Positions 1 to 64,000 of a stretch of DNA of 64,000 nucleotides are shown one piece after another. Positions within the stretch are counted from its first letter, which is position 1. Each line of letters opens with the position of its first letter. The translations under genes were made by a program, and so were the position numbers. The DNA comes from Alphaproteobacteria bacterium (lineage in GTDB: Bacteria; Pseudomonadota; Alphaproteobacteria; Micavibrionales; Micavibrionaceae), in the NCBI GenBank assembly GCA_018608245.1, contig JABAZY010000052.1, positions 3,624 through 67,623 on the forward strand, written 5' to 3'. The notes under the pieces are model-generated. The model was not told where the DNA came from and ran no database searches. It worked only from the letters and a program-made list of their open reading frames with translations.

Positions 1-484
1 GTCCTACATTTCTAGTAGATTCAGCTTCATTATAACGCGTTAATCCTTGTTTAATGGAATTTAGGGCATAGGATAACGTTGGAGACGTTTCCGCCCAAAA
101 AGCACTCTCTACTTCTAGGTCGGTGTATTGATTACGGTGGATGGCGTCTTGTATTGCGTGGGAAATACGGCAATAAGAGCCCCCACAAAATTTATTAACA
201 GTTCTGATTTCGTCGTGTTGTAATATCTTATCAGGGTGATACAAGTCAGCGATAATAGATTCAAATTGCGCTATAATATAGTTTTTTTCGCCGGATGCTA
301 TATCATCTCTTAACCCTTGAAGAAGTTCATAAGTGTGATCTACCGTTATACGTGATGTGTGTCCTGAGCCAAATGTCAGTCGCTCATTTAATTGATTTAG
401 GGTATTCGAAATTATCGTTTTTCGTGCGGTTGAGTTCGTAAAGTGGGGTTCTGCACTGGATGTTGTATTGGTGTTTTCTGACAT
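1..484 (-). CDS. Hypothetical protein, C-terminus cut off by the window edge
   Basis: An uninterrupted reading frame of 161 codons starts at an ATG (482-484) and is still open at base 1, so the C-terminus lies outside the window. The protein begins MSENTNTTSSAEP, with a Ser/Thr-rich first 25 residues followed by what looks like soluble alpha-helical sequence with no signal peptide or membrane segment. It is divergent to gpmA, with about 76 bp between the two start codons. I do not recognise the family. Codon use resembles the neighbours, so it is probably a real native gene. Confidence 0.7.
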   Translation of the reverse strand, partial: MSENTNTTSSAEPHFTNSTARKTIISNTLNQLNERLTFGSGHTSRITVDHTYELLQGLRDDIASGEKNYIIAQFESIIADLYHPDKILQHDEIRTVNKFCGGSYCRISHAIQDAIHRNQYTDLEVESAFWAETSPTLSYALNSIKQGLTRYNEAESTRNVG

Positions 485-560
485 CGACTTTTCTCTTTAT
501 TACTGCTATTAATGGACAATACAAATTTTTGAGTGTTATGTCAATAAAAAGGTGTTTATA

Positions 561-1181
561 ATGAATTATTTAGTTTTAATGCGTCATGGTCAGTCAGAGT
601 GGAATTTAGCGAATAAGTTCACGGGGTTTAAGGATGTCGAGTTGACGGAATTGGGCATTGAAGAAGCGAAAGAGGGTGGTCGTCGTCTTAAAGAAGCAGG
701 TATTAAGTTTGATCAAGTATTCACCAGTACGCTGAAACGGGCAAATGAAACGGCTAAGTTAGCGTTAACTGAGGCTGGGCAGGAAGATTTGATTGATACA
801 ATGATCTACCATGATGATTTGCGTGAGCGCGATTATGGTGATTTAACGGGGCTAAACAAAGATGAAACCCGCGAAAAATATGGCGATGAACAGGTGCATA
901 TTTGGCGTCGTTCGTATGAAGTACCACCTCCAGGGGGCGAATGTCTTAAAGATGTGGTTGAAAATCGTGTGAGACCTTATTATAATGATGAAATTAAGCC
1001 GCTTGTGAAGGCTGGTAAAAACGTTTTGATGGCGGCACATGGTAATAGTTTACGCGCTATGTTGATCATTTTGGGCGTGGAAACGCCAGAGACAATCAAT
1101 GACGCGGAGATGGAAACTGGCGTACCTGTTGTGTTTGAATTAGATGAGGGTAAGATTCTAAGTCGTAAGGCGTTCAAATGA
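561..1181 (+). CDS. gpmA: 2,3-bisphosphoglycerate-dependent phosphoglycerate mutase
   Basis: GpmA interconverts 3- and 2-phosphoglycerate in the cytosol (glycolysis and gluconeogenesis) through a phospho-histidine. The 206-aa product shows the family signature LVLMRHGQSEWN with the phosphorylated His at about residue 9 and Arg 8, the LRERDYGDLTG segment carrying catalytic Glu 89, and AAHGNSLRA with the second His at 160. The frame extends to a GTG at 552, but the ATG at 561 begins directly with the conserved MNYLVLMRHG and has AAGG eight bases upstream, so it is chosen. The length suits the shorter alphaproteobacterial form (E. coli GpmA is about 250 aa). No terminator was seen after the gene. 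Confidence 0.95.
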   Translation: MNYLVLMRHGQSEWNLANKFTGFKDVELTELGIEEAKEGGRRLKEAGIKFDQVFTSTLKRANETAKLALTEAGQEDLIDTMIYHDDLRERDYGDLTGLNKDETREKYGDEQVHIWRRSYEVPPPGGECLKDVVENRVRPYYNDEIKPLVKAGKNVLMAAHGNSLRAMLIILGVETPETINDAEMETGVPVVFELDEGKILSRKAFK

Positions 1182-1185
1182 TTTA

Positions 1186-1214
1186 TTGACATAACTATTT
1201 ATTGAGCGTATAAC
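1186..1214 (+). promoter_or_regulatory. Sigma-70-type promoter for the 1320 gene
   Basis: A perfect -35 TTGACA (1186-1191) and a -10 TATAAC (1209-1214) are separated by exactly 17 bp. It lies just after the gpmA stop codon and about 100 bp before the start of the next gene, so that mRNA would have a leader of roughly 100 nt. This is a consensus match only; the start site is not known. Confidence 0.65.
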
Positions 1215-1319
1215 AACGTCATAATTAGTGATGTAAACAGTAGGTGATGATACAGATCAAGTACGTGTAGATACTGATTTTGTCCAATCTGCACCAAAAC
1301 TAGGTTAAAAGAGAATATA

Positions 1320-1628
1320 ATGGCAAATAACGATATTGAATTGAATCCAGAAGAGCTTGCTGAATGGCAAAGTAGCCGTTCAGGTGGAACATCTACGTCT
1401 AATGCGGGCGTGGCTGGTTCTTATATCAGGGCTGCTGCCATCACTACTGTATTATTGGGTGGAGGTGCATTGGTTATGGGGCCTGATATAATTAATCATT
1501 TTTCTTCTTCTTCTTCTTCTTCTGAGGGGCGTGCAAATAATACTCACCGTTTATCACCAGAGTTAAGAAGTGACGCTACGCCATTACAGCAAGAAACACC
1601 TTATGTTCTAGAAGCGCGCCCAACATAA
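1320..1628 (+). CDS. Small single-pass membrane protein with a polyserine linker, function unknown
   Basis: A 102-aa protein of no family I recognise. The first 35 residues are polar and Ser/Gly/Thr-rich. One hydrophobic segment (about 37-55, AAAITTVLLGGGALVMG) could cross the membrane, and is followed by a run of seven serines encoded by seven consecutive TCT codons and a polar tail. There is no cleavable signal peptide. A purine-rich stretch (AGAGAATATA) precedes the ATG. It is probably monocistronic: it has its own promoter upstream and the next gene appears to have one too. The trinucleotide tract could vary in length without breaking the frame. Confidence 0.55.
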   Translation: MANNDIELNPEELAEWQSSRSGGTSTSNAGVAGSYIRAAAITTVLLGGGALVMGPDIINHFSSSSSSSEGRANNTHRLSPELRSDATPLQQETPYVLEARPT

Positions 1629-1636
1629 TTTTAACG

Positions 1637-1666
1637 TTGACATAATTTTTATATTGTGATTATTAG
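1637..1666 (+). promoter_or_regulatory. Probable sigma-70 promoter for the 1702 gene
   Basis: A perfect TTGACA (1637-1642) is followed, after 17-18 bp of AT-rich sequence, by TTATTA/TATTAG (1660-1666), a moderate -10. It lies 36-65 bp before the ATG at 1702. The -35 sits in the wider word GTTGACATAA, which recurs before the gene at 30498; TTGACATAA also precedes the gene at 1320. Confidence 0.5.
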
Positions 1667-1701
1667 GTAGTTCATTTTTAATTGATTGGAAGGTTATAAC
1701 A

Positions 1702-2067
1702 ATGGGTAATGTTTATAGTGTAGATGCATGGGAAACTGCTTTGCAACGCGGTTTGAGCGGTGGTTTTGAAGGTGTTACACGTGTGTTAGATAATGTTTTG
1801 CGTATTAGTACAAATGAACAAAATGGACAAAATTATGGCCAGGCTTTAGAGCAGGTCTTTACTAGTCCTACAGGCGTGGCTGTTCCAACAGAGGGACAAC
1901 GAGCTCTTATTGTTATGAGCGTAGCTGATTTTAAAAAACAAGGTGCGTTAAGTGCGGCAACCGTTGACGCTTTTGCAGGTATGGGTTTCACCCGACCTAG
2001 TGAAGCTGTCATTGCAGCTTGTTCAGGAAGCACTTATACAGGCCCTACGGTTAATGATCAGCCGTAA
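1702..2067 (+). CDS. Hypothetical protein, 121 aa
   Basis: The product starts MGNVYSVDAWETALQRGL and appears soluble, with no signal peptide or membrane segment. It has a helical N-terminal half and an Ala/Thr/Gly-rich C-terminal half. I do not recognise a family or catalytic motif. GGAAGG about eight bases upstream is a good ribosome binding site. The gene has its own candidate promoter and is followed by a hairpin terminator, so it is likely a monocistronic unit. Codon use matches the neighbours. Confidence 0.6.
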   Translation: MGNVYSVDAWETALQRGLSGGFEGVTRVLDNVLRISTNEQNGQNYGQALEQVFTSPTGVAVPTEGQRALIVMSVADFKKQGALSAATVDAFAGMGFTRPSEAVIAACSGSTYTGPTVNDQP

Positions 2068-2097
2068 GGTTGGAACCGTTTATTAAAGTAATTATAT

Positions 2098-2137
2098 AAA
2101 GCATCGGGAATAACATTTCTGATGCTTTATTCTTTTC
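2098..2137 (+). terminator. Rho-independent terminator after the 1702 gene
   Basis: AAAGCATCGG pairs with CTGATGCTTT (one G-U pair) around an 11-nt AT-rich loop and is followed by ATTCTTTTCT. It begins 30 bp beyond the stop codon of the 121-aa gene and ends well before ppa. Confidence 0.65.
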
Positions 2138-2211
2138 TGGATTTTGTTGCGTGTCTGGGGTAAAAACGATCCATATTAATAACAAGTAACTTAAGGTAAT
2201 CAGGATAAATA

Positions 2212-2739
2212 ATGGATATTTCTAAAATCTCGATGGGTAAAGACGCTCCAAATGAAGTCAACGTTATTGTTGAGAACTCAGTTGGTGCAGTGCCTGTAAA
2301 ATACGAAATTGATAAGGAATCCGGCGCGATTTTTGTTGATCGCTTTGTTCATACACCGATGTTTTACCCTGGTAATTATGGTTTTGTCCCTCACACATTA
2401 TCCGATGATGGTGACCCAGTTGATGTTTTAGTCGTGGGTGAGATGCCAGTTATTGCGGGCGCGGTTATCCCTGTGAACCCAATTGGTGTTCTAAAAATGG
2501 AAGATGATGGCGGTATGGATGAGAAAATCATCGCGAAGCCAACCACAAAAATGTTCCCATACCATGAAAATATTGAGAATTACACAGACCTACCTGAAAT
2601 TGTAGCGCAACGTATTGAGCATTTCTTTACACATTACAAAGACCTTGAAAAAGGAAAGTGGGTAAAAATTCTTGGTTGGGGCGATGCCGAAGAAGCTAAA
2701 AAACTATTACAAGAAGGCGTTGAACGCGCTAAGAAATAA
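2212..2739 (+). CDS. ppa: Inorganic pyrophosphatase (family I)
   Basis: Ppa hydrolyses pyrophosphate released by biosynthesis, using Mg2+ in the cytosol. The 175-aa length is normal for the bacterial family I enzyme. The metal-binding signature [10 protein letters not shown] (aspartates near 66, 68 and 71) is intact, as are the [10 protein letters not shown] segment and the acidic [12 protein letters not shown] stretch with further metal ligands near 98 and 103. The start is set by AGGA seven bases before the ATG and by the usual N-terminal alignment. Two small genes of unknown function follow closely on the same strand and may be co-transcribed. Confidence 0.96.
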
Positions 2740-2762
2740 CTTTTTAAAACAGGAGAAAAACT

Positions 2763-3035
2763 ATGCAGACAATAAATTATTACAGATTTTGGTTATTAAT
2801 GGTTGGTGCAGTATGCATCGCGAGTATCAGTCCCGTTATTGCGGTTCTTATTGGTTTAGGCGCTGTGGGTCTTGGGCTTGTGTTACCGATCTTTTCGAAG
2901 CAAATCATGGCGATGGGGTCGAAAATTGAAACTTCAGTGAATAAAAAAGTTGAGAAAAAAACTGAAGACAAAAAGCCTGAAACTAATAGTGGCGATAATA
3001 GAAATGAAGCTGACGACAAAACGGACGCAGCTTAA
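2763..3035 (+). CDS. Small two-helix membrane protein, function unknown
   Basis: A 90-aa protein, 23 bp after ppa and preceded by a strong AGGAGAAA site. Residues 8-45 are almost continuously hydrophobic and fit two short membrane helices separated by SPVIAVL. The second half is very polar and Lys/Glu/Asp-rich (KKVEKKTEDKKPE), so it probably hangs in the cytoplasm. I do not recognise the family. An overlapping frame exists at 2672-2929, but it lacks a ribosome binding site and overlaps ppa. Confidence 0.6.
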   Translation: MQTINYYRFWLLMVGAVCIASISPVIAVLIGLGAVGLGLVLPIFSKQIMAMGSKIETSVNKKVEKKTEDKKPETNSGDNRNEADDKTDAA

Positions 3036-3072
3036 TAAGATTTAAAGCTGAGTAATTAATAGGAGGGTAAGA

Positions 3073-3444
3073 ATGAGTGACTTTAAGATAGGTCAAGCTG
3101 TTGTAATTAAAGAAACAGGCGCGAAAGGTTCCGTTGTTGACTTGGAAAATGGCGCTCCTGTTGTTGATTATGATGGTGCGAGCGTTCCAGAAATGATGTG
3201 CGATGATGAACTGGTTCCTGATGTTTTATATAATGCGGGTGATACAGTTATAGTGACCTTTTCAAAGCCAGTGAATGGCGTGACCAAAACAGAAGGAACG
3301 GTTCTGGGTGTAGATGGAGAGTTTAGGACGGTTTCTTATGTGGATTCATTCGGACCAGTAGAAACGACACAAAAGGTTGGTGCCTTTAAACCAGCACCTA
3401 CATCAGCCGGTGACGGACCGAGTGTTGTCAGTGCCGTTGCTTAA
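3073..3444 (+). CDS. Hypothetical protein, 123 aa, beta-rich with an SH3/KOW-like N-terminus
   Basis: The start has an excellent AGGAGGG site. The opening FKIGQAVVIKETGAKGSVVDL and the later YNAGDTVIVTFSK resemble two copies of a small beta-barrel motif of the KOW/SH3 kind (IGQ.V/AGD.V followed by a Gly turn), but this is a visual impression, not a family assignment. There is no signal peptide. The gene is the last of the ppa-linked set and is followed by a strong hairpin terminator. Confidence 0.6.
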   Translation: MSDFKIGQAVVIKETGAKGSVVDLENGAPVVDYDGASVPEMMCDDELVPDVLYNAGDTVIVTFSKPVNGVTKTEGTVLGVDGEFRTVSYVDSFGPVETTQKVGAFKPAPTSAGDGPSVVSAVA

Positions 3445-3455
3445 ATGCTCAAAAT

Positions 3456-3486
3456 AAAAGCCGCATCTGATGACGCGGCTTTTTTA
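3456..3486. terminator. Bidirectional Rho-independent terminator between the 3073 gene and rpsO
   Basis: AAAAGCCGC (3456-3464) pairs with GCGGCTTTT (3475-3483) around a 10-nt loop. On the plus strand it ends in a run of six T residues, just after the 123-aa gene. On the minus strand it ends in TTTTA, about 25 bp past the rpsO stop codon, so it can serve the convergent rpsO operon too. Confidence 0.75.
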
Positions 3487-3510
3487 ATTCTCAATATGAA
3501 GAAAGTCTTA

Positions 3511-3780
3511 TTAACGTCTGATATTTAGGCGTTTAATAATATCTTGGTAACGTGCGTTATCTTTACCTTTAACGTAATCTAAAAGCTTACGACGAAGCGC
3601 AACCATAGCCAAAAGTCCACGACGTGAACCAAAGTCTTTTTTGTTGCCTTGCATATGTTCTGAAAGGTTGTTGATACGCTCAGTTAAAATAGCGATTTGT
3701 ACTTCTGGTGAACCAGTGTCGCCTTTTGATGTTGCATATTCTTCAATTAACGCTGTTTTGCGCTCTGCTGTAATCGACAT
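3511..3780 (-). CDS. rpsO: 30S ribosomal protein S15
   Basis: S15 binds 16S rRNA helices 20-22 in the platform of the small subunit. The 89-aa product [20 protein letters not shown] has the canonical length and the helical family features [24 protein letters not shown] and [10 protein letters not shown]. The frame extends upstream to 3810, but the ATG at 3778-3780 gives the standard N-terminus and has GGAG at a good distance. It is the last gene of the rimP-nusA-infB-rbfA-truB unit, the order usual in proteobacteria. Confidence 0.97.
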
Positions 3781-3819
3781 CGTATACTCCTTTTTGTTAA
3801 AGTAACCCAACCATTTGGA

Positions 3820-4764
3820 TTACATGTTCAATACCCGAAGCGGCTTTATTTCTGCGCCATATACGGTGACTAGCGCGAGCGCTTGGCCTTCATATGTGGC
3901 TAGGATAATTGTCTGATCATCTGATTTCCAATCCAGCCCCAAAGCGGTTAAACGCTCCAAATCTGATTTAGCCATCAGGGATAATGACCTCCCATGCTTT
4001 AATGCTACCGCTTCCTGTTCCTTCAAGGCCAGAGCCGGGATGTCGTCCAGGACGGTCTGAAGGGGAAGAATTACATCTTCGAGTGCCGTGTTATCGCCCA
4101 TCTGCTCAAAAAAGTCTAGCGAAATCGCATCTTTTAGGTCGAATGGGCCAACTTTTGTGCGTTTTAGGGCGGATATATAACCAAAACAGCCCAGTTTTTG
4201 CCCCATATCACGGGCGAGCGAGCGGATGTAAGTGCCTTTACCGCAAGTGCATTTGAAGGCTGTTTCGTTCTCATCATGGCTGATTACTTCTAGATCATAG
4301 ATGTGAACGATACGGGATTTGATATCAACTGCTTGGCCTTCACGCGCAAGGTCATAGGCGCGCTCACCATCAATTTTGATGGCTGAAAATTGTGGTGGTG
4401 TCTGTTCAATACTGCCGATGAACTCAGGGATAAGCGCTTCTATTTGTTCTTGGGTTGGGCGGGTGTCTGAGGATTGAATGACGTCACCTTCGGCATCATC
4501 CGTTGTGCGTTGTTCGCCCCATGTGACGGTAAATTCATAAATTTTACTGGCGTCTTGAGCGTAATTAACTGTCTTTGTCGCTTCGCCAAGCGCTAAAGGT
4601 AATACGCCAGAGGCGAGGGGGTCTAATGTTCCACCATGGCCAATTTTATTGGCATTTAACGCGCGACGGATCTTGCCAACAGCTTGCGTTGAAGTCATGC
4701 CAACAGGTTTGTGAAAATTGATCCAGCCATCAATTTTGACGCCGTTTTTACGTGATCTGCCCAT
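3820..4764 (-). CDS. truB: tRNA pseudouridine(55) synthase
   Basis: TruB makes pseudouridine 55 in the T-loop of tRNAs and also acts as a tRNA chaperone. The 314-aa product has the N-terminal motif GWINFHKPVGMTS and the catalytic loop GGTLDPLASGVLP with the nucleophilic Asp 48. The KGTYIRSLARDMG segment is typical, and a C-terminal part resembles the PUA-like extension. It sits 6 bp after rbfA and 39 bp before rpsO, in the conserved operon order. Confidence 0.96.
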   Translation of the reverse strand: MGRSRKNGVKIDGWINFHKPVGMTSTQAVGKIRRALNANKIGHGGTLDPLASGVLPLALGEATKTVNYAQDASKIYEFTVTWGEQRTTDDAEGDVIQSSDTRPTQEQIEALIPEFIGSIEQTPPQFSAIKIDGERAYDLAREGQAVDIKSRIVHIYDLEVISHDENETAFKCTCGKGTYIRSLARDMGQKLGCFGYISALKRTKVGPFDLKDAISLDFFEQMGDNTALEDVILPLQTVLDDIPALALKEQEAVALKHGRSLSLMAKSDLERLTALGLDWKSDDQTIILATYEGQALALVTVYGAEIKPLRVLNM

Positions 4765-4770
4765 CTTTGA

Positions 4771-5181
4771 TTACTCTGAGTCTTCTTCTTGGTCAGAATA
4801 TTCGATTTTTCCCAAGATGTTTTCAAGTTTTTGAACGTTTTCGTAAGACGTGTCGATTTTGAACCTGACTTTTGGCGTGAATTTCATGGTGTTTTGTGCG
4901 CCAATATCTTTTTGGAATTGTGCGGCGTTGTTGTTAAGCGCAGGGATGAATTCTTCCATGTCTTTACCACCAAGTGAAATCACGTAAGCAGTTGCTTGCT
5001 TAAGGTCAGGCGAGGGGCGTACTTCGGTCACTGTAATATCTGCGCTCGCATCAATTAAAATCTCATCACGGAAATGACCCTTTTGCAGAGTTTGAGCGAT
5101 GATGTGGCGAATTTGTTCCCCAACGCGCAATTGGCGTTGAGATGGGCCTGTTCCTGATGGTGTTTTTTGTCTGTTTTTCAT
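4771..5181 (-). CDS. rbfA: 30S ribosome-binding factor
   Basis: RbfA helps mature the 5' end of 16S rRNA and the 30S head and neck. The 136-aa protein has the KH-like RbfA fold features: LRVGEQIRHIIAQTL near the N-terminus, ADITVTEVRPSPDLKQATAYV in the middle and the MKFTPKVRFKIDTSYE strand-helix. The acidic C-terminus (SDQEEDSE) is common. It is preceded by a small novel ORF rather than directly by infB. Confidence 0.94.
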   Translation of the reverse strand: MKNRQKTPSGTGPSQRQLRVGEQIRHIIAQTLQKGHFRDEILIDASADITVTEVRPSPDLKQATAYVISLGGKDMEEFIPALNNNAAQFQKDIGAQNTMKFTPKVRFKIDTSYENVQKLENILGKIEYSDQEEDSE

Positions 5182-5236
5182 GATTTTATTAACTTAGTTC
5201 TGCCTTCACGGCGTATACAATAAAGGCAGTGGTAAA

Positions 5237-5374
5237 TTAATTATTAGCTGGAATAGCAGGTTTTCCGCCTGGGCCATTATATGGTTCGCCGTTGCTATCA
5301 TATCTTAATGGCTCAAAACCTTCATCTGTTTCAGCTTGTTCGGTCGTCTTAGAAAAAATAGTTTGTATGATCAT
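5237..5374 (-). CDS. 45-aa small protein between infB and rbfA, function unknown
   Basis: An ATG at 5372-5374 preceded by AGGAGTGTATA opens a 45-codon frame ending in TAA at 5237-5239. The product begins MIIQTIFSKTTEQ and ends GKPAIPANN. It is polar and acidic with Gly/Pro/Asn, and has no membrane segment. It sits in the same orientation inside the translation operon, 36 bp after infB and 55 bp before rbfA. I recognise no family. The good ribosome binding site and the way it fills the gap between two conserved genes support expression; conservation in relatives would decide. Confidence 0.5.
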   Translation of the reverse strand: MIIQTIFSKTTEQAETDEGFEPLRYDSNGEPYNGPGGKPAIPANN

Positions 5375-5410
5375 TATACACTCCTAAATTTGGTTACTAG
5401 TTAACGTAAC

Positions 5411-7858
5411 CTAATCCAAAGTTCTCGCTTCTGCAACTATTTCGAAACATTCGATAACGTCTTTTTCTTTGATGTCATCATATCCTTCGAAGGCCATACC
5501 ACATTCGACTTTTTCTTTTACTTCTTTCACTTCATCTTTGAAGCGTTTCAGTGTTTTCAGCGTACCTTCATGGATAACAACATCATCACGAAGCAGGCGA
5601 ACTTTTGCGCCACGTTTTACAACGCCTGTGGTGACCATACACCCAGCAATTTTACCGAATTTAGAGATATTAAAGACTTCACGAATTTCAGCTTGACCAA
5701 GATATTGCTCACGCATATTAGGATCAAGCATACCGCCAAGGATGGCTTTCGCATCGTCGATTAAATCATAAATGATACTATAATAATTAATGCTTAGACC
5801 TTCACGCTCGGCTTGCTCACGCGCCTGTGGGTTTGCACGTACGTTGAAACCAATTAACATCGCGTCAGACGCATTTGCCAAGGTCACATCAGATTCAGTG
5901 ATGCCACCAACGCCAGAGTGAAGGACTTGAACAGAAATTTCTTCGTTCTCTTCGGTCATTTTATTTAGTGAACCGATAATAGCTTCGACTGATCCATGAA
6001 CATCCCCTTTGATAACGACAGAGAGTGTTTTCTTCTTAGTGTCAGAAGAAAGGGCAAATAAGTTTTCGAATGTACGCCCATCATTCACGGCCGTCGCACT
6101 AATTTCACGAATTTGGTTTGCACGGAATTCAGCAATTTCACGCGCTTTGGCTTCATCATCAAGAACGTTCATGACAGAGCCAGAAGCTGGTGTTCCATTA
6201 AGGCCTAAGACCTCAACAGGTTGTCCTGGAATAGCTTCTTTGATTTGCTTGCCTTTATCATCGAAAATAGCACGTACTTTACCAAATTCAGCACCAACAA
6301 CGAATGTGTCACCAACTTTAAGCGTACCATTTTGAATAAGGATGGTAGCCACTGAGCCACGGCCTTTTTCCATTTTGGATTCAATAACCGCCCCTTGAGC
6401 ATTACGGTTAGGGTTGGCTTTCAACTCAAGAATTTCAGTTTGAAGCATGATGGCATCTTCAAGCGCATCTAGGTTTGTTTTGTTTTTAGCAGAAATTTCA
6501 ACAGCCATAACATCACCACCAACTTCTTCAGTGATCACTTCATGTTGCAGAAGGTCATTTCTAACTTTATTGGCATCGGCACCCGGAAGGTCGATTTTGT
6601 TAATGGCTACAATCATTGGAACGCCAGCTGCTTTAGCGTGGTTAATCGCTTCAACAGTTTGTGGCATGATGCTGTCAGCAGCGGAAACGACCAAGACCAC
6701 AAGGTCAGTTACATTCGCACCGCGTGCACGCATTTCGGTGAACGCTGCGTGACCTGGTGTATCCAAGAATGTAATTTTATTCTCTTTAGCGGTTTTGATT
6801 TGATAAGCACCAATATGTTGCGTAATGCCGCCAGCTTCGCCAGCAACAACGTCTGTTGAGCGCATCGCATCAAGAAGGGAGGTTTTACCATGGTCAACGT
6901 GACCCATAATTGTCACAACTGGTGGACGTGGCTCAAGATCTTTTGCGTCATCTTCGACGGTATCAATCGCCATCTCAATATCTGAAGCTGTCACACGTTT
7001 AATTTTGTGACCATATTCTTCGATAACTAACTCAGCAGTATCTGCATCAATAGATTCATTGATTGTCGCCATAACGCCAAGACCCATAAGGGTTTTAACA
7101 ATAGAGGCGCCACGTTCAGTCATACGATTAGCAAGTTCTTGGATAGTAATTGTCTCTGGAACAATAACTTCACGGAAAACTTTTGCTTTGTCTTCTTTAG
7201 GACCTTTCATCGCTAAACGAGCTTTTTCACGGGCACGTTTTTGCGCGGCCATGGACATACCACGGTCACGGTCATAATTATTATTCAGCACTTGTGTCAC
7301 AGTAATTTTACCGCCACGGCGACGATCATCAGCTGATTTTGATGGCTTGGCTGTACGTTTTAACTTGTCTTTTTCAGCTTCGGTTTCGCGGCGCGCAGGC
7401 ATTGCTGCTTGTTGCTGTGCAAATTTTTGCTGATGTTTGGCGTCAGTAGCGGACGTTGTCGCTTTTTCTTCTGATTCAATACGTTGCAATTCTTCTAATT
7501 CACGACGTCTTGCTTCATCCGAAGTTTCTTTACGCTTTGCATTTTCTTCTTTGGCAATTTCAGTTGCAGAAGGGCCACTTGATGGTGGTGGTGGTAAAGA
7601 TGATTTGCTGTCAGTATTTTTAAGTGCTTCTTCCAAAGCTTTAGCGCGTGCGCTACGTTCATTTGACGTTAGGGCAAGAGCATCAGCTTCTTTTTTGACT
7701 TCTTCTGCCGTTTTACGACGACGACGAACTTCAACCACAGTACCACCTGCAGGTTTAGGCGCACTAGCACCACCTTTAAGGCTAAGCGTTCCGCCTTTGA
7801 GCCCTAAAGTTTTCTTTGGTGCGTCTTCTTTTTTGTCGTCTGTTTTCTTTTCAGTCAT
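5411..7858 (-). CDS. infB: Translation initiation factor IF-2
   Basis: IF-2 is the GTPase that brings fMet-tRNA to the 30S subunit and drives subunit joining. The 815-aa product has a long charged N-terminal region (1-230, Lys/Glu/Ala-rich, with an RGGKITVTQVL segment), the IF2_N-like fold, then the G domain: G1 GHVDHGKT at 319-326, G3 DTPGH at 366-370 and G4 NKID at 420-423. The beta-barrel and C-terminal domains follow (VLHSGVGGITESDV, ALIGFNVRANPQA-like). An in-frame GTG/ATG extension reaches 7903, but the ATG at 7856-7858 with GAAGG seven bases upstream gives the normal N-terminus. Confidence 0.96.
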   Translation of the reverse strand: MTEKKTDDKKEDAPKKTLGLKGGTLSLKGGASAPKPAGGTVVEVRRRRKTAEEVKKEADALALTSNERSARAKALEEALKNTDSKSSLPPPPSSGPSATEIAKEENAKRKETSDEARRRELEELQRIESEEKATTSATDAKHQQKFAQQQAAMPARRETEAEKDKLKRTAKPSKSADDRRRGGKITVTQVLNNNYDRDRGMSMAAQKRAREKARLAMKGPKEDKAKVFREVIVPETITIQELANRMTERGASIVKTLMGLGVMATINESIDADTAELVIEEYGHKIKRVTASDIEMAIDTVEDDAKDLEPRPPVVTIMGHVDHGKTSLLDAMRSTDVVAGEAGGITQHIGAYQIKTAKENKITFLDTPGHAAFTEMRARGANVTDLVVLVVSAADSIMPQTVEAINHAKAAGVPMIVAINKIDLPGADANKVRNDLLQHEVITEEVGGDVMAVEISAKNKTNLDALEDAIMLQTEILELKANPNRNAQGAVIESKMEKGRGSVATILIQNGTLKVGDTFVVGAEFGKVRAIFDDKGKQIKEAIPGQPVEVLGLNGTPASGSVMNVLDDEAKAREIAEFRANQIREISATAVNDGRTFENLFALSSDTKKKTLSVVIKGDVHGSVEAIIGSLNKMTEENEEISVQVLHSGVGGITESDVTLANASDAMLIGFNVRANPQAREQAEREGLSINYYSIIYDLIDDAKAILGGMLDPNMREQYLGQAEIREVFNISKFGKIAGCMVTTGVVKRGAKVRLLRDDVVIHEGTLKTLKRFKDEVKEVKEKVECGMAFEGYDDIKEKDVIECFEIVAEARTLD

Positions 7859-7885
7859 ACTTGCCTTCGCTTCTATATATGCTCG

Positions 7886-8007
7886 GGTGATATACGTAAT
7901 CACCGTAACAGGGTTATCTTTTACACTAATCTGGCTCTTATTCCAACCAGATCATGTATAAGCCCTTAGAAGCTTAGCAATTTCTGATTGGCTTTATCGT
8001 AGCCAAT
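7886..8007 (-). other. nusA-infB intergenic region with two inverted repeats; ylxR absent
   Basis: The 148-bp gap between nusA and infB has no open frame of useful length in either strand. It holds two small perfect inverted repeats: ATTGGCT/AGCCAAT (7987-8007, 7-nt loop, touching the nusA stop codon) and GGTGAT/ATCACC (7886-7904, 7-nt loop). Neither is followed by a T run on the minus strand, so they are not Rho-independent terminators; they may be RNA processing or stability hairpins. Many bacteria carry ylxR at this position. Confidence 0.45.
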
Positions 8008-9596
8008 TAAGCATTGGTTGCAGTTTCAGCAGGTGCCTGTTCACTTTCAAGGGCCGCTGCATCTCCATTATCATTTTCTGCATTTTCCTCAGCAGCGGCT
8101 GCAATCGCAGCATCTTCTTCGGCGAACCAACGCTCACGCGCTTTCATGATCAAGGCTTCAGCTTCGCTACTCTTCATAACGCCTTCACCAATAATCTCAA
8201 TTAACTCATCTGTTGCAAGGTCAGCGAAATCATCCAATGTTTTCACTTCATTTTCACCAAGCTTGATGATGATGTCTGGTGTTAGGCCATCAAATGCGAT
8301 CAAGTCATCGCTAATGCCTAGCTCAGCACCTTTTTCTTCCAACATTTTCTCTTGAGCATTCAGCCATGTCACGGCACGGTTGATTAACTCAGCTGCGATA
8401 TCTTCGTCAAAGCCTTCGATTTCTGTCATTTCCTCAACAGGAGTATCGGCAACTTCGGTCACGGTTGTGAAACCTTCTGTGATCAATAATTGAGCAATCA
8501 TGTCATCAATATCAAGGGCTGTAATAAATAGCTCTGAACGAGATTTGAATTCTTCTTGACGACGGGTTGCTTCTTCTTCGTCTGTCATGATGTCGATTTC
8601 CCAACCAACTAACATAGACGCTAAACGAACATTTTGACCACGACGACCAATCGCAAGAGATAGTTGCTCCTCTGGAACAACAACATCCATACGTTTTTTA
8701 TCCTCATCCATAACCACTTTAGAAACTTCCGCAGGGGCGAGGGCGCTGATGATCAAGCTACCAAGATCTTCAGTCCATTTGATGATGTCAATTTTCTCGC
8801 CTTGAAGCTCGTTAACAACGGCTTGAACACGTGACCCGCGCATACCAACACAGGCACCAACAGGGTCAATTGAACCTTCACGAGATTGAACAGCAATTTT
8901 CGCACGGCTACCAGGATCACGGGCAACAGCCATGATTTCGATAATACCATCGTAAATTTCTGGCACTTCTTGTGTGAATAATTTAGCCATAAATTGTGGG
9001 TGTGTACGGGACATGAAAATTTGTGGTCCACGTTGCTCTTCACGCACTTCGTAGATGTACGCACGAACACGCTCACCAGTTTTGAAATGTTCGCGTGGCA
9101 TACATTCTTCACGACGAAGTAGACCTTCGGCACGGCCAGCAATATCAATAGTCACGTTACCATATTCAACACGTTTTACGATACCGTTGATAACTTCACC
9201 GACACGGTCTTTGAATTCTAGGTAGTGACGCGCGCGCTCGGCTTCGCGTACTTTTTGAACAATAACTTGCTTTGCAGTTTGTGCGGCAATACGTCCAAAA
9301 TCTAATGGCGGTAATTCATCAATTAAAAACTCACCAAGAGCCGCATCTTTTTTGACGCGCTGAGCTTGATCAAGCGTTAGTTGTTGCACTTCGTCTTCAA
9401 CTTCTTCGACAACTTCTCGGTAACGCTTAAGGTCGATAACGCCAGTCTTACGATCTAGGTGCGCACGGATATCATGGTCATGACCGTATTTTGAACGACC
9501 AGCTTTTTGGATTGCTTCTTCCATTGCTTCGATCACAACTTCGCGATCAATATTCTTTTCTCTTGCCACAGCATCGGCTACTTGCAACAGTTCCAT
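8007..9596 (-). CDS. nusA: Transcription termination/antitermination factor NusA
   Basis: NusA binds RNA polymerase and nascent RNA, modulating pausing, termination and antitermination. The 529-aa product has the N-terminal polymerase-binding domain (MELLQVADAVAREKNIDRE), an S1 domain (about 135-200, VGEVINGIVKRVEYGNVTID), two KH domains (GACVGMRGSRVQAVVNELQGE and AIGRRGQNVRLAS) and two C-terminal helix-hairpin-helix acidic repeats (about 360-500). The C-terminus is a Glu/Ala-rich tail (AAAAEENAEND). GAAGG lies nine bases before the ATG. It follows rimP by about 47 bp in the same unit. Confidence 0.96.
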   Translation of the reverse strand: MELLQVADAVAREKNIDREVVIEAMEEAIQKAGRSKYGHDHDIRAHLDRKTGVIDLKRYREVVEEVEDEVQQLTLDQAQRVKKDAALGEFLIDELPPLDFGRIAAQTAKQVIVQKVREAERARHYLEFKDRVGEVINGIVKRVEYGNVTIDIAGRAEGLLRREECMPREHFKTGERVRAYIYEVREEQRGPQIFMSRTHPQFMAKLFTQEVPEIYDGIIEIMAVARDPGSRAKIAVQSREGSIDPVGACVGMRGSRVQAVVNELQGEKIDIIKWTEDLGSLIISALAPAEVSKVVMDEDKKRMDVVVPEEQLSLAIGRRGQNVRLASMLVGWEIDIMTDEEEATRRQEEFKSRSELFITALDIDDMIAQLLITEGFTTVTEVADTPVEEMTEIEGFDEDIAAELINRAVTWLNAQEKMLEEKGAELGISDDLIAFDGLTPDIIIKLGENEVKTLDDFADLATDELIEIIGEGVMKSSEAEALIMKARERWFAEEDAAIAAAAEENAENDNGDAAALESEQAPAETATNA

Positions 9597-9643
9597 GATA
9601 TTATTCCTTCTACTTATCTAATTGCCTCAAGACGGTAAACCGT

Positions 9644-10195
9644 CTACGGCTGTTTTTCTTCTGTTTTAACTTCTTCTTGAGGAGCGTCGTTTTCGTTTGC
9701 CGTCTCAAAAAATTTCTTTGTGGCCTTAATTAGTGCATCGGTCATCACTAACTTGGCTTTATATATGTTGTTGAGGGGTAATTCAACCTCTCCTTGGTCT
9801 GTTTTTAGGACAATTTCTTTTTCGTCGGATTTTTGTAAAAACCCTCTGAATTTACGTTGACCTTCAAGGTCACTATCTAATTCAACCTTAAGCTCAATCC
9901 CTAAACCGACATAACGCTCGTAATCGCTAGCTTTGAAAAGCGGGCGGTCGAGGCCAGGCGAGCTAACTTCAAGGCGGTATTTGCTCTCAATAGGGTCTTC
10001 AACCTCCAAAGTAGGGGAGATTTCACGGCTGATTTGCGCGCAATCTGCTAGGCTAAGCTTGCCTGTTTTTGGGTTCTCAGCAAAAATTTGTAACGCACCA
10101 CCTTTATACTCCAGCCATAACAAAGCAAACCCTAACTCCTCAATAATGGGGGTTATGATGTCGTTGACGTTCTGTTCTAAGGTCGTATAATTCAT
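9644..10195 (-). CDS. rimP: Ribosome maturation factor RimP
   Basis: RimP assists assembly of the 30S subunit. The 183-aa protein has the two-domain layout of the family: an N-terminal alpha/beta domain with YKGGALQIFAENPK and LADCAQISREISPTLEV, then the hallmark YRLEVSSPGLDRPLF at about 87-101, and a C-terminal Sm-like beta domain. The Glu-rich tail is variable in the family. It is the first gene of the rimP-nusA-infB operon and is preceded by a promoter and a leader terminator. Confidence 0.95.
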   Translation of the reverse strand: MNYTTLEQNVNDIITPIIEELGFALLWLEYKGGALQIFAENPKTGKLSLADCAQISREISPTLEVEDPIESKYRLEVSSPGLDRPLFKASDYERYVGLGIELKVELDSDLEGQRKFRGFLQKSDEKEIVLKTDQGEVELPLNNIYKAKLVMTDALIKATKKFFETANENDAPQEEVKTEEKQP

Positions 10196-10230
10196 CTAGT
10201 TTTTCTCGCTTTACCCTGAAAAAATGTAAC

Positions 10231-10262
10231 AAAAAAGGCGGGTCTCTTTTGGAGCCCACCCT
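10231..10262 (-). terminator. Leader terminator (attenuator candidate) upstream of rimP
   Basis: On the minus strand GGTGGGCTCC and GAGACCCGCC form an imperfect GC-rich stem with an AAAA loop, followed by six T residues. It lies between the candidate promoter at 10286-10314 and the rimP start at 10195, so RNA polymerase must read through it to reach the operon. An Rfam class, the rimP leader, is described as a terminator-like hairpin with paired GGGC/GCCC elements at this position; the resemblance is from memory, not a search. Confidence 0.65.
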
Positions 10263-10285
10263 GTAAACTTCAGGTATTTGTGTTG

Positions 10286-10314
10286 TTTATAAGTATTTCA
10301 ACGATAAAATGCAA
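10286..10314 (-). promoter_or_regulatory. Probable promoter of the rimP-nusA-infB operon
   Basis: On the minus strand TTGCAT (10309-10314) and TATAAA (10286-10291) are exactly 17 bp apart, four and five matches to the two consensus hexamers. The position, just after the terminator of the helicase gene and about 85 bp before rimP, fits a sole promoter for the operon with a leader that contains the attenuator hairpin. Confidence 0.6.
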
Positions 10315-10334
10315 GCATTTTCTAACGTATTAAT

Positions 10335-10373
10335 AAAAAAGCTTCTGGGGGCATAAGACCTCCAGAAGCTTAA
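10335..10373 (-). terminator. Rho-independent terminator of the RNA helicase gene
   Basis: A long, nearly perfect stem, AAGCTTCTGG pairing with CCAGAAGCTT and extended by further G-C pairs, has a short loop and is followed on the minus strand by a TTTTTTA run. It starts about 20 bp after the helicase stop codon. Confidence 0.85.
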
Positions 10374-10392
10374 TTAAAATTATGTTATTTGC

Positions 10393-12186
10393 TTATGATG
10401 AAGCGCGGGTTCTTGGTTTTGAGCCGTTTGCGTTATTTCTGCTTTGTCCGCCTTTGTTCGCACCGTTCTTATTGAACGGACGACTTTTGCGAGCACCAGC
10501 AGAGGCGTTATCAGGTTTTCTGTAGCCCGTATTTGGACCAGTTTTTACGCCACCTTTAGAGTCTGCTTTTGCGCCGCCTCTGAAAGGTTTTTTCTTCTTT
10601 GATGATTTGTTTTCATCATTGCGTTTTTCAAAACTAGTTTTTGATCCGGGTTTAGCAACATTTTTGCCTTTATAACCTTCGCCTTCAAAAGAAGATTTTG
10701 AACGACCATTCGCTGTTTTCTTGTCACCGAAAGATTTTCCACGGTCACCACCAAAATATTTGCTTTTGCTACGTGCTTTATCATCACCAGTTGCGCCTGC
10801 GTTGCGATCATCGCGATCATTGTTACGTTTTTTGATACCGACGCGTTTGCTGTCGGCGTAACTATTGTTACGGTCTTCACCATCACTAGACGCTCTATTT
10901 TTTGAGCCGTAACCATTTTCTGGTTTTTTGTAACGATCATTAGAAGGTTTCTTACCGTAAGCTGGCTTACCGCCACTTGAATCTTTACCTTTATAACCAC
11001 CGGCGCTATTACGGCGTGGACGGTTAGTATCAGGGCGACGTCTTTTCTTACCATCGCCTTGACCACGGTAAACTTTACCGCCTGTGTGGGCTTTTTCAGG
11101 ATCCATCAACATTTCAATGGCGCTCCATTTACGACCATCAGCTGGTGTAATCAAACATAGTGCAGAACCTTTGGCACCAGCACGGGCTGTACGGCCGATA
11201 CGGTGAATATAATCTTCTGGCACTTGTGGAAGGTCATAGTTGATAACGTGTTCAATGTGCGGAATATCTAAACCACGGGCAACAACATCTGTTGCCACCA
11301 AGATACGGAATTCTTGCGCGCGCATTTTTTTAATAACGCGATCACGACGTGTTTGTTTTAGATCACCATGAATAGCATCTGCATGGAATTCATAACCAGC
11401 TTCGTTATTAAGACGCTTCGCTAATTTTTCTGTTCCATATTTTGTTTTCACAAAAATAATTACAGAACCTTCACGCTCATCTAATTGCTCGCATAACTTC
11501 TCATATTTTTCGTGGTCTTTTACGTGAAGTACTTCTTGTTTGATGTTTTCGATTGGGTTTGTTGTTGAACCAACAGAAACACGCTCTGGGTTGTTCATGT
11601 AGTTTTTAGCCATTCTTACAATGTCATCAGGCATTGTCGCTGAGAACATCAATGTTTGACGTTTTTGTGGCATATGGCGAAGGATAGCATCAATTTGAAC
11701 ACTAAAGCCCATATCTAACATACGGTCAGTCTCATCCAATACTAAGAACTGCATATCTTTCATGTGGATGTTACCACGATCAAGATGGTCATTAATACGA
11801 CCAGGCGTTCCCACGATCAAACGTGGTTTTTTTGTTAGTTGTGCATACTGCTTACCCATTGGTGCACCACCAATTAGGAAGGCTGTGTTAATGGCACTCT
11901 TTTTACCCAATAATTGATGTAAAATCTCCATCACCTGCTTACCAAGCTCACGCGTTGGTGTTAGTACGAGGGCTGACCCTTTAGGGTTCGTTAAAAGAAA
12001 TTCAATGATTGGAATAGAGTAGGCGGCTGTCTTACCAGTACCTGTCTGGGCTGAGCCCATAACATCCTTACCTTCTAAAGCAAGCGGTATCGCTTGTTCT
12101 TGGATTGGTGTAGGGGTTTCGTATCCCATTTGTTCTAGTGAATCTTGCAGCATTACGCTCAGATTAAAATCTGCGAAATTAGTCAT
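10393..12186 (-). CDS. DEAD-box RNA helicase, RhlE-like, with a long basic tail
   Basis: An ATP-dependent RNA helicase likely acting in ribosome assembly or RNA decay. The core (about 1-370) has the Q motif (PTPIQEQAIP), Walker A AQTGTGKT at 46-53, PTRELGKQ, TPGR, Walker B as DETD at 151-154 (RhlE proteins normally have DEAD), SAT, ARGLDIP and HRIGRTAR. Residues 370-597 are a low-complexity Lys/Arg/Gly/Asn/Ser tail, probably an RNA-binding extension. RhlE is the closest family by the LVLDE.DRMLDMGF motif. It is monocistronic, with its own terminator, and has a single DnaA-box-like site upstream. Confidence 0.92.
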   Translation of the reverse strand: MTNFADFNLSVMLQDSLEQMGYETPTPIQEQAIPLALEGKDVMGSAQTGTGKTAAYSIPIIEFLLTNPKGSALVLTPTRELGKQVMEILHQLLGKKSAINTAFLIGGAPMGKQYAQLTKKPRLIVGTPGRINDHLDRGNIHMKDMQFLVLDETDRMLDMGFSVQIDAILRHMPQKRQTLMFSATMPDDIVRMAKNYMNNPERVSVGSTTNPIENIKQEVLHVKDHEKYEKLCEQLDEREGSVIIFVKTKYGTEKLAKRLNNEAGYEFHADAIHGDLKQTRRDRVIKKMRAQEFRILVATDVVARGLDIPHIEHVINYDLPQVPEDYIHRIGRTARAGAKGSALCLITPADGRKWSAIEMLMDPEKAHTGGKVYRGQGDGKKRRRPDTNRPRRNSAGGYKGKDSSGGKPAYGKKPSNDRYKKPENGYGSKNRASSDGEDRNNSYADSKRVGIKKRNNDRDDRNAGATGDDKARSKSKYFGGDRGKSFGDKKTANGRSKSSFEGEGYKGKNVAKPGSKTSFEKRNDENKSSKKKKPFRGGAKADSKGGVKTGPNTGYRKPDNASAGARKSRPFNKNGANKGGQSRNNANGSKPRTRASS

Positions 12187-12285
12187 TTTGGCTCCTATGT
12201 CAGAGCCAAATTATATAAAGGATTATTCTTTTATATCCCTGAGTTAACGGGGTGGGGCTCTATTTGGACGTAGTCTTAACACAAC

Positions 12286-12294
12286 TGTGGATAA
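12286..12294 (-). promoter_or_regulatory. Isolated DnaA-box match upstream of the helicase gene
   Basis: TGTGGATAA, the reverse complement of the consensus TTATCCACA, lies in the 167-bp gap between trmB and the helicase gene, about 100 bp before the helicase start. A single 9-mer match can arise by chance; it could bind DnaA as a regulator. The rest of the gap shows no gene. Confidence 0.3.
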
Positions 12295-12353
12295 AAAGGT
12301 GAATTATTTTAAAGTTTTTTCATATATTTGTATTTTTATTACGAAAGTGGCTG

Positions 12354-13079
12354 TTAAGTAGCGTTTCGTGTGAAAAATAAATAGTTCATTTTATCGGCAC
12401 CTTTGGCTTTTTTTGTTTGGTAGCGGGTGTCGATCCAGTCCTCAGGGGCAACACGCCAATCATCGGCGCAGGTAGCTGTCCATGTAAAATCTGGGTGGGT
12501 GGTAGCTTCTGTGACCATCCATTCTGCTAGATAGGGCACATCAGTTGACATGATCAGTTTGCCGTCTGGCTTTAATATTTTGGAGAATATATCGAGATTA
12601 TCTTGGTTAATGATCCGTCTGCGGTGATGGCGGGTTTTGTGCCATGGATCAGGATTAAGGACATAAATCTCATCAATACTGTTTTCTTCAAATGATTTGG
12701 CCACGGGAATGGCATCATCCATCCAAACACGGGCATATTTTTCTAAGTTTTGCTCTTTTATATCGACCAGAAAAGACGCCATACCGTTGACGAAGGGTTC
12801 AATGCCAATAAAGCCTGCGTTGATGCCTTTGTCATTATATTGGTGGATAAGCCCTGTTAAATGCTCACCACCACCGAAGCCTATTTCGAGAACGATTTTC
12901 TCTGGTTCATAATCAAACAGAGAAGCGGGCGCTAGATCATGTTCTTGGGTGATTTGTTTCTCGGGGAGTTGTGATTTAGGGTAGGCGTCATCCAATAGTG
13001 ATTGGCGAGTTGCCGTTAGCTTACGTCCCATACGTCGTCCGTAAAATCGCCAGTCTGAATGTTGTTGTTGCTCAGTCAT
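12354..13079 (-). CDS. trmB: tRNA (guanine-N7-)-methyltransferase
   Basis: TrmB methylates G46 in the variable loop of many tRNAs using SAM. The 241-aa product shows the N-terminal FYGRRMGRKL motif, the SAM-binding EIGFGGGEHL, FIGIEPFVNG, and the family hallmark LNPDPWHKTRHHRRR. The frame could start at 13109, overlapping the upstream gene by 29 bp; the ATG at 13077-13079 sits one base after the upstream stop and gives the usual N-terminus, suggesting translational coupling. Confidence 0.94.
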   Translation of the reverse strand: MTEQQQHSDWRFYGRRMGRKLTATRQSLLDDAYPKSQLPEKQITQEHDLAPASLFDYEPEKIVLEIGFGGGEHLTGLIHQYNDKGINAGFIGIEPFVNGMASFLVDIKEQNLEKYARVWMDDAIPVAKSFEENSIDEIYVLNPDPWHKTRHHRRRIINQDNLDIFSKILKPDGKLIMSTDVPYLAEWMVTEATTHPDFTWTATCADDWRVAPEDWIDTRYQTKKAKGADKMNYLFFTRNAT

Positions 13080-13080
13080 A

Positions 13081-13689
13081 TTAGTGCCAAGTGAGGACTT
13101 TGTGGCCAAGTTGATGGCGTCTGATCATTAAGAAGCCTACTAATAAAAAGGCGGTTGAGGAGATTGCTATAGGGTATAATGATGTCAGCACATTGATTTT
13201 TTCTAATGCAAACATGCTCAGAAAATAAGTGAATCCGTAGATAGAGAAGCTGACGATGTTTTCTTGGTGCGGGCTTTTGTATGATTTCCGAAGGGTAGGG
13301 TAGAAACCTAAGGTGTCGATGATCGTGACCATCACCAATGATAATAAGGGCGCTTTAAAGATTGGCCAAATGGCAATGGAGACAATGCAACCCGCCAAAC
13401 ATAGCTTGTCAGAGGTTGTGAATTCTTTCTCACCCTTAAAGAAGGCTAGTAGAGCAATGGCGAAACAGTTAAAGGCAATGATAGCGGTGATCATGGAGCC
13501 TGCGCCACCTTTACTAGAAAACTGCGTATAAGCGACAACAACCGTCACGATGCCCCAAATTAACCACGTGTAAAGATGGGGTTTCGTACGTCCGTTGTTA
13601 ATGGCGACTAAATAATAAGCCAAGTTCCCAAACGCAATGATCGATGCAATTATTGCGACTATCCATTTGGGGTCTGTAAGATCAATCAT
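13081..13689 (-). CDS. Multi-pass membrane protein of unknown function
   Basis: A 202-aa protein with about six or seven hydrophobic segments (roughly 8-28, 40-56, 66-84, 96-118, 146-160, 172-190). Two related cytoplasmic-side motifs, TKPHLYTWLIWG and YPTLRKSYKSPHQENI, recall the PQ-loop layout of small sugar or amino-acid carriers, but the Pro-Gln dipeptide itself is absent, so I make no assignment. It sits between metK (10 bp downstream of that gene) and trmB on the same strand, which suggests co-transcription. Confidence 0.7.
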   Translation of the reverse strand: MIDLTDPKWIVAIIASIIAFGNLAYYLVAINNGRTKPHLYTWLIWGIVTVVVAYTQFSSKGGAGSMITAIIAFNCFAIALLAFFKGEKEFTTSDKLCLAGCIVSIAIWPIFKAPLLSLVMVTIIDTLGFYPTLRKSYKSPHQENIVSFSIYGFTYFLSMFALEKINVLTSLYPIAISSTAFLLVGFLMIRRHQLGHKVLTWH

Positions 13690-13699
13690 GAAATAGAGA

Positions 13700-14860
13700 C
13701 TAGCCTAATTCTTTTTGTAACGCTTCTACTAAGTCAGTTTGTTCCCATGAGAATGAACCATCATTTGCAGGTTCACGACCAAAATGTCCGTATGCAGCAG
13801 TTTGGGCATAGATAGGACGATTCAGTTTTAGATGTTCACGAATACCACGAGGGCTTAGGTCAATTACTTTATTGATTGCGTTTGCCAAGGCTTCTTCGCT
13901 CACTGTTCCTGTATTATGTGTGTTCACAAATAAAGAGATAGGTTTAGCAACACCAATTGCATAAGACACTTGAAGTGTACATTTATCTGCGTAACCAGCC
14001 GCAACAATATTTTTAGCAAGATAGCGAGCAGCGTAAGCAGCTGAACGGTCAACCTTTGTTGGATCTTTACCAGAGAAGGCGCCACCACCATGAGGGGCTG
14101 CACCACCGTAAGTATCAACGATAATTTTACGACCAGTTAAACCAGCATCACCCACTGGACCACCAATAACAAAACGGCCAGTTGGGTTCACGTATAACTC
14201 GTCTTCAGGGCACATCCAGCCATTTGGTAAAACTTTTTCAATGTGTGGGCGTACCATTTCACGTACATCTTCTTGTGAAGCGCTTTCGCCGTGTTGTGTT
14301 GAGACAACAACAGAAGCGGCACGTACTGGCATACCATTTTCGTAAACTAAAGATACTTGAGATTTTGCATCTGGGCCTAATAAAGACAATTCGCCAGAAT
14401 GACGGGCATAAGCAAGACTTTTTAAAATTTCATGTGAGTATTGAATAGCCGCAGGCATAAGCGCGTCTGTTTCTTTACAGGCATAACCAAACATAATTCC
14501 TTGGTCACCAGCACCTTCGGCGTCAACGCCTTGGGCAATATCCACTGATTGTGAGTGAGCACGAACATCAAAGCGTGCTGTTTTCCAGCTAAATCCTTTT
14601 TGGTCATAGCCAATTTTCTTGATGACGTCGCGTCCTAATTCTTCCATGACGTCAGGTGTGATGCTGTCAGGGCCGCGTGTTTCACCTAAAATACCAACAT
14701 AATCAGTCGTCACAGTTGTTTCAATCGCAACGCGTGACTCTGGCTCTTCCTGTAAAAAGCGGTCAACGATAGCGTCAGAGATTTGATCACAGATCTTATC
14801 TGGGTGACCTTCGGAAACTGATTCACTTGTGAATGTATAATTTTTAAGATTGTTTAGCAT
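13700..14860 (-). CDS. metK: S-adenosylmethionine synthetase
   Basis: MetK makes SAM from methionine and ATP. The 386-aa product has the expected length and signatures: [17 protein letters not shown] at the N-terminus, [27 protein letters not shown] (the P-loop-like second signature) and the C-terminal GHFGRE. GAAGGGTT precedes the ATG. The 68 bp before the start do not resemble any SAM riboswitch I know. The local context of methyltransferases (trmB) is in keeping with a SAM supply gene. Confidence 0.97.
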
Positions 14861-14928
14861 AGTAACCCTTCATCATTTTTATCCAAAATACGGAAGGAAA
14901 TTACATGGTTAACCAAGTAATAGCAAGC

Positions 14929-15399
14929 TTAACCGTCGGAATCTTGCATATTTTCAGCCATATTTTTACCCAAAGCCAAGAAACTTTTGCGTAATTTAGG
15001 ATTATCGAGGGAGTAATAAACTTTTACCAGCTCATCAATTTCCTTTTTAGGGATGTAATTTTGGGCGTTATTATCTTGGTCAGGAAGAGGGCGTCCTTCT
15101 AAACCTTGTTGCGCGTTGTCTGATAGTCCGTATGCTTGAGCCATCTCGTCGGTCTGATCAAAACCTTCAATAAAGGCATTAAACGGCACTTTGAGAATGT
15201 TACTAATATCATGAAGGCGTCCAACACTAATACGGTTTTTGCCATTTTCATATTTTTGAATTTGTTGAAAAGATACGCCAACTTTCTCAGCCAAGAATTC
15301 TTGGGTGACTTTTTGCATTTTGCGCATTTCTTTCAGACGTTCACCAACGTAAATATCGATGGTTTCAGCGTGTCTCTTTTTCTTGATCATTTTCTCCAT
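14929..15399 (-). CDS. XRE-family DNA-binding regulator
   Basis: A 156-aa protein with a clear helix-turn-helix of the Cro/CI type at about 18-72 (LKEMRKMQKVTQEFLAEKVG, then QQIQKYENGKNRISVGRL) followed by an acidic, less conserved C-terminal half with a helix near 130-150. A regulator of this kind lies between lnt and metK in many Alphaproteobacteria. The start is uncertain: the ATG at 15399 has AGGGGG only two bases away, and a second ATG lies three codons in. Its targets cannot be read from the sequence; metK immediately downstream is a candidate. Confidence 0.88.
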   Translation of the reverse strand: MEKMIKKKRHAETIDIYVGERLKEMRKMQKVTQEFLAEKVGVSFQQIQKYENGKNRISVGRLHDISNILKVPFNAFIEGFDQTDEMAQAYGLSDNAQQGLEGRPLPDQDNNAQNYIPKKEIDELVKVYYSLDNPKLRKSFLALGKNMAENMQDSDG

Positions 15400-15504
15400 A
15401 ACCCCCTTTATGTCCGAAAAGATATGGAAACATAGCAGAGGTTAGGAGGGTATGCAATGGTATTTATTAATTTACGAAATAATCTGAGAGTACGGCTTTA
15501 AAAA

Positions 15505-17079
15505 TTATGATAAAAAATCTTTATTTCTTAAAAAAATCGCGAAAACACCCAGAATTAGGAAGATTGAGAGGAATGGCAATTCCTTAAACACACTATAGTA
15601 TGTTTTCAAAAAGGTTGGTTTAGGTAGGTTTCCGTTTAAAATAGATTTTTTCATAAGATCTGCTTTTTGAGTTGTCTCGCCCAGAGGGTTAATGAACGCA
15701 GAGACTCCTGTATTTGCGGCACGTATAACGGGAATACCTGTTTCAATTGCGCGAAATTGTGCTTGGGCAAGATGTTGATAAGGCCCTGGGCTGTCGCCGT
15801 ACCAGCCATCATTTGTGATGACTAGAAGCCATTCAGGGGTTAGTTGATTATTTACCGTTTCATGCGGAAAAATACTTTCGTAACAAATTAGGGGTGAAAA
15901 GGATGGAATTTCTGGAATGGCAATTGTTTGTGGGCCATCGCCACGCTCGAATGCGCCAAAAGAGGCAACGGCTTGGAACGGAATATAACCTTGGAAAGGG
16001 ATGTATTCACCAAAAGGGACTAAATGAGATTTAGTGTAAATGCGTTCGGCATTATTGAACTTGCTCCAGAAATTAAGGGCGTTGTGATAGAGGGGCTGTT
16101 CGTTACCTGCCTTGCTATCAATGTTTAGTGCACCTGATAACAAAATAGCGTTATTCTTTTGGATCATCACATTTATACGCTCGTTAACGGCTGCATTATT
16201 AATGAAGGCAGGGGGCATGGCTGTTTCTGGCCAGATGATGATTGTCCGTTTATCTGGATTAGCATTTTCTTCTGATAATGCAATATGAGTTTCAAAATTC
16301 TTGACGAGTTTATCGTTCTTCCATTTATTAGCCTGATGAATATTGGGTTGAATAATTTTGATATCGATATTTTCTTGGTAAGTTATTTGAGTATTGGTTA
16401 AACGTTCTGTGCCGTAAAAAGCGCTGAGGGATAAAGTTAAAATGGCAAAGGATGCAATGATAACTTTTGAGTCTATATGTTTTTGAGGCGTTAGCAGGTA
16501 GCCCAAGACACTTGCCCATAAAATAGTGATAAGCGTTAAACCATAAGGGCCAATGAGGCTGGCTGTTTGGGCTATGGGCATGAACCCTAGCCATGTGTAG
16601 CCGTATAAGTTCCATGGGAAGCCTGTAAAAGCGGTGCCGCGCACCCATTCAGATAATCCGATAAAAACACAGAATCCTAAAAACCGAGATATGTTGTTTT
16701 TAGGAAATAAGATGTGATTGATGGTGAGGTAGAGTGCAGGGAATAGGGATAGAAGAATAGGCAGGGCAATGACGGCGAAGGGCCACACCCAAAGAAATGC
16801 TTCGTTACCTTCAACTAATAGAGCATTACCGATCCAGTAAAGCCCAACTGCAAAATAGCCAAGCGAGAAACAAAAGGCGGTGGCAAAGCATTGGCGTTTA
16901 TTCTGGCAAGCATCATAGAAAAAGTAAAAGATACTAAAGCCGATGAATAATAACGGTAGATAATAAGTAGGCGCTTGGGCGAGAGCGGATAAACCACCTA
17001 GCATAATTAGAATAGGCAATTTTATCCAAAGCGAGCACGCTTGCGCCTGTATTAATTTATTTAAGAACGATGAAGGCAT
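15505..17079 (-). CDS. lnt: Apolipoprotein N-acyltransferase
   Basis: Lnt adds the third acyl chain to the N-terminal Cys of lipoproteins in the inner membrane. The 524-aa product has about six N-terminal membrane segments (roughly 20-215), a nitrilase-like periplasmic domain and one C-terminal membrane helix (about 500-520). The catalytic triad is visible: Glu 285 in IIWPETAMP, Lys 350 in RIYTKSHLVPFGEY and Cys 399 in PLICYESIFP. It starts 7 bp after the corC stop. RlpA, an evident lipoprotein at 46.8 kb, is a likely client. Confidence 0.95.
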   Translation of the reverse strand: MPSSFLNKLIQAQACSLWIKLPILIMLGGLSALAQAPTYYLPLLFIGFSIFYFFYDACQNKRQCFATAFCFSLGYFAVGLYWIGNALLVEGNEAFLWVWPFAVIALPILLSLFPALYLTINHILFPKNNISRFLGFCVFIGLSEWVRGTAFTGFPWNLYGYTWLGFMPIAQTASLIGPYGLTLITILWASVLGYLLTPQKHIDSKVIIASFAILTLSLSAFYGTERLTNTQITYQENIDIKIIQPNIHQANKWKNDKLVKNFETHIALSEENANPDKRTIIIWPETAMPPAFINNAAVNERINVMIQKNNAILLSGALNIDSKAGNEQPLYHNALNFWSKFNNAERIYTKSHLVPFGEYIPFQGYIPFQAVASFGAFERGDGPQTIAIPEIPSFSPLICYESIFPHETVNNQLTPEWLLVITNDGWYGDSPGPYQHLAQAQFRAIETGIPVIRAANTGVSAFINPLGETTQKADLMKKSILNGNLPKPTFLKTYYSVFKELPFLSIFLILGVFAIFLRNKDFLS

Positions 17080-17086
17080 TGGTCAA

Positions 17087-18049
17087 TTATTCTTCGTCAG
17101 GTGTTGGAATATCTCGGATTTTTAGGGTGCTGATGCGGCGTTGGTCGGCTTCTAAAATTTCGAAAACCATGCCTGATGAATGAGTGATAACTTCGCCACG
17201 AGCAGGAATACGGCCTGCGATGTAGAAAACTAACCCGCCTAATGTATCTATTTCATCATGTTCTTCTTCGCTGAAAATCTTACCATACGTTTCTTCGAAA
17301 TCTTCAATGTCTAATCGCGCGTCGGCAACGATTGTGCCGTCAGGTTTTTGAGTTATTTGTGGTGGCGTGTCTTGATCAAATTCATCTTCAATCTCACCAA
17401 CAATCGATTCAATCACATCACCAACGGTAACGAGTCCATCAATACCGCCATATTCATCAACAACTAAAGCCATATGTTTTTTGTCCTGTTGCATCTTCAT
17501 AAGGAGATCAAGAACAGGAAGAGAGGGTGAAACGATAGGAACATTTCTTAACAGCTCTTTTAATTTGATTTTTTTATTCTTCGCGAGGGATGAAAGGATA
17601 TCTTTGATATGCACTGTGCCAGAGATATCATCCATTGTGTCGCTGTAAACTGGAATACGGCTATATTGATGTTCGCTCAATAGCTCCATTAATTGTTCTT
17701 GGGAGGCTTGAATGTCAATCGCGATAATATCCGCACGTGGTATCATTACATCATCGACGGTTCTGCTTTGTAAGGTCAGAATGTTTTTGATTAAAGCTTT
17801 TTCGTGTTCGGCGATAGACGGGGTTTGGCTATTATTGTCGCTAACATCTTCGATATAATCTTCTAAGGCTTCACGGAGGATTTCCGAGCCATTTTTTTGA
17901 CGACCAAAAATAGATTTAAATTTTGAGAGCAAACCAGTTGAATTTACCCCCTCCTGTGATGTTGTTGCATGTTGAGAAGCCCTTTTCGGGCTGCTACTTG
18001 AAGGGTCTTCAGACGTATCTGACATATTATTTGTATCTACCTTTAACAT
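17087..18049 (-). CDS. CBS-domain protein of the CorC/HlyC family
   Basis: A 320-aa cytosolic protein with a Ser-rich N-terminus, then two CBS domains (about 90-215, including VDDVMIPRADIIAID and VVDEYGGIDGLVTVGDVIESIVGEI-type motif) and a C-terminal CorC/HlyC transporter-associated domain. It lacks a DUF21 membrane domain. In E. coli the corresponding gene between ybeY and lnt is corC (ybeX), linked to Mg/Co efflux and ribosome metabolism. The first ATG (18049) has no clear ribosome binding site; an ATG eight codons in (18025) is an alternative. Confidence 0.9.
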   Translation of the reverse strand: MLKVDTNNMSDTSEDPSSSSPKRASQHATTSQEGVNSTGLLSKFKSIFGRQKNGSEILREALEDYIEDVSDNNSQTPSIAEHEKALIKNILTLQSRTVDDVMIPRADIIAIDIQASQEQLMELLSEHQYSRIPVYSDTMDDISGTVHIKDILSSLAKNKKIKLKELLRNVPIVSPSLPVLDLLMKMQQDKKHMALVVDEYGGIDGLVTVGDVIESIVGEIEDEFDQDTPPQITQKPDGTIVADARLDIEDFEETYGKIFSEEEHDEIDTLGGLVFYIAGRIPARGEVITHSSGMVFEILEADQRRISTLKIRDIPTPDEE

Positions 18050-18081
18050 TTCAATTCAGTTTATCGTTTTGGTGCATAAAA

Positions 18082-18612
18082 TCAAGCAAGTATCGTACCT
18101 GTATAGGGGTTTTGAACGCCTAATTGCTCTAATATTCTAATCTCTAAAGCTTCCATATCGTTAGCCTCTTCTTCTTCCTTGTGGTCAAAGCCTATAAGGT
18201 GGAGAACGCCATGTACAACTAAATGTCTTAAATGATCAAGCATGAACTTGCCTTGTTCTTTACTCTCACGTTGAATGGTTTGGAAGGATAAGAGGACATC
18301 GCCTAAATTAAGCACACCTTCAGTGTTGATATCTTCGCCCTCTAAATTAGCAAAAGTCAGTACATTGGTCGGGGTGTCTTTATCGCGATATTCACGGTTT
18401 AAAACATGTAATAATTCATCATTGGCTAACACAACGCTAACTTCTAGCTCACGGCCTGTCGCTATTGTTGGGAGGGTAATAGAATTAATGCTACAGAGTG
18501 TGGCAACACGAATAATATCTTCGATATCAGGGATGCGTTCCCAATCTGGATATTGAACGGAAATGTCTACGGTGACGATTTCTTTTATGTTATTTGAAAA
18601 TGGGGATTCCAT
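18082..18612 (-). CDS. ybeY: Endoribonuclease YbeY, 16S rRNA 3'-end maturation
   Basis: YbeY is a zinc endoribonuclease for 16S rRNA processing and ribosome quality control. The 176-aa protein has the diagnostic H-x3-H-x5-H motif in VVHGVLHLIGFDH (His 134, 138 and 144), and the conserved REYRDKDTPTNVLTF and GDVLLSF segments. The start overlaps the spacing of phoH (its stop is 3 bp upstream), so it is likely translationally coupled. Residues around 145-160 are strongly acidic, as is typical. Confidence 0.95.
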   Translation of the reverse strand: MESPFSNNIKEIVTVDISVQYPDWERIPDIEDIIRVATLCSINSITLPTIATGRELEVSVVLANDELLHVLNREYRDKDTPTNVLTFANLEGEDINTEGVLNLGDVLLSFQTIQRESKEQGKFMLDHLRHLVVHGVLHLIGFDHKEEEEANDMEALEIRILEQLGVQNPYTGTILA

Positions 18613-18614
18613 TA

Positions 18615-19658
18615 TTAGGCTCTGGTGCTCCTGAATTCATACTTGTCGTACGCGTTAATGATTTTAGTCACTAATTTATGACGGACAACGTCTTTTGAGT
18701 CAAAATGTACGAACGGAATATCATCAATATTACCCAAAATATTCATCGCTTCTTTTAAGCCTGATTGTGCGTTAGACGGTAAATCAACTTGTGTTGGGTC
18801 ACCAGTGATAACCATACGCGTGCCTTCACCCATACGGGTTAGAAACATTTTCATTTGCATGGAAGTTGTGTTCTGCGCCTCATCAAGTACCACAAACGCA
18901 TTCTTTAATGTACGTCCACGCATGAAGGCGAGGGGCGCAATTTCAATTTCACCGCTTTCTAATTTCTTTGGAAGTTGGTCAGCTGGCATCATCTCATTAA
19001 GTGCGTCATAGATAGGGCGCAAATACGGGTCAATTTTTTCAATCATGCTTCCGGGCAAGAAACCTAAATTCTCACCTGCTTCAACAGCAGGACGACAAAA
19101 TACCATGCGTTCGATTAAACCTTCTTGGAACATCGACACGGCAGCCGCAACAGCCAAAAATGTTTTACCTGTTCCCGCAGGGCCAACACCAAAGACCATG
19201 TCATGGTCACGAATGGCATTAATGTAGAATGCTTGATTGGGCGAGCGGGGTGAAATCAATTTGTTTTTGTAGGTCTTAATGCCTGACTTTTCATCATAGA
19301 AAGCGCTTTTCTTTTTGCCCTTTTTAGGTGGGGCACTTTTAACTTCTTTTAGGTCAGTCATGTCTTTTTCTTTCTCTTTTAAAAATCGGAGAGCGGCATC
19401 AATTTCACTAGTGGTTACGTCTTGTTCACGGTTGAGCTTTTCCCAGAGCATTTTAAACAACTCATCAGCGATAAGCACATCTTTAGGATGCCCTTTTAGC
19501 TCAAGCTTATTACTTCGACAGCCAATATCGATGCTTAAAAGTTGTTCAATATGATGGAGATGAGCATTCTGTTCGCCGTATAAATAGGGCAGAAGGGTGT
19601 TGTCATCGAAAGAAAGCGCAATGCTTTTAATTAACGGTTTTACTATGGTTTTCCTCAC
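18615..19658 (-). CDS. phoH: PhoH-like ATPase
   Basis: A cytosolic P-loop ATPase of the PhoH/YbeZ family, which works with YbeY in rRNA and RNA metabolism. The 347-aa product has Walker A GPAGTGKT at 159-166, Walker B FVVLDEAQNT, and the conserved VITGDPTQVDLP. The start is not settled: the frame opens at a GTG (19656-19658) with no ribosome binding site, while GAGGAAA lies six bases before an in-frame ATA (19644-19646). No ATG lies near. miaB is 30 bp upstream on the same strand. Confidence 0.93.
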   Translation of the reverse strand: MRKTIVKPLIKSIALSFDDNTLLPYLYGEQNAHLHHIEQLLSIDIGCRSNKLELKGHPKDVLIADELFKMLWEKLNREQDVTTSEIDAALRFLKEKEKDMTDLKEVKSAPPKKGKKKSAFYDEKSGIKTYKNKLISPRSPNQAFYINAIRDHDMVFGVGPAGTGKTFLAVAAAVSMFQEGLIERMVFCRPAVEAGENLGFLPGSMIEKIDPYLRPIYDALNEMMPADQLPKKLESGEIEIAPLAFMRGRTLKNAFVVLDEAQNTTSMQMKMFLTRMGEGTRMVITGDPTQVDLPSNAQSGLKEAMNILGNIDDIPFVHFDSKDVVRHKLVTKIINAYDKYEFRSTRA

Positions 19659-19687
19659 ACAATAGTTAAGCTATTAGTATAGCAAAA

Positions 19688-21079
19688 TTATGCTGATTTT
19701 ACAATGTTTTCGGTAAGGTTTTCGGATGTGCTAACAGCTGTGACAACCTCACCAGTAAGGGCGTGACCTGTGGAATCTGTGACGTGGACGTCTACTATTT
19801 GGCCAATTAGACGTTCATTGGCTGGAACGTTGATAGCCTGATAGAAGGGGCTTCGACCCTGTAATTGCCCTTCTTTTTTCCCTTTACGTTCGAACAGGAT
19901 AGGAAGGGTTTTACCGACAGTATCAGCGTTAAACTCCGCTTGGAATTCACCGATAAGCTCTTGAATTTGTGTTAAGCGGACTGTTTTAACATCCTCACGC
20001 ACCAAATTCGTCATATTGGCGGCGGGCGTACCTGGGCGGGCGGAGTATTTGAAAGAATAAGCACTGGCGAATTTAACATCGCGGATTAACTGCATCGTGT
20101 CTTCATGGTCTTGGTCTGTTTCTCCCGGAAATCCAACGATGAAATCGGATGAAAACACTAGGTCAGGACGGGCTTTTTTTAGGTCAGCAATAATTTCACG
20201 GTATCTGTCTGCTGTATGTTTACGATTCATAACTTTCAACATCTTGTCAGAGCCACTTTGCACAGGCAGATGTAGGAAGGGCATGAGCTTTTGCACATCA
20301 CGGTGGGCATCTATCAATTCTTGGTCAACATCGCGTGGGTGCGACGTCGTGTAGCGAATTTGTTCAATGCCATCAATCTCAGCTACAGCCTCGATCAAAC
20401 GGCCTAAGCCCCATGTTTTGCCGTCTACGTTTTCGCCGTGATAGGCGTTGACGTTTTGACCTAATAAAGTGATTTCTTTTGAACCATTATCCACAAGACG
20501 CTTGGCTTCATCCACAATTTTGTCCACTGGGCGGGAATATTCCGCGCCACGCGTGTATGGTACGACGCAAAACGTACAGAATTTATCACATCCTTCTTGG
20601 ATTGATAGGAAAGCTGATGCGCCTTGGTTTTGTTCCTCTGGTAGGAAGTCGAATTTGGTTTTCTCTGGGAACTCTGTGTTCACGATACGGTTTTCACCGT
20701 AAGCGCCAGTGGCTTTTGCCACCATCTCAGGGAGTTCATGATAGGTTTGCGGGCCAAAGATCATATCAACGGTTGGCGCACGCTTCATGATGAAGTCACC
20801 TTCAGCTTGTGCAACACAGCCAGCAACAGCCATTAGCATTGATCCGCCAGCTTCTACCTTTTTATCCTTGTGGATTTTTAAACGACCAATTTCGGAGAAA
20901 ACTTTGTCAGTGGCTTTCTCGCGTATATGGCAGGTATTGAGGATGATCATGTCGGCATCATCAGGCTCTTCGACGGTCATGTAGCCCAGAGGCGCGAGGA
21001 TATCCGCCATACGGCTTGAGTCGTAGACGTTCATCTGACAGCCCCAAGTCTTTATATAAAGTTTTTTATTAAATTTCAT
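19688..21079 (-). CDS. miaB: tRNA-2-methylthio-N6-dimethylallyladenosine synthase
   Basis: MiaB is a radical-SAM methylthiotransferase that modifies i6A37 of tRNAs. The 463-aa product shows the N-terminal cluster Cys 14 (TWGCQMN), 50 (LNTCHIRE) and 88 (VAGCVAQ), the radical-SAM CxxxCxxC at 164, 168 and 171 (GCDKFCTFC), and a C-terminal TRAM domain ending near 440. The frame extends to 21133, but the ATG at 21077-21079 with AAAGG seven bases upstream gives the family N-terminus. It begins the miaB-phoH-ybeY-corC-lnt order and is divergent from the 21153 gene. Confidence 0.96.
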   Translation of the reverse strand: MKFNKKLYIKTWGCQMNVYDSSRMADILAPLGYMTVEEPDDADMIILNTCHIREKATDKVFSEIGRLKIHKDKKVEAGGSMLMAVAGCVAQAEGDFIMKRAPTVDMIFGPQTYHELPEMVAKATGAYGENRIVNTEFPEKTKFDFLPEEQNQGASAFLSIQEGCDKFCTFCVVPYTRGAEYSRPVDKIVDEAKRLVDNGSKEITLLGQNVNAYHGENVDGKTWGLGRLIEAVAEIDGIEQIRYTTSHPRDVDQELIDAHRDVQKLMPFLHLPVQSGSDKMLKVMNRKHTADRYREIIADLKKARPDLVFSSDFIVGFPGETDQDHEDTMQLIRDVKFASAYSFKYSARPGTPAANMTNLVREDVKTVRLTQIQELIGEFQAEFNADTVGKTLPILFERKGKKEGQLQGRSPFYQAINVPANERLIGQIVDVHVTDSTGHALTGEVVTAVSTSENLTENIVKSA

Positions 21080-21152
21080 CACATAACCTTTGCGTAAGCG
21101 TTTAATCACATTTAAGGTGCACAAATCAAGCAAAAACGAGGCATATAGACAG

Positions 21153-22094
21153 ATGAAACCAGTATTACTCTCTTTTCATGGTAATGGCGTATTGGGCTTA
21201 GATCAGCTCGAAGAAACTTTTGAGGTGGTTAAGCTTTATAAAGAAAAAGACCCAGAAGCGACGATCCAGAAATACAAAGATGACGTGGTAGCTATTAACT
21301 GCACTGTGAGTCATAAAATCAGCCGTAAGTTGATTGAAGCTTTACCGAAGCTACAGATTATTGCTACATTTTCTGTGGGGTACGATCATATTGATGTACA
21401 GGCGGCGAAGGATAATAACGTTGTGGTGACAAATACGCCTGATGTGCTTTGTGCAGAGACGGCGGATACTGGAATGGCTTTATTGTTGGCGGTGTCCAAA
21501 CGCTTAGCGGAAGGGGATATGTATATCCGCGTGGGTAAATGGTTAGCGGCCGATATGCCGTTGGGGGTTTCCCTAGAAGGCAAAACTGTTGGTATTGTTG
21601 GGTTAGGGGGCATCGGTTCTAAGGTCGCTAAACGTTGTGCGGCTTTTGACATGAATGTTGTTTATTATGGCCCGCGTGAGAAGAAGGATTACCCTTATAA
21701 ATATTACGATGATATTACCGAAATTGCGAAAGATAGTGATTTCTTGATTTTGACTTGCCCAGGGGGCGAGGCAACGGCTAACCTAATAGATGCGAATGTT
21801 TTGGATGCTTTGGGTGAGAAGGGATTTTTGATCAATATCGCCCGCGGGAGCGTTGTTGATGAGCCAGCCTTGATTGAGGCATTACAGGCAAAAAGAATTG
21901 CAGGTGCGGGACTAGATGTTTTTGCTAAAGAGCCACACGTACCAGAGGAATATTTTTCAATGGACAATGTGGTGCTTTTACCCCATATAGGGTCAGCTAC
22001 CGTAGAGACAAGAACAAAAATGGGTCAATTAGTCATCGACAATATTTTGGCACAATTGGCTGGTAAGCTGTTATTAACTGAAGTGAAGATTTAA
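21153..22094 (+). CDS. D-isomer-specific 2-hydroxyacid dehydrogenase
   Basis: An NAD(P)-dependent oxidoreductase of the D-2-hydroxyacid dehydrogenase family, probably reducing a 2-oxo acid such as glyoxylate or hydroxypyruvate; the substrate cannot be fixed. The 313-aa product has the nucleotide-binding GLGGIG at 150-155 and the catalytic Arg 231 (NIARGSVVDEPAL), Glu 260 (GAGLDVFAKEP) and His 278 (LLPHIGSAT). The frame reaches back to 21090, which would run into the miaB promoter region, so the ATG at 21153 (MKPVLLSF) is preferred. It is followed 8 bp later by a small exported protein. Confidence 0.9.
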   Translation: MKPVLLSFHGNGVLGLDQLEETFEVVKLYKEKDPEATIQKYKDDVVAINCTVSHKISRKLIEALPKLQIIATFSVGYDHIDVQAAKDNNVVVTNTPDVLCAETADTGMALLLAVSKRLAEGDMYIRVGKWLAADMPLGVSLEGKTVGIVGLGGIGSKVAKRCAAFDMNVVYYGPREKKDYPYKYYDDITEIAKDSDFLILTCPGGEATANLIDANVLDALGEKGFLINIARGSVVDEPALIEALQAKRIAGAGLDVFAKEPHVPEEYFSMDNVVLLPHIGSATVETRTKMGQLVIDNILAQLAGKLLLTEVKI

Positions 22095-22102
22095 GGGTAA
22101 TT

Positions 22103-22576
22103 ATGATTAGATTTTATGTGTTGTTATTTGTTGCTGTCGTCAGCGTTTCTGCGCCAGTATTGGCAAAAAGTTGTTATTCATCAGCTGAAGCGGAAGCTGA
22201 GCAAGCTATTCGTATTCACAGTGAATTGATGGTTATCGGGCTTAATTGCCAACATATGACACCACGTGGGTGGAAAAACTTCTATCAACAATATCGTGAA
22301 ATCACCAATAATTACTCTCGTACTATTTCAGGCTATGAAAGCACATTGATTAGCTATTATAATCAATCAGGCAATGGTGAGCGTAAGATGCATGATTTGC
22401 GTACAAGCTTTGCCAATGAAACTTCTACAAATATTGCACGTATGCGTCCTGATGTATTCTGCGCCAAATTCTCGCCACGTATTCCAAAAGTGGCGAATAT
22501 GTCACGGACAGAATTCGTTGATTGGATTAAGGCAAGCGCTAGTACTCAGCGTTTAAGCAAGCCTCTTTGTCAGTAA
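22103..22576 (+). CDS. Exported hypothetical protein, 157 aa
   Basis: The product starts with a typical signal peptide (MIRFYVLLFVAVVSVSAPVLA, with a likely cut after residue 21), followed by a mostly helical mature part with five Cys residues (near 23, 48, 137, 156 and others), suggesting periplasmic disulfides. The region NMSRTEFVDWIKAS is compact and helical. AAGGG lies six bases before the ATG. I do not recognise the family. It faces the pair of exported proteins on the opposite strand, 10 bp away at the stop codons. Confidence 0.7.
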   Translation: MIRFYVLLFVAVVSVSAPVLAKSCYSSAEAEAEQAIRIHSELMVIGLNCQHMTPRGWKNFYQQYREITNNYSRTISGYESTLISYYNQSGNGERKMHDLRTSFANETSTNIARMRPDVFCAKFSPRIPKVANMSRTEFVDWIKASASTQRLSKPLCQ

Positions 22577-22586
22577 ACTTATTTGA

Positions 22587-22982
22587 TTATTCACAATCAA
22601 GGTCGCTACATTTCCATGTGCGTGGGTTTTTAGAAACACCATTAGCTTCTCTATCTCCGCGTTTTAAAGCATGCCCAGTGTTTGCTATTAATTTTTCAAG
22701 TCTGCCAGATATTTCGGCATTATTTTCCTCGTGACATTCGCTTACAGATTCAGTGGCTTCACCAAAGGTACATATCCGAGTCTGTTGCTCAAATTCACTT
22801 TGTATTTGCTCAAGACGGTCACAAAAGCGCGTAATACGAGGGGATTGTTTTTCCCCACAATATTGAGCGTGTGTATCGTTGAATCTTTTGATTGGGTCTG
22901 GCGTTTCATCTGCGAAGCTTGACGAAGATATAAGTAGGGAGCTTGCAAAAATGCCTGTTGCTATTTGTTTTAAATTTATCAT
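22587..22982 (-). CDS. Exported Cys-containing hypothetical protein, paralogue 1
   Basis: A 131-aa protein with a signal peptide (MINLKQIATGIFASSLLIS, likely cleaved after SSSFA near residue 24). The mature part has six or so Cys (for example CGEKQSPRITRFC and RICTFG), typical of an oxidised periplasmic protein. It shares the opening MIN-KQIA and a C-x(5-7)-SP-x(4)-FC block with the upstream gene at 22982, so the two look like diverged tandem duplicates. Its ATG shares one base with the upstream stop codon (TAATG), so translation is coupled. Function unknown. Confidence 0.65.
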   Translation of the reverse strand: MINLKQIATGIFASSLLISSSSFADETPDPIKRFNDTHAQYCGEKQSPRITRFCDRLEQIQSEFEQQTRICTFGEATESVSECHEENNAEISGRLEKLIANTGHALKRGDREANGVSKNPRTWKCSDLDCE

Positions 22983-23407
22983 TACTTCATTCCTAATATA
23001 TCGTAGCCATTAGGAAACGCTGTATCAAAGGCTGTTTGATTAGCAGCGGCGTATTTGGTACGTGCAGCGCCTGTGCATTCTTCTTTAAAGGTCAATATTG
23101 CTTTAGATTTAGCCAGGATTTGTTCATTCGTTAACGTATGCCTTGAACCAAGATCTAAAGAATTGGCAAAGAAAGTTGTTTCTCTTGCGCATACATTTAA
23201 ATCCATAAAAAGCTGGCTGTAATTTTTTTGAATAGTACTACAAAAAGATTTAGCGTTAGGGCTTTCATCTGTCTCGCAAATAAGTGTTTCAAGTGACGCG
23301 TTTGTTTTGGTCATTATTACAGAGTCTGAATTTAGCTCTTGGGCATGTACAGCGCCAGCTAATAGGCCTCCAAAAACGACGCTTGCGATTTGTTTAATGT
23401 TTATCAT
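22982..23407 (-). CDS. Exported Cys-containing hypothetical protein, paralogue 2
   Basis: A 141-aa protein with a signal peptide (MINIKQIASVVFGGLLAGAVHA, cleavage after residue 22) and a mature helical part with Cys near 39, 51, 68 and 112 (ICETDESPNAKSFC, NVCARE, EECTG). It resembles the downstream neighbour in its signal peptide and in the first Cys block, consistent with tandem duplication. The stop codon overlaps the start of the next gene. I do not recognise a family; a small periplasmic structural or binding role is only a guess. Confidence 0.65.
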   Translation of the reverse strand: MINIKQIASVVFGGLLAGAVHAQELNSDSVIMTKTNASLETLICETDESPNAKSFCSTIQKNYSQLFMDLNVCARETTFFANSLDLGSRHTLTNEQILAKSKAILTFKEECTGAARTKYAAANQTAFDTAFPNGYDILGMK

Positions 23408-23442
23408 GGATGGTTTATATCACAGCATTTGTAATATGTAAA

Positions 23443-24384
23443 CTAATAATGCACACCTTCGCGCTTATGGCGGGGGTCGTGGGTATGGCCTTGAGGGTCC
23501 ATGTGAATGATAATCTCGGCATGGGGGAATATCTTTAGTAGAGCTAAATCAATCTCTTCGATGATATCATGGGCTTTTTCTAGCGTTAAATTGCCGTCTA
23601 GCTCAACATCAAAGCTTATGTGCAAATCCATGCCAGATTGGCGTGTACGGAGGTCATGTAGGCCAAAAACACGTTTATCTCGTTTAACCAGATCGATGAT
23701 TTTTTGACGCTCGCAGAAAGGTATTTCACGATCCATCAGCATGTCAGTCGCTTTTTTACCGATTTTAAGCCCTGTCCAAGCTAAATAAGCAGCGATGCAT
23801 AGGGATATGACTAAATCAACCGTACCAGATTGGGTTAAATAATCTGCTGAAAATGCTAAGATGACACCAATATTTATGAAGATATCACCTTTATAATGAT
23901 TTCTGTCTGCTTCAACTGCGAGCGATGGTGCGCGTTTAAGTACCCATTTTTGAACCAGTACCAGTATAAATGTTAGGACAATGGCAATGATTGAAACGGC
24001 GATACCTAACGCATGATGTTCAATATTTGTGGGGTTGAAATAATTTCTGATGGTCTCAAAAGTGATAAAGACGGCTGACCCAATAAGGAAGGATGCTTGG
24101 ATTTGTGCGAAGAACCCTTCGGCTTTGCCGTGACCAAATCGATGGTCATGATCGGCAGGTTTAAGCGATATCTTGATACTGCAATAGCTGACGATGGATA
24201 AGACAGCGTCGCCGATAGTGTCAATGAGGGAGGCTAGCAGGGCATTCGACCCTGTAAAGAAATAGGCAATTGATTTGATAATAATCAAAACTAAAGCCGT
24301 GCTTAATGCCCAATAAGAGGCCACTAAGGCCAGCTTTTGGTTGGGAATAATCTCACTTTGGTTTTGCTTTTTAAAGAAATTCAT
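23443..24384 (-). CDS. Cation diffusion facilitator (FieF-like metal efflux)
   Basis: An inner-membrane antiporter exporting divalent metals (Zn, Fe or Cd class) in exchange for protons. The sequence has the six-helix CDF layout: the first helix (about 18-38), SLIDTIGDAVLS with a metal-site Asp, KPADHDHRFGHGKAEGF after helix 2, and EADRNHYKGDIFINIGV with further Asp/His. A C-terminal cytoplasmic metal-binding domain carries GLHDLRTRQSGMDLHI and HDIIEEI. The frame stays open to 24468; the ATG at 24384 (MNFFKKQ) fits FieF-type N-termini, but it has no clear ribosome binding site, so the start is uncertain. Confidence 0.9.
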   Translation of the reverse strand: MNFFKKQNQSEIIPNQKLALVASYWALSTALVLIIIKSIAYFFTGSNALLASLIDTIGDAVLSIVSYCSIKISLKPADHDHRFGHGKAEGFFAQIQASFLIGSAVFITFETIRNYFNPTNIEHHALGIAVSIIAIVLTFILVLVQKWVLKRAPSLAVEADRNHYKGDIFINIGVILAFSADYLTQSGTVDLVISLCIAAYLAWTGLKIGKKATDMLMDREIPFCERQKIIDLVKRDKRVFGLHDLRTRQSGMDLHISFDVELDGNLTLEKAHDIIEEIDLALLKIFPHAEIIIHMDPQGHTHDPRHKREGVHY

Positions 24385-24491
24385 AGGGTTATTTATTAGC
24401 ATGCACATGCGCTTTGTGGCAATAAAATCCATTAATTCTTGATGTATCTTATGGGAATGTATAGTCATAATTTGTTAATTGGAGCGTATTA

Positions 24492-24821
24492 ATGAGTAAT
24501 AGAACTTATTTAGTTATCAGTCATGATTTTACAAGCGTACAGGGAGAAAAGCTTTTTAGGCGTCTTCCAGCTGTTGTAATAAAAAAATATGAATGTGAAA
24601 TAGGGGGTGGAGACTCTTCTGCTGAACCATTAAGATTACTAACTGTTACGCCAACAAGCGACCAGCAATCTGCAACATTTGAGTTTTTGCCTTTACAAAG
24701 TGATGTGGCAAAGAATGCTTTTGAGAAAGCAGCGACAAATGCTCTGATTAGTATGGCGCTTCAGCAAATGTCTAAGCCTGCTAAAGCACCAGAATTGCAC
24801 TTTGGTGAAACGGTGCATTAA
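24492..24821 (+). CDS. Hypothetical protein, 109 aa
   Basis: A soluble-looking alpha/beta protein starting MSNRTYLVISHDFTS, with GGAGCG six bases before the ATG. A middle portion is rich in Ser/Asp/Glu, and a C-terminal helix (NAFEKAATNALISMALQQM) ends in a polar tail. No signal peptide, membrane segment or known motif is seen. It is followed at once by a hairpin terminator, so it is a short transcription unit. I do not recognise the family. Confidence 0.6.
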   Translation: MSNRTYLVISHDFTSVQGEKLFRRLPAVVIKKYECEIGGGDSSAEPLRLLTVTPTSDQQSATFEFLPLQSDVAKNAFEKAATNALISMALQQMSKPAKAPELHFGETVH

Positions 24822-24825
24822 CCAC

Positions 24826-24852
24826 TAAAGGGGATAAAATATCCCGTTTTTC
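24826..24852 (+). terminator. Rho-independent terminator after the 24492 gene
   Basis: GGGATA pairs with TATCCC around an AAA loop (24831-24845), followed by GTTTTTCTTG. The stem is short but GC at the base, and it lies about 10 bp after the stop codon of the 109-aa gene. Confidence 0.6.
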
Positions 24853-24913
24853 TTGTTCGATTGAAATATTCAGCTATCCTTTTGAAAAGATTTCATAAAG
24901 GGAGCATTTAACG

Positions 24914-26347
24914 ATGAGTATTGACCAGCAGATTGACGAAGCTTTTAAGCCGATTGCCAAGGCAATATCGGACACTATTTTCTATGCGGAACCTATTACA
25001 GGCTATGACATTAAGCTGATTTTGGTTTGGCTAGTCCTTATCTCGTTGTTCCTTACTATATATTTGGGATTTATAAACCTTCGCTATTTCAAGCATTCTA
25101 TCAATATCCTGCGTGGTAAATACGATAAAAAGAATGATAAAGGTCAGATTAATCGTTTTCAAGCTTTAGCAACCTCGTTGTCAGGCACGGTTGGTTTGGG
25201 GAATATTGGTGGCGTCGCTGTAGCGGTGTCTACTGGTGGCCCTGGAGCGTTATTCTGGATGGCGATGATGGGTTTGTTTGGGATGAGTGCCAAGTTCGCG
25301 GAAGCGGCTCTTGGGGTTAAATACAGGGTTATTGCCGATGATGGGCAGGTCTCTGGTGGGCCAATGTATTATATCAAGGCCGCGTTTGAGAATATTGGTA
25401 TGGCTAAAATGGGTGCGTTTTTCGCCTTTCTATTTGCTGTTTGTATTGTTGGTGGAGCTGTAGGGGCAGGAAACATGTTCCAGTCTAATCAGGCGTTTCA
25501 ACAAGTTTTAAATGTAACGGGTGGCGAAGAGAGCGTGCTTGCGGGCAAAGGTTGGATGTTTGGTATCTTCTTGGCGGTTTTGGTCGGTGCCGTGATTATC
25601 GGTGGGCTGAAATCTATCGCAGCTGCGGCATCTAAAATTGTGCCCCTGATGGGAGCCATATATTTAGTGGCTGGATTAGTGGTTATTGCGATGAATGCAT
25701 CGGCTATTCCTGCTGGGTTTGCGACTATCTTTGAAACAGCTTTAACGCCAGAGGCTGGTTTTGGGGCTGTGTTGGGGGCGTTGCTTATTGGAGTTCAACG
25801 GGCGGCGTTTTCTAATGAGGCTGGTATTGGGTCTGCGGCTATTCCACATTCTGCTGCGAAAACTAACGATCATGTGTCTCAGGGCTTTGTTGCTATGCTG
25901 GGGCCGTTCATTGACACAATCGTCATCTGTATGGTGACAGGCTTGGTTATTGTGATGAGCGGTGTATATGAGGGTAGTGACGGCATGGAAGGGGTGACAT
26001 TAACCTCCAGCGCCTTTGAATCTGCTATACCTTGGTTCCCTTATGTCTTAACGCTGACGGTATTCTTGTTTGCTTTTTCAACGATGATTGCTTGGTTTTA
26101 TTACGGGCTTAAGGGGCTTCAGTATTTGGTTGGTAACTGTAAGTTTTCAGAGAATGCTTATAAGATCGCGTTTTGTTTATTTATCATTGTTGGGGCATCA
26201 ACGAAGCTTGGGTCTATTATAGATTTCTCTGATGCGATGATATTCGCGATGGCTATTCCGAATGTTTTAGCATTGTATTTATTAGCACCAGAGTTAAAGT
26301 TAGATATTAAAAAATATCTGCAAAACATTGATAAGATTAAGAAATAA
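24914..26347 (+). CDS. Alanine/glycine:cation symporter (AGCS family)
   Basis: A secondary transporter that imports alanine or glycine with Na+ or H+. The 477-aa product has about 10-11 membrane segments and the family motifs LSGTVGLGNIGGVAVAV and GGPGALFWMAMMGLFGMSAKFAE (at about 92-130), with GVQRAAFSNEAGIGSAAIPH near 295-315. GGGAG precedes the ATG. It appears monocistronic: a terminator lies upstream and an intergenic region rich in regulatory motifs downstream. Na+ versus H+ coupling cannot be read from the sequence. Confidence 0.94.
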   Translation: MSIDQQIDEAFKPIAKAISDTIFYAEPITGYDIKLILVWLVLISLFLTIYLGFINLRYFKHSINILRGKYDKKNDKGQINRFQALATSLSGTVGLGNIGGVAVAVSTGGPGALFWMAMMGLFGMSAKFAEAALGVKYRVIADDGQVSGGPMYYIKAAFENIGMAKMGAFFAFLFAVCIVGGAVGAGNMFQSNQAFQQVLNVTGGEESVLAGKGWMFGIFLAVLVGAVIIGGLKSIAAAASKIVPLMGAIYLVAGLVVIAMNASAIPAGFATIFETALTPEAGFGAVLGALLIGVQRAAFSNEAGIGSAAIPHSAAKTNDHVSQGFVAMLGPFIDTIVICMVTGLVIVMSGVYEGSDGMEGVTLTSSAFESAIPWFPYVLTLTVFLFAFSTMIAWFYYGLKGLQYLVGNCKFSENAYKIAFCLFIIVGASTKLGSIIDFSDAMIFAMAIPNVLALYLLAPELKLDIKKYLQNIDKIKK

Positions 26348-26533
26348 GTGTTTCTGTTAAGTTTAAAAATACCATATACGCTACGTTTTATTTTATCCAC
26401 AGGTTAAGACCTGCTTAAAGCCCTATAAAGTCTCAATAAATGAGCAAATTTGAGCTGTACTTGTGGATATGTGGATAAGTGCTTTTATATAGCGCTTGTC
26501 TAGGACGTTGCGCCTGCGCATAGTCATATTATT
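26348..26533. other. Intergenic region with clustered DnaA boxes and a CtrA-type motif (candidate replication origin or cell-cycle control region)
   Basis: The 186 bp between the symporter and the large membrane protein gene contain no ORF. They hold a perfect DnaA box TTATCCACA (26393-26401), a perfect reverse box TGTGGATAA (26470-26478) and a one-mismatch reverse box TGTGGATAT (26462-26470) abutting it. Between them is TTAA-N7-TTAA (26404-26418). The first 50 bp (26346-26395) are AT-rich, as expected of an unwinding element. Alphaproteobacterial origins known from Caulobacter combine DnaA and CtrA sites. The region is short for an origin; it could instead regulate the downstream gene. Confidence 0.4.
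26404..26418 (+). promoter_or_regulatory. CtrA-type binding motif
   Basis: TTAA (26404-26407), seven bases, TTAA (26415-26418): this matches the TTAA-N7-TTAA consensus of the alphaproteobacterial master regulator CtrA. It lies three bases after a perfect DnaA box and about 115 bp before the 26534 start codon. The motif is palindromic and AT-rich, so chance occurrence is possible; the company of DnaA boxes raises the interest. Confidence 0.45.
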
Positions 26534-28399
26534 ATGATAAATTCTATAAAAGATAAGCTGTTAAGTGGCGGTAAACGCACGAAAAAATCACGCCTTAAAC
26601 GTGATATTAACAGTGTACCTTTTACGTCTGGCGATAAACCTGCCGAAAAAGACGACCATATTTCAATTCCTGATAGTTCTACGGGTGGTTTAGGTAATAT
26701 CCGTATCATCTCAGAACCTAATCGTGATCAGCATATGCAAAGTGATGAAGAGTTTCTACGTGAGCTTGAAAAAGAGATGGAAGCAGAAGAGCGCTTAGAA
26801 GCTCAATTGGCAGAAGAGTTAGATAAACGCATTACACATCAAGCAAGGCGCTTAGCTCAATTAAAAGCGGAGCCCGAGCCAGAAGGATATGATGAGGAAG
26901 AGTTGGTGCTGGGCGAGGAAGTAGAGCCTGAAGAAGATAATATGGCGTTTCCTTTCCATGAGGAAGAAGTTGCCAAGGAGCAAAAACAATATAAACAAGA
27001 AACCAAGGCGAGTGAAAAAACGCTAGAGCAGAGCAGGTTAGCGGATCGTAAGCGCCGTAAAATGTTAATGCTGATTGCGATTACGTTTAGCGCGATATGG
27101 CTAGGATTAGCGATTGGGTATTATGCGCGTTCATACTCTGAATGGGGTTTAATCTTTAGCACGCCGCCGCATATTGTAGGGATATTTTTAGCAGGTTTAT
27201 TGGCGCCAATTGTCCTTTGTTGGTACTTATTGGGCTTATTTAGACCAAGAAGACGCGAAAATCGCGAAAATATTGCTTATAATCATGATTTTCAACCGCA
27301 TGACTTCCCATCTCGTGAGAATTTGTATCTATTTCACAAGGATATTGAGCGTTTTTGTGTTCAGGGGGCTGAGCTGGCTGCTTATTCAAAAGCAATGGCG
27401 CAGACCATCCCTGATGCACGAGAGCGTCTAAAAGAAGATGTACGTATGTTCTTGGAGTTCTCTGACAAGACAGCAGAATCGGTTAATACCCTAACGACTT
27501 TACTTGCTGAGCGTTCTGAGCGTTTCATGGAAGTGATTAATGAGATTGAAGAACGAACAACGAGCCTAAATGCTGAAATGCATGAAGGTATCAAGGAAAC
27601 TTACGAAGAGGCCAAGGAACTATCTGAGCAAATAGGCGGGATAGCGACCGATATTCGTCATATTCAAGGAGCATCGCAGGAGCTTCACGTTGATATCAAG
27701 GCCGCCAATAAGGAGCTATCGTCTGAGGCAGATCGTATTGCTGATGTGTCGTTGAAGGCCTCTAAGGTTATTCAACAGGCTTCTGGCTCGTTTGCACTTC
27801 AATCCGGTGCGTTGATTAAGGCGATGGATGAAGTGAAGGATTATAGCCAAGGGCTGGATCAAAATATTAGCGCGGCTGCAGCTTCTGGCGGGCGTAGTTT
27901 CCGTGAAGAAATGCGTGCGCCTGCACAAATTCCACCAGTTGAGCGCCGTAAGGCTTTTTCGGTCCCATTACCTACATCTGTGCCGAACCCGATGACATCA
28001 CCTAACAATATGCCTGTAAATGCTAATAGCGGTTCGCAATATTCTATCGATGGATTGCATGCAATCTCAATAGATTTAACACGTTCTGTTGATGGACAGG
28101 TGCGGGAGAGTATTTGGGAGTTATACCAAAATGGCGACCGTGAAGCCTTCACGCAATATCTATTGAGTGTTGAGGATAAGGTTTTAAACGCTAAAACATT
28201 CAAGATTTACAAAAATAATGCAGATTTCAGAGGGTATGTATCGCGCTATATACAACAGTTTGAAACGCTTTATGAGGAATTATATGAGGAAGCTGATCGC
28301 AATGATCGCGGGGCATTATTCCCATCTTTAATCCTGAATAGTAATTTAGGGCGTCTATACAAGATACTGTGCCGTTTATCTGGACATCCTGCGCTTTAG
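26534..28399 (+). CDS. Large membrane-anchored coiled-coil protein, possible cell-pole or morphology factor
   Basis: A 621-aa protein in four parts: a basic then acidic N-terminal region (1-165) with a coiled coil at about 68-110; two membrane helices (about 177-197 and 212-236) bounded by KRRK and RPRRR clusters; a long coiled-coil region (about 255-440) with heptad-like patterns; and a C-terminal domain after a Pro/Ser/Asn linker (about 490-621), including FTQYLLSVEDKVLNAKTF and FRGYVSRYIQQFE. From memory, that last domain resembles the C-terminal helical domain of large alphaproteobacterial polar or growth-associated membrane proteins. The start has no Shine-Dalgarno sequence. Confidence 0.75.
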   Translation: MINSIKDKLLSGGKRTKKSRLKRDINSVPFTSGDKPAEKDDHISIPDSSTGGLGNIRIISEPNRDQHMQSDEEFLRELEKEMEAEERLEAQLAEELDKRITHQARRLAQLKAEPEPEGYDEEELVLGEEVEPEEDNMAFPFHEEEVAKEQKQYKQETKASEKTLEQSRLADRKRRKMLMLIAITFSAIWLGLAIGYYARSYSEWGLIFSTPPHIVGIFLAGLLAPIVLCWYLLGLFRPRRRENRENIAYNHDFQPHDFPSRENLYLFHKDIERFCVQGAELAAYSKAMAQTIPDARERLKEDVRMFLEFSDKTAESVNTLTTLLAERSERFMEVINEIEERTTSLNAEMHEGIKETYEEAKELSEQIGGIATDIRHIQGASQELHVDIKAANKELSSEADRIADVSLKASKVIQQASGSFALQSGALIKAMDEVKDYSQGLDQNISAAAASGGRSFREEMRAPAQIPPVERRKAFSVPLPTSVPNPMTSPNNMPVNANSGSQYSIDGLHAISIDLTRSVDGQVRESIWELYQNGDREAFTQYLLSVEDKVLNAKTFKIYKNNADFRGYVSRYIQQFETLYEELYEEADRNDRGALFPSLILNSNLGRLYKILCRLSGHPAL

Positions 28400-28516
28400 G
28401 TTTCGTAATAAAACACGTTGATTGCCCATTGATTGATGAGGCGAATGTCGGCATAATGCGCTTTGGCTATTCGTAGCTAAAATTATTCGAGTTCAATATT
28501 TTAAGGCCTTTCTTGT

Positions 28517-29455
28517 ATGCCAAAAACTAAATTCTGCGTCGGACTTTCTGATATTTCAGATAGCTATATGGGCTGTATCATTGATGATTGGGGCGTGCTT
28601 CATGATGGTGAGGATGCTTTCCCTGAGGCTGTGGATACGCTTAAGTCGTTAAAAGAGCGTCATAAGCACATCATTATTCTGACGAATGACCGTAAAACGG
28701 CATTGCAGAAAAAAGAACAACTTAAGAAAATGAAAATTGGGCCAAGCCTGTATCAGGATATTGTGACCCCAATGGAAGTGGTGCGTAATGGCTTAATCGC
28801 GCAAGATAAAGATTTTTTCAAAGATATTGGTAAGAAAGCTTATCTGTTTACGCATGATGGCGACACGTCGATTTTGGATGATACAGGTGTTGAAGCTGTT
28901 GAAGATATTAATGATGCAGATTTCGTTATTATGATGGGTATGGCCTACCCAAGACGTACGTTGGAATCTTATGAAGAAGATATCAAGGTTGCTATCAAAA
29001 AACGCTTAGCGGCCATTTGCTTAAACCAAGATAGTCGTGGCTTAATTGGTACTAATTTCTTGGTGGGGTCAGCATTGATTGCGCGTCGTTATGAAGATTC
29101 TGGTGGTATTGTTAATTATGTAGGAAAGCCTCATTCTTATATTTACCGTCATTGTGTAGAAATTTTCCAAGAAAAAGAAATTTACCCTGCGCATACAGTT
29201 ATGTTTGGTGACACGATGGCGCATGATGTCATTGGTGCTAATACAATGGGTCTTGATACGTGTTTGTTCAAATCTGGCCTTCACGCCGCTAACTTTATGC
29301 ATTGTGAGAACTTGAAAGAAGTTGATAACGCGCTTAAGAACCTGATTGTTCAATATAACAACGTCATGCCGACTTATTTGGCGGATGAAATGGCGTGGGG
29401 TAATGCGCTCCCAGACCGTAAACACAAAAAACGCAAACTTCCAAAACGTAAATAA
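28517..29455 (+). CDS. HAD-superfamily phosphatase, subfamily IIA (TIGR01459-like)
   Basis: A haloacid dehalogenase-type phosphatase with a C2 cap, of the NagD/TIGR01459 kind; the substrate is unknown. Motif I is IIDDWGVLHDG (nucleophile Asp near 24), motif II IILTNDRK (about 56-63), and motif IV MFGDTMAHDVIGANTMGLDT with Asp pairs. The cap segment spans about 80-210. The 312 aa fit the family (about 280-300). The last 25 residues are very basic (KHKKRKLPKRK), which is unusual and may contact nucleic acid or membrane. A RatA-like gene follows after 12 bp. Confidence 0.87.
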   Translation: MPKTKFCVGLSDISDSYMGCIIDDWGVLHDGEDAFPEAVDTLKSLKERHKHIIILTNDRKTALQKKEQLKKMKIGPSLYQDIVTPMEVVRNGLIAQDKDFFKDIGKKAYLFTHDGDTSILDDTGVEAVEDINDADFVIMMGMAYPRRTLESYEEDIKVAIKKRLAAICLNQDSRGLIGTNFLVGSALIARRYEDSGGIVNYVGKPHSYIYRHCVEIFQEKEIYPAHTVMFGDTMAHDVIGANTMGLDTCLFKSGLHAANFMHCENLKEVDNALKNLIVQYNNVMPTYLADEMAWGNALPDRKHKKRKLPKRK

Positions 29456-29467
29456 ATAGGCAAGTTA

Positions 29468-29905
29468 ATGCTGACTCATGTCGAACAGAAAGAACTGCCA
29501 TACAGCGCAGAACAAATGTTTGAGCTTGTGGCGAGCGTTGATAAGTATGAAGAGTTTCTGCCTTGGTGCATAAAAAGCCGTATTAACGAACGTGAAAATG
29601 ACGGCGCTGTATTTTATGCTGATTTGATTGTTGGCTATAAAATGTTCCGTGAGAAATTTTCATCGTGTGTACTACTTGATGAGCCTAATGAAATCTATAT
29701 TGAATATCTAAAGGGGCCGTTGAAGAACCTAAAGAATAAGTGGGTTTTCACCGATAGAATAGGGGGCGGATGTATTATCGATTTTTCCGTAGAATTTGAA
29801 TTTCGTAATAAGGCGCTACAGAGCTTGGCAACTATGTTTTTCAACGAAGTCGTGAAACGCATGACAGACTCATTTGAAGCGCGTGCAAAAGATATTTACG
29901 GCTGA
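29468..29905 (+). CDS. RatA/Coq10-like START-domain protein (ubiquinone-binding type)
   Basis: A 145-aa SRPBCC-fold protein. In Alphaproteobacteria this family is usually annotated as a ubiquinone-binding Coq10-like protein; the E. coli homologue was called RatA. The family signature is visible at the start (LPYSAEQMFELVASVDKYEEFLPWC), and ADLIVGYKMFREKFSS and NKWVFTDRIGGGCIIDFSVEFEF follow, with the C-terminal helix FFNEVVKRM. The 3' end overlaps the MraZ-like gene on the other strand by 10 bp. It is probably an operon with the HAD gene. Confidence 0.88.
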   Translation: MLTHVEQKELPYSAEQMFELVASVDKYEEFLPWCIKSRINERENDGAVFYADLIVGYKMFREKFSSCVLLDEPNEIYIEYLKGPLKNLKNKWVFTDRIGGGCIIDFSVEFEFRNKALQSLATMFFNEVVKRMTDSFEARAKDIYG

Positions 29906-30327
29906 ACTGGCGTGCTTTCTATCATTCTTTCCGCGTATTCACCGTACGCAGAACTATTTTTCTTCCATGTAGCTAAAGATTGAATTATTATATGATTGCT
30001 ACATCCTGCCATAACAAACTTTCCTTTTTTCTCTAACTCTATGGCGTCAGCGACCTCTTTTGTTATTATTATTCTGCGATCTTTATCGATTTCACCTTCT
30101 GACATATAAGGAGCCGTCATAAGTAATGACAGGTTATCAAAAACCTCGTAAATAGGTTTATTGGTTCCTATCAAGGTTTTATTTTTAGGATTTAGGTGAA
30201 GAAATACTTTTTCGTTAAACTCTTCAATAATAGAGGGGGGAATGACAATGCGGAATTTGCTATCCATAGTAAGGATAGCATGGCCAAAAAAGCCTGTTGC
30301 GCCGTTAAAATCTAAAGTTCCTGCCAT
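29896..30327 (-). CDS. MraZ-like transcription regulator, orphan copy
   Basis: A 143-aa protein with two tandem SpoVT-AbrB-like motifs, the layout of MraZ: ILTMDSKFRIVIPPSIIEE (about 19-37) and GEIDKDRRIIITKEVADAI (about 77-96), with the linking FVMAGCSNHIIIQSL. Canonical MraZ has DSKGRI.IP and D..GRI.IP; here both Gly residues of the motifs are replaced (F and R), so it is divergent. MraZ normally heads the division and cell-wall cluster before rsmH; here neither mraW nor ftsL is near. It may regulate its own promoter (30328-30497) or a distant cluster. Confidence 0.75.
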   Translation of the reverse strand: MAGTLDFNGATGFFGHAILTMDSKFRIVIPPSIIEEFNEKVFLHLNPKNKTLIGTNKPIYEVFDNLSLLMTAPYMSEGEIDKDRRIIITKEVADAIELEKKGKFVMAGCSNHIIIQSLATWKKNSSAYGEYAERMIESTPVQP

Positions 30328-30443
30328 AATAATTTCTCGTTATAATTTTAGGCAAGCGACCTAATGACAACTTGCGATATAGCGTTTCTTTCCTAAATAA
30401 AATAAGAGGGTATTATAAACTTCATATTATGTCAATATTTTGG

Positions 30444-30471
30444 TTGACATAACTTAAACACATAATAGATT
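30444..30471 (+). promoter_or_regulatory. Probable promoter for the 30498 gene
   Basis: A perfect TTGACA (30444-30449) followed after 16 bp by TAGATT (30466-30471) fits a moderate sigma-70 promoter with a short leader to the ATG at 30498. The surrounding word GTTGACATAA recurs at 1636-1645, and TTGACATAA at 1186-1194. Confidence 0.45.
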
Positions 30472-30497
30472 ACGTTAAATTTTATAGGAGAAAAAGC

Positions 30498-30956
30498 ATG
30501 GGACTTATTAAAACCTTGGACGCAGAGAGCATTACACTTATTGGTAATGATTTATTTTATACACCTGCAGAAGAAGGCAGAAAAACACAAGTTGCCCGTG
30601 TTATTGGCGCTATTCCAGATAACGCTATTCATCATAAGGCAAATGAAGCCATTGCCTTGACAGAACATGACGCACAGCAACAAGGGTCACCTTATTATAA
30701 AGTTGAAGAATTATTCACAGGACGATTTGTTATGTCGCCAAAGCTTACTGCTACAACATTTAGGCTGGGTGGTGAATTCGCTGATTCAAGCATGATATCG
30801 TACGGAGATAGCTTAGCAGGCTTTATTGAAAAGCTTAATGCAGATGATGATAGAGCAATTATATCAACTATTGCGGCTTTTGAATTAATTGATGGCAGAA
30901 CTATTGCAACCGACGTTGGTCAAGAGCTTCTGCCGAGCAAATATCGTATAGATTAA
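30498..30956 (+). CDS. Hypothetical protein, 152 aa
   Basis: A soluble protein beginning [19 protein letters not shown], with AGGAGAAAA before the ATG. It seems alpha/beta with no membrane segment, no Cys and no motif I recognise. The stop codon overlaps that of gatB, which converges from the other strand (shared bases 30953-30956). It lies divergent to the MraZ-like gene, 170 bp away, an interval with a promoter for each direction; a shared control region is possible. Confidence 0.65.
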
Positions 30957-32404
30957 TCTAACTTACCCTTAAGGATATCATTCACCATCTTTGGGTTGGC
31001 TTTGCCTTGGGATTTTTTCATGACTTGGCCGACGAAGAAGCCCAAGAGTTGGACTTTACCGTTTTTGTATTTGGCTAAGTTGTCTGGGTTTTCGGCGATG
31101 ACTTCATCAACGATTTTCTCAATGGCGCCAGTGTCAGTGACTTGTTTTAAGCCTTTTTCTTCGACGATGGCGTTGGCTTCTTTGCCTGAGGCATACATTT
31201 CAGCGAAGACATCCTTGGCAATCTTACCTGAGATTGTGTTGTCAGAGATGAGGGCAATCAGACCGCCTAAATTTTTAGCGGAAATAGGGGATTGTTCGAG
31301 TTTCTTCTCATCTTTGTTTAAAGCACCCAATAGCTCATTGATCACCCAGTTGGCGGCGAGTTTTGCATCATTGTCATTTGCAACGGTCTCAAAGAACTCT
31401 GCACGGCTACGCTCGGCGATTAAGATGCTGGCATCATATAGATTTAGGCTATAATCCCCCATGAAACGGTGTTTCTTTTGGTCTGGAAGCTCTGGCAACG
31501 TTGCTTTGATGTCTTCGATGTATTTCTCTTCTAACACAAGCGGGAGAAGGTCTGGGTCTGGGAAATAACGATAATCATGTGCTTCTTCTTTTGAACGCAT
31601 AGAGCGTGTTTCGTTTTTAGCAGGGTCCCAAAGACGTGTCTCTTGAACAACCTCGCCGCCATCTTCGATTAACTCAATTTGGCGTTCAACCTCAAAATCA
31701 ATGGCTTGATGGACGGCTTTTAACGAGTTGACGTTTTTTATTTCGGCACGTGTCCCCAATTCATCCCCAGGCTTACGCACAGAAACATTCACATCGGCAC
31801 GCATAGAGCCTTCATCCATATTTCCGTTACACGTTTCTAAATAACGTAGGATCATACGGATTTTAGATATGTAGGCGACGGCTTCTTCAGGCCCACGAAT
31901 ATCAGGCTCGGACACGATTTCCATCAAGGCACAGCCAGAACGGTTCAGGTCAACAAAAGATTTCTTAGGGTGTTGGTCATGAACAGACTTACCAGCATCT
32001 TGTTCAAGGTGGAGGCGGGTAATGCCAATTTCCTTGACCGTGCCGTCTGGTAAATCAATCTCGATAACGCCTTTACCTACGATAGGGTCTTCAAATTGTG
32101 AAATTTGATATCCTTGAGGTAAATCTGGGTAGAAGTAGTTTTTACGCGCAAAGATAGATGTGCGCATAATTTCAGCATTTAAGCCAAGGCCTGTACGGAC
32201 AGCTTGTTCAACACATTTTTCGTTAAGCACAGGCAGCATGCCCGGCATTGCTGCATCAACCATTGATACTTGCGTATTTGGCTCGGCGCCAAAATCAGTG
32301 GCGGAGCCTGAGAATAATTTGGAATTGGCAATAATTTGAGCATGGATTTCCAACCCAATAACAATTTCCCATTCGCCTGTTTCACCTTTAACTAAAGCTG
32401 ACAT
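30953..32404 (-). CDS. gatB: Asp-tRNA(Asn)/Glu-tRNA(Gln) amidotransferase subunit B
   Basis: GatB binds the misacylated tRNA and activates it in the GatCAB amidotransferase. The 483-aa product has the family start [22 protein letters not shown], the GGxP-type catalytic domain with [35 protein letters not shown], and the C-terminal YqeY-like helical tail ([38 protein letters not shown]). It follows gatA at 19 bp. Its presence suggests that the organism makes Gln-tRNA and/or Asn-tRNA indirectly. Confidence 0.96.
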
Positions 32405-32423
32405 ATTCTGATACCTTCTATCT

Positions 32424-33893
32424 TTATTTATTCAAAAACGGGAATTGTGCGGCGGTTTCAAGTACGCCACCTACCCGTAAAACTGTTTCTTCGTCCCATG
32501 CGCGACCGATGATTTGTAGCCCCAATGGCAAGCCATCTTTGTCTAATCCAGCAGGGACTGACATAGCTGGTAGGCCAGCTAGTGATGACGGCACGGTAAA
32601 TACATCGTTTAGATACATTTTGATCGGATCATCATCGTTTTCACCAATCACGAAAGCGGCGCTTGGCGCGGTTGGTGTCAGAAGCACGTCACATTTTTTG
32701 TAGGCATCGGTGAAGTCATTTGAGATTAAACGGCGAACCTTTTGTGCCTTGATATAATAGGCATCGTAATAACCAGAAGATAGGGCGTATGTGCCGATCA
32801 TGATACGGCGCTTAACTTCGTCGCCAAAACCTTCAGCGCGGGTTTTTTCATATGAGTCAGTTAGGTCTTCGCCTTCAACGCGAAGCCCGTAACGTACACC
32901 GTCATAACGGGCTAGGTTTGATGAACATTCCGCAGGGGCAATGATGTAATAAGTTGGAAGGGCATATTTCGTGTGCGGTAGAGACACATCAACAATTTCT
33001 GCACCAGCGGATTTTAGCCATTCGATCCCTTGTTGCCAGATTTTCTCAATTTCTTCTGGCATACCATCAACGCGGTATTCTTTTGGAACCCCAACTTTTA
33101 AGCCTTTAATGTCACCTGTAAGCGCGCCAGCGAAGTGTGGAACAGGCATATCAGCACTTGTGCTGTCTTTTGGGTCGAAGCCTGACATTGATTCAAGCAA
33201 TAGGGCAGAATCTCGAACGTCACGGGCAAATGCGCCTGGTTGGTCGAGTGATGACGCAAAGGCGACGACGCCCCAACGTGAACAACGTCCATAAGTTGGC
33301 TTAATTCCTGTAATCCCGCAGAATGATGCTGGCTGACGAATTGACCCACCTGTATCTGTGCCTGTGGCGGCCATTGATGTGTAGGCGGCAACAGAAGCGG
33401 CAGATCCACCAGATGATCCACCTGGAACTAATTGTTCATTTGAGCCATCTCTTTTTTTCCATGGGTTAATGACGTTACCAAAATAGCTGGTTGTGTTGGC
33501 TGATCCCATTGCAAATTGATCAAGGTTTACCTTACCTAACATCACCGCACCATCATCCCATAGGTTTTGGGTGGTGGTTGATTCATATTGTGGAATAAAG
33601 CCTTCTAAAATATGGCTAGCAGCCGTTGTCTGTACGCCTTTCGTGCAGAACAAATCTTTGACGGCGATAGGAATTCCTTCCAACAACCCAGCTTTGCCAG
33701 AGGCGCGGCGTTCATCGCTATTAGCAGCCTGCTTTAGCGCAATTTCTGGCGTCTCCGTGATGAAGGCGTTTAGGTCACGTGTTGCTTCTATGGCACTTAT
33801 ATGTGCTTGGGTAAGCTCAACTGAGGTGAAATCACCTTTTTCAAGTCCTTCAAGGGCGGAGGCTAAACTTTGGTGTGTAAGATTTGAGGTCAT
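32424..33893 (-). CDS. gatA: Asp-tRNA(Asn)/Glu-tRNA(Gln) amidotransferase subunit A
   Basis: GatA is the glutaminase/amidase subunit that feeds ammonia to GatB. The 489-aa protein is an amidase-signature enzyme: catalytic Lys 79 ([10 protein letters not shown]), the cis-Ser 160 in [13 protein letters not shown], and the nucleophile Ser 184 in [17 protein letters not shown]. The length is normal. gatA lies between gatC (with a small gene in between) and gatB, and the order gatC-gatA-gatB on the minus strand is the usual one. Confidence 0.96.
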
Positions 33894-33915
33894 GGTTTAA
33901 TACTTATCTTATTGG

Positions 33916-34134
33916 TTATTTTTGTTTGGTTATATGCATCAAAATGAAATAGGTAAGAACACCAGCCATTATAAATACAGCCGCTAGAATGGTTGCTGTA
34001 CCTGAACTTTCAAATAAACTGTCCCGCAAAAACCATATAATTAACCCTCCCACTAAATCAAATGCCAAGATAAAGGGGGCAATTTTCCTTAGTGGGAGTG
34101 TTTTAGTGTTTTTTGCTAGATCGTCTGGTCTCAT
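33916..34134 (-). CDS. Small two-helix membrane protein between gatC and gatA
   Basis: A 72-aa protein with a basic N-terminus (DDLAKNTKTLPLRK), then two hydrophobic segments (about 17-36 and 47-66) linked by DSLFESSG. No signal-peptide cleavage site or catalytic motif is seen. It lies in the same direction inside the gat operon, 20 bp downstream of gatC and 22 bp before gatA, so it is likely co-transcribed. I do not recognise a family; it is either an inserted local gene or a small protein of unknown role. Confidence 0.6.
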   Translation of the reverse strand: MRPDDLAKNTKTLPLRKIAPFILAFDLVGGLIIWFLRDSLFESSGTATILAAVFIMAGVLTYFILMHITKQK

Positions 34135-34154
34135 AATTTTGTTCTTTGTTTAAT

Positions 34155-34442
34155 TTACTCGACAACTTTTGGTACGGCGAAGAAATCTTCTAATTCTTCA
34201 GGCGCATTCTTCAAGATGTCCTTAACGATATCGCCGTCTGTTACCTTATCTTCACGCAGGCGTAGTTTGATATCTACCACGCTAGAGAGAGGCTCGACGT
34301 TGTCTGTATCAACTTCGGATAATTGCTCAACAAAGCTGATGATGCCAGAGAGTTTTGCTTTATGTTCTTCAAGCTCGGCATCCGTCAGTTTCATACGGGC
34401 AAGGCGCGCAACTTTTTTTACATCGTCGGTTGAAAGGGACAT
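34155..34442 (-). CDS. gatC: Asp-tRNA(Asn)/Glu-tRNA(Gln) amidotransferase subunit C
   Basis: GatC stabilises the GatA-GatB complex. The 95-aa protein has the family features: MSLSTDDVKKVARLARMKL at the N-terminus, FVEQLSEVDTDNVEPLSSV, and LREDKVTDGDIVKDILKNAPE near the end. It is the first gene of the gat operon and is divergent from ruvX across 101 bp. No strong Shine-Dalgarno sequence is visible before the ATG. Confidence 0.95.
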   Translation of the reverse strand: MSLSTDDVKKVARLARMKLTDAELEEHKAKLSGIISFVEQLSEVDTDNVEPLSSVVDIKLRLREDKVTDGDIVKDILKNAPEELEDFFAVPKVVE

Positions 34443-34543
34443 TTACAATACTTTCTTATTACTTTTATGTTTTTAGACTATTGTTTATAAGGTATTTCTT
34501 CTAACATTACGTTAGTGCTCACGCAAGATAGAACAAAGGTTTA

Positions 34544-35032
34544 ATGGCAAAAAAAGATAAAATATTAGCGTTGAAAGATATTCCAAGAGATCAAGTTCCA
34601 AAAAACTGCCGTTTAATGGGATTGGATTTGGGCACAAAGACGATTGGTGTGGCTATTAGTGACTCGATGCAGTCTATAGCAACACCTGTAACAACAGTTG
34701 AGCGGTCAAAGTTTTCTAAGGACATTGAGGCGCTAAGTAAGATTATTCAGGAATTTGAAGTAGGGGGCTATATTTTGGGGCTTCCGCTCAATATGGATGG
34801 CACAGAAGGGGCGCGCTGTGACGCCACGCGTTCATTCGCCGATGAAATGCGCCAGCGCCCCGAAGTGTTTGGTGATAAGCCGTTCATAGCCCTGTGGGAT
34901 GAGCGTTTATCCACAGCTGCTGTGGATGATTTCCTGATAAACACTGTGGATATGTCTAGAACAAAGCGCAAACAGGTGGTTGATAAGCTTGCGGCGCAGT
35001 TGATCTTGCAGGGGGGCTTGGATTATATCTAG
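34544..35032 (+). CDS. ruvX: Putative Holliday junction resolvase / pre-16S rRNA nuclease
   Basis: A RuvX/YqgF-family RNase-H-like nuclease, implicated in processing of pre-16S rRNA 5' ends. The 162-aa product has the first catalytic Asp in MGLDLGTKTIGVAI (about 28), the GLPLNMDGTEG loop and the ALWDERLSTAAV motif with further acidic residues; VDKLAAQLILQ ends the fold. The 4-bp overlap with the convergent methyltransferase gene at the 3' end is a normal tail-to-tail layout. Confidence 0.92.
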   Translation: MAKKDKILALKDIPRDQVPKNCRLMGLDLGTKTIGVAISDSMQSIATPVTTVERSKFSKDIEALSKIIQEFEVGGYILGLPLNMDGTEGARCDATRSFADEMRQRPEVFGDKPFIALWDERLSTAAVDDFLINTVDMSRTKRKQVVDKLAAQLILQGGLDYI

Positions 35033-35790
35033 CGGAGATTAAGGTGGTCGAGGGTTGCTGGTTGTCCTTGTTGGTCAAAACTATATAAGTGCCAATTCAT
35101 ACGGGCTTTTCTATCAAAATGGCGCTTTTGTACGGTAAGTCGGTGGGGCGTGATGCCGTTACTTGTCATCGTTTCTTCTGTTTTTTCTATATCACAAATA
35201 TCGCTTGACGTTAGGCAGGCAACACCGTTTTTTGTTAAAATACTTTGAACTTGAGCAAAGTATTTTCTGTAACAGGCAAGGGATTTATCTCTAACGTCTT
35301 CACGGCCTTTTTCTGCGGTAGCAAACCATAAATTTCCTAGTACGAAATCATATTGCTGGGTTGGATGCTTTTGGATTACGTTTTCAAATAAGTCGCTTAA
35401 GATAACATCTGAAATTTTCCCAGTTATTTCTGGGTTTTTTGCTTTATTTGTATATGTAAGTGTAATGGCTTTTTTTATATTATCGCAGGCTATAACCTTT
35501 GCCCCACGAAAAGCTGCAACCAATGATAGGACGCCGCTACCACATCCAACATCTAAAACAGTTTTTCCTGTTAGGTCTTGAGGGAGGTTATCTATAATAA
35601 TACCTGAAGCATGGGACATTTTTGGATCTGCGGGGCAAACCCCAGCTTGCAATTGCAGGGGGAAGCCATATTTGTTGTGCTCAAGTTGTTTTTTCTCATA
35701 AAACTCATCGTAATACCGGTCAAGAAACTGGTGGTATCGTTTTATTTGATTTGGAGGTGTTTCTGTTGTAGATGTACGTTTACGAGCCAT
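35029..35790 (-). CDS. SAM-dependent methyltransferase (small-subunit rRNA or protein type)
   Basis: A class I methyltransferase of 253 aa: SAM motif I VLDVGCGSGVLSLVAA (about 84-99), the acidic residue after beta-2 in VIACDNI, and the motif IV-like VLGNLWFATAE (the NPPY position; here NLWF). The charged N-terminus (MARKRTSTTETPP) is basic. From the order of motifs it is closest to RsmC/PrmA-like enzymes, but the target cannot be assigned. It converges on ruvX. Confidence 0.75.
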   Translation of the reverse strand: MARKRTSTTETPPNQIKRYHQFLDRYYDEFYEKKQLEHNKYGFPLQLQAGVCPADPKMSHASGIIIDNLPQDLTGKTVLDVGCGSGVLSLVAAFRGAKVIACDNIKKAITLTYTNKAKNPEITGKISDVILSDLFENVIQKHPTQQYDFVLGNLWFATAEKGREDVRDKSLACYRKYFAQVQSILTKNGVACLTSSDICDIEKTEETMTSNGITPHRLTVQKRHFDRKARMNWHLYSFDQQGQPATLDHLNLR

Positions 35791-35871
35791 TGTGTTTTCT
35801 ATATTTATTTATATTTTCGTTTTATATAAAATAAAAAAGAAACCGTCAATGGCTTTTACATATAGCCTACG

Positions 35872-36672
35872 TTAGTCGTATTTAAGTAATTCTTGCGCAT
35901 TGATTTTCATCCATGCTTTACCGCGGACGTAATTGTCGCAGAGGGCGGCGCATTGCTTCCAGAAGGCGGGGCTGTGATCCATATGTGCTAGATGCGCCAC
36001 TTCATGGGCAACCACATAATCGAAAGCCTCTGGGCTGGCAAAAGCTAAGCGCCATGATAGGGATATATAGCCATCATGTGAGCAACTGCCCCAACGGCTA
36101 GCGGTATCTTTTACATCAACACCTTTTAATTCTCTGCCTAAAATATCAGCTTTGTCTTGGGCGATGCTGGTCAATTCTGCACGGGCGTGATCTATGATAA
36201 AGCGACGGATACGTGCCTCTGGAAACTCTTTATTTGTTGAGACGCTTATTTTATTGTTTTTCAATGATATAGTGGTTTTTCTTAAAGTAAAATCGCAAGT
36301 GATATTGACGGTGTATTTCTGTCCAAATAGTGGAATGATGTTTCCGTGCTCAAAGGTGATTTGTTGCGGTAGTTCATCAAGGCGATCTTTAATCCATTTT
36401 TTATGCTCAAGCGCGAATTTATAGGCGCTCTTAAGGCTTGTACGTTTAGGTATAACCAGAAAAACAGTGCGTTTTTTAACATCTAGGCGCAAGGCCAAGC
36501 GTTTTGCGCGGGCGTGATGGCGGAGTTGTAAGGCAGGTGATATATCGCTGAAAGGGTATAAGTCATCATGTGTCGCACCTTTTTCGTTCCATAATAACTG
36601 CTGTAACTTCGTGGCAGGAGAAGCTTTTTTACGTTCAGCGCTTTGAAGCGGTTTTGTGCGTTTAGCCGTCAT
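35872..36672 (-). CDS. YgjP/SprT-like zinc metallopeptidase (DUF45, M48 class)
   Basis: A 266-aa protein with the zinc signature VAHEVAHLAHMDHSPAFW (His 223, Glu 224, His 227 and a third His near 233) and the conserved RWGSCSHDGYISLSWRL (about 193-209) before it. This is the DUF45/YgjP family, of which E. coli YgjP is a known member; cellular substrates are unclear. The N-terminal 60 residues are basic. The neighbours are not functionally linked. Confidence 0.85.
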   Translation of the reverse strand: MTAKRTKPLQSAERKKASPATKLQQLLWNEKGATHDDLYPFSDISPALQLRHHARAKRLALRLDVKKRTVFLVIPKRTSLKSAYKFALEHKKWIKDRLDELPQQITFEHGNIIPLFGQKYTVNITCDFTLRKTTISLKNNKISVSTNKEFPEARIRRFIIDHARAELTSIAQDKADILGRELKGVDVKDTASRWGSCSHDGYISLSWRLAFASPEAFDYVVAHEVAHLAHMDHSPAFWKQCAALCDNYVRGKAWMKINAQELLKYD

Positions 36673-36761
36673 AATCTAATAACAATAGTTGGCAATATGA
36701 TATTGGGCAAGAGTAATGTGCCAATATTCCGACTTCACGGAATTCATATTTAATGTAATAT

Positions 36762-37886
36762 ATGGGCATGGAAGAAACTGAATTATCATTAACAACTATA
36801 TTAATTGACCCTGATCGTTTTCCAGTAGCGCTTATGGCGATAGCGCTTGTGACTGTTATTGGCATGATGCGTGGCGCATTGGGCGGGAATGCTCAGCCAT
36901 TTTTTTGGCATATCATGGAAATTCTATTCGGGTCTTTCGGTGATAAAATGAATAAGCCAGATCGATTGAAAGGGGATTTGATATTTCGAGGCTTTCTGCT
37001 AACCAGCTTTGGGCTTGTTGTCGCGTTTATGATTGGAAGTGCTTTTGAACTCTTGACCTTAATTTTTCCGCATTACTCGATTGTTGAAGTTATTGCTTTA
37101 AGCTTGTGTTTGACCTGTGGTGCGCTTTTTGCGGGGATTGGTCAGTTATATAAAGCTTTGAATAAATCAGATGTAACCCAAGGCGCGTATTATACGATTG
37201 CCCGTACAACCCAAACTAATATGAGTCAAAGCGATGACTTTGCGATTACACGTGTTGGGATTGGTATGTTGTTAAAAGGCTTTGATAAGGGACTGGTGGC
37301 GCCTGTGATTTGGTATCTACTGACAGGGTTGGTTGGTGCTTATTTATATGCGGGACTAGCGGCGCTTAGTTGGCGTTTTGGTAAAGAGGGTTTTGGGCGC
37401 GGTTTCGGCCATGCGCCGATGGCTCTGGAACGCTTGATGGGATTCGTTACGAGTATGTATGCAGGTGTTTTAATTTTACTGGGTAATATTCTGACGCCTA
37501 CGGCCAGCCTATCGCGTGGATTTAAAGGGGTGATGAGCTCAAAAATGCGTGCGCCTTATGGGCAAGGCGGTATGCCGATGACATCCGCCGCATGGGGATT
37601 AAACATTAGTATTGGTGGCCCAAGCACAGATATTGAGGGAAGTGCCATAAAACGGGAGTGGGTAGGACCATTAAAAGCAACTGCGCAGTTACAAGCTAAG
37701 CATCTTCACCGTGCAGCTTATTTAACCTTTATGGCTTTGATTTTGTTTGTTTTTTCTATTGTTGGGGCGATGTTATTTGCATCCATGAACCTGACAGAAG
37801 GGGTTGAGCTTGATTTTATCCCAAAAATTGGTGCATCTATGCTTGACTTATATGAACGAATTCGACTAATGTTCGCCCAGAATTGA
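36762..37886 (+). CDS. Divergent CbiB/CobD-like membrane protein
   Basis: A 374-aa multi-pass protein. The C-terminal half resembles CobD/CbiB, the membrane amidation step of cobalamin synthesis: AITRVGIGMLLKGFDKGLVAPVIWYLLTGLVGAYLYAG occupies the position of the conserved EN..DG.IAPLFW...GG.PGA..Y segment, and GMPMTSAAWGLNISIGGPSTDIEG that of P.A..AGALG..LGGP. Key acidic residues of the first motif differ. No other cobalamin gene is present in the window. The start is ATG at 36762 or 36768, without a clear ribosome binding site. Confidence 0.55.
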   Translation: MGMEETELSLTTILIDPDRFPVALMAIALVTVIGMMRGALGGNAQPFFWHIMEILFGSFGDKMNKPDRLKGDLIFRGFLLTSFGLVVAFMIGSAFELLTLIFPHYSIVEVIALSLCLTCGALFAGIGQLYKALNKSDVTQGAYYTIARTTQTNMSQSDDFAITRVGIGMLLKGFDKGLVAPVIWYLLTGLVGAYLYAGLAALSWRFGKEGFGRGFGHAPMALERLMGFVTSMYAGVLILLGNILTPTASLSRGFKGVMSSKMRAPYGQGGMPMTSAAWGLNISIGGPSTDIEGSAIKREWVGPLKATAQLQAKHLHRAAYLTFMALILFVFSIVGAMLFASMNLTEGVELDFIPKIGASMLDLYERIRLMFAQN

Positions 37887-37928
37887 ATACAAATTGAATA
37901 ATATATAGATTTTATAAGGATTAGAGCC

Positions 37929-38216
37929 ATGAGCCGTCAATGTATGATAACTGGTAAAAGCGTAATGAGCGGTAACAACGTTTCACATGCGAAAAATAGA
38001 ACTCGTCGTAAGTTCTTGCCAAATATACAAGATACAAGCGTTTACAGCGAAATCTTAAAGCAAAAAATTAGAATTCGTGTAAGTGCGGCTGGCTTGCGTA
38101 CATTAGACCACAAAGGTGGTATTGACGCTTACTTGCTAAACACAGCAAAAACAAAGGTTGATCCTGCGTTACGTCAGTTGAAAAACACAATTGAAAAAAT
38201 TAAAGCAAAAGCTTAG
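37929..38216 (+). CDS. rpmB: 50S ribosomal protein L28
   Basis: L28 sits on the 50S subunit near the exit site. The 95-aa protein starts MSRQCMITGKSVMSGNNVSHA, followed by RTRRKFLPN and LKQKIRIRVSAAGLRTLDHKGG, all diagnostic of L28. The longer C-terminal helical tail (VDPALRQLKNTIEKIKAKA) is usual in Alphaproteobacteria. AAGGATTA is a good ribosome binding site, and a strong terminator follows. Confidence 0.96.
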   Translation: MSRQCMITGKSVMSGNNVSHAKNRTRRKFLPNIQDTSVYSEILKQKIRIRVSAAGLRTLDHKGGIDAYLLNTAKTKVDPALRQLKNTIEKIKAKA

Positions 38217-38249
38217 TTTTTCAGCGTAATTGCTTTTAATAATTATTAT

Positions 38250-38286
38250 AAATCCTGTTTTGTATAATCAAAACAGGATTTTTTAG
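38250..38286 (+). terminator. Rho-independent terminator after rpmB
   Basis: AAATCCTGTTTTG pairs perfectly with CAAAACAGGATTT around TATAAT, followed by a run of Ts. It ends rpmB and precedes tgt by about 12 bp, so tgt probably needs its own promoter or read-through. Confidence 0.85.
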
Positions 38287-38298
38287 TTTGGAAAATAA

Positions 38299-39492
38299 AT
38301 GAGTGAAATCAAGATAGACTATCCGAATTTTGGGTTTGAGGTGACGCATCGCGATGAAAAGAGTAATGCGCGTATTGGTGTGATTACGACTCCTCACGGG
38401 ACGATTGAAACACCAAATTATATTTTTTGTGGGACGAAAGCCTCTGTTAAAAACCTGTCTCCTTATCAAATGAAAGAAGCGCAGACGGATATTATTCTCG
38501 CAAATACCTATCATCTAATGATTCAGCCTGGAGCGGATATTATTGAGAAAATGGGTGGGCTTCATAAATTTATGAATTGGGACAAGCCGATGTTAACCGA
38601 TAGTGGTGGTTTTCAGGTTTTTTCCATGGGGCATGGCACATGCGCGGATGAAATTAAAGGGCGCAGCACAGGCACGAAGAAAGAGAGTTTGTTAAAAATT
38701 ACAGAGGATGGAGCGGAGTTTCGCTCTTATGCTGATGGGCGTAAATTAATGCTTAATCCTGAAACGTCCATGAAATTGCAACGCCAATTGGGTGCTGACT
38801 TAATCATGCAGATGGATGAGTGTACGGCGTATCAAGTAACGCGTGATTATACAGCTAAATCAATGGAAATGAGTATGCGTTGGGGGGATCGCTCTTTGCT
38901 TGCTTTTGATAAAGATCATGATGGAACTCAAGGGTTATACGGGATTATTCAAGGGGGAATCTATCATGATTTGCGTAAGATTAGTGCGGAGTATGTGGCT
39001 GAACGTCCATTCTTTGGTACAGCTGTTGGTGGTTGTCTAGGCGGTAGTGATGAGGAAATGTATGGTATTTTAGAATCTATCCAAGCCATAAATCACCCTA
39101 ATCGACCTATTCACTTCTTAGGGATTGGACGTATCAAAGATGTTTTTCAGTCTGTACGTCATGGTATTGATACATTTGACTGTGTGATGCCAACACGTAT
39201 TGCGCGCCATGGTATGGCCTTAATGAAAGGCGTGCCGAACGAACGAATTAACTTGGTTAATTCAAGATACAAAGATGACCCAACACCTTTGGACGAAGCT
39301 ATGGAGCTTCCTTGTTCTACTGAATATTCTAAAGCGTACATTCATCACTTGTTGAAAGCCAAGGAAATGCTGGGTTATCAGATTGTTTCTCAACATAATG
39401 TAGCGGTGATTAATCAGCTTATGCGTGAGGTTCGTGCAGCCATTAGAGCTGGTACTTTGGACGCGTTAGAAAAAGAATGGCTGGTTGATTAA
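38299..39492 (+). CDS. tgt: tRNA-guanine transglycosylase family protein, zinc-site cysteines missing
   Basis: Tgt exchanges G34 of GUN-anticodon tRNAs for preQ1 (bacteria) or queuine (eukaryotes). The 397-aa product has the catalytic acids: Asp 101 in LTDSGGFQVFS, an Asp in LIMQMDEC near 173, and the nucleophile Asp 294 in IDTFDCVMPTR. Three features are unusual. The CxCxxC zinc block after PLD reads EAMELPCS, so all three Cys positions are Met 335, Leu 337 and Ser 340, though the His (366) is kept. The pocket loop GGLAVGE is GGCLGGS, with Gly where preQ1 enzymes have Val. The RNA-binding segment is normal. Confidence 0.85.
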   Translation: MSEIKIDYPNFGFEVTHRDEKSNARIGVITTPHGTIETPNYIFCGTKASVKNLSPYQMKEAQTDIILANTYHLMIQPGADIIEKMGGLHKFMNWDKPMLTDSGGFQVFSMGHGTCADEIKGRSTGTKKESLLKITEDGAEFRSYADGRKLMLNPETSMKLQRQLGADLIMQMDECTAYQVTRDYTAKSMEMSMRWGDRSLLAFDKDHDGTQGLYGIIQGGIYHDLRKISAEYVAERPFFGTAVGGCLGGSDEEMYGILESIQAINHPNRPIHFLGIGRIKDVFQSVRHGIDTFDCVMPTRIARHGMALMKGVPNERINLVNSRYKDDPTPLDEAMELPCSTEYSKAYIHHLLKAKEMLGYQIVSQHNVAVINQLMREVRAAIRAGTLDALEKEWLVD

Positions 39493-39534
39493 GTTTACTT
39501 TGATTAAGCTTATTTTTCGTATAGAATTACAGCC

Positions 39535-40407
39535 ATGGTTCTAGAATATAATAAAACAAATAATCTTCCGCTTATTTCATCTATTATCGAGGATTGTTCT
39601 ACTTGGTTTAGTCAAGTTACAATGATCGTCGCATTTTATGATGATAAGGTATCCCAAACTGATATTGAGTTACCTCTCAAATTTTCACAATGGTATAAGG
39701 GTGTTAAGGAAGAAGGTGTATTGGCTGGTGATATTGTAGAGAATTGCAATGATATTTATCAGGAGATGATTCATCAAGGAAGCAATTTGGTGCAATTAGT
39801 CCAAATTAAAAAACGTCCCGTATTGATGGATTTTCAAGATTTTCAAGGTGTTTATACGGGTTTTATTTCGCGGATGCGTCGTGTTGAGCGTGACGCTAAT
39901 ATTGTTGGTAGTGGTTTAGATCAATTGACAGGTCTGCGTAGCTATGATGTGGCTGCTCTTGATTTGAAAAAAGAGATGGAACGTTTGAGCCGTCAAAAAG
40001 TACCTTTTTCATTGCTGATGTCACGCCTAGATAATTTTGATGAAAATAATATTGATCAAGCTTCCCTAGATGTTGTTGTTAAAAGCGTTAAGGAGTGCAT
40101 GCGATCATTTGATGATGCGTATTATTGTGACAATGGTTATTTTTTACTGAGTTTAAAGCATTCTGATGTATCTGGCGCGCAAGCGCTTGCTAATCGTTTG
40201 AAGCAAGCCATTGATGAGCACTCATCCGAGGGCATGAGTATTACTTTATCACACTGTTTGACGGAACCGACTGTTGGGGATGATATAGATGAATTACTGA
40301 TGAATATGCGTAAAGATTTAGAGGATCACAGCGCAGAAGCTGACAGTATTTTGAAATTCATCGAAGTTAGCCCACTTCAGCGTTTCATGGACAATAAAGA
40401 AGATTAG
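39535..40407 (+). CDS. GGDEF-like protein with a degenerate signature
   Basis: A 290-aa soluble protein. Residues about 125-285 look like a diguanylate cyclase fold: the opening DQLTGLRSYDVAALDL matches the D.LTGL.N entry of GGDEF domains, and FSLLMSRLDNFDENN the beta strand before the active site. Where GGDEF would lie, the sequence has DNGYFLLSL (about 206-214), so neither Gly-Gly nor the catalytic Asp/Glu pair is kept; catalysis is unlikely. It might bind nucleotide or another protein. It is 11 bp before upp. The N-terminal 120 aa are of unknown type. Confidence 0.7.
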   Translation: MVLEYNKTNNLPLISSIIEDCSTWFSQVTMIVAFYDDKVSQTDIELPLKFSQWYKGVKEEGVLAGDIVENCNDIYQEMIHQGSNLVQLVQIKKRPVLMDFQDFQGVYTGFISRMRRVERDANIVGSGLDQLTGLRSYDVAALDLKKEMERLSRQKVPFSLLMSRLDNFDENNIDQASLDVVVKSVKECMRSFDDAYYCDNGYFLLSLKHSDVSGAQALANRLKQAIDEHSSEGMSITLSHCLTEPTVGDDIDELLMNMRKDLEDHSAEADSILKFIEVSPLQRFMDNKED

Positions 40408-40418
40408 GCATTTTTACT

Positions 40419-41060
40419 ATGTCGCATAATTTCAAAAATCTGCACATTGTAGATCATCCCGTTATCAATGACCGTTTGAGCTATATTCGTCAAAAAAGCA
40501 CTTCGTCTGCTGATTTTAGGTGTGGAATTTATGAGATTTCGCTACTTTTAGGGTTTGAGGCCACAAAAAACCTACCAACGAAGAAAATATCAATTGAAAC
40601 ACCCGTTACTAACACTGAAGGACAGGCGTTAGCGTATGGCGATCCTGTCATTATTCCTATATTACGTGCGGGTTTGGGGTTAAGTGATGGGTTGCAAACC
40701 TTATTACCTCGAGCATCCATTGGGCATATTGGGGTTTATCGGGATGAAAAAACCAAAAGACCTAAGGAATATTTGGTTAAATTGCCTGATTTAGCTAATA
40801 AAAAAGTAATTTTGGCAGACCCTATGCTGGCCACGGGATATTCTGCAAAACATGCGATAGATTTACTTGTAGAGCGTGGTGTAAGTCCCTGTGACATAAC
40901 ATTGATGATATTAGTGGCTGTACCAGAAGGGGTGTCCGTTATTGCTGAAGCATATCCTGAAATCCTCATATATACCGCGTCTTTAGACGATCATTTGAAC
41001 GAGGATGCCTATATTGTGCCTGGTTTAGGGGATGCTGGGGACCGTATTTTTAACACCTAA
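40419..41060 (+). CDS. upp: Uracil phosphoribosyltransferase
   Basis: Upp salvages uracil to UMP with PRPP. The 213-aa product has the PRPP-binding motif VILADPMLATGYSAKHAIDLL (Tyr where many have Gly), the IPILRAGLGLSDG motif, and the C-terminal uracil site YIVPGLGDAGDRIFNT. The 12-bp gap after the GGDEF-like gene suggests co-transcription. No terminator was seen after it. Confidence 0.96.
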   Translation: MSHNFKNLHIVDHPVINDRLSYIRQKSTSSADFRCGIYEISLLLGFEATKNLPTKKISIETPVTNTEGQALAYGDPVIIPILRAGLGLSDGLQTLLPRASIGHIGVYRDEKTKRPKEYLVKLPDLANKKVILADPMLATGYSAKHAIDLLVERGVSPCDITLMILVAVPEGVSVIAEAYPEILIYTASLDDHLNEDAYIVPGLGDAGDRIFNT

Positions 41061-41135
41061 ACCATTATTATTAATGAATTTTGAGCGTTTTTGATGTATT
41101 ATAGTAGGTTGTATAACATCAAAGGTATGTAGTTT

Positions 41136-42677
41136 ATGGGGCGCACTTCTATCCCTTACGATAAAATATTTTCACAAATGCCCGTAACACGGTTTTTGGT
41201 TGAACCTTCTGGCGCTAACTTCATCATTATTGAGGTGAATTTAATGGGTGAAGATTTCTTTGTGCGCCCGCGTGAAGAGATTATAGGTAAAAAAATAGAA
41301 GATTTATTTATTCCTGATAATGCGAAGCGCGTCAGTGAATCTTTGAAAAGTTGTTTAGAGCGAAAACTTCCTGTCAGCCTTCCAGCGTTAATTGATTTTC
41401 CAAGTATTAGAAATGCGTCATCCTTCTTCGTCAGTCCAATTTTAGGTGAAGATGAGAATGTTTTATATTTAGATATTATGGCGCAACCATCGATTGTGAA
41501 TAATAGCGTTGTTGAGCGGGAACGTGACGATGCTTTAAGCCTGCTAACGTCAATTTTTGATGTTAGTGATATTAGTATCATGGTCAGCGATATTCATCGT
41601 CGTATTTTGCGAGTCAATAATAGTTTCGAGCGAATTTATGGCTGGGGCAGTACAGACATGATTGGTAAGGATTTTCTGGATTTTATTCCTGAGGAAGAGC
41701 GTGACAAAGCAATTATGACGCATCAAGGCTACATTGACAATAGCGAGCGTGGTGCGGGTGATGTTAAATTTGTCTGTAAGGACGGCTCTGTTGCTAATTG
41801 TTGGTATTCTACAGCGGTTATTGAGTTAAGCCATAACCGAAGGTTTTTAGTGGCAACGCTTTTGGATATTACGTCGCGTAAGCAGATGGAACGCTCATTG
41901 CTGCTGGCAAAGGATCAGGCAGATACTGCCAACCATGCGAAGTCAGCATTTTTGGCTAATATGAGTCATGAGTTACGGACGCCGTTAAATGCGATTATCG
42001 GTTTTTCTGAAATGATGCAAAAGCAAACATTTGGCCCTTTAGGTGATGACAAATATATCGAATATTTGGGTGATGTGCATATGAGTGCACTCCACCTGTT
42101 AGAGATTATCAACGAAGTTTTAGACATGTCTAAAATTGAAGTGGGACGTACAGTGCTTGATGAAAAAGAGGTGAATATTATATCACTTGTTGAAACTGTG
42201 GTTCGTCTTATGTCACCAAGGGCAGAAAAGGGCAATGTTGAAATTAAGTTCGAACCAGATATTAAAAGTGGCTATGGGCTTTTCTCAGACCCGCGTTTGA
42301 TTAAACAAATATTGATTAATCTTATTACTAACTCAATCCGTTATTCCATTAATGGCGGTGTCATTGAAATCAAGATTGAGATTAATGATAGCGGTGAAAT
42401 GATTATGAGCGTTAGTGATCAAGGTATAGGGATTCCAAAAGACCGTCTTGGGGAAGCAATGCAACCTTTTAGACAAGTTCATGACCCTGTTCAAACAATG
42501 TCATACCAAGGGACTGGTTTAGGGCTGCCTCTTGCTAAAGCAATGGTGGGTCTACATCAGGGAGAGTTTAGGCTCGATTCAGAGGAGGGGGTGGGTACTT
42601 GGGTTACTATTAGTTTTCCTAAACATCGTGTACGTGTTTTAGAGCACGCGCCAAAAGAGAATGCCCACCTTATATAA
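41136..42677 (+). CDS. Soluble PAS-PAS sensor histidine kinase, orphan
   Basis: A 513-aa kinase without membrane segment: a PAS-like domain at about 20-115, a clear PAS at about 135-250 (PAS core ISIMVSDIHRRILRVNNSFERIYGW with a downstream PAC segment), a HisKA domain with the phosphorylated His 278 in MSHELRTPLNAIIGFSEM, then a HATPase with the N box LINLITNSIRYS, G1 DQGIGIP and G2 GTGLGLPLAKAM. No receiver gene is adjacent. The resemblance to cell-cycle kinases of the DivJ/PleC group is only general. AAGG precedes the ATG at some distance. Confidence 0.9.
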   Translation: MGRTSIPYDKIFSQMPVTRFLVEPSGANFIIIEVNLMGEDFFVRPREEIIGKKIEDLFIPDNAKRVSESLKSCLERKLPVSLPALIDFPSIRNASSFFVSPILGEDENVLYLDIMAQPSIVNNSVVERERDDALSLLTSIFDVSDISIMVSDIHRRILRVNNSFERIYGWGSTDMIGKDFLDFIPEEERDKAIMTHQGYIDNSERGAGDVKFVCKDGSVANCWYSTAVIELSHNRRFLVATLLDITSRKQMERSLLLAKDQADTANHAKSAFLANMSHELRTPLNAIIGFSEMMQKQTFGPLGDDKYIEYLGDVHMSALHLLEIINEVLDMSKIEVGRTVLDEKEVNIISLVETVVRLMSPRAEKGNVEIKFEPDIKSGYGLFSDPRLIKQILINLITNSIRYSINGGVIEIKIEINDSGEMIMSVSDQGIGIPKDRLGEAMQPFRQVHDPVQTMSYQGTGLGLPLAKAMVGLHQGEFRLDSEEGVGTWVTISFPKHRVRVLEHAPKENAHLI

Positions 42678-42747
42678 CTGACTTGATATTTACCTTATCT
42701 AAGCGTAATATCCATCGAATAATGAACCTTTAGACTAGGGAAATACC

Positions 42748-43161
42748 ATGAGCGCAGCAGAATTGATACAGAAATGCCATGATGCAGGTCTTAAGATGAC
42801 TGAGCCTCGCCGTGTCATCCTAGATATTCTAGAGCACGCTAAGGACCATCCTTCTGTTGAAGAAGTTTATGATCGTTCAAAGAAGCAAGATTCATCTATT
42901 AGTATGGCGACTGTGTATCGTACGCTTGCGCTGTTAGACGAAATGGGGCTTGTTTTCCGTCATGAATTTAACGATGAACAGCATGCTCGTTATGAAGTAA
43001 ACACAGAACATCATCATCACTTGATTGATATTGATACCGGCAAAGTGATCGAGTTTCAAAATGAAAAAATTGAAAAGATGAAACAGAAAATTGCGGATGA
43101 ACTGGGTTATGAACTTGTTGAATGTCGCTTAGAGCTTTACGGCAAAAAGAAGAAAAAATAA
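42748..43161 (+). CDS. fur: Fur-family metal regulator (CxxC-less alphaproteobacterial type)
   Basis: A DNA-binding repressor for iron or manganese. The 137-aa product has the N-terminal winged helix with TEPRRVILDILEHAKDHPSVEEVY and ATVYRTLALLDEMGLV, and the C-terminal dimer domain with HHHHLIDIDTGKVIEF. The CxxC structural zinc motif usual after HHDHL is replaced by DIDT, as in the alphaproteobacterial Fur/Mur group; Irr is an alternative given the His-rich run. AGGG precedes the ATG by about seven bases. A DUF1491 gene follows 9 bp downstream. Confidence 0.88.
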   Translation: MSAAELIQKCHDAGLKMTEPRRVILDILEHAKDHPSVEEVYDRSKKQDSSISMATVYRTLALLDEMGLVFRHEFNDEQHARYEVNTEHHHHLIDIDTGKVIEFQNEKIEKMKQKIADELGYELVECRLELYGKKKKK

Positions 43162-43170
43162 TTTTCAAAT

Positions 43171-43506
43171 ATGTTTGAAGAACCATCAACCATTCCAACC
43201 TATTTATTGGTGGAAGCTAAATTGCGTGAATTGTCTACGCAAGGTATTGGTGCCTATATCGCTCATCGTGGTGAGAAGATGGGTGGACTTATTCTGCTCA
43301 AAATTTCTGACATGTCTGGACAATGTAAATTGCTGAGCCAACAACGCAATATTGATGGTGCTTTAGAATGGCAAAATATGTTTAAGGAAGAATTAGTGGA
43401 AGAGAAAAGGGCGGATGAATATAGCGTCCGTGCGATTAACCGTGACCCAGATCTATGGGTGATCGAAATTGAAGATAGAGCAATGAATAACCCGTTTGTA
43501 GATTAA
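43171..43506 (+). CDS. DUF1491-family protein
   Basis: A 111-aa protein with the pattern of DUF1491: PTYLLVEAKLRELSTQGI at the start, a Gly-containing hairpin (RGEKMGGLILLKI), and the C-terminal DPDLWVIEIEDR. No enzymatic motif is known. The start codon is ATG with no strong ribosome binding site, 9 bp after fur, so it could be coupled to it. The family is found mainly in Alphaproteobacteria; its function is not established. Confidence 0.8.
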   Translation: MFEEPSTIPTYLLVEAKLRELSTQGIGAYIAHRGEKMGGLILLKISDMSGQCKLLSQQRNIDGALEWQNMFKEELVEEKRADEYSVRAINRDPDLWVIEIEDRAMNNPFVD

Positions 43507-43625
43507 GGTGTGCAACCATCTATATCGGCAACATTTTGCAAAAACTGTTCAAATTTTTCCACAGGAACAGTATCGCGCGGTAATAATGATGCGGCTTCTT
43601 CAAAGTTTTTAATATTATCAGTCAT
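43503..43625 (-). CDS. 40-aa small protein convergent with DUF1491
   Basis: An ATG at 43623-43625 with AAAGGGGAAAA upstream opens a 40-codon frame whose stop overlaps the DUF1491 stop codon. The product MTDNIKNFEEAASLLPRD... is acidic with a helical N-terminal half (NFEEAASLLP) and a C-terminal single Cys. I recognise no family. The perfect ribosome binding site is the main support. Confidence 0.45.
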   Translation of the reverse strand: MTDNIKNFEEAASLLPRDTVPVEKFEQFLQNVADIDGCTP

Positions 43626-43705
43626 TATTTTTCCCCTTTAATAACTATTCTTACTGTACCGCAAAAAGGTTACAAAAGCTTTAATAAATTTATTTGCCAT
43701 ATAGT

Positions 43706-43734
43706 TTGACTTCTATGGTGTTTATTAGTATTTA
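43706..43734 (+). promoter_or_regulatory. Probable promoter for the 43764 gene
   Basis: TTGACT (43706-43711) and TATTTA (43729-43734) are 17 bp apart, five and four matches to consensus. The start codon follows about 30 bp later. Confidence 0.5.
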
Positions 43735-43763
43735 TTTACGAAATAGAGAGAAGATACTAAATT

Positions 43764-44777
43764 ATGTCCGTAGATACCGTTATAACGACAGCAGGGTTTG
43801 ATATTCCTGAAAAATTCGCAAAGTACTTTCAGTACTTTCCGCAAGTGCTGGAAGATATTGCGGCCCAAGACGACCAAAGTTTTGATTTTATTATTTTCCT
43901 TGAGACTGAAGATCAACGCGCCCAAGTACAAGGTGCGGTTGATAATGGCTCAAGTGCTGTGCAGCGCATGAATAAAGAAGGTAGATGCCAAATCAAATTA
44001 ATTCCACCGCGTGCAGAAAAGATAGATAACCTTTATGCTGGTGAGGTGCGTACGCGTGATTATATTGAGAGTGGAAAATATACTTATGCTCTTTATGTGG
44101 ATTTTGATGAGCGATATAGTGATCCCAAATATTTATCTACTTTAAAGTCAGTGATGAATGAAGAGGATGCTGCCATTGTTGCGGCTAACCCAATGGCATT
44201 TGGAAAGAAAATTACAAAGCCTGCGAGTCTTATGTTTCCCAAGTACAAGAATAGAGTGCCTCTAAGAAAAATTGATCATTTAGATAGTAACAGCGCTTTG
44301 TGGTGCAATATGCTTGCTCGTGTATCTTCTATACCGCGCGTATCTTGGGAAGATATGAAGGATTTACCTAAAGAGTTAGGCGCCGCATTAGATTGGCATT
44401 TTGCTATTCGTAATAATGGTAAAATTATTTATACAGATGAAACATCGATGGGGCACCGTTTTCATGACAGTCTTGTGGATCACAGTCATGAGCAATCTAT
44501 AGATGTTAAATTAGCCTTTTATCTTATGTCATGTGATGGGGTGGATTTTGATACAAGAACTAGAAATAGAATAAATCAGTTAACTGATATATTTGATGTG
44601 CAATCGATGTTTTATAATAACCCTACAAAATATGCGGACGAGAGAGCTATGTTGATAAGCGTTAACGCAAATAGAAATTCATTCGTGGGTAAGGATAGGC
44701 CATTAGAGTTGTGGGAAAATGCGCACGCTGTAGATTTGCGTTATATGTTGGATAGGTGTCAGCCAAGCATTGCTTAG
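43764..44777 (+). CDS. Glycosyltransferase-like protein, not firmly assigned
   Basis: A 337-aa soluble protein. The first 115 residues look like an alpha/beta domain, and YALYVDFDERYSDPKYLSTLK (about 109-130) recalls the acidic DxD-type metal motif in GT-A glycosyltransferases. A second half contains WHFAIRNNGKIIYTDETSMGHRFHDSLVDH (His-rich) and RTRNRINQLTDIF. I am not certain of the family. It is monocistronic between the 40-aa gene and tRNA-Ser, with its own promoter. The purine run AGAGAGAAG precedes the ATG. Confidence 0.6.
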   Translation: MSVDTVITTAGFDIPEKFAKYFQYFPQVLEDIAAQDDQSFDFIIFLETEDQRAQVQGAVDNGSSAVQRMNKEGRCQIKLIPPRAEKIDNLYAGEVRTRDYIESGKYTYALYVDFDERYSDPKYLSTLKSVMNEEDAAIVAANPMAFGKKITKPASLMFPKYKNRVPLRKIDHLDSNSALWCNMLARVSSIPRVSWEDMKDLPKELGAALDWHFAIRNNGKIIYTDETSMGHRFHDSLVDHSHEQSIDVKLAFYLMSCDGVDFDTRTRNRINQLTDIFDVQSMFYNNPTKYADERAMLISVNANRNSFVGKDRPLELWENAHAVDLRYMLDRCQPSIA

Positions 44778-44786
44778 AAACAAAAG

Positions 44787-44876
44787 TGGCGGAGGAACAG
44801 GGATTCGAACCCTGGATGGGCTTGCACCCATGCTAGTTTTCAAGACTAGTGCATTCAACCGCTCTGCCATTCCTCC
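44787..44876 (-). tRNA. tRNA-Ser(TGA), CCA encoded
   Basis: On the minus strand the 90-nt molecule has a 7-bp acceptor stem GGAGGAA/TTCCTCC, discriminator G and an encoded CCA, a D-arm GCAGAGCGGTTGAATGC, an anticodon stem CTAGT/ACTAG with the loop CTTGAAA (anticodon TGA, reading UCN serine codons), a long variable arm (ATGGGTGCAAGCCCAT) and a T-arm with GGTTCGAATCC. The long variable arm and class II length identify serine. Confidence 0.93.
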
Positions 44877-44974
44877 GCAATTGATGTGAAATCTATTTAC
44901 AGATTTTAGGCGCCAAAAACAAGCCTTTCTTTTACCTCTTACGCAATAAAGTTAAATTTGCTAAAGAATAGGGT

Positions 44975-45790
44975 ATGTTTTTTATTATTTCTAAAATTGT
45001 TTGGTTCTTAATTAGCCCTTTAAACTTAATCTGGTTATTGATGGTTTCTGGTTATTTGATCATTAATAGACACCCTAACTTGGGCTATAAGATGATTTTT
45101 ACGGGGGTGGTTTTATTTGTTCTGCTGGGCGTGCTGCCTATTGGGCATAATCTAACTGTTTTCCTTGAAAAGCAATATCTGCGCGAGCGTTTACCTAAAC
45201 AAGTTGATGGTATCATCGTGCTGGGAGGCGCTTTCAATACGCATATATCTAACAAAACGGGGCAACTGGCCCTAAATGAGAATATTGGACGTATGGTAGA
45301 GTTTGTGGCGTTGTCAAAGATATACCCAAATGCCAAATTGGTTTTTAGTGGTGGGTCGGGGCGCTTATTGTCTAAAGACCGTAAAGAAGCCGAGGATGCT
45401 CAAACGTTCTTAGGTATAATGGGTGTTCAAGGGGCGCGGCTTATTATTGAGCCTGACTCGCGCAATACCTATGAAAATGTAGTGTTTACGAAGAAATTGG
45501 TGGAGCCGAAGCCTGATGAGAAGTGGATTGTGATAACCTCAGCGTTTCATATGCCACGCACGATGGGAATATTTGAGCAACAGGGTTGGAAAGTTATCCC
45601 CTATGTCAGCGCACCCCGTACGGATGGTGAATATCAGATTTATCCTAGGTCTTTCAGTATATTAGGTCAGTTTTACTTGCTCAGCAATGCTATTAAGGAG
45701 TTTGTGGGTAGTGCTACATACTATTTTTCAGGGAAAAGCGCTTTTCTACTGCCCATGCGTCCTTTAGAATCTGAAACAGAATCAAAATAA
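44975..45790 (+). CDS. YdcF/ElyC-family DUF218 membrane protein
   Basis: A 271-aa protein with two N-terminal hydrophobic segments (about 1-45 and 46-66) then a Rossmann-like DUF218 domain: DGIIVLGGAFN, NAKLVFSGGSGRL, EPDSRNTYENVVFTKKL and ITSAFHMPRTMGIF. E. coli ElyC, a relative, affects envelope precursor metabolism. The cluster context of lytic enzymes (MltB, RlpA, DacA) downstream agrees with an envelope role. The stop is 20 bp before the mltB start codon chosen. Confidence 0.85.
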   Translation: MFFIISKIVWFLISPLNLIWLLMVSGYLIINRHPNLGYKMIFTGVVLFVLLGVLPIGHNLTVFLEKQYLRERLPKQVDGIIVLGGAFNTHISNKTGQLALNENIGRMVEFVALSKIYPNAKLVFSGGSGRLLSKDRKEAEDAQTFLGIMGVQGARLIIEPDSRNTYENVVFTKKLVEPKPDEKWIVITSAFHMPRTMGIFEQQGWKVIPYVSAPRTDGEYQIYPRSFSILGQFYLLSNAIKEFVGSATYYFSGKSAFLLPMRPLESETESK

Positions 45791-45809
45791 CTTTATGGGC
45801 GGAATTATT

Positions 45810-46784
45810 ATGTTGAGAAATCACTTTAAGAAAATACTATTAGTAACTGTTTTAGTTTGCTTTTCATCTGTTTCGTTTGCGCAAAGCCAATCTTTTGATG
45901 TTTGGCTACAGGGCGTGCGCAGCGAAGCTGCTCAAAAAGGTATCTCAGAAAACACCATTAACGCGGCGTTAAACGGCATTAAACCTATTCAGCGTGTTAT
46001 TGAGTTAGATAAAAAACAGCCTGAGAATAAAAAGACATTCGTCCAATATCGTACATCTGTGGTTAACCAAAACCTTATCAAGCAAGGGCGTCGTTTAATT
46101 CAAGAAAACTATACGATCCTTCAAGAAGTTGAAGATAAGTACGGTGTGCCAAAGCAGTTTATTGTGGCGCTTTGGGGGATTGAAACAAATTTTGGTGGTA
46201 ATACTGGTGGGTTCAAAGTTGTGCCTGCGCTTGCCACATTGTCTTGGGAAGGACGTCGCGCAGACTTCTTCCGTAAAGAGTTATTTAATGCGCTTAAAAT
46301 TATTGATGAGGGTCATATTAGTGCGGCAAGCATGAAAGGTTCTTGGGCAGGCGCAATGGGGCAAAATCAATTTATGCCTTCTAGCTTTAATTCCTACGCG
46401 GTAGATCATAATGGTGATGGAAAACGCGATATTTGGGGTACAAAGAAAGATATTTTTGCTTCAACGGCCAACTACCTCAAGAAGAATGGCTGGAAATCAG
46501 GGGAGCGTTGGGGGCGCCGTGTACAATTACCCCCAAGTTTTTCAAAAGAAATGGTTACGCCAAAAATTAAGAAACCAATTTCATATTGGTCAAGCTTAGG
46601 TGTGCGTAAGTTAGATGGAACGCCACTTCCAACTGAAAATATGATGTCTTCAATTGTTGCTCCTGATGGGGTAGGCGGAGAGGCATGGATTGTGTACAAC
46701 AACTATCAAACAATAATGGATTGGAATAGATCCACTTATTTTGCTACATCTGTCGGTCTTCTAGCCGATCAGCTAGCCCGATAA
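45810..46784 (+). CDS. Lytic murein transglycosylase, MltB-type
   Basis: An exported peptidoglycan-cleaving enzyme. The 324-aa product starts with a signal peptide (LVTVLVCFSSVSFA, cut near residue 24) followed by the transglycosylase domain with catalytic Glu 125 in WGIETNFGG, LATLSWEGRRADFFRKEL, GSWAGAMGQNQFMPSSF and the AVDHNGDGKRDIW calcium-like loop. No peptidoglycan-binding domain is seen at the C-terminus. An in-frame ATG at 45795 has no ribosome binding site; the ATG at 45810 has GGCGGA upstream. It lies between the DUF218 gene and rlpA. Confidence 0.93.
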   Translation: MLRNHFKKILLVTVLVCFSSVSFAQSQSFDVWLQGVRSEAAQKGISENTINAALNGIKPIQRVIELDKKQPENKKTFVQYRTSVVNQNLIKQGRRLIQENYTILQEVEDKYGVPKQFIVALWGIETNFGGNTGGFKVVPALATLSWEGRRADFFRKELFNALKIIDEGHISAASMKGSWAGAMGQNQFMPSSFNSYAVDHNGDGKRDIWGTKKDIFASTANYLKKNGWKSGERWGRRVQLPPSFSKEMVTPKIKKPISYWSSLGVRKLDGTPLPTENMMSSIVAPDGVGGEAWIVYNNYQTIMDWNRSTYFATSVGLLADQLAR

Positions 46785-46815
46785 ATTTTTAACGACGAGA
46801 AACAGAGTAAATATC

Positions 46816-47919
46816 ATGCGTACTTTAGCCTTACAATCCATGCCTAAACCGTTATTCGCCTTCATGCTGCTAACCATTGTATTTGGTGGTGGTCTTTCTG
46901 GCTGTTCCGAAACGCGTTATGCCGCGCATATGGTAAAACAAATTCCTATGGGGCAAGATAAAGCAGCGAAAAGCGTTGGTTATTTTAAGGTTGGTAGTCC
47001 ATATAACATTAAGGGGCGTAAATATTACCCAAAAGAAACTTATGGTGGTGTAGAAACAGGCACGGCTTCTTGGTATGGCCCAGGATTTCATGGCAAAATG
47101 ACAGCCAATGGAGAAACGTTTGATAGAAACGATCTGACAGCTGCCCATAGAACTCTTCAAATACCAAGCGTTATTAAAGTAACTAATTTGAGCAATGGTC
47201 GTTCAATAATCTTACGTGTTAATGATCGTGGGCCATTTGCGCATGATCGAGTCTTAGATGTGTCGGAACGTGCTGCAAGTTTGCTTGGGTTTAAAAACCA
47301 AGGTACGGCCAAAGTACGCATTGAGGTCATGACAGACGCCAGCAAAGTTGTTGCCAATGCTGCTAAGCAGGGTAAAGACACGCGCGGTTATGCCGTGGCG
47401 CTTAACCAGAACAAAACACATCATTTAGATCAACCATCTATTATCACGCCACCACCAACACCAGAAGTAAAAATGGCGAGTGCGCAAAGCGTTCAAAATG
47501 CACAGCGTGTGGCGCAAGTACAACCTGCAACAGGCGCACCTCAACAAATATATTACAAACCTGAGCCAGTTCAGCGCGTTGTTCTATCGCCTGAGATGCC
47601 AACTCAAACATCGCCAGCTCCTGTGGAAAAGGTTGTGAATAATGTCGTGGATAATCAAAAGGTGTCAAAATTTGTACCGTCCGTTCCAGCAGGTAAAATA
47701 TTTGTTCAAGCTGGTGCATTTTCTGAGGAGCAAAATGCGTTAGCCTTTAGCCGTACATTATCATCTTATGGACCATCAAAGGTTTATATGACACGTGTTG
47801 ATAATAAGCCATTTTATCGCGTACGTTTAGGACCATATGAAGATTCTGCGAAAGCATCCGAAGCTGTTTTGGCGCTTAACAATAGTGGTAAGGCAAACGC
47901 TGTTTTAATTGTTGATTGA
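46816..47919 (+). CDS. rlpA: RlpA septal lytic transglycosylase lipoprotein with SPOR domain
   Basis: A lipoprotein that cleaves denuded glycan strands at the septum. The 367-aa product has a lipobox (GGGLSGC, modified Cys 30), a double-psi beta barrel with TASWYGPGFHGKMTANGE, RNDLTAAHRTLQIPS and RVNDRGPFAHDRVLDVSE (about 77-155), a Gln/Pro/Val-rich linker (about 190-290) and a C-terminal SPOR domain (about 295-367, FVQAGAFSEEQNALAFSRTL, VRLGPYEDSAKASEAV). The SPOR domain binds septal peptidoglycan. Followed by dacA, usual in Alphaproteobacteria. Confidence 0.95.
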   Translation: MRTLALQSMPKPLFAFMLLTIVFGGGLSGCSETRYAAHMVKQIPMGQDKAAKSVGYFKVGSPYNIKGRKYYPKETYGGVETGTASWYGPGFHGKMTANGETFDRNDLTAAHRTLQIPSVIKVTNLSNGRSIILRVNDRGPFAHDRVLDVSERAASLLGFKNQGTAKVRIEVMTDASKVVANAAKQGKDTRGYAVALNQNKTHHLDQPSIITPPPTPEVKMASAQSVQNAQRVAQVQPATGAPQQIYYKPEPVQRVVLSPEMPTQTSPAPVEKVVNNVVDNQKVSKFVPSVPAGKIFVQAGAFSEEQNALAFSRTLSSYGPSKVYMTRVDNKPFYRVRLGPYEDSAKASEAVLALNNSGKANAVLIVD

Positions 47920-47965
47920 TTACACTAATTACACCCATTTCGTCATAGTGATTTGAAAGAAAAAA

Positions 47966-49096
47966 ATGCGCTTTATATTTTTAACCTTAATTGTTCTCTT
48001 TAGCTTTTCATCAGCACCCGCGTGGAGTTGGTCGCAAGAAACAGCGGCGAAGCAAGCGCTTGTGATGGACATGGAAACGGGACAAGTGTTGTTTGAGAAA
48101 AACTCAGATCAGCGTATGCCCACATCTTCGATGAGTAAGGTGATGACGGCTTATATGGTTTTTACAGCTATTGAGAGTGGCCGCATTGATTTAGACACTG
48201 AGTTCCGTGTCAGCAAGGAAGCCTCTGAAAAAGGTGGATCTAAAATGTTTGTGGCTGATGGCACGAAGGTCAAAGTTGAATATTTGCTACGCGGTGTGAT
48301 TATTCAATCTGGTAATGATGCAACAATTGTTCTGGCTGAAGGGCTTGCGGGGAGTGAAAAAGAATTTGCTAAGCGCATGACCGAAAAGGCGGAAGAAATT
48401 GGGATGGGTGACAGTAATTTTATGAATGCTAGTGGTTGGCCAGACCCTAACCATTATTCAACGGCGCACGATCTGGCAATTATGGCGCGCCGCGTGATGA
48501 AAGATTTCCCCGAGTATTATAAAATGTACGGTGAAAAAGAATTCACCTATGCAGAGATTAAACAAAGAAACCGTAATCCATTGCTTTACCGTGATATTGG
48601 CGCAGACGGTATTAAAACAGGTCATACAGAAGTGGGCGGTTACGGTTTAATAGGGACAGCCTTGCAAGATGGTCGTCGTGTATTGATTGTGCTAAACGGC
48701 ATGGAAAGCGAAAAAGAGCGCTCAGATGAATCTTCAAGACTTATTACATGGGGATTAGACAAGTTTAAGAATGTTGAACTATTTAAAGCCAATCAGAGTG
48801 TAACCGAAGCGCCTGTGGCGATGGGGCAAGAAAAAACTGTGTCTTTAGTTCTTCAAAAGAACTTAAAGGTCACCGTGCCTAAAAAAGTTGATGATAAAGA
48901 TAATATTGTTATCGAGTATAAAAAACCTGTCGTGGCGCCAATCAAAAAAGGCGATGTTCTTGGAACGCTAACGATCAAGGGCGAAGATTTAGAAGGCCAA
49001 AAATATGATCTAGTAGCAGGTAGCTCTGTTGAAAAATTAGGGTTTTTCAAAGGTACATTCGTAAAAGCCAAAACGTATCTTTTAGGCAGTCGATAG
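47966..49096 (+). CDS. dacA: D-alanyl-D-alanine carboxypeptidase (PBP5 family)
   Basis: A periplasmic DD-carboxypeptidase trimming pentapeptides. The 376-aa product has a signal peptide (about 1-22), the catalytic SxxK at 55-58 (SSMSK), SGN at 115-117 and KTG at 216-218, followed by the C-terminal beta domain (about 290-376) usual for PBP5. A short hydrophobic C-terminal patch (ENLGFFKGTFVKAKTYLLG-like) could be the membrane-anchoring helix. It is 3 bp before tmk. Confidence 0.95.
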   Translation: MRFIFLTLIVLFSFSSAPAWSWSQETAAKQALVMDMETGQVLFEKNSDQRMPTSSMSKVMTAYMVFTAIESGRIDLDTEFRVSKEASEKGGSKMFVADGTKVKVEYLLRGVIIQSGNDATIVLAEGLAGSEKEFAKRMTEKAEEIGMGDSNFMNASGWPDPNHYSTAHDLAIMARRVMKDFPEYYKMYGEKEFTYAEIKQRNRNPLLYRDIGADGIKTGHTEVGGYGLIGTALQDGRRVLIVLNGMESEKERSDESSRLITWGLDKFKNVELFKANQSVTEAPVAMGQEKTVSLVLQKNLKVTVPKKVDDKDNIVIEYKKPVVAPIKKGDVLGTLTIKGEDLEGQKYDLVAGSSVEKLGFFKGTFVKAKTYLLGSR

Positions 49097-49099
49097 CCC

Positions 49100-49738
49100 A
49101 TGAGCCGAGGAACATTTATCACATTAGAGGGCGGTGAGGGTGTTGGCAAAACAACACAGATTGCTTTTTTAAAAGATAAATTGGAAAGCGAAGGGCACCA
49201 GGTCATTACAACCCGTGAACCAGGTGGTACACCAGCCGCCGAAGAAATCCGCAATTTAGTCTCAAGCGTAGAATTTGGTGCGAACCTTCCGCCTTATGCA
49301 GAATTAATGCTATTTAACGCAGCGCGTGCGTCGCATATTGAAGATATTATTAAACCAGCATTAGAGGACGGCAAGGTTGTCATCTGTGACCGTTTTATTG
49401 ATTCAACGCGTGTCTATCAGGGCATTTTACAATCAATTGATATGGCGTTTATTCATCAATTAGATGCCCGCATTGTTGGTGAGTATATGCCAGATTTAAC
49501 GCTTTTGCTTGATATTACGGCTGAGGCCGCTATGGAGCGTGTAAAGACACGTGGTGTGCGGGACCATTATGATAATGGTGATATTGTATTCTACACGTCG
49601 CTACGTGATGGCTTTTTGACGTTAGCTGAGGAAGATCAGGCACGTATTAAGGTCATTGATGCCGATGCAAAGATGGATGTCATTGCAGAAAATATTTGGC
49701 AATACGCCTCTGATGTTATAGAAAATAAGAATGTTTGA
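49100..49738 (+). CDS. tmk: Thymidylate kinase
   Basis: Tmk phosphorylates dTMP to dTDP. The 212-aa protein has the P-loop GGEGVGKTTQ at 11-20, the DRxxxS-like motif ICDRFIDSTRVYQG and the lid segment typical of bacterial TMPK. It starts right after dacA and overlaps holB by 8 bp, an arrangement found in many proteobacteria; tmk supplies dTTP while holB belongs to the replisome. Confidence 0.95.
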   Translation: MSRGTFITLEGGEGVGKTTQIAFLKDKLESEGHQVITTREPGGTPAAEEIRNLVSSVEFGANLPPYAELMLFNAARASHIEDIIKPALEDGKVVICDRFIDSTRVYQGILQSIDMAFIHQLDARIVGEYMPDLTLLLDITAEAAMERVKTRGVRDHYDNGDIVFYTSLRDGFLTLAEEDQARIKVIDADAKMDVIAENIWQYASDVIENKNV

Positions 49739-50885
49739 TGACTTTCAAGACATTGATGAAAATGTTTCTGTAGACTTAAGTGGCTATGATATTGATGAGC
49801 CAGAGGGACTATCTCAACCGCGGGACTCCATTTTATGTTTAGGTCACGACGACGCTGAGCAAACATTATTACAGTTAATCAATAGCGGAGCTATGCCACA
49901 CGCTTTAATATTCTCTGGGCTTCACGGTGTTGGAAAATCTACATTCGCCTTTAAATTGGCGCGTTATTTATTAAAACATGGCACAGCTGATAGCGCACAA
50001 GATAGTTTGTTTGGTGATGCGCCTTTAGAAGCTATGAACTTAGATGTTGCTAAATATGATCCGGTGTTCTCCCGCGTGTCGTCTGGCGGACATCCTGATT
50101 TTTTATATATAGAACGTCCCATTGACACAAAAGGCGTACAGAAAAATGCCCTCGATGTTGATACGGCACGGAAAGTAGCTCCGTTCTTGCGTAAAACAGC
50201 CTCAGAGGGTGGTTGGCGTATTGTGTTGGTTGATGACGCAGATACAATGAACCGTAACGCTCAGAACGCTTTATTGAAGATTTTGGAGGAGCCACCATCA
50301 AATGCGTTGCTCATTCTTGTGACGCATCGTTTAGGCGCGATGATCCCAACCATTAGGTCTCGTTGTCGCGTGGTGTCATTTGACCCATTAGAAAAAGAGC
50401 CACTTGAGCAATTGATGGGCCTTGCTGTTGGTGGTGAAGTTTCAGCGCGTGAGCGTAAAATACTGACAGCACTTGCAGGTGGCAGTATGGGCGCTGTTCA
50501 GAAAATCATTGATGCTGGTGGATTTGACACTATTCAGATGACATTAGATATTCTCCAAGGTTGGGAAAACTGGGACTGGGTTGAAATTCATCATTTGGCC
50601 GACAGCATTAGCCGTGCAGGGCAGGGTGACTTATTTAAGAATGTTGAAACAATTATGTGCTGGGTTGTTACGCAGATGGTTTTTGCCAAAGCTAAAAAAC
50701 ATGCTCAATTAGAAGATCCCTTGGATAATGAAGCGTTTACGGCGCTTCTACATCATTATTCACTTGAAGATTGGGTCAAAATTTGTGACAACTTAAAGGA
50801 GCATTTTGCGCAAGCACATTTTGCCAATTTGGATAAAAAACAAGCCGTTCTTGGGGCATTTAATATAATCAAAACATCATATTAA
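49731..50885 (+). CDS. holB: DNA polymerase III delta prime subunit
   Basis: HolB is the stationary clamp-loader subunit. The 384-aa product is an AAA+ ATPase-like protein with a P-loop, GLHGVGKST at about 63-71, and the sensor region VDDADTMNRNAQNALLKILEEPP (the conserved KxLEEPP block) and HRLGAMIPTIRSRCRV (the SRC motif). The N-terminal 30 residues are acidic. The start overlaps the tmk 3' end, so they are translationally coupled. metG follows after 33 bp. Confidence 0.94.
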   Translation: MFDDFQDIDENVSVDLSGYDIDEPEGLSQPRDSILCLGHDDAEQTLLQLINSGAMPHALIFSGLHGVGKSTFAFKLARYLLKHGTADSAQDSLFGDAPLEAMNLDVAKYDPVFSRVSSGGHPDFLYIERPIDTKGVQKNALDVDTARKVAPFLRKTASEGGWRIVLVDDADTMNRNAQNALLKILEEPPSNALLILVTHRLGAMIPTIRSRCRVVSFDPLEKEPLEQLMGLAVGGEVSARERKILTALAGGSMGAVQKIIDAGGFDTIQMTLDILQGWENWDWVEIHHLADSISRAGQGDLFKNVETIMCWVVTQMVFAKAKKHAQLEDPLDNEAFTALLHHYSLEDWVKICDNLKEHFAQAHFANLDKKQAVLGAFNIIKTSY

Positions 50886-50918
50886 ATTGCTCTCATTATT
50901 TTAGGAGTAATTTGAACC

Positions 50919-52493
50919 ATGAGTTCACATGATACATCACCTTTTTATATCACGACTGCCATTTCATATGTGAATGGTAAGCCGCATTTGGGGCATGCTT
51001 ATGAGCAAATTCTAACGGATGTCATGGCACGTTTTCAACGTTTAGACGGGCGTGAGGTTATGTTTTTGACAGGAACAGATGAACATGGTCAGAAGGTTGC
51101 TAAAACAGCGGAGACCAGAGGTATGGAGCCGCAAGCTTTTTGTGATGAAATCTCTGAGAGCTTCCGTGACATGACAACGCAGCTTAATATCTCAAATGAT
51201 GATTTTATCCGCACAACCGAAGAGCGTCATTATAAGGCGTCACAAGCTATTTGGACGGCTATCAAAGAGAATAATCCAGATGATATTTATTTAGGCAAGT
51301 ATGATGGTTGGTACTCTGTTCGTGATGAAGCCTATTTTGCTGAGGATGAATTAACCACTGCTGAAGACGGTAAAACGAAATTAGCGCCGACAGGGGCGGA
51401 AGTTGAATGGGTAGAAGAGCCTTGTTATTTCTTCAAGCTATCAGCTTATGGCGATAAATTGTTGGAATATTACGATGCTAATCCTGATTTTATTCAACCA
51501 GAAGCACGCCGTAATGAAATAAAAGCTTTTGTAAAACGCGGTCTTCAAGATATTTCAATTTCACGGACAACCTTTAAATGGGGAGTTCCAGTACCTAATG
51601 ATCCAGATCATGTAATGTATGTTTGGCTAGATGCACTGACGAATTATATTACGGCGCTTGGCTATCCTGATACGAATGATGAAAAATACGAAAAATTCTG
51701 GCCTGCAAATTATCATGTGATTGGAAAGGATATTATTCGTTTCCATTGCATATACTGGCCAGCATTTTTGATGGCGGCGAATTTAGAGGTGCCTCATACT
51801 GTTTTTGCGCATGGGTTTATCAATGTCGAAGGGCAGAAAATGTCTAAATCTGTGGGGAATGTGATTGCTCCACAAGATTTGATTGACGCGTACGGCCTTG
51901 ACCAAACACGTTACTTATTAATGCGTGAAGTTAGCCACGGTAATGATGGTAACTTTTCCCATGAACACGCGGTGCAACGGATTAATAGTGACTTGGCCAA
52001 TGGCTTAGGTAATTTGGCGCAACGTAGTTTATCGATGATTTACAAAAACTGTGATGGTGCAATTCCAGAAGCAGGGGCATTGAGTGATGAAGATCAAGTA
52101 TTATTGACCCATGCTTATGAGAAGTTATTACCTGCTATTCGTGGAGAAGCTAATAATATGCGCTTTAACCGTATGTTAGAATTGATATGGCGTTTGGTGA
52201 TTGATGCCAATGGCTATATTGACGCGCAAGCGCCTTGGGGATTGAAAAAAACTGATCCAGAACGCATGAAGACAGTACTTTATGTGCTGGCGGATGTTAT
52301 TCGCGTGCTTGGTATTGCTGTGCAATCTGTTACACCAGAAGCCGGTGCAAAGATTTTGAATCAATTAAAAATTGCAGAAGGTGAGCGAAGCTTTGCAAAT
52401 ATGAGCAAAGACTATGCATTAAAATCTGGTACAGAGATTGATCAACCAGAAGGCGTATTTCCACGATTAGATACAAAAGAAGAGGCGACATAA
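50919..52493 (+). CDS. metG: Methionyl-tRNA synthetase
   Basis: A class I aminoacyl-tRNA synthetase. The 524-aa product has HLGH at 23-26, the editing-like connective domain starting near 115 (WYSVRDEAYF, zinc-free type), and KMSKS at 307-311. No C-terminal tRNA-binding (Arc1-like) domain is present, typical of the alphaproteobacterial short form. TAGGAGTAATTTGAACC precedes the ATG. A small membrane gene follows, then tatD. Confidence 0.96.
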   Translation: MSSHDTSPFYITTAISYVNGKPHLGHAYEQILTDVMARFQRLDGREVMFLTGTDEHGQKVAKTAETRGMEPQAFCDEISESFRDMTTQLNISNDDFIRTTEERHYKASQAIWTAIKENNPDDIYLGKYDGWYSVRDEAYFAEDELTTAEDGKTKLAPTGAEVEWVEEPCYFFKLSAYGDKLLEYYDANPDFIQPEARRNEIKAFVKRGLQDISISRTTFKWGVPVPNDPDHVMYVWLDALTNYITALGYPDTNDEKYEKFWPANYHVIGKDIIRFHCIYWPAFLMAANLEVPHTVFAHGFINVEGQKMSKSVGNVIAPQDLIDAYGLDQTRYLLMREVSHGNDGNFSHEHAVQRINSDLANGLGNLAQRSLSMIYKNCDGAIPEAGALSDEDQVLLTHAYEKLLPAIRGEANNMRFNRMLELIWRLVIDANGYIDAQAPWGLKKTDPERMKTVLYVLADVIRVLGIAVQSVTPEAGAKILNQLKIAEGERSFANMSKDYALKSGTEIDQPEGVFPRLDTKEEAT

Positions 52494-52496
52494 GCT

Positions 52497-52676
52497 ATGA
52501 TAAGTAAAATATTTTCACCTGTGGGGTTGGTTGTCTCTATTGTACCTACAATTGCTTGGATATTCTCAGTATATACACATGTGACAAGCAGTGAGTGGCT
52601 TTTATCATTGGTTGTTTTCTTTATCCCACCGATTGGAGCAATTGATGGAATAGGCATGTTCTTTGGCTGGTGGTAA
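52497..52676 (+). CDS. 59-aa hydrophobic small protein between metG and tatD
   Basis: An ATG at 52497-52499 opens a 59-codon frame ending at TAA 52674-52676. The product has two hydrophobic segments, SPVGLVVSIVPTIAWIF (about 7-23) and LLSLVVFFIPPIGAIDGIGMFFGWW (about 35-59), and is entirely membrane-like with hardly any charged residues beyond the N-terminal Lys. It is 3 bp after metG and 3 bp before tatD, in the same direction, so it is likely co-translated. Function unknown. Confidence 0.55.
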   Translation: MISKIFSPVGLVVSIVPTIAWIFSVYTHVTSSEWLLSLVVFFIPPIGAIDGIGMFFGWW

Positions 52677-52679
52677 ATA

Positions 52680-53489
52680 ATGTGGATTGATAGTCATTGC
52701 CATTTAAACCATGAACGCGGTGAGGATAGCCCTGCGGATTTAATTGCTCGTGCAAAACAGGCGCAGGTGGATGGTATGCTAACCATCTGCTGTGAAGTGG
52801 CTAAGGAGATGGATGAGCTTTTGGGTATTACCCAAACCAACGATAATGTTTGGTGCAGTATTGGCACACACCCTCATGATGCAGGTGTTGAGGCGGAGCA
52901 AGCTATTACTGCAGATCAAATGATTTCACAGGCCAATGCACAAGATAAAATTATTGGTGTTGGTGAATGTGGGCTGGATTACTTCTATGATCATGCGCCT
53001 CGTGAAGCTCAAGCTGAACAATTCCGTAAGCAAATTCATGTTGGTAAAGAAACTGGTTTGCCCATCATTATTCATACCCGTGACGCTGAAGAAGACACTA
53101 TACAGATATTACGTGAAGAGGGTGCTTGTGATGGTAAAACAAAAGTATTGATGCATTGTTTCAGCTCTAATGAAACGCTAGCACGCCAATCTATTGATGA
53201 AGGATTCTACATCTCTTTCTCTGGCATTGTGACCTTTAAGAAATCGACGGAGCTTCAGGATATTGCCAAGTTTGTGCCTCTAGATAAAATATTGGTCGAA
53301 ACGGATGCACCGTTTTTAGCACCAACACCACATCGCGGGAAAACCAATGAGCCTGCTTATGTTGGCCTAACGGGGCAATTTTTGGCGGATCTTCATAACG
53401 TCACTGAACAAGAAATGGCGCAACATACAAAAGATAATTTCTTCACGCTGTTTGATAAAGCCAAAAAGACTTATACGGGGGCGTATTAA
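52680..53489 (+). CDS. tatD: TatD-family metal-dependent DNase
   Basis: TatD-type enzymes are amidohydrolase-fold 3'-5' exonucleases implicated in DNA repair. The 269-aa protein has the metal-binding start DSHCHLN (His 6 and 8), GVGECGLDYFYDHA (the Glu ligand) and VETDAPFLAPTPHRG (Asp). The length is normal. Its stop codon overlaps the start of the MBL gene by one base (TAATG). Confidence 0.94.
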   Translation: MWIDSHCHLNHERGEDSPADLIARAKQAQVDGMLTICCEVAKEMDELLGITQTNDNVWCSIGTHPHDAGVEAEQAITADQMISQANAQDKIIGVGECGLDYFYDHAPREAQAEQFRKQIHVGKETGLPIIIHTRDAEEDTIQILREEGACDGKTKVLMHCFSSNETLARQSIDEGFYISFSGIVTFKKSTELQDIAKFVPLDKILVETDAPFLAPTPHRGKTNEPAYVGLTGQFLADLHNVTEQEMAQHTKDNFFTLFDKAKKTYTGAY

Positions 53490-54268
53490 TGCCCAAAGCA
53501 CGTTTTGTATTAATGGGCTGTGGCGCGTCAGGCGGTGTGCCAATTATTGGTAATTACTGGGGCGCTTGTGACCCGAAAGAGCCCAGAAATATACGTACAC
53601 GGTCGAGCGCCTTTATTCAGACAGATAGCACAACTGTGTTAATTGATACGGGCCCAGATTTTCGTGAGCAATGCAATAAACATAAAATTGAAGACATGGA
53701 TGCCGTCCTTTATACCCATAGCCATGCGGACCATACGCATGGTATTCAAGAACTGTCGATTTTACGCCGTATTCAAGATAGGCGTTTTCCTATTTATACG
53801 AACGCGCAAACTTTGGCGGAGTTGAAACTTCAATTTTCATTTATGTTTGATGATAAACATAGCCACCTATATCCAAGTGCTTTGGAAGAAAATCTCATTA
53901 CGCCTTATGAGCAATTTACAATTGGCGATATTGATATAATGTCGATTGAACAAGATCACGGCACTATGACCACGTTAGGTTTTAGGTTTGGTGATTTGGC
54001 TTATTCGACTGATATGAAAAGCTTGGATGATAAAGCAATCAACGCGTTAAAAGGGATCAAAACTTGGTTCGTTGACGCAGGCGCCTATCAAAACGCAGAA
54101 AACTATGTTCATGCTCATATAGGTAAAGTGTATGAGTTAAATGAGCAGGTGGGCGCAGAAGAAGTGTATATCATGCACTTGCCCGTCACCATGGACTACC
54201 AAACGGTCGAAGCGGAACTAAAAGATGGTTACGCTATGGCGTATGATGGTTTGACTCTGACTTTTTAG
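53489..54268 (+). CDS. MBL-fold metal-dependent hydrolase (PhnP/RNase Z-like)
   Basis: A 259-aa beta-lactamase-fold hydrolase with the metal signature THSHADHTHG (His 77, His 79, Asp 81, His 82), an N-terminal MGCGASGGVP motif shared with PhnP and related phosphodiesterases, and YSTDMKSLDDKA-like later ligands. It probably cleaves a small phosphodiester. In many Alphaproteobacteria this gene follows metG-tatD. The C-terminal codons overlap the convergent sugar transferase gene by 35 bp. Confidence 0.9.
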   Translation: MPKARFVLMGCGASGGVPIIGNYWGACDPKEPRNIRTRSSAFIQTDSTTVLIDTGPDFREQCNKHKIEDMDAVLYTHSHADHTHGIQELSILRRIQDRRFPIYTNAQTLAELKLQFSFMFDDKHSHLYPSALEENLITPYEQFTIGDIDIMSIEQDHGTMTTLGFRFGDLAYSTDMKSLDDKAINALKGIKTWFVDAGAYQNAENYVHAHIGKVYELNEQVGAEEVYIMHLPVTMDYQTVEAELKDGYAMAYDGLTLTF

Positions 54269-54866
54269 TTGCTGGTGTATCAATTGGGTCAATTAATGAG
54301 CTTTGTGTTTTTGCATTATAATGAGGTGCGTGCCAATTCTTAATAAGGCTCGGTATGGTCAAAGCACAAATTTTTATATCTAACGGTAAATCATGATTTC
54401 TAACGTATTGTTTATCTAGCTCTAACGTTCGACTGTCGGATAAATTGTTTTGTCCTGCAATTTGAGCAAGTCCAGTTATGCCAGGCCTTACCGTATGTCT
54501 CTCATGGTCGTTTGCTATTTGCTGAATGAGTTTTACTACGGGGCGAGGGCCTACAATACTCATATCACCTTTAAAGACGTTTACTAAATTAGGGAGTTCA
54601 TCAAGGCGTGATTTTCTCAAAACACTGCCTAGTTTAGAAGTTCTGGCCTCATCATCCAATAGTAGACCATCGTTATCTACCTTGTCGTTCATAGATCTTA
54701 TTTTATATATTTTGAATGAGTTGCCATGTTTGCCCACTCTATCTTGAGTAAAAAAAGGCCAAGATTTGGTTTGAAACGCCATCACTAATGCAATAGGGGC
54801 TACAACAGGCATAGTAACTATTATACCCGTTCCAGACACAGCTAAATCAAATGCACGTTTTAACAT
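54234..54866 (-). CDS. Undecaprenyl-phosphate sugar transferase (WcaJ/ExoY type)
   Basis: A polyprenyl-phosphate hexose-1-P transferase starting exopolysaccharide or O-antigen repeat units at the inner membrane. The 210-aa form is the short, single-domain type: one N-terminal hydrophobic segment (LAVSGTGIIVTMPVVAPIAL), then FFTQDRVGKHGNSFKIYKIRSM, SRLDELPNLVNVFKGDMSIVGPRP and VRPGITGLAQIAGQN. No other polysaccharide gene is adjacent, so it may serve a distant locus. It overlaps the MBL gene tail-to-tail by 35 bp. Confidence 0.88.
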   Translation of the reverse strand: MLKRAFDLAVSGTGIIVTMPVVAPIALVMAFQTKSWPFFTQDRVGKHGNSFKIYKIRSMNDKVDNDGLLLDDEARTSKLGSVLRKSRLDELPNLVNVFKGDMSIVGPRPVVKLIQQIANDHERHTVRPGITGLAQIAGQNNLSDSRTLELDKQYVRNHDLPLDIKICALTIPSLIKNWHAPHYNAKTQSSLIDPIDTPATKKSESNHHTP

Positions 54867-54901
54867 GCCCAGTTTTTAGCTCAAATAAAAAATTATGTCA
54901 A

Positions 54902-55369
54902 TTATATTGAGTGTGAGAAGGCTTTTATGATTTTCTCATAAGTTTGACGTTTGAAGGGCACAATTAGCTCTATTGTGTCTTTTAGGTCAATCCATTGCCA
55001 TTTGCTGAACTCTGGGCGTTCATCGGCAGTTAGATCAATATCGCTATCGACGCCATCAAAGCGCATTGCTAGCCACGTTTGTTCTTGTCCTGCGTACTTT
55101 CCGTTCCAAAATTTTGATTGAAGCTTTGGCGGGAGGTCATAACGAATTTTTTGGTCATGAATTTTAATCAGGCTTGCTTTATCTGTGCCTGTTTCTTCTT
55201 TTAGCTCACGTAGAGCCGCATGAAGGATATCTTCGCCTTCATCAATACCGCCTTGAGGCATTTGCCAAGCGTTTGGAGTGTCTATACGCTCACCAACGAA
55301 CACTTTACCCTCTGGGTTAAATAGCGCCACACCGACGCAAGGACGATAGGGTTTATTGCTATCACTCAT
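54902..55369 (-). CDS. rppH: RNA pyrophosphohydrolase (Nudix)
   Basis: RppH removes pyrophosphate from mRNA 5' ends, triggering decay, or hydrolyses diadenosine polyphosphates. The 155-aa protein has the full Nudix box (G-x5-E-x7-REUxEExGU) at 40-62: GGIDEGEDILHAALRELKEET. The start lies 8 bp inside the upstream gene, a coupled arrangement. It is the last gene of the envC-ctpA-deacetylase run, a linkage common in Alphaproteobacteria. Confidence 0.94.
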   Translation of the reverse strand: MSDSNKPYRPCVGVALFNPEGKVFVGERIDTPNAWQMPQGGIDEGEDILHAALRELKEETGTDKASLIKIHDQKIRYDLPPKLQSKFWNGKYAGQEQTWLAMRFDGVDSDIDLTADERPEFSKWQWIDLKDTIELIVPFKRQTYEKIIKAFSHSI

Positions 55370-56504
55370 ATTTAACAGTGGCCGATGCAGGGGCTAATTG
55401 AAATTGTTGTGCCTGAGAAGAGTTCAGAAACGTCTTGAGTGCCTTAATACTAGATGGGTAAGGGCGAATCATAATTGTGGCATGATCGCGCCCAACCGCT
55501 ATATCAATGGCACGACGAAAGCCTAAATAGGCGTTTTGTTCACCCAACGCTTCATCAACCCAAACATTATTTTGCCCGTGCGGGTAATCGTTACTGCCAG
55601 CAATTGAGCTAACAAAATTACGGCTGTAAGGGTTGCTATCAATAATAGCTAAACCGCGCTCAAAGACATTTTGAAAAGCAGGCTTAATATCTCCATCTTC
55701 AGCAGAGAACTTATGCCCTTTACTTGTAATGAAACCAACATAGCCATCTGTAGAGGCCATCACTTCGGCAAGGCGTTTATCATTTTTTTCCATTGAGCTA
55801 TTAATGAATAAAGTTAGAGGGCCAGGGTCATCAATTGGATAGTTTTTGGTCTCCATAGGCAGGGTCAACCAAACTTCATGTCCACGGCTACGGGCATAAT
55901 CTGTTAGTTTTTTTAAATTATTGCCATAGGGTGAGAAAGATAATGTTACGTCTGCGGGGAGCGTATCAATCAGCTCTTTTGTTCTTTGAGCATTAATGCC
56001 TAAATCTGTAATAATAATAGAAAGTGTTGATTTGTTATTGCTATTAAATGGGCGTTTATACGCGTCAAAAGGTGTTAACGCGCCATTTCTTTTGGGCAAT
56101 AAACCATCTACAGTTTTGTTGTAAAAACCATTTATAGGTGACGGCTGTAGAACGCTACCTGCATCGGAATAAACGACTGGTGTTGCTTCTCCGACATTTG
56201 TCGCGGGAGGCATATTCAGGGTTATTTGATTAGCTGGTTTACTACTATCCTGAATAATAACGGCTTTTGAAGCTACTCTTGCCTGTAGTTCAGCATAGAA
56301 ATCGCCTTGGGTCATTAGTAAGTAGGCAATGAACATAATTAAGATAACAGCGCAAACAGCCAAAGCGTTTAAAAAGCTAGAGCCATAAAACCATTTATCA
56401 TTAACATTGGTGTTTTTATTATTTGATTTTTTCCGCGTTGGTTTCTTACCGCTTTTTTCGCGCTTGACTATTTCATCATCTAAAGTTGCTTGAAAACTGC
56501 TCAT
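55362..56504 (-). CDS. Divergent polysaccharide deacetylase family protein (YibQ-like)
   Basis: A 380-aa protein with one N-terminal membrane helix (about 44-66, FLNALAVCAVILIMFIAYLL) and a periplasmic divergent polysaccharide deacetylase domain from about 157 (LSIIITDLGINAQRTKELIDTL, with ADVTLSFSPYGNNLKKLTDYA, EVWLTLPME and the final IMIRPYPSSI). The catalytic metal ligands of the true deacetylases are changed in this family. The neighbours envC-like and ctpA are typical; the function in envelope maintenance is inferred. Confidence 0.88.
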   Translation of the reverse strand: MSSFQATLDDEIVKREKSGKKPTRKKSNNKNTNVNDKWFYGSSFLNALAVCAVILIMFIAYLLMTQGDFYAELQARVASKAVIIQDSSKPANQITLNMPPATNVGEATPVVYSDAGSVLQPSPINGFYNKTVDGLLPKRNGALTPFDAYKRPFNSNNKSTLSIIITDLGINAQRTKELIDTLPADVTLSFSPYGNNLKKLTDYARSRGHEVWLTLPMETKNYPIDDPGPLTLFINSSMEKNDKRLAEVMASTDGYVGFITSKGHKFSAEDGDIKPAFQNVFERGLAIIDSNPYSRNFVSSIAGSNDYPHGQNNVWVDEALGEQNAYLGFRRAIDIAVGRDHATIMIRPYPSSIKALKTFLNSSQAQQFQLAPASATVKYE

Positions 56505-56519
56505 AATAAATTTCTGGGT

Positions 56520-57875
56520 CTATTTCTTAGCCATACGCTCTTCATAAAGAGTGATACCGCGTAATAGGTCAACGGCACGGTCAAGTTGATAATCCTGAGG
56601 TTTATCTTCTTCCTCTTCATTATCGTTAGCTGCTATCTTGTTTTTGCCTTTTTTCTTTTTATCATTGTCATTTTTCAATGCACCACGTAAATCACCTTCA
56701 CGCATACCAGCACGTTGAGCAATTTCTTCTAATTTAGCTGGTCGAACTTCAATGTCTGGGGTAATACCTTCGGCCTGAATAGAGCGACCAGATGGGGTAT
56801 AATAACGCGCCGTTGTTAAGCGCATCGCACCATGACCAGGAAGAGGAATGATGGTTTGAACTGACCCTTTACCGAATGATTGCTCACCAATAACAAGCGC
56901 ACGTTTATGATCTTGTAGAGCGCCGGCAACAATTTCTGATGCGGAAGCAGAACCACCATTAATAATGACAATAACAGGTTTACCATCGATTAAATCACCT
57001 GGTCTTGCATTATCGCGTTTTGTGTCTTCTTCATTACGCCCACGGGTTGAAACAATTTCACCTTTTTCTAAAAACGCGTCAGAAACAGTTATCGCTTCGT
57101 TAAGCAGACCACCTGGATTATTTCTTAAGTCGAGAACATAGCCAATAACTTTATCACCAGCTTCTTTTTTAATATCGTCAATCGCTTTGATTAAACCAGG
57201 TGTTGTATTTTGGTTGAAGGTTGTAATACGAACATAGCCAACGTCATCTTGTTCCACGCGACTTTTGACTGATTCAATTTTGATGATGTCACGGACAACT
57301 TCAATATCCATGACGTCTTCTGCACCTTCACGGACAACAGTTAGTACAATAGGTTGACCAACTTTACCGCGCATTTTTTCAACAGCTTCTGATAAGGATA
57401 AACCCATAACAGTTTCACCATCTAAATGAGTAAAATAATCACCCGCTTTAATACCTGCGTCAAAAGCAGGTGTTCCATCAATAGGGGAAACCACTTTTAC
57501 AAAACCATTATCCATTGTGACTTCAATACCAAGTCCGCCAAATTCACCGCTTGTTTGAACACGCATTTGTTCGAAATCATCATTATCAAGGTAAGATGAG
57601 TGAGGGTCTAAATTAGCGAGCATGCCTTCAATCGCATTCTCAACCAGTTCTTCATCAGTCACGGGCTCAACATATTGTGCTCTGGCACGTTCAAATACAT
57701 CGCCTAATAAACCTAATTGACGGTAAGTTTCTTCGTTGTTTTCGGCAGGCTCATTATCACCAGCTTCAACTTCTGCTGTTTCACCGGCTGTACGTTCTTC
57801 TGCTTGCGCATTTGCAAGTGGAGCAAACCCTAAAAGGCATAAGAAGAAACCCAAGATAAATAGAGATGAACGCAT
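56520..57875 (-). CDS. ctpA: C-terminal processing peptidase CtpA (S41)
   Basis: A periplasmic or membrane-anchored serine protease that degrades peptidoglycan hydrolases. The 451-aa product has a signal peptide (about 1-23), a PDZ domain (about 100-185) and the S41 catalytic region with Ser 311 in GGSASASEI and Lys 336 in EQSFGKGS. The tail is Lys/Glu/Asn-rich (KKKKGKNKIAANDNEEEED). AAGGATTTTTTC precedes the ATG. The envC-like gene lies 43 bp upstream. Confidence 0.94.
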   Translation of the reverse strand: MRSSLFILGFFLCLLGFAPLANAQAEERTAGETAEVEAGDNEPAENNEETYRQLGLLGDVFERARAQYVEPVTDEELVENAIEGMLANLDPHSSYLDNDDFEQMRVQTSGEFGGLGIEVTMDNGFVKVVSPIDGTPAFDAGIKAGDYFTHLDGETVMGLSLSEAVEKMRGKVGQPIVLTVVREGAEDVMDIEVVRDIIKIESVKSRVEQDDVGYVRITTFNQNTTPGLIKAIDDIKKEAGDKVIGYVLDLRNNPGGLLNEAITVSDAFLEKGEIVSTRGRNEEDTKRDNARPGDLIDGKPVIVIINGGSASASEIVAGALQDHKRALVIGEQSFGKGSVQTIIPLPGHGAMRLTTARYYTPSGRSIQAEGITPDIEVRPAKLEEIAQRAGMREGDLRGALKNDNDKKKKGKNKIAANDNEEEEDKPQDYQLDRAVDLLRGITLYEERMAKK

Positions 57876-57917
57876 GAAAAAATCCTTTTATGTTAAACGT
57901 ATTTTGTCGGTTAACTG

Positions 57918-59126
57918 TTAACGAAGACCCGCAATCTTTTTTGATGGATTAACAGGATGACCATTATAGCGCAATTCGTAATATAGGGAAGGCTTGTTAC
58001 CATTGGAAGGTGATTTATTCATATATCCTAAAGGCTCCCCAGCAGAGACTGCTCGGCCAACGACTGCATCTATTTTATCCATACCTGCAACAAGGCTGTG
58101 GTACTTATTTTGATGCTTCATAATAATTAAATTTCCATAGCCACGGAAAGGGCCTGCATACTCAATGACCCCACCCATTGGCGCCACAACAATAGCACCA
58201 GCACGACCGGTAATGCTAAGACCTTTTGAGACGGCACCAATATCATCGCGCGTGCCATAGCCAACTTTTATGAGGCCAGAGATAGGCAATTGAGCTGCGC
58301 CAGTCTTTGGAATAGGTGTCTTTTTAAGGGATCTAGTGCTAACGCTCGTTTCTTGAAATTGGGCAGGCTTGGGTTTTTTTGCCTGTTTGGCTAGTTCAGT
58401 GGCACGTCTACGCTCAGCTTTTTGTTTCTTTTCTAATTTGGCCATCAAATCTTTAAGCGTGACAGCTTCCTTGGCAATTTTCTTTAGCTCTGCTTGTTGT
58501 TTTTCGACATCTTTTGATGCGCGCGCATATTTCTTCTCTCGGGCATTCATCAAGGATGTTAGCTTGGTTTGATTTTGATTTAGAGCTTTGGATTTTTCCT
58601 GTGCTTCTTTTCTGTGTTCTTCAAGATTGCTGATGATGCTTTCCAGTTGAGAAAGGTCAGCTTTTAACGCTTCCGCACGGTTATAAATATTGGGTAAAAC
58701 GCTTTGAAGGAGCATAGCACTTTGAGCTGTTTCTAGCGGGGCGCCAGGGCGTGCAATTAGAGCTTCTGGTGGAATACGGCGCATACGCTCTAGCCCTAAG
58801 ACTAAATCAGCAATCGCGCCTTTATCTTTATTTAGACGCTCCTCAATCTTTATCTGCTCGGCTCTTTGTGTCTCAATACGGTTTTCAAGATTGAGCAAAT
58901 CCTGTTCATTCTTTTTAACCTTACGGGCGATAGCAATGATTTCTTTTTTCTGGGATTTAATATCCGCTTCGATATCTTTTGCTTTAACTTTTAACTTCTC
59001 TGCCTTTTTCTTTTCTTCCTTCATCCGTGATTCAACGTCCTTAACGGGATGGGCAGGGGGTGTAGGCTGAGCCATAACATCAACAGAGAAAACGATAAGC
59101 AATAATATTAATATAAAAATCTTCAT
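57918..59126 (-). CDS. EnvC-like murein hydrolase activator (degenerate M23)
   Basis: A periplasmic coiled-coil protein with a LytM domain. The 402-aa product has a signal peptide (about 1-19), a long coiled coil (about 30-260, Lys/Glu heptads, including RMKEEKKKAEKLKVKAKD) and an M23-like C-terminus (about 300-400) with GAIVVAPMGGVIEYAGPFRGYGNLIIMKH and LYYELRYNGHPVNP. As in EnvC, the metal-binding residues are only partly present, consistent with an activator rather than an enzyme. The start overlaps the rlmH stop by 4 bp (ATGA). Confidence 0.9.
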   Translation of the reverse strand: MKIFILILLLIVFSVDVMAQPTPPAHPVKDVESRMKEEKKKAEKLKVKAKDIEADIKSQKKEIIAIARKVKKNEQDLLNLENRIETQRAEQIKIEERLNKDKGAIADLVLGLERMRRIPPEALIARPGAPLETAQSAMLLQSVLPNIYNRAEALKADLSQLESIISNLEEHRKEAQEKSKALNQNQTKLTSLMNAREKKYARASKDVEKQQAELKKIAKEAVTLKDLMAKLEKKQKAERRRATELAKQAKKPKPAQFQETSVSTRSLKKTPIPKTGAAQLPISGLIKVGYGTRDDIGAVSKGLSITGRAGAIVVAPMGGVIEYAGPFRGYGNLIIMKHQNKYHSLVAGMDKIDAVVGRAVSAGEPLGYMNKSPSNGNKPSLYYELRYNGHPVNPSKKIAGLR

Positions 59127-59572
59127 TGTCTGTGGTAAGGATGCCCTGCAAGAATTTGTTGTGCCCTATAAATTTGTTCAATCAACATAACGCGAACCAT
59201 CATATGTGGCCATGTCTGTTGACCAAAGCTTATCACACTATCCGCACGTTTCAATATATCTTCGCTCAATCCATCAGCACCTCCAATAACAAATTGAATG
59301 GGGCCAGATGATTTATCAATCTGTAGCTGTTCTAATCTTTGAGCAAATTTGATGCTAGGGAAGGATTTTCCTGTTTCATCAAGGACAATTAGTGATCCTT
59401 GGTCAGATATTTTATCGAGGATTTTCTTTTGTTCATCAGCCGTCGTATGTGCCTCAAGCTCATGTAACGTGAATTTGCCGTGAAGACGTTTTCTATAGTC
59501 CTCAAACAAGCTGTAGAAAGGGCTGTTTTTCTTTAATTTAGCAACAGCAATTAATTCAATGGAAAAGCTCAT
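59123..59572 (-). CDS. rlmH: 23S rRNA pseudouridine-1915 N3-methyltransferase
   Basis: RlmH (YbeA) methylates pseudouridine 1915 in 23S rRNA using SAM in a SPOUT fold. The 149-aa product has the conserved FVIGGADGLSEDILKRAD (residues about 99-116) and the trefoil-knot segment SFGQQTWPHMMVRVMLIEQIYRA near the C-terminus, plus LIVLDETGKSFPS. It follows rsfS with 63 bp between, as in many bacteria. Confidence 0.95.
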   Translation of the reverse strand: MSFSIELIAVAKLKKNSPFYSLFEDYRKRLHGKFTLHELEAHTTADEQKKILDKISDQGSLIVLDETGKSFPSIKFAQRLEQLQIDKSSGPIQFVIGGADGLSEDILKRADSVISFGQQTWPHMMVRVMLIEQIYRAQQILAGHPYHRQ

Positions 59573-59635
59573 GCGTCAAAATGCATGATAAATTGAAGGA
59601 AGAAAAGCTCTATTTTATACGGAACTTTTTAAATG

Positions 59636-60025
59636 TTAAGCGCTTTGGGTGCCGTCTTCTTGACCATCCTTAACAGGGGTCATGCTCCACATTTGTTCGA
59701 TGTTATAGAATTCGCGGACTTCGGGGCGGAATAGATGTACGACGACGTCGCCAGCATCCATAACAACCCAGTCACCTTGAGGAGCGCCTTCTATTTTAAT
59801 TTGCTTAACACCACGTGCATTCAAGCGATCTTTCAGCTTTTCTGCCATGCGGACGACTTGTGTGGTGGATGTTCCTGAAGCAACGACGATATAATCTGCC
59901 AAGGCTGATTTCCCAGCAAGTTCGATTACTTCTATTTCTACAGCCTTATCATCGTCTAATGATTGGATGATAAGATCTTTAGTCTCAGAGGGTTTCAGCC
60001 TCTCGATTGATGTTGATGTTAGAAT
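59636..60025 (-). CDS. rsfS: Ribosomal silencing factor RsfS, apparently starting at AUU
   Basis: RsfS binds L14 to block subunit joining under nutrient limitation. The C-terminal frame is clear (DYIVVASGTSTTQVVRMAEK, GAPQGDWVVMDAGDVVVHLF, IEQMWS). Only a TTG at 59902 is a canonical in-frame start, giving an 88-aa protein without the first beta strands. The frame stays open upstream: it includes ETKDLIIQSLDDDK and IEVIELAGKSALADY, homologous to the family N-terminus, back to an ATT at 60023-60025 seven bases after a perfect AGGAGG. With this AUU start the 129-aa protein is full length. Confidence 0.85.
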   Translation of the reverse strand: MLTSTSIERLKPSETKDLIIQSLDDDKAVEIEVIELAGKSALADYIVVASGTSTTQVVRMAEKLKDRLNARGVKQIKIEGAPQGDWVVMDAGDVVVHLFRPEVREFYNIEQMWSMTPVKDGQEDGTQSA

Positions 60026-60342
60026 GTTAATGCCTCCTATTTAATTACACTTACGTACAAACCATAGTTTTCAATAATATTCAACAGCGCACGCCAAATT
60101 TAGCGCCAAAATAAGTATTTGGCACAAAGGTGACATATCCAAAATAGTAATTGGGGGATTTTTTGAAAAGAAGCATGGGGCATAACTTGATTAGCGCCAC
60201 ATAACCTCGCTTTCATAAGCTGTAAAATGTATCAAAAACACACTGTCCATACCTATATTCTACCGCGGATTCGAGTTTTCAACAATAAAATCCTGCTAAG
60301 TGGTTGATTTTAAATATTAAAAAAATCTATTAATAAGCTGAT
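60026..60342. other. 317-bp gap between rsfS and nadD with no coding frame
   Basis: No ORF with a plausible start is seen on either strand. On the minus strand a weak promoter (TTGTTG-17-TAGAAT at 60257-60285) would give a leader of roughly 230 nt ahead of rsfS, which includes the repeats GTTATGTGGCGCTAA and TTTGGCGCTAAATTTGG. That is long for a simple leader and could hold a small RNA or a control element, but I see no recognisable fold. No terminator hairpin was found. Confidence 0.3.
60033..60038 (-). promoter_or_regulatory. Perfect Shine-Dalgarno that sets the AUU start of rsfS
   Basis: AGGAGG (minus strand) lies seven bases before ATT at 60023-60025 and one base before another in-frame ATT (60029-60031). 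The first spacing is optimal. No ATG, GTG or TTG occurs in frame within the next 40 codons. Confidence 0.7.
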
Positions 60343-60978
60343 TTAACGCTGCTTATTACGGATTTGGGTGGAGGAAATATCAAGCATTTTTGCGCCATCT
60401 AGCCAGTAAATACAAGGTTTTGTGAGGTCAGTCTTACGTCCGTCCGTATCATGCCTATGGGCAACACTATCGAGCAGTTTAAGAGGGCAACCACGTACCA
60501 AATTAGTGGCAGGTGGGCGGGCTATGAATACAAGGGGCATCATATCAATAATGGAGCGCCATTTGTCCCATTTATGAAAGATAAGCGCATTATCCATGCC
60601 GCATATCCAGATGAACTCAGTTGAGGGGAAGTTAGTTTTAAGCCCCTGAATAGTCTCAAAGGTGTATTGCGTGCCCAATTCTTTTTCCAAATGCGTCGCC
60701 ATTTGTCGTGGGGAGCGGGCTGTTATCTCTTCAACTTGTTTGTGACGTTTATCGTAGGGGGCAGTATGTTTGGAATCCTTTAACGGGTTTTGTGGAGTGA
60801 CAATCCACCAGACAAAATCTAACCCAAACTTTACACGCGCCAATCTGGCAATATGCATATGGCCATCATGTGCTGGATTGAATGAGCCACCAAGCAAGCC
60901 AATACGCATATTTTTCCATCGATGGGCATCTTTTAAGGTCGGGGGCGTCAAGGCTGGAAGTGTTTGATTTTTATGCAT
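60343..60978 (-). CDS. nadD: Nicotinate-nucleotide adenylyltransferase
   Basis: NadD makes deamido-NAD from nicotinate mononucleotide and ATP. The 211-aa protein has the nucleotidyltransferase start RIGLLGGSFNPAHDGHMHIA (with the H-x-G-H motif), FVWWIVTPQNPLKD, IWICGMDNALIFHKWDKW and the C-terminal ISSTQIR. Its N-terminal 25 residues are longer than usual. It follows proA after 12 bp and precedes rsfS, which suits the proA-nadD-rsfS-rlmH linkage usual in bacteria. Confidence 0.95.
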   Translation of the reverse strand: MHKNQTLPALTPPTLKDAHRWKNMRIGLLGGSFNPAHDGHMHIARLARVKFGLDFVWWIVTPQNPLKDSKHTAPYDKRHKQVEEITARSPRQMATHLEKELGTQYTFETIQGLKTNFPSTEFIWICGMDNALIFHKWDKWRSIIDMMPLVFIARPPATNLVRGCPLKLLDSVAHRHDTDGRKTDLTKPCIYWLDGAKMLDISSTQIRNKQR

Positions 60979-60990
60979 AGGAACTAAGCC

Positions 60991-62280
60991 TTAAGGTCGC
61001 GTTTGACCAGTCCCTTTAACTAGATATTTGAAGGTCGTTAGCTGTTTTACGCCAACGGGGCCACGGGCGTGAAGCTTGCCAGTGCCAATACCAATTTCTG
61101 CGCCCATACCAAATTCACTACCGTCGGCAAATTGTGTGGAGGTATTATGCATGACAATAGCGCTATCAACTTGTAATTGAAAATCCTTCACGGCGCTTTC
61201 ATCTTCTGCAATGATGCAGTCTGTGTGATGTGAGCCGTAATGGTTGATATGCGTAATAGCTGCGTCCGCACCGTCTATATATTTAGCGCTGATTTTAGCT
61301 TCTAAATATTCTGTGCCCCAATCTTTATCTGTTGCAGGTTGAATTCTATCATCTAACGCTTGAATATCTTTATCAGCAACCACAGCACAATCATTATCAA
61401 GCAAAGCCGTTAGAATTGCTTTAACCTTTTCTGGCGCGAGCGCTTTATCAAAGAGAAGGGATTCAGCCGCTCCACAAATACCTGTGCGGCGTAATTTTGC
61501 GTTTATAATAACGCCTACGGCTAGATCAATATTAGCGCTCTCATGAATATAAATATGACAGTTCCCGTCTAGGTGAGCAAAAACGGGCATTGTGGCTTCC
61601 GCCATGACACGTCCGGTTAATCCCGCACCACCGCGTGGAATCATTACATCAATATATTCATGTGCTTTTAACATCGCGCTAACAAAGGCGCGATCTGTAG
61701 AAGGTGCCATAGAGACAGCTTCTTTGGGTAAATCATTTTGCTCTAAAGCGCGTTGCACTAAATCATGGAGCAGGGAAGATGAATGAAAGCTTTCTGACCC
61801 CCCACGCAATATCACAGCATTTTGGGATTTTAAACATAGCGCCGCCGCATCAATTGTGACGTTTGGACGGGATTCATAAATCATGCCCAGCACACCAATA
61901 GGCACAGAGATTTTTTGGATGGTTAGTCCGTTTGGGCGTGTCAATTCTTCTAACACATCACCGACAGGGTTATCGAGCGCTTGAATATCACGCACGCCTT
62001 GCGCCATTGCCTCGATACGTTCTGGCGTTAAGGTCAGGCGATCAATAAGCGCGGGCGTTAGGGATTTCTCCTTAGCTGATTCAACATCAAAGTTATTGGC
62101 TGATAAAATGTCTGCTTGATTTTCGATAATCAGATCAGCAAGACTGTCTAATGTTTGATTGATTTGTACGGGCGTGGCTTTAATTAACTGAGCACTTGCA
62201 TTTTTTGCGCCCACGCCAATTTCACGCATGACATCATCTACGTTTTTATCGGCGCTTGAGGTAAGGTTTTGTACGTTCAT
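60991..62280 (-). CDS. proA: Gamma-glutamyl phosphate reductase
   Basis: ProA reduces gamma-glutamyl phosphate to the semialdehyde in proline synthesis with NADPH. The 429-aa product has the family features: MIPRGGAGLTGRVMAEATMPVFAH, the catalytic Cys in RRTGICGAAESLL, and IYESRPNVTIDAAALCLKSQNA. The frame begins at TTG 62286, but the ATG at 62278-62280 is the likely start. No proB is in the window. It may be cotranscribed with nadD and rsfS. Confidence 0.95.
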   Translation of the reverse strand: MNVQNLTSSADKNVDDVMREIGVGAKNASAQLIKATPVQINQTLDSLADLIIENQADILSANNFDVESAKEKSLTPALIDRLTLTPERIEAMAQGVRDIQALDNPVGDVLEELTRPNGLTIQKISVPIGVLGMIYESRPNVTIDAAALCLKSQNAVILRGGSESFHSSSLLHDLVQRALEQNDLPKEAVSMAPSTDRAFVSAMLKAHEYIDVMIPRGGAGLTGRVMAEATMPVFAHLDGNCHIYIHESANIDLAVGVIINAKLRRTGICGAAESLLFDKALAPEKVKAILTALLDNDCAVVADKDIQALDDRIQPATDKDWGTEYLEAKISAKYIDGADAAITHINHYGSHHTDCIIAEDESAVKDFQLQVDSAIVMHNTSTQFADGSEFGMGAEIGIGTGKLHARGPVGVKQLTTFKYLVKGTGQTRP

Positions 62281-62329
62281 CGCCAATAGAGTATCTATTA
62301 TAGGGAAAGCTGAAAAGCTATTTTATCAA

Positions 62330-62824
62330 TTAGTTGACTTGTTTCGCCACAGAAACAATAGAAGCATCAGCTAACTTAGCGCCTTCTTTGTCATCCAATG
62401 TTTGAATGATAGCTTCTGTTGTAACGGCCACGGCTAATTCAGCGGCTTGGTTACGAATATCTGCAATTGCATTCTCTTCGATACGTTGGATACGTGAGGT
62501 TAATTGAACTTCACGACGATCCATTAACTCAGCCAAGTCTGCTTCAGCATTTTCCTTAAAGGCTTTTGCTTGCTCTTTAGCATCGGCAATAATGCCTTTT
62601 GCTTCTTCATCTGCATCACGTTGTTTACGTTGGTATTGCGCTAATAACTCTTGAGCTTCAACACGTAGTCTTTCAGCCGTTTCAATTTCAAGCTTAACTT
62701 CGTCAATACGGCCATCTAATTTACCAACAACAGATTTTGCGCCTAATTTATATGCTATGAAGGCAAATAAAACGAAAGAGATTGCAACCCAAATACCTGT
62801 GTCATGTGCTAAAAGTTCTAACAT
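62330..62824 (-). CDS. atpF: F0F1 ATP synthase subunit b
   Basis: The b subunit is part of the peripheral stalk. The 164-aa protein has one N-terminal membrane helix (about 8-28, WVAISFVLFAFIAYKLG) followed by a long charged helix with the Arg/Glu/Gln pattern of b (KLEIETAERLRVEAQELLAQYQRKQRDADEEAK). The frame could start at 62860, but the ATG at 62822-62824, one base after the b' stop, gives the normal N-terminus. It ends the Fo cluster. Confidence 0.93.
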   Translation of the reverse strand: MLELLAHDTGIWVAISFVLFAFIAYKLGAKSVVGKLDGRIDEVKLEIETAERLRVEAQELLAQYQRKQRDADEEAKGIIADAKEQAKAFKENAEADLAELMDRREVQLTSRIQRIEENAIADIRNQAAELAVAVTTEAIIQTLDDKEGAKLADASIVSVAKQVN

Positions 62825-62825
62825 A

Positions 62826-63527
62826 TTAAGCAGCCTTTGCTTTCTTTGAAATACCGTCAATTAATGACTGAATTTGCGATGGGTTAGCTTTTTTGTTGAT
62901 GATTTTTTCAACGGCCACACTAGCAACTTCAGCTGTAATGACATTCATCTCGCCCATTGCTTGGTTTTTAGCCACAAGAATACGTTCTACAACAGCTTGT
63001 ATTTCCTTTTCAGAGCGGGCTCTGTAATCATCAAATGCTTCTGCCGCTTTAGCTTTCATTTCAGTATCAACTTTTTGAATAGCTTCTGATGCGTCACTTT
63101 GAGATTTTTCGAGATTGGCATGGTAAGCATCATGAACCAAATCTGCTTCAGATGTTAGCTTCTCAGCCGTTTCTAAATCAGACTGAATATGATTTTTACG
63201 ATTTTCAATAACACCTGAAATGTCAGGTAAAGTTTTCTTCGCAAATACTACATATAAAATAGCAAATGCCACGGCTAACCAAAACACCTGTGAGGCAAAC
63301 CAAGTTGGATCAAATTGAGGTAGCCCACCTTTAGAAGCATGTTCTGCACCATGATGTACAGCTTCTTCCGCGCCGAGGGCTAACTCATTATGAGTTTTAT
63401 CAACATGAATACCATCTGCGGCAGCATCAACAACGCTATGGTCAGCACCGTGTATATCTTCAGCAGAAAATGCAGAAGATATGGTAAATAGATAGAGTGC
63501 AATAATGCTAGCAGATAAAGTTTTCAT
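62826..63527 (-). CDS. atpG: F0F1 ATP synthase subunit b', with a signal-peptide-like N-terminus
   Basis: The second stalk subunit. The 233-aa product has a signal-peptide-like start (MKTLSASIIALYLFTISSAFSA), then a His/Ala-rich segment (about 22-65, ADHSVVDAAADGIHVDKTHNE), a membrane helix at about 72-96 (FASQVFWLAVAFAILYVVFA) and a charged coiled-coil C-terminal half. The family b' is typically 160-180 aa without the N-terminal 60 residues. It is between atpE and atpF as in Alphaproteobacteria with split stalks. Confidence 0.88.
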   Translation of the reverse strand: MKTLSASIIALYLFTISSAFSAEDIHGADHSVVDAAADGIHVDKTHNELALGAEEAVHHGAEHASKGGLPQFDPTWFASQVFWLAVAFAILYVVFAKKTLPDISGVIENRKNHIQSDLETAEKLTSEADLVHDAYHANLEKSQSDASEAIQKVDTEMKAKAAEAFDDYRARSEKEIQAVVERILVAKNQAMGEMNVITAEVASVAVEKIINKKANPSQIQSLIDGISKKAKAA

Positions 63528-63545
63528 GTTACGACTTCGCCTAAA

Positions 63546-63773
63546 TTAACCTACGAATACTAGGTAAAGTGAGATCAATAGAGCAAAAATAGCCAAAGCT
63601 TCTGTCAATGCGAAAGCAAGGAAGTATTTTTTGTCTAATAATTCAGCTGCATTTGGGTTACGACCAACAGCTTCATTGTATGATGCGAAGATTAGACCCA
63701 AACCAATACCAACACCGATTAGTGGTAATAGTGCGATTGCGCCTGCAAGTAATTTAACAGCTTCTAATTCCAT
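63546..63773 (-). CDS. atpE: F0F1 ATP synthase subunit c
   Basis: The rotor ring subunit. The 75-aa protein has the two-helix hairpin: a Gly-rich helix 1 (LLPLIGVGIGLGLIFASYNE), the polar loop with RNPNAA, and helix 2 with the ion-binding carboxylate Glu in ALTEALAIFALLISL. No Gln or Ser/Thr sodium motif is evident, so the ring is likely proton-driven. AAGGAAAAAACT precedes the ATG. It lies between atpB and atpG (b'). Confidence 0.96.
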   Translation of the reverse strand: MELEAVKLLAGAIALLPLIGVGIGLGLIFASYNEAVGRNPNAAELLDKKYFLAFALTEALAIFALLISLYLVFVG

Positions 63774-63823
63774 AGTTTTTTCCTTTTCTTTTTAAACTAA
63801 GTTCGATTAACAAATTTATGTCC

Positions 63824-63837
63824 ACCGCGCAAGCGGT
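63824..63837 (-). other. Short intergenic hairpin between atpB and atpE
   Basis: On the minus strand ACCGC-TTGC-GCGGT forms a 5-bp perfect stem with a four-base loop, 12 bases after the atpB stop codon and about 50 bases before the atpE start. No T run follows, so it is not a terminator. It may protect or control the mRNA between the two genes; the atpE ribosome binding site is further on. Confidence 0.35.
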
Positions 63838-63848
63838 ATGACGGGTTT

Positions 63849-64000
63849 TTAGTGACCAATTTCAACAGTATCTTTCAAGTAAATACAGCTCAAAATAGCA
63901 AATACGTATGCCTGTAAAAAGGCGATTAATAATTCAAATCCAATTAAAACAACGTTGAAGAACATTGGGCCAATCCCCGCAAGCACACCAGTTGTGCCCA
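63849..64000 (-). CDS. atpB: F0F1 ATP synthase subunit a, 3' end only
   Basis: The window ends inside this gene. The visible C-terminal 50 codons read GTTGVLAGIGPMFFNVVLIG... and end AYVFAILSCIYLKDTVEIGH before TAA at 63849-63851. The last membrane helix (FELLIAFLQAYVFAILS) is the conserved stator helix of subunit a. It is upstream of atpE on the minus strand, in the normal Fo gene order. Confidence 0.93.
   Translation of the reverse strand, partial: GTTGVLAGIGPMFFNVVLIGFELLIAFLQAYVFAILSCIYLKDTVEIGH

Follow-up and report, generated by a model that had tools for sequence, protein, structure and literature searches.

Conserved DnaA boxes upstream of a TipN/GPR-like gene on the terminus side of a Micavibrionaceae chromosome

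The intergenic region and its flanking genes

The stretch of DNA analysed here (the window) is 64,000 nucleotides long and comprises bases 3624-67623 of contig 20 in a 2.02-Mb, 72-contig genome of the family Micavibrionaceae. Within it, a 186-bp intergenic region (26348-26533; 64% A+T) separates a sodium:alanine symporter gene from a gene encoding a protein of 621 aa. The sequence elements named for this region in the original prediction were all located (Table 1): two perfect DnaA boxes in opposite orientation, a third box with one mismatch that has base 26470 in common with the exact minus-strand box, a TTAA-N7-TTAA motif, and about 50 bp of A+T-rich DNA, the 50-bp steps from 26340 and 26360 reaching 74% and 72% A+T, respectively. 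When the 186-bp region was subjected to 20,000 first-order Markov shuffles, at least one exact DnaA box appeared in 0.1% of the shuffles and two in none, while TTAA-N7-TTAA arose in 3.1%; chance is excluded for the DnaA boxes and is not excluded for the TTAA-N7-TTAA motif. Exact DnaA boxes number 25 across the 2.02-Mb genome, no more than the 27 matches to a reversed control pattern, so that genome-wide box density means little, and it is the pairing of the boxes in the intergenic region and their conservation that count. With one mismatch allowed, the window as a whole holds 33 boxes, an enrichment relative to 18.4 +/- 3.9. No sigma-70-like promoter was found between 26300 and 26700 in a scan using a consensus that alphaproteobacterial promoters may not fit.

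Table 1. Features of the intergenic region, its neighbours and related box arrangements (window coordinates unless a locus is named)
Feature	Position	Strand	Remark
Sodium:alanine symporter gene (PF01235)	24914..26347	+	upstream of intergenic region
A+T-rich stretch	26348..26392	.	symporter end of intergenic region
DnaA box, exact TTATCCACA (upstream box)	26393..26401	+	upstream plus-strand box recurrent in many relatives
TTAA-N7-TTAA, CtrA-like, TTAAGACCTGCTTAA	26404..26418	.	not conserved, probably incidental
DnaA box, one mismatch, ATATCCACA	26462..26470	-	69 bp after plus-strand box
DnaA box, exact TTATCCACA	26470..26478	-	8-bp step from preceding minus-strand box
Downstream gene, 621 aa	26534..28399	+	charged N terminus, two putative transmembrane helices, coiled coil, conserved C-terminal domain
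Conserved C-terminal domain of 621-aa protein	28031..28396	+	in 105 of 289 sampled Alphaproteobacteria
ruvX	34544..35032		
ruvX box I, exact TTATCCACA, codons L-S-T	34907..34915	+	DARS-like
ruvX box II, TCATCCACA	34921..34929	-	offset +14
ruvX box, ATATCCACA	34945..34953	-	offset +38; +26 box of relatives lost here
Inverted pair TTATCCACA-N2-TGTGGATAA	L141 5698-5717; L140 9531-9550		

The 621-aa protein matched no family above the cut-off in Pfam or NCBIfam. In most relatives, homologues of 1,000-1,400 aa are encoded after the same symporter gene. A charged N terminus and a hydrophobic pair are followed in the proteins of relatives by a long coiled coil and then by a C-terminal domain of ~120 aa that is conserved; the hydrophobic pair and the helical region were read directly from the sequences, and the coiled coil of the 621-aa protein is short. 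Across the sampled Alphaproteobacteria, the ORFs carrying the C-terminal domain range from ~350 to 2,750 aa, mostly 650 to 2,100 aa, and a homologue is also found in Micavibrio sp. UBA6147. GPR is described as similar to TipN (PMC8546619) and as having two N-terminal transmembrane domains (PMC8262873). The 621-aa protein looks like a short member of a TipN/GPR-like polar organiser family, a name based on architecture and homologue lengths. The earlier guess of a polar-type membrane protein is supported by architecture, since the putative pair of N-terminal transmembrane helices, the long coiled coil and the conserved domain at the C terminus match TipN and GPR; a polar role for the protein would be by analogy.

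Position on the chromosome

Two perfect boxes with an overlapping third, flanked by A+T-rich DNA and a CtrA-like motif, had led to the suggestion that the intergenic region is the chromosomal oriC, with the GC-skew minimum expected at this place. What adjoins the locus is a skew maximum. On contig 20 the GC skew is positive up to ~55 kb of the window and negative after it, so that the cumulative skew peaks there. The same proximity was seen in three relatives, for which skew was sampled in 20-kb stretches: the downstream gene lies at 1.12 Mb in G031, with the skew switch between 1.146 and 1.230 Mb; at 1.65 Mb in G033, with the switch between 1.55 and 1.625 Mb; and at 585 kb of contig 1 in G009, with the switch between 626 and 640 kb. 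A dif-like sequence, TGATGTGATAATRTATATTATG, which we take to be dif from its likeness to that of E. coli, is present at window coordinate 85144 (beyond the window, on contig 20), at 1,239,538 in G031 and at 1,542,038 in G033, which is 59 kb, 118 kb and ~110 kb from the locus, respectively. The copy at window coordinate 85144 (locus L152; contig 20, ~88767; TGATGTGATAATATATATTATGTAAATT) has its matches in G031 and G033 near their skew maxima.

None of the origin-linked genes hemE, rho, mnmE, gidA, parAB or dnaA adjoins the intergenic region and, as the original prediction had stated, hemE and dnaA are outside the window (contig 22 and contig 70, respectively). In the complete genome of G031 the skew minimum falls at the contig junction, which has hemE, hemH, rho, mnmE and gidA to one side of it and, across from them, aroE, coaE and dnaQ, these gene names having been assigned from translations; TTAA-N7-TTAA adjoins this hemE locus. 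On contig 22 of the present genome, hemE adjoins an A+T-rich intergenic region (L156, ~1230-1650), in which several imperfect DnaA boxes were seen, and a gene resembling its G031 counterpart. The true origin is likely to be at this hemE locus. G031, in addition, has no boxes at the locus homologous to the intergenic region. An origin at the latter is for practical purposes ruled out by the skew, the dif-like site at 59-121 kb in the three genomes where one was located, and the separate hemE locus, and the oriC call is corrected to a regulatory locus on the terminus side. The distance from the downstream gene to hemE amounts to 42-46% of the chromosome in the single-contig genomes G031, G033 and G081, and to 16-43% (mean ~34%) in seven single-contig genomes of other families, for which several lengths were rounded; in those families, the position of the gene on the far side from hemE is a tendency and no rule.

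Conservation of the boxes and their probable role

Regions of 260 bp upstream of the gene were scored in 80 genomes of the Micavibrio order. A search for the box pattern in relatives had been proposed as a check. With a single mismatch tolerated, one or more boxes are present in 58 of the 80 regions, compared with 5.2 in shuffles (largest value 9), and 37 exact boxes occur in 32 of the genomes, compared with 0.2, these being counts from related genomes and not independent events. Among 1182 other genes of the order, 21 (1.8%) have an exact box upstream and 92 (7.8%) a box with up to one mismatch. The upstream neighbour is a gene other than the symporter in 18 genomes, and boxes are kept in 10 of these, so the boxes track the downstream gene. 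Within the order, the pattern was seen again in families f1, f2 and f7. Boxes are absent from 22 of the 80 genomes, four of which (G002, G004, G005 and G007) belong to the same genus as the present one. Of the 26 homologues from outside the order, only 3 have a box, so that DnaA control is not general for the protein family.

Spacings from plus- to minus-strand boxes are mostly 59-78 bp, with 24 and 35 bp also seen; the commonest are 59, 65-66, 69-70 and 77-78 bp. The present genome has spacings of 69 and 77 bp, of which 69 bp is the commonest in the order (5 cases). Gene starts were set at the most upstream ATG, and box-to-start distances are therefore approximate. G001, G009 and G034 also have the overlapping double box ahead of this gene, in each case with one mismatch. 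Of 60 one-mismatch boxes, 24 are changed at position 5, which is the N of TTATNCACA, compared with 40 of 386 in the background. The DnaA consensus is TTATnCACA (PMC5742627), and the boxes show DnaA-type degeneracy.

Several further motifs were seen in the course of these comparisons. In 12 of 40 cases a GANTC site (CcrM type) lies no more than 12 bp beyond the minus-strand box, a count given without a background rate; the upstream regions concerned are those of G001, G008, G037, G042, G043, G047, G049, G052, G092, G107, G110 and G146, and the present genome is not among them. The present genome and G009 share an inverted pair, TTATCCACA-N2-TGTGGATAA, in the interval that separates a response-regulator gene from its neighbour. 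Five relatives have pairs of DnaA boxes or single boxes in the interval from rnhA to a gene whose product is small (~140-170 aa, no function assigned) (L145, L146, L143, L082 and L104).

The intergenic region probably serves the downstream gene, which encodes the TipN/GPR-like putative polar organiser, as a DnaA-responsive control region. DnaA would bind the upstream box and one or two opposed boxes ~60-75 bp nearer the gene, and its binding would tie transcription of the polar organiser to the DnaA cycle, as at the Caulobacter ftsZ, gcrA and mipZ promoters; a promoter would presumably lie close by, and control could take the form of either activation or repression. In Caulobacter, DnaA directly activates gcrA and mipZ, with one box each, ftsZ, with two, and hdaA, with up to six (PMC3193534). 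Exact boxes upstream of ftsZ in eight relatives (G009, G012, G026, G028, G061, G064, G087 and G099), together with the DnaA (contig 70) and GcrA encoded by the present genome, are other signs of DnaA control in the order. These ftsZ upstream boxes often form a tandem TTATCCACTTATCCACA (L144, L040, L044, L046, L051-L053 and L118). No report of DnaA control of tipN was found in the literature searched.

Other roles for the boxes were weighed against this one. Their target could be DnaA itself and not the gene, in which case they would form a datA- or DARS-like site for titration or nucleotide exchange whose intergenic position near the terminus is fortuitous. The boxes are opposed, and a separate DARS-like array is present in ruvX 8.4 kb away, both of which would suit such a site; however, the range of plus-to-minus spacings in the order differs from the 0/+14/+26 of the E. 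coli DARS core, and the boxes stay with the downstream gene when its neighbourhood changes. We consider a DnaA-directed site unlikely, and a DARS core at this site was rejected, the offsets being +69 and +77 instead of +14 and +26. The opposed boxes are also partly complementary as RNA and lie between co-directional genes, as might be found in a hairpin such as a terminator or attenuator of the symporter transcript. Such a hairpin would have a loop of ~50-70 nt, and no terminator-like site was found on the plus strand of the region. In at least 10 genomes, moreover, the two boxes are unlike at position 5, the second reading TTATTCACA or TTATACACA and the first TTATCCACA, a difference that breaks the pairing and keeps the DnaA consensus, and no compensatory changes between the opposed boxes were seen across relatives. 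An RNA hairpin is thus highly improbable and was discarded.

The original prediction had also allowed for a cell-cycle promoter combining DnaA and CtrA sites. Its DnaA part is supported, since boxes recur ahead of this gene in different genera and families of the order. Its CtrA part is not supported, the motif being found, among the 80 upstream regions, in the present genome only. CtrA binding at TTAA-N7-TTAA between the boxes would be in keeping with the perfect match of the motif and its distance of 2 bp from the plus-strand box, and the motif might have arisen in this species alone, a species that also has no GANTC of the kind seen by the minus-strand box in some relatives. Against this stand the absence of the motif from all other scored regions and the frequency with which shuffling of the region produces it. 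Joint control by DnaA and CtrA is accordingly improbable and was set aside for lack of conservation; most likely, the motif is incidental or a species-particular change.

The ruvX array and comparison with known systems

The DARS-like array in ruvX has boxes at offsets 0, +14 and +38 and is the only one of such layout in the window. Relatives of the family show offsets of 0, +14, +26 and +38 within codons L-S-T ... V-D, with boxes at these four positions in 29, 19, 15 and 27 of 29 family ruvX genes, respectively. At least three of the four boxes are present in 24 of the 29 genes, whereas recoding with synonymous codons at background usage yields 0.29, an approximate expectation since the codon usage came from two genomes of the genus and the genes are related. 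Outside the family, 0 of 9 ruvX genes have three or more of the four boxes. The two-box pattern TTATNCACA-N5-TGTGGA was matched in 61 of 382 genomes, compared with two control matches, and 22 of the 23 family loci read were in ruvX. Two further arrangements were noted. Contig 12 of the present genome (111573-111592, minus strand; L335) has an array of 0, +14, a weak +26 and +38 in an unrelated dehydrogenase-like gene, with codons L-S-T..V-D..V-D..V-E as in ruvX, and an RlpA-like gene in the window (47622-47654) has three minus-strand DnaA boxes in 12-bp steps with no plus-strand box before them.

In the DARS elements of E. coli, according to a review, boxes II and III have the orientation opposite to that of box I, and the spacing is equal in DARS1 and DARS2 (PMC5742627). 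Our measurements place the boxes of the DARS1 core (bioD-uvrB region) at 608 (+), 622 (-) and 634 (-) and those of the DARS2 core (near mutH) at 3136 (+), 3150 (-) and 3162 (-), that is, 0, +14 and +26 in both. In orientation and spacing the ruvX array resembles the E. coli cores, the window copy at +14 but not at +26, and it is a candidate DnaA-recharging element. DARS-like sequences have been described in many proteobacteria according to a review (PMC10380432); in the literature searched, no report was found of a DARS within a gene or in Alphaproteobacteria. If functional, the ruvX array would be a DARS-type recharging site hidden in a protein-coding gene of an alphaproteobacterium.

The upstream boxes suggest a role of DnaA in regulating transcription in the Micavibrio order, on whose cell cycle almost nothing was found in the literature searched, and the resemblance of the target to a pole organiser makes a link between replication state and cell polarity testable. 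That the terminus carries a two-part DnaA switch, made up of the DARS-like array in the ruvX codons and the DnaA-controlled promoter of the TipN/GPR-like organiser, is a speculation that we regard as doubtful; if it were true, late replication would couple the end of a round to DnaA recharging and to marking of the new pole.

Compared with known systems, the ruvX arrays of many relatives have one plus-strand box and opposed minus-strand boxes at +14 and +26, as in E. coli DARS1 and DARS2. They differ in lying within coding sequence and in having, in most cases, a fourth box at +38, and the copy in the window lacks the +26 box. A Caulobacter-type origin at hemE shares with the intergenic region its DnaA-like boxes and, in G031, the TTAA-N7-TTAA motif; it is nevertheless a separate locus outside the window, at the skew minimum in G031 and on contig 22 in the present genome. 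TipN of Caulobacter and GPR of Agrobacterium have two N-terminal transmembrane helices followed by a long helical or coiled-coil part, which the hydrophobic pair and helical region of the downstream protein family resemble, and their lengths of 882 and 2,115 aa (PMC13170164) fall within the ~700-2,700 aa spanned by homologues across the class. The 621-aa protein is short in comparison, with most of the coiled coil gone, and is likened to them by architecture. The closest parallel to the proposed DnaA-responsive region may be the ftsZ, gcrA, mipZ and hdaA promoters of Caulobacter crescentus, likewise an alphaproteobacterium with GcrA, where a gene of the cell cycle or of polarity, remote from oriC, also has one to several boxes in its upstream region, and the box upstream of ftsZ is common to several relatives of the present genome. 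From these promoters the intergenic region differs in its target, a TipN/GPR-like gene, and in its boxes, which have opposite orientations at spacings of 59-78 bp and include an overlapping tandem, and at which DnaA is a candidate for binding and activation.
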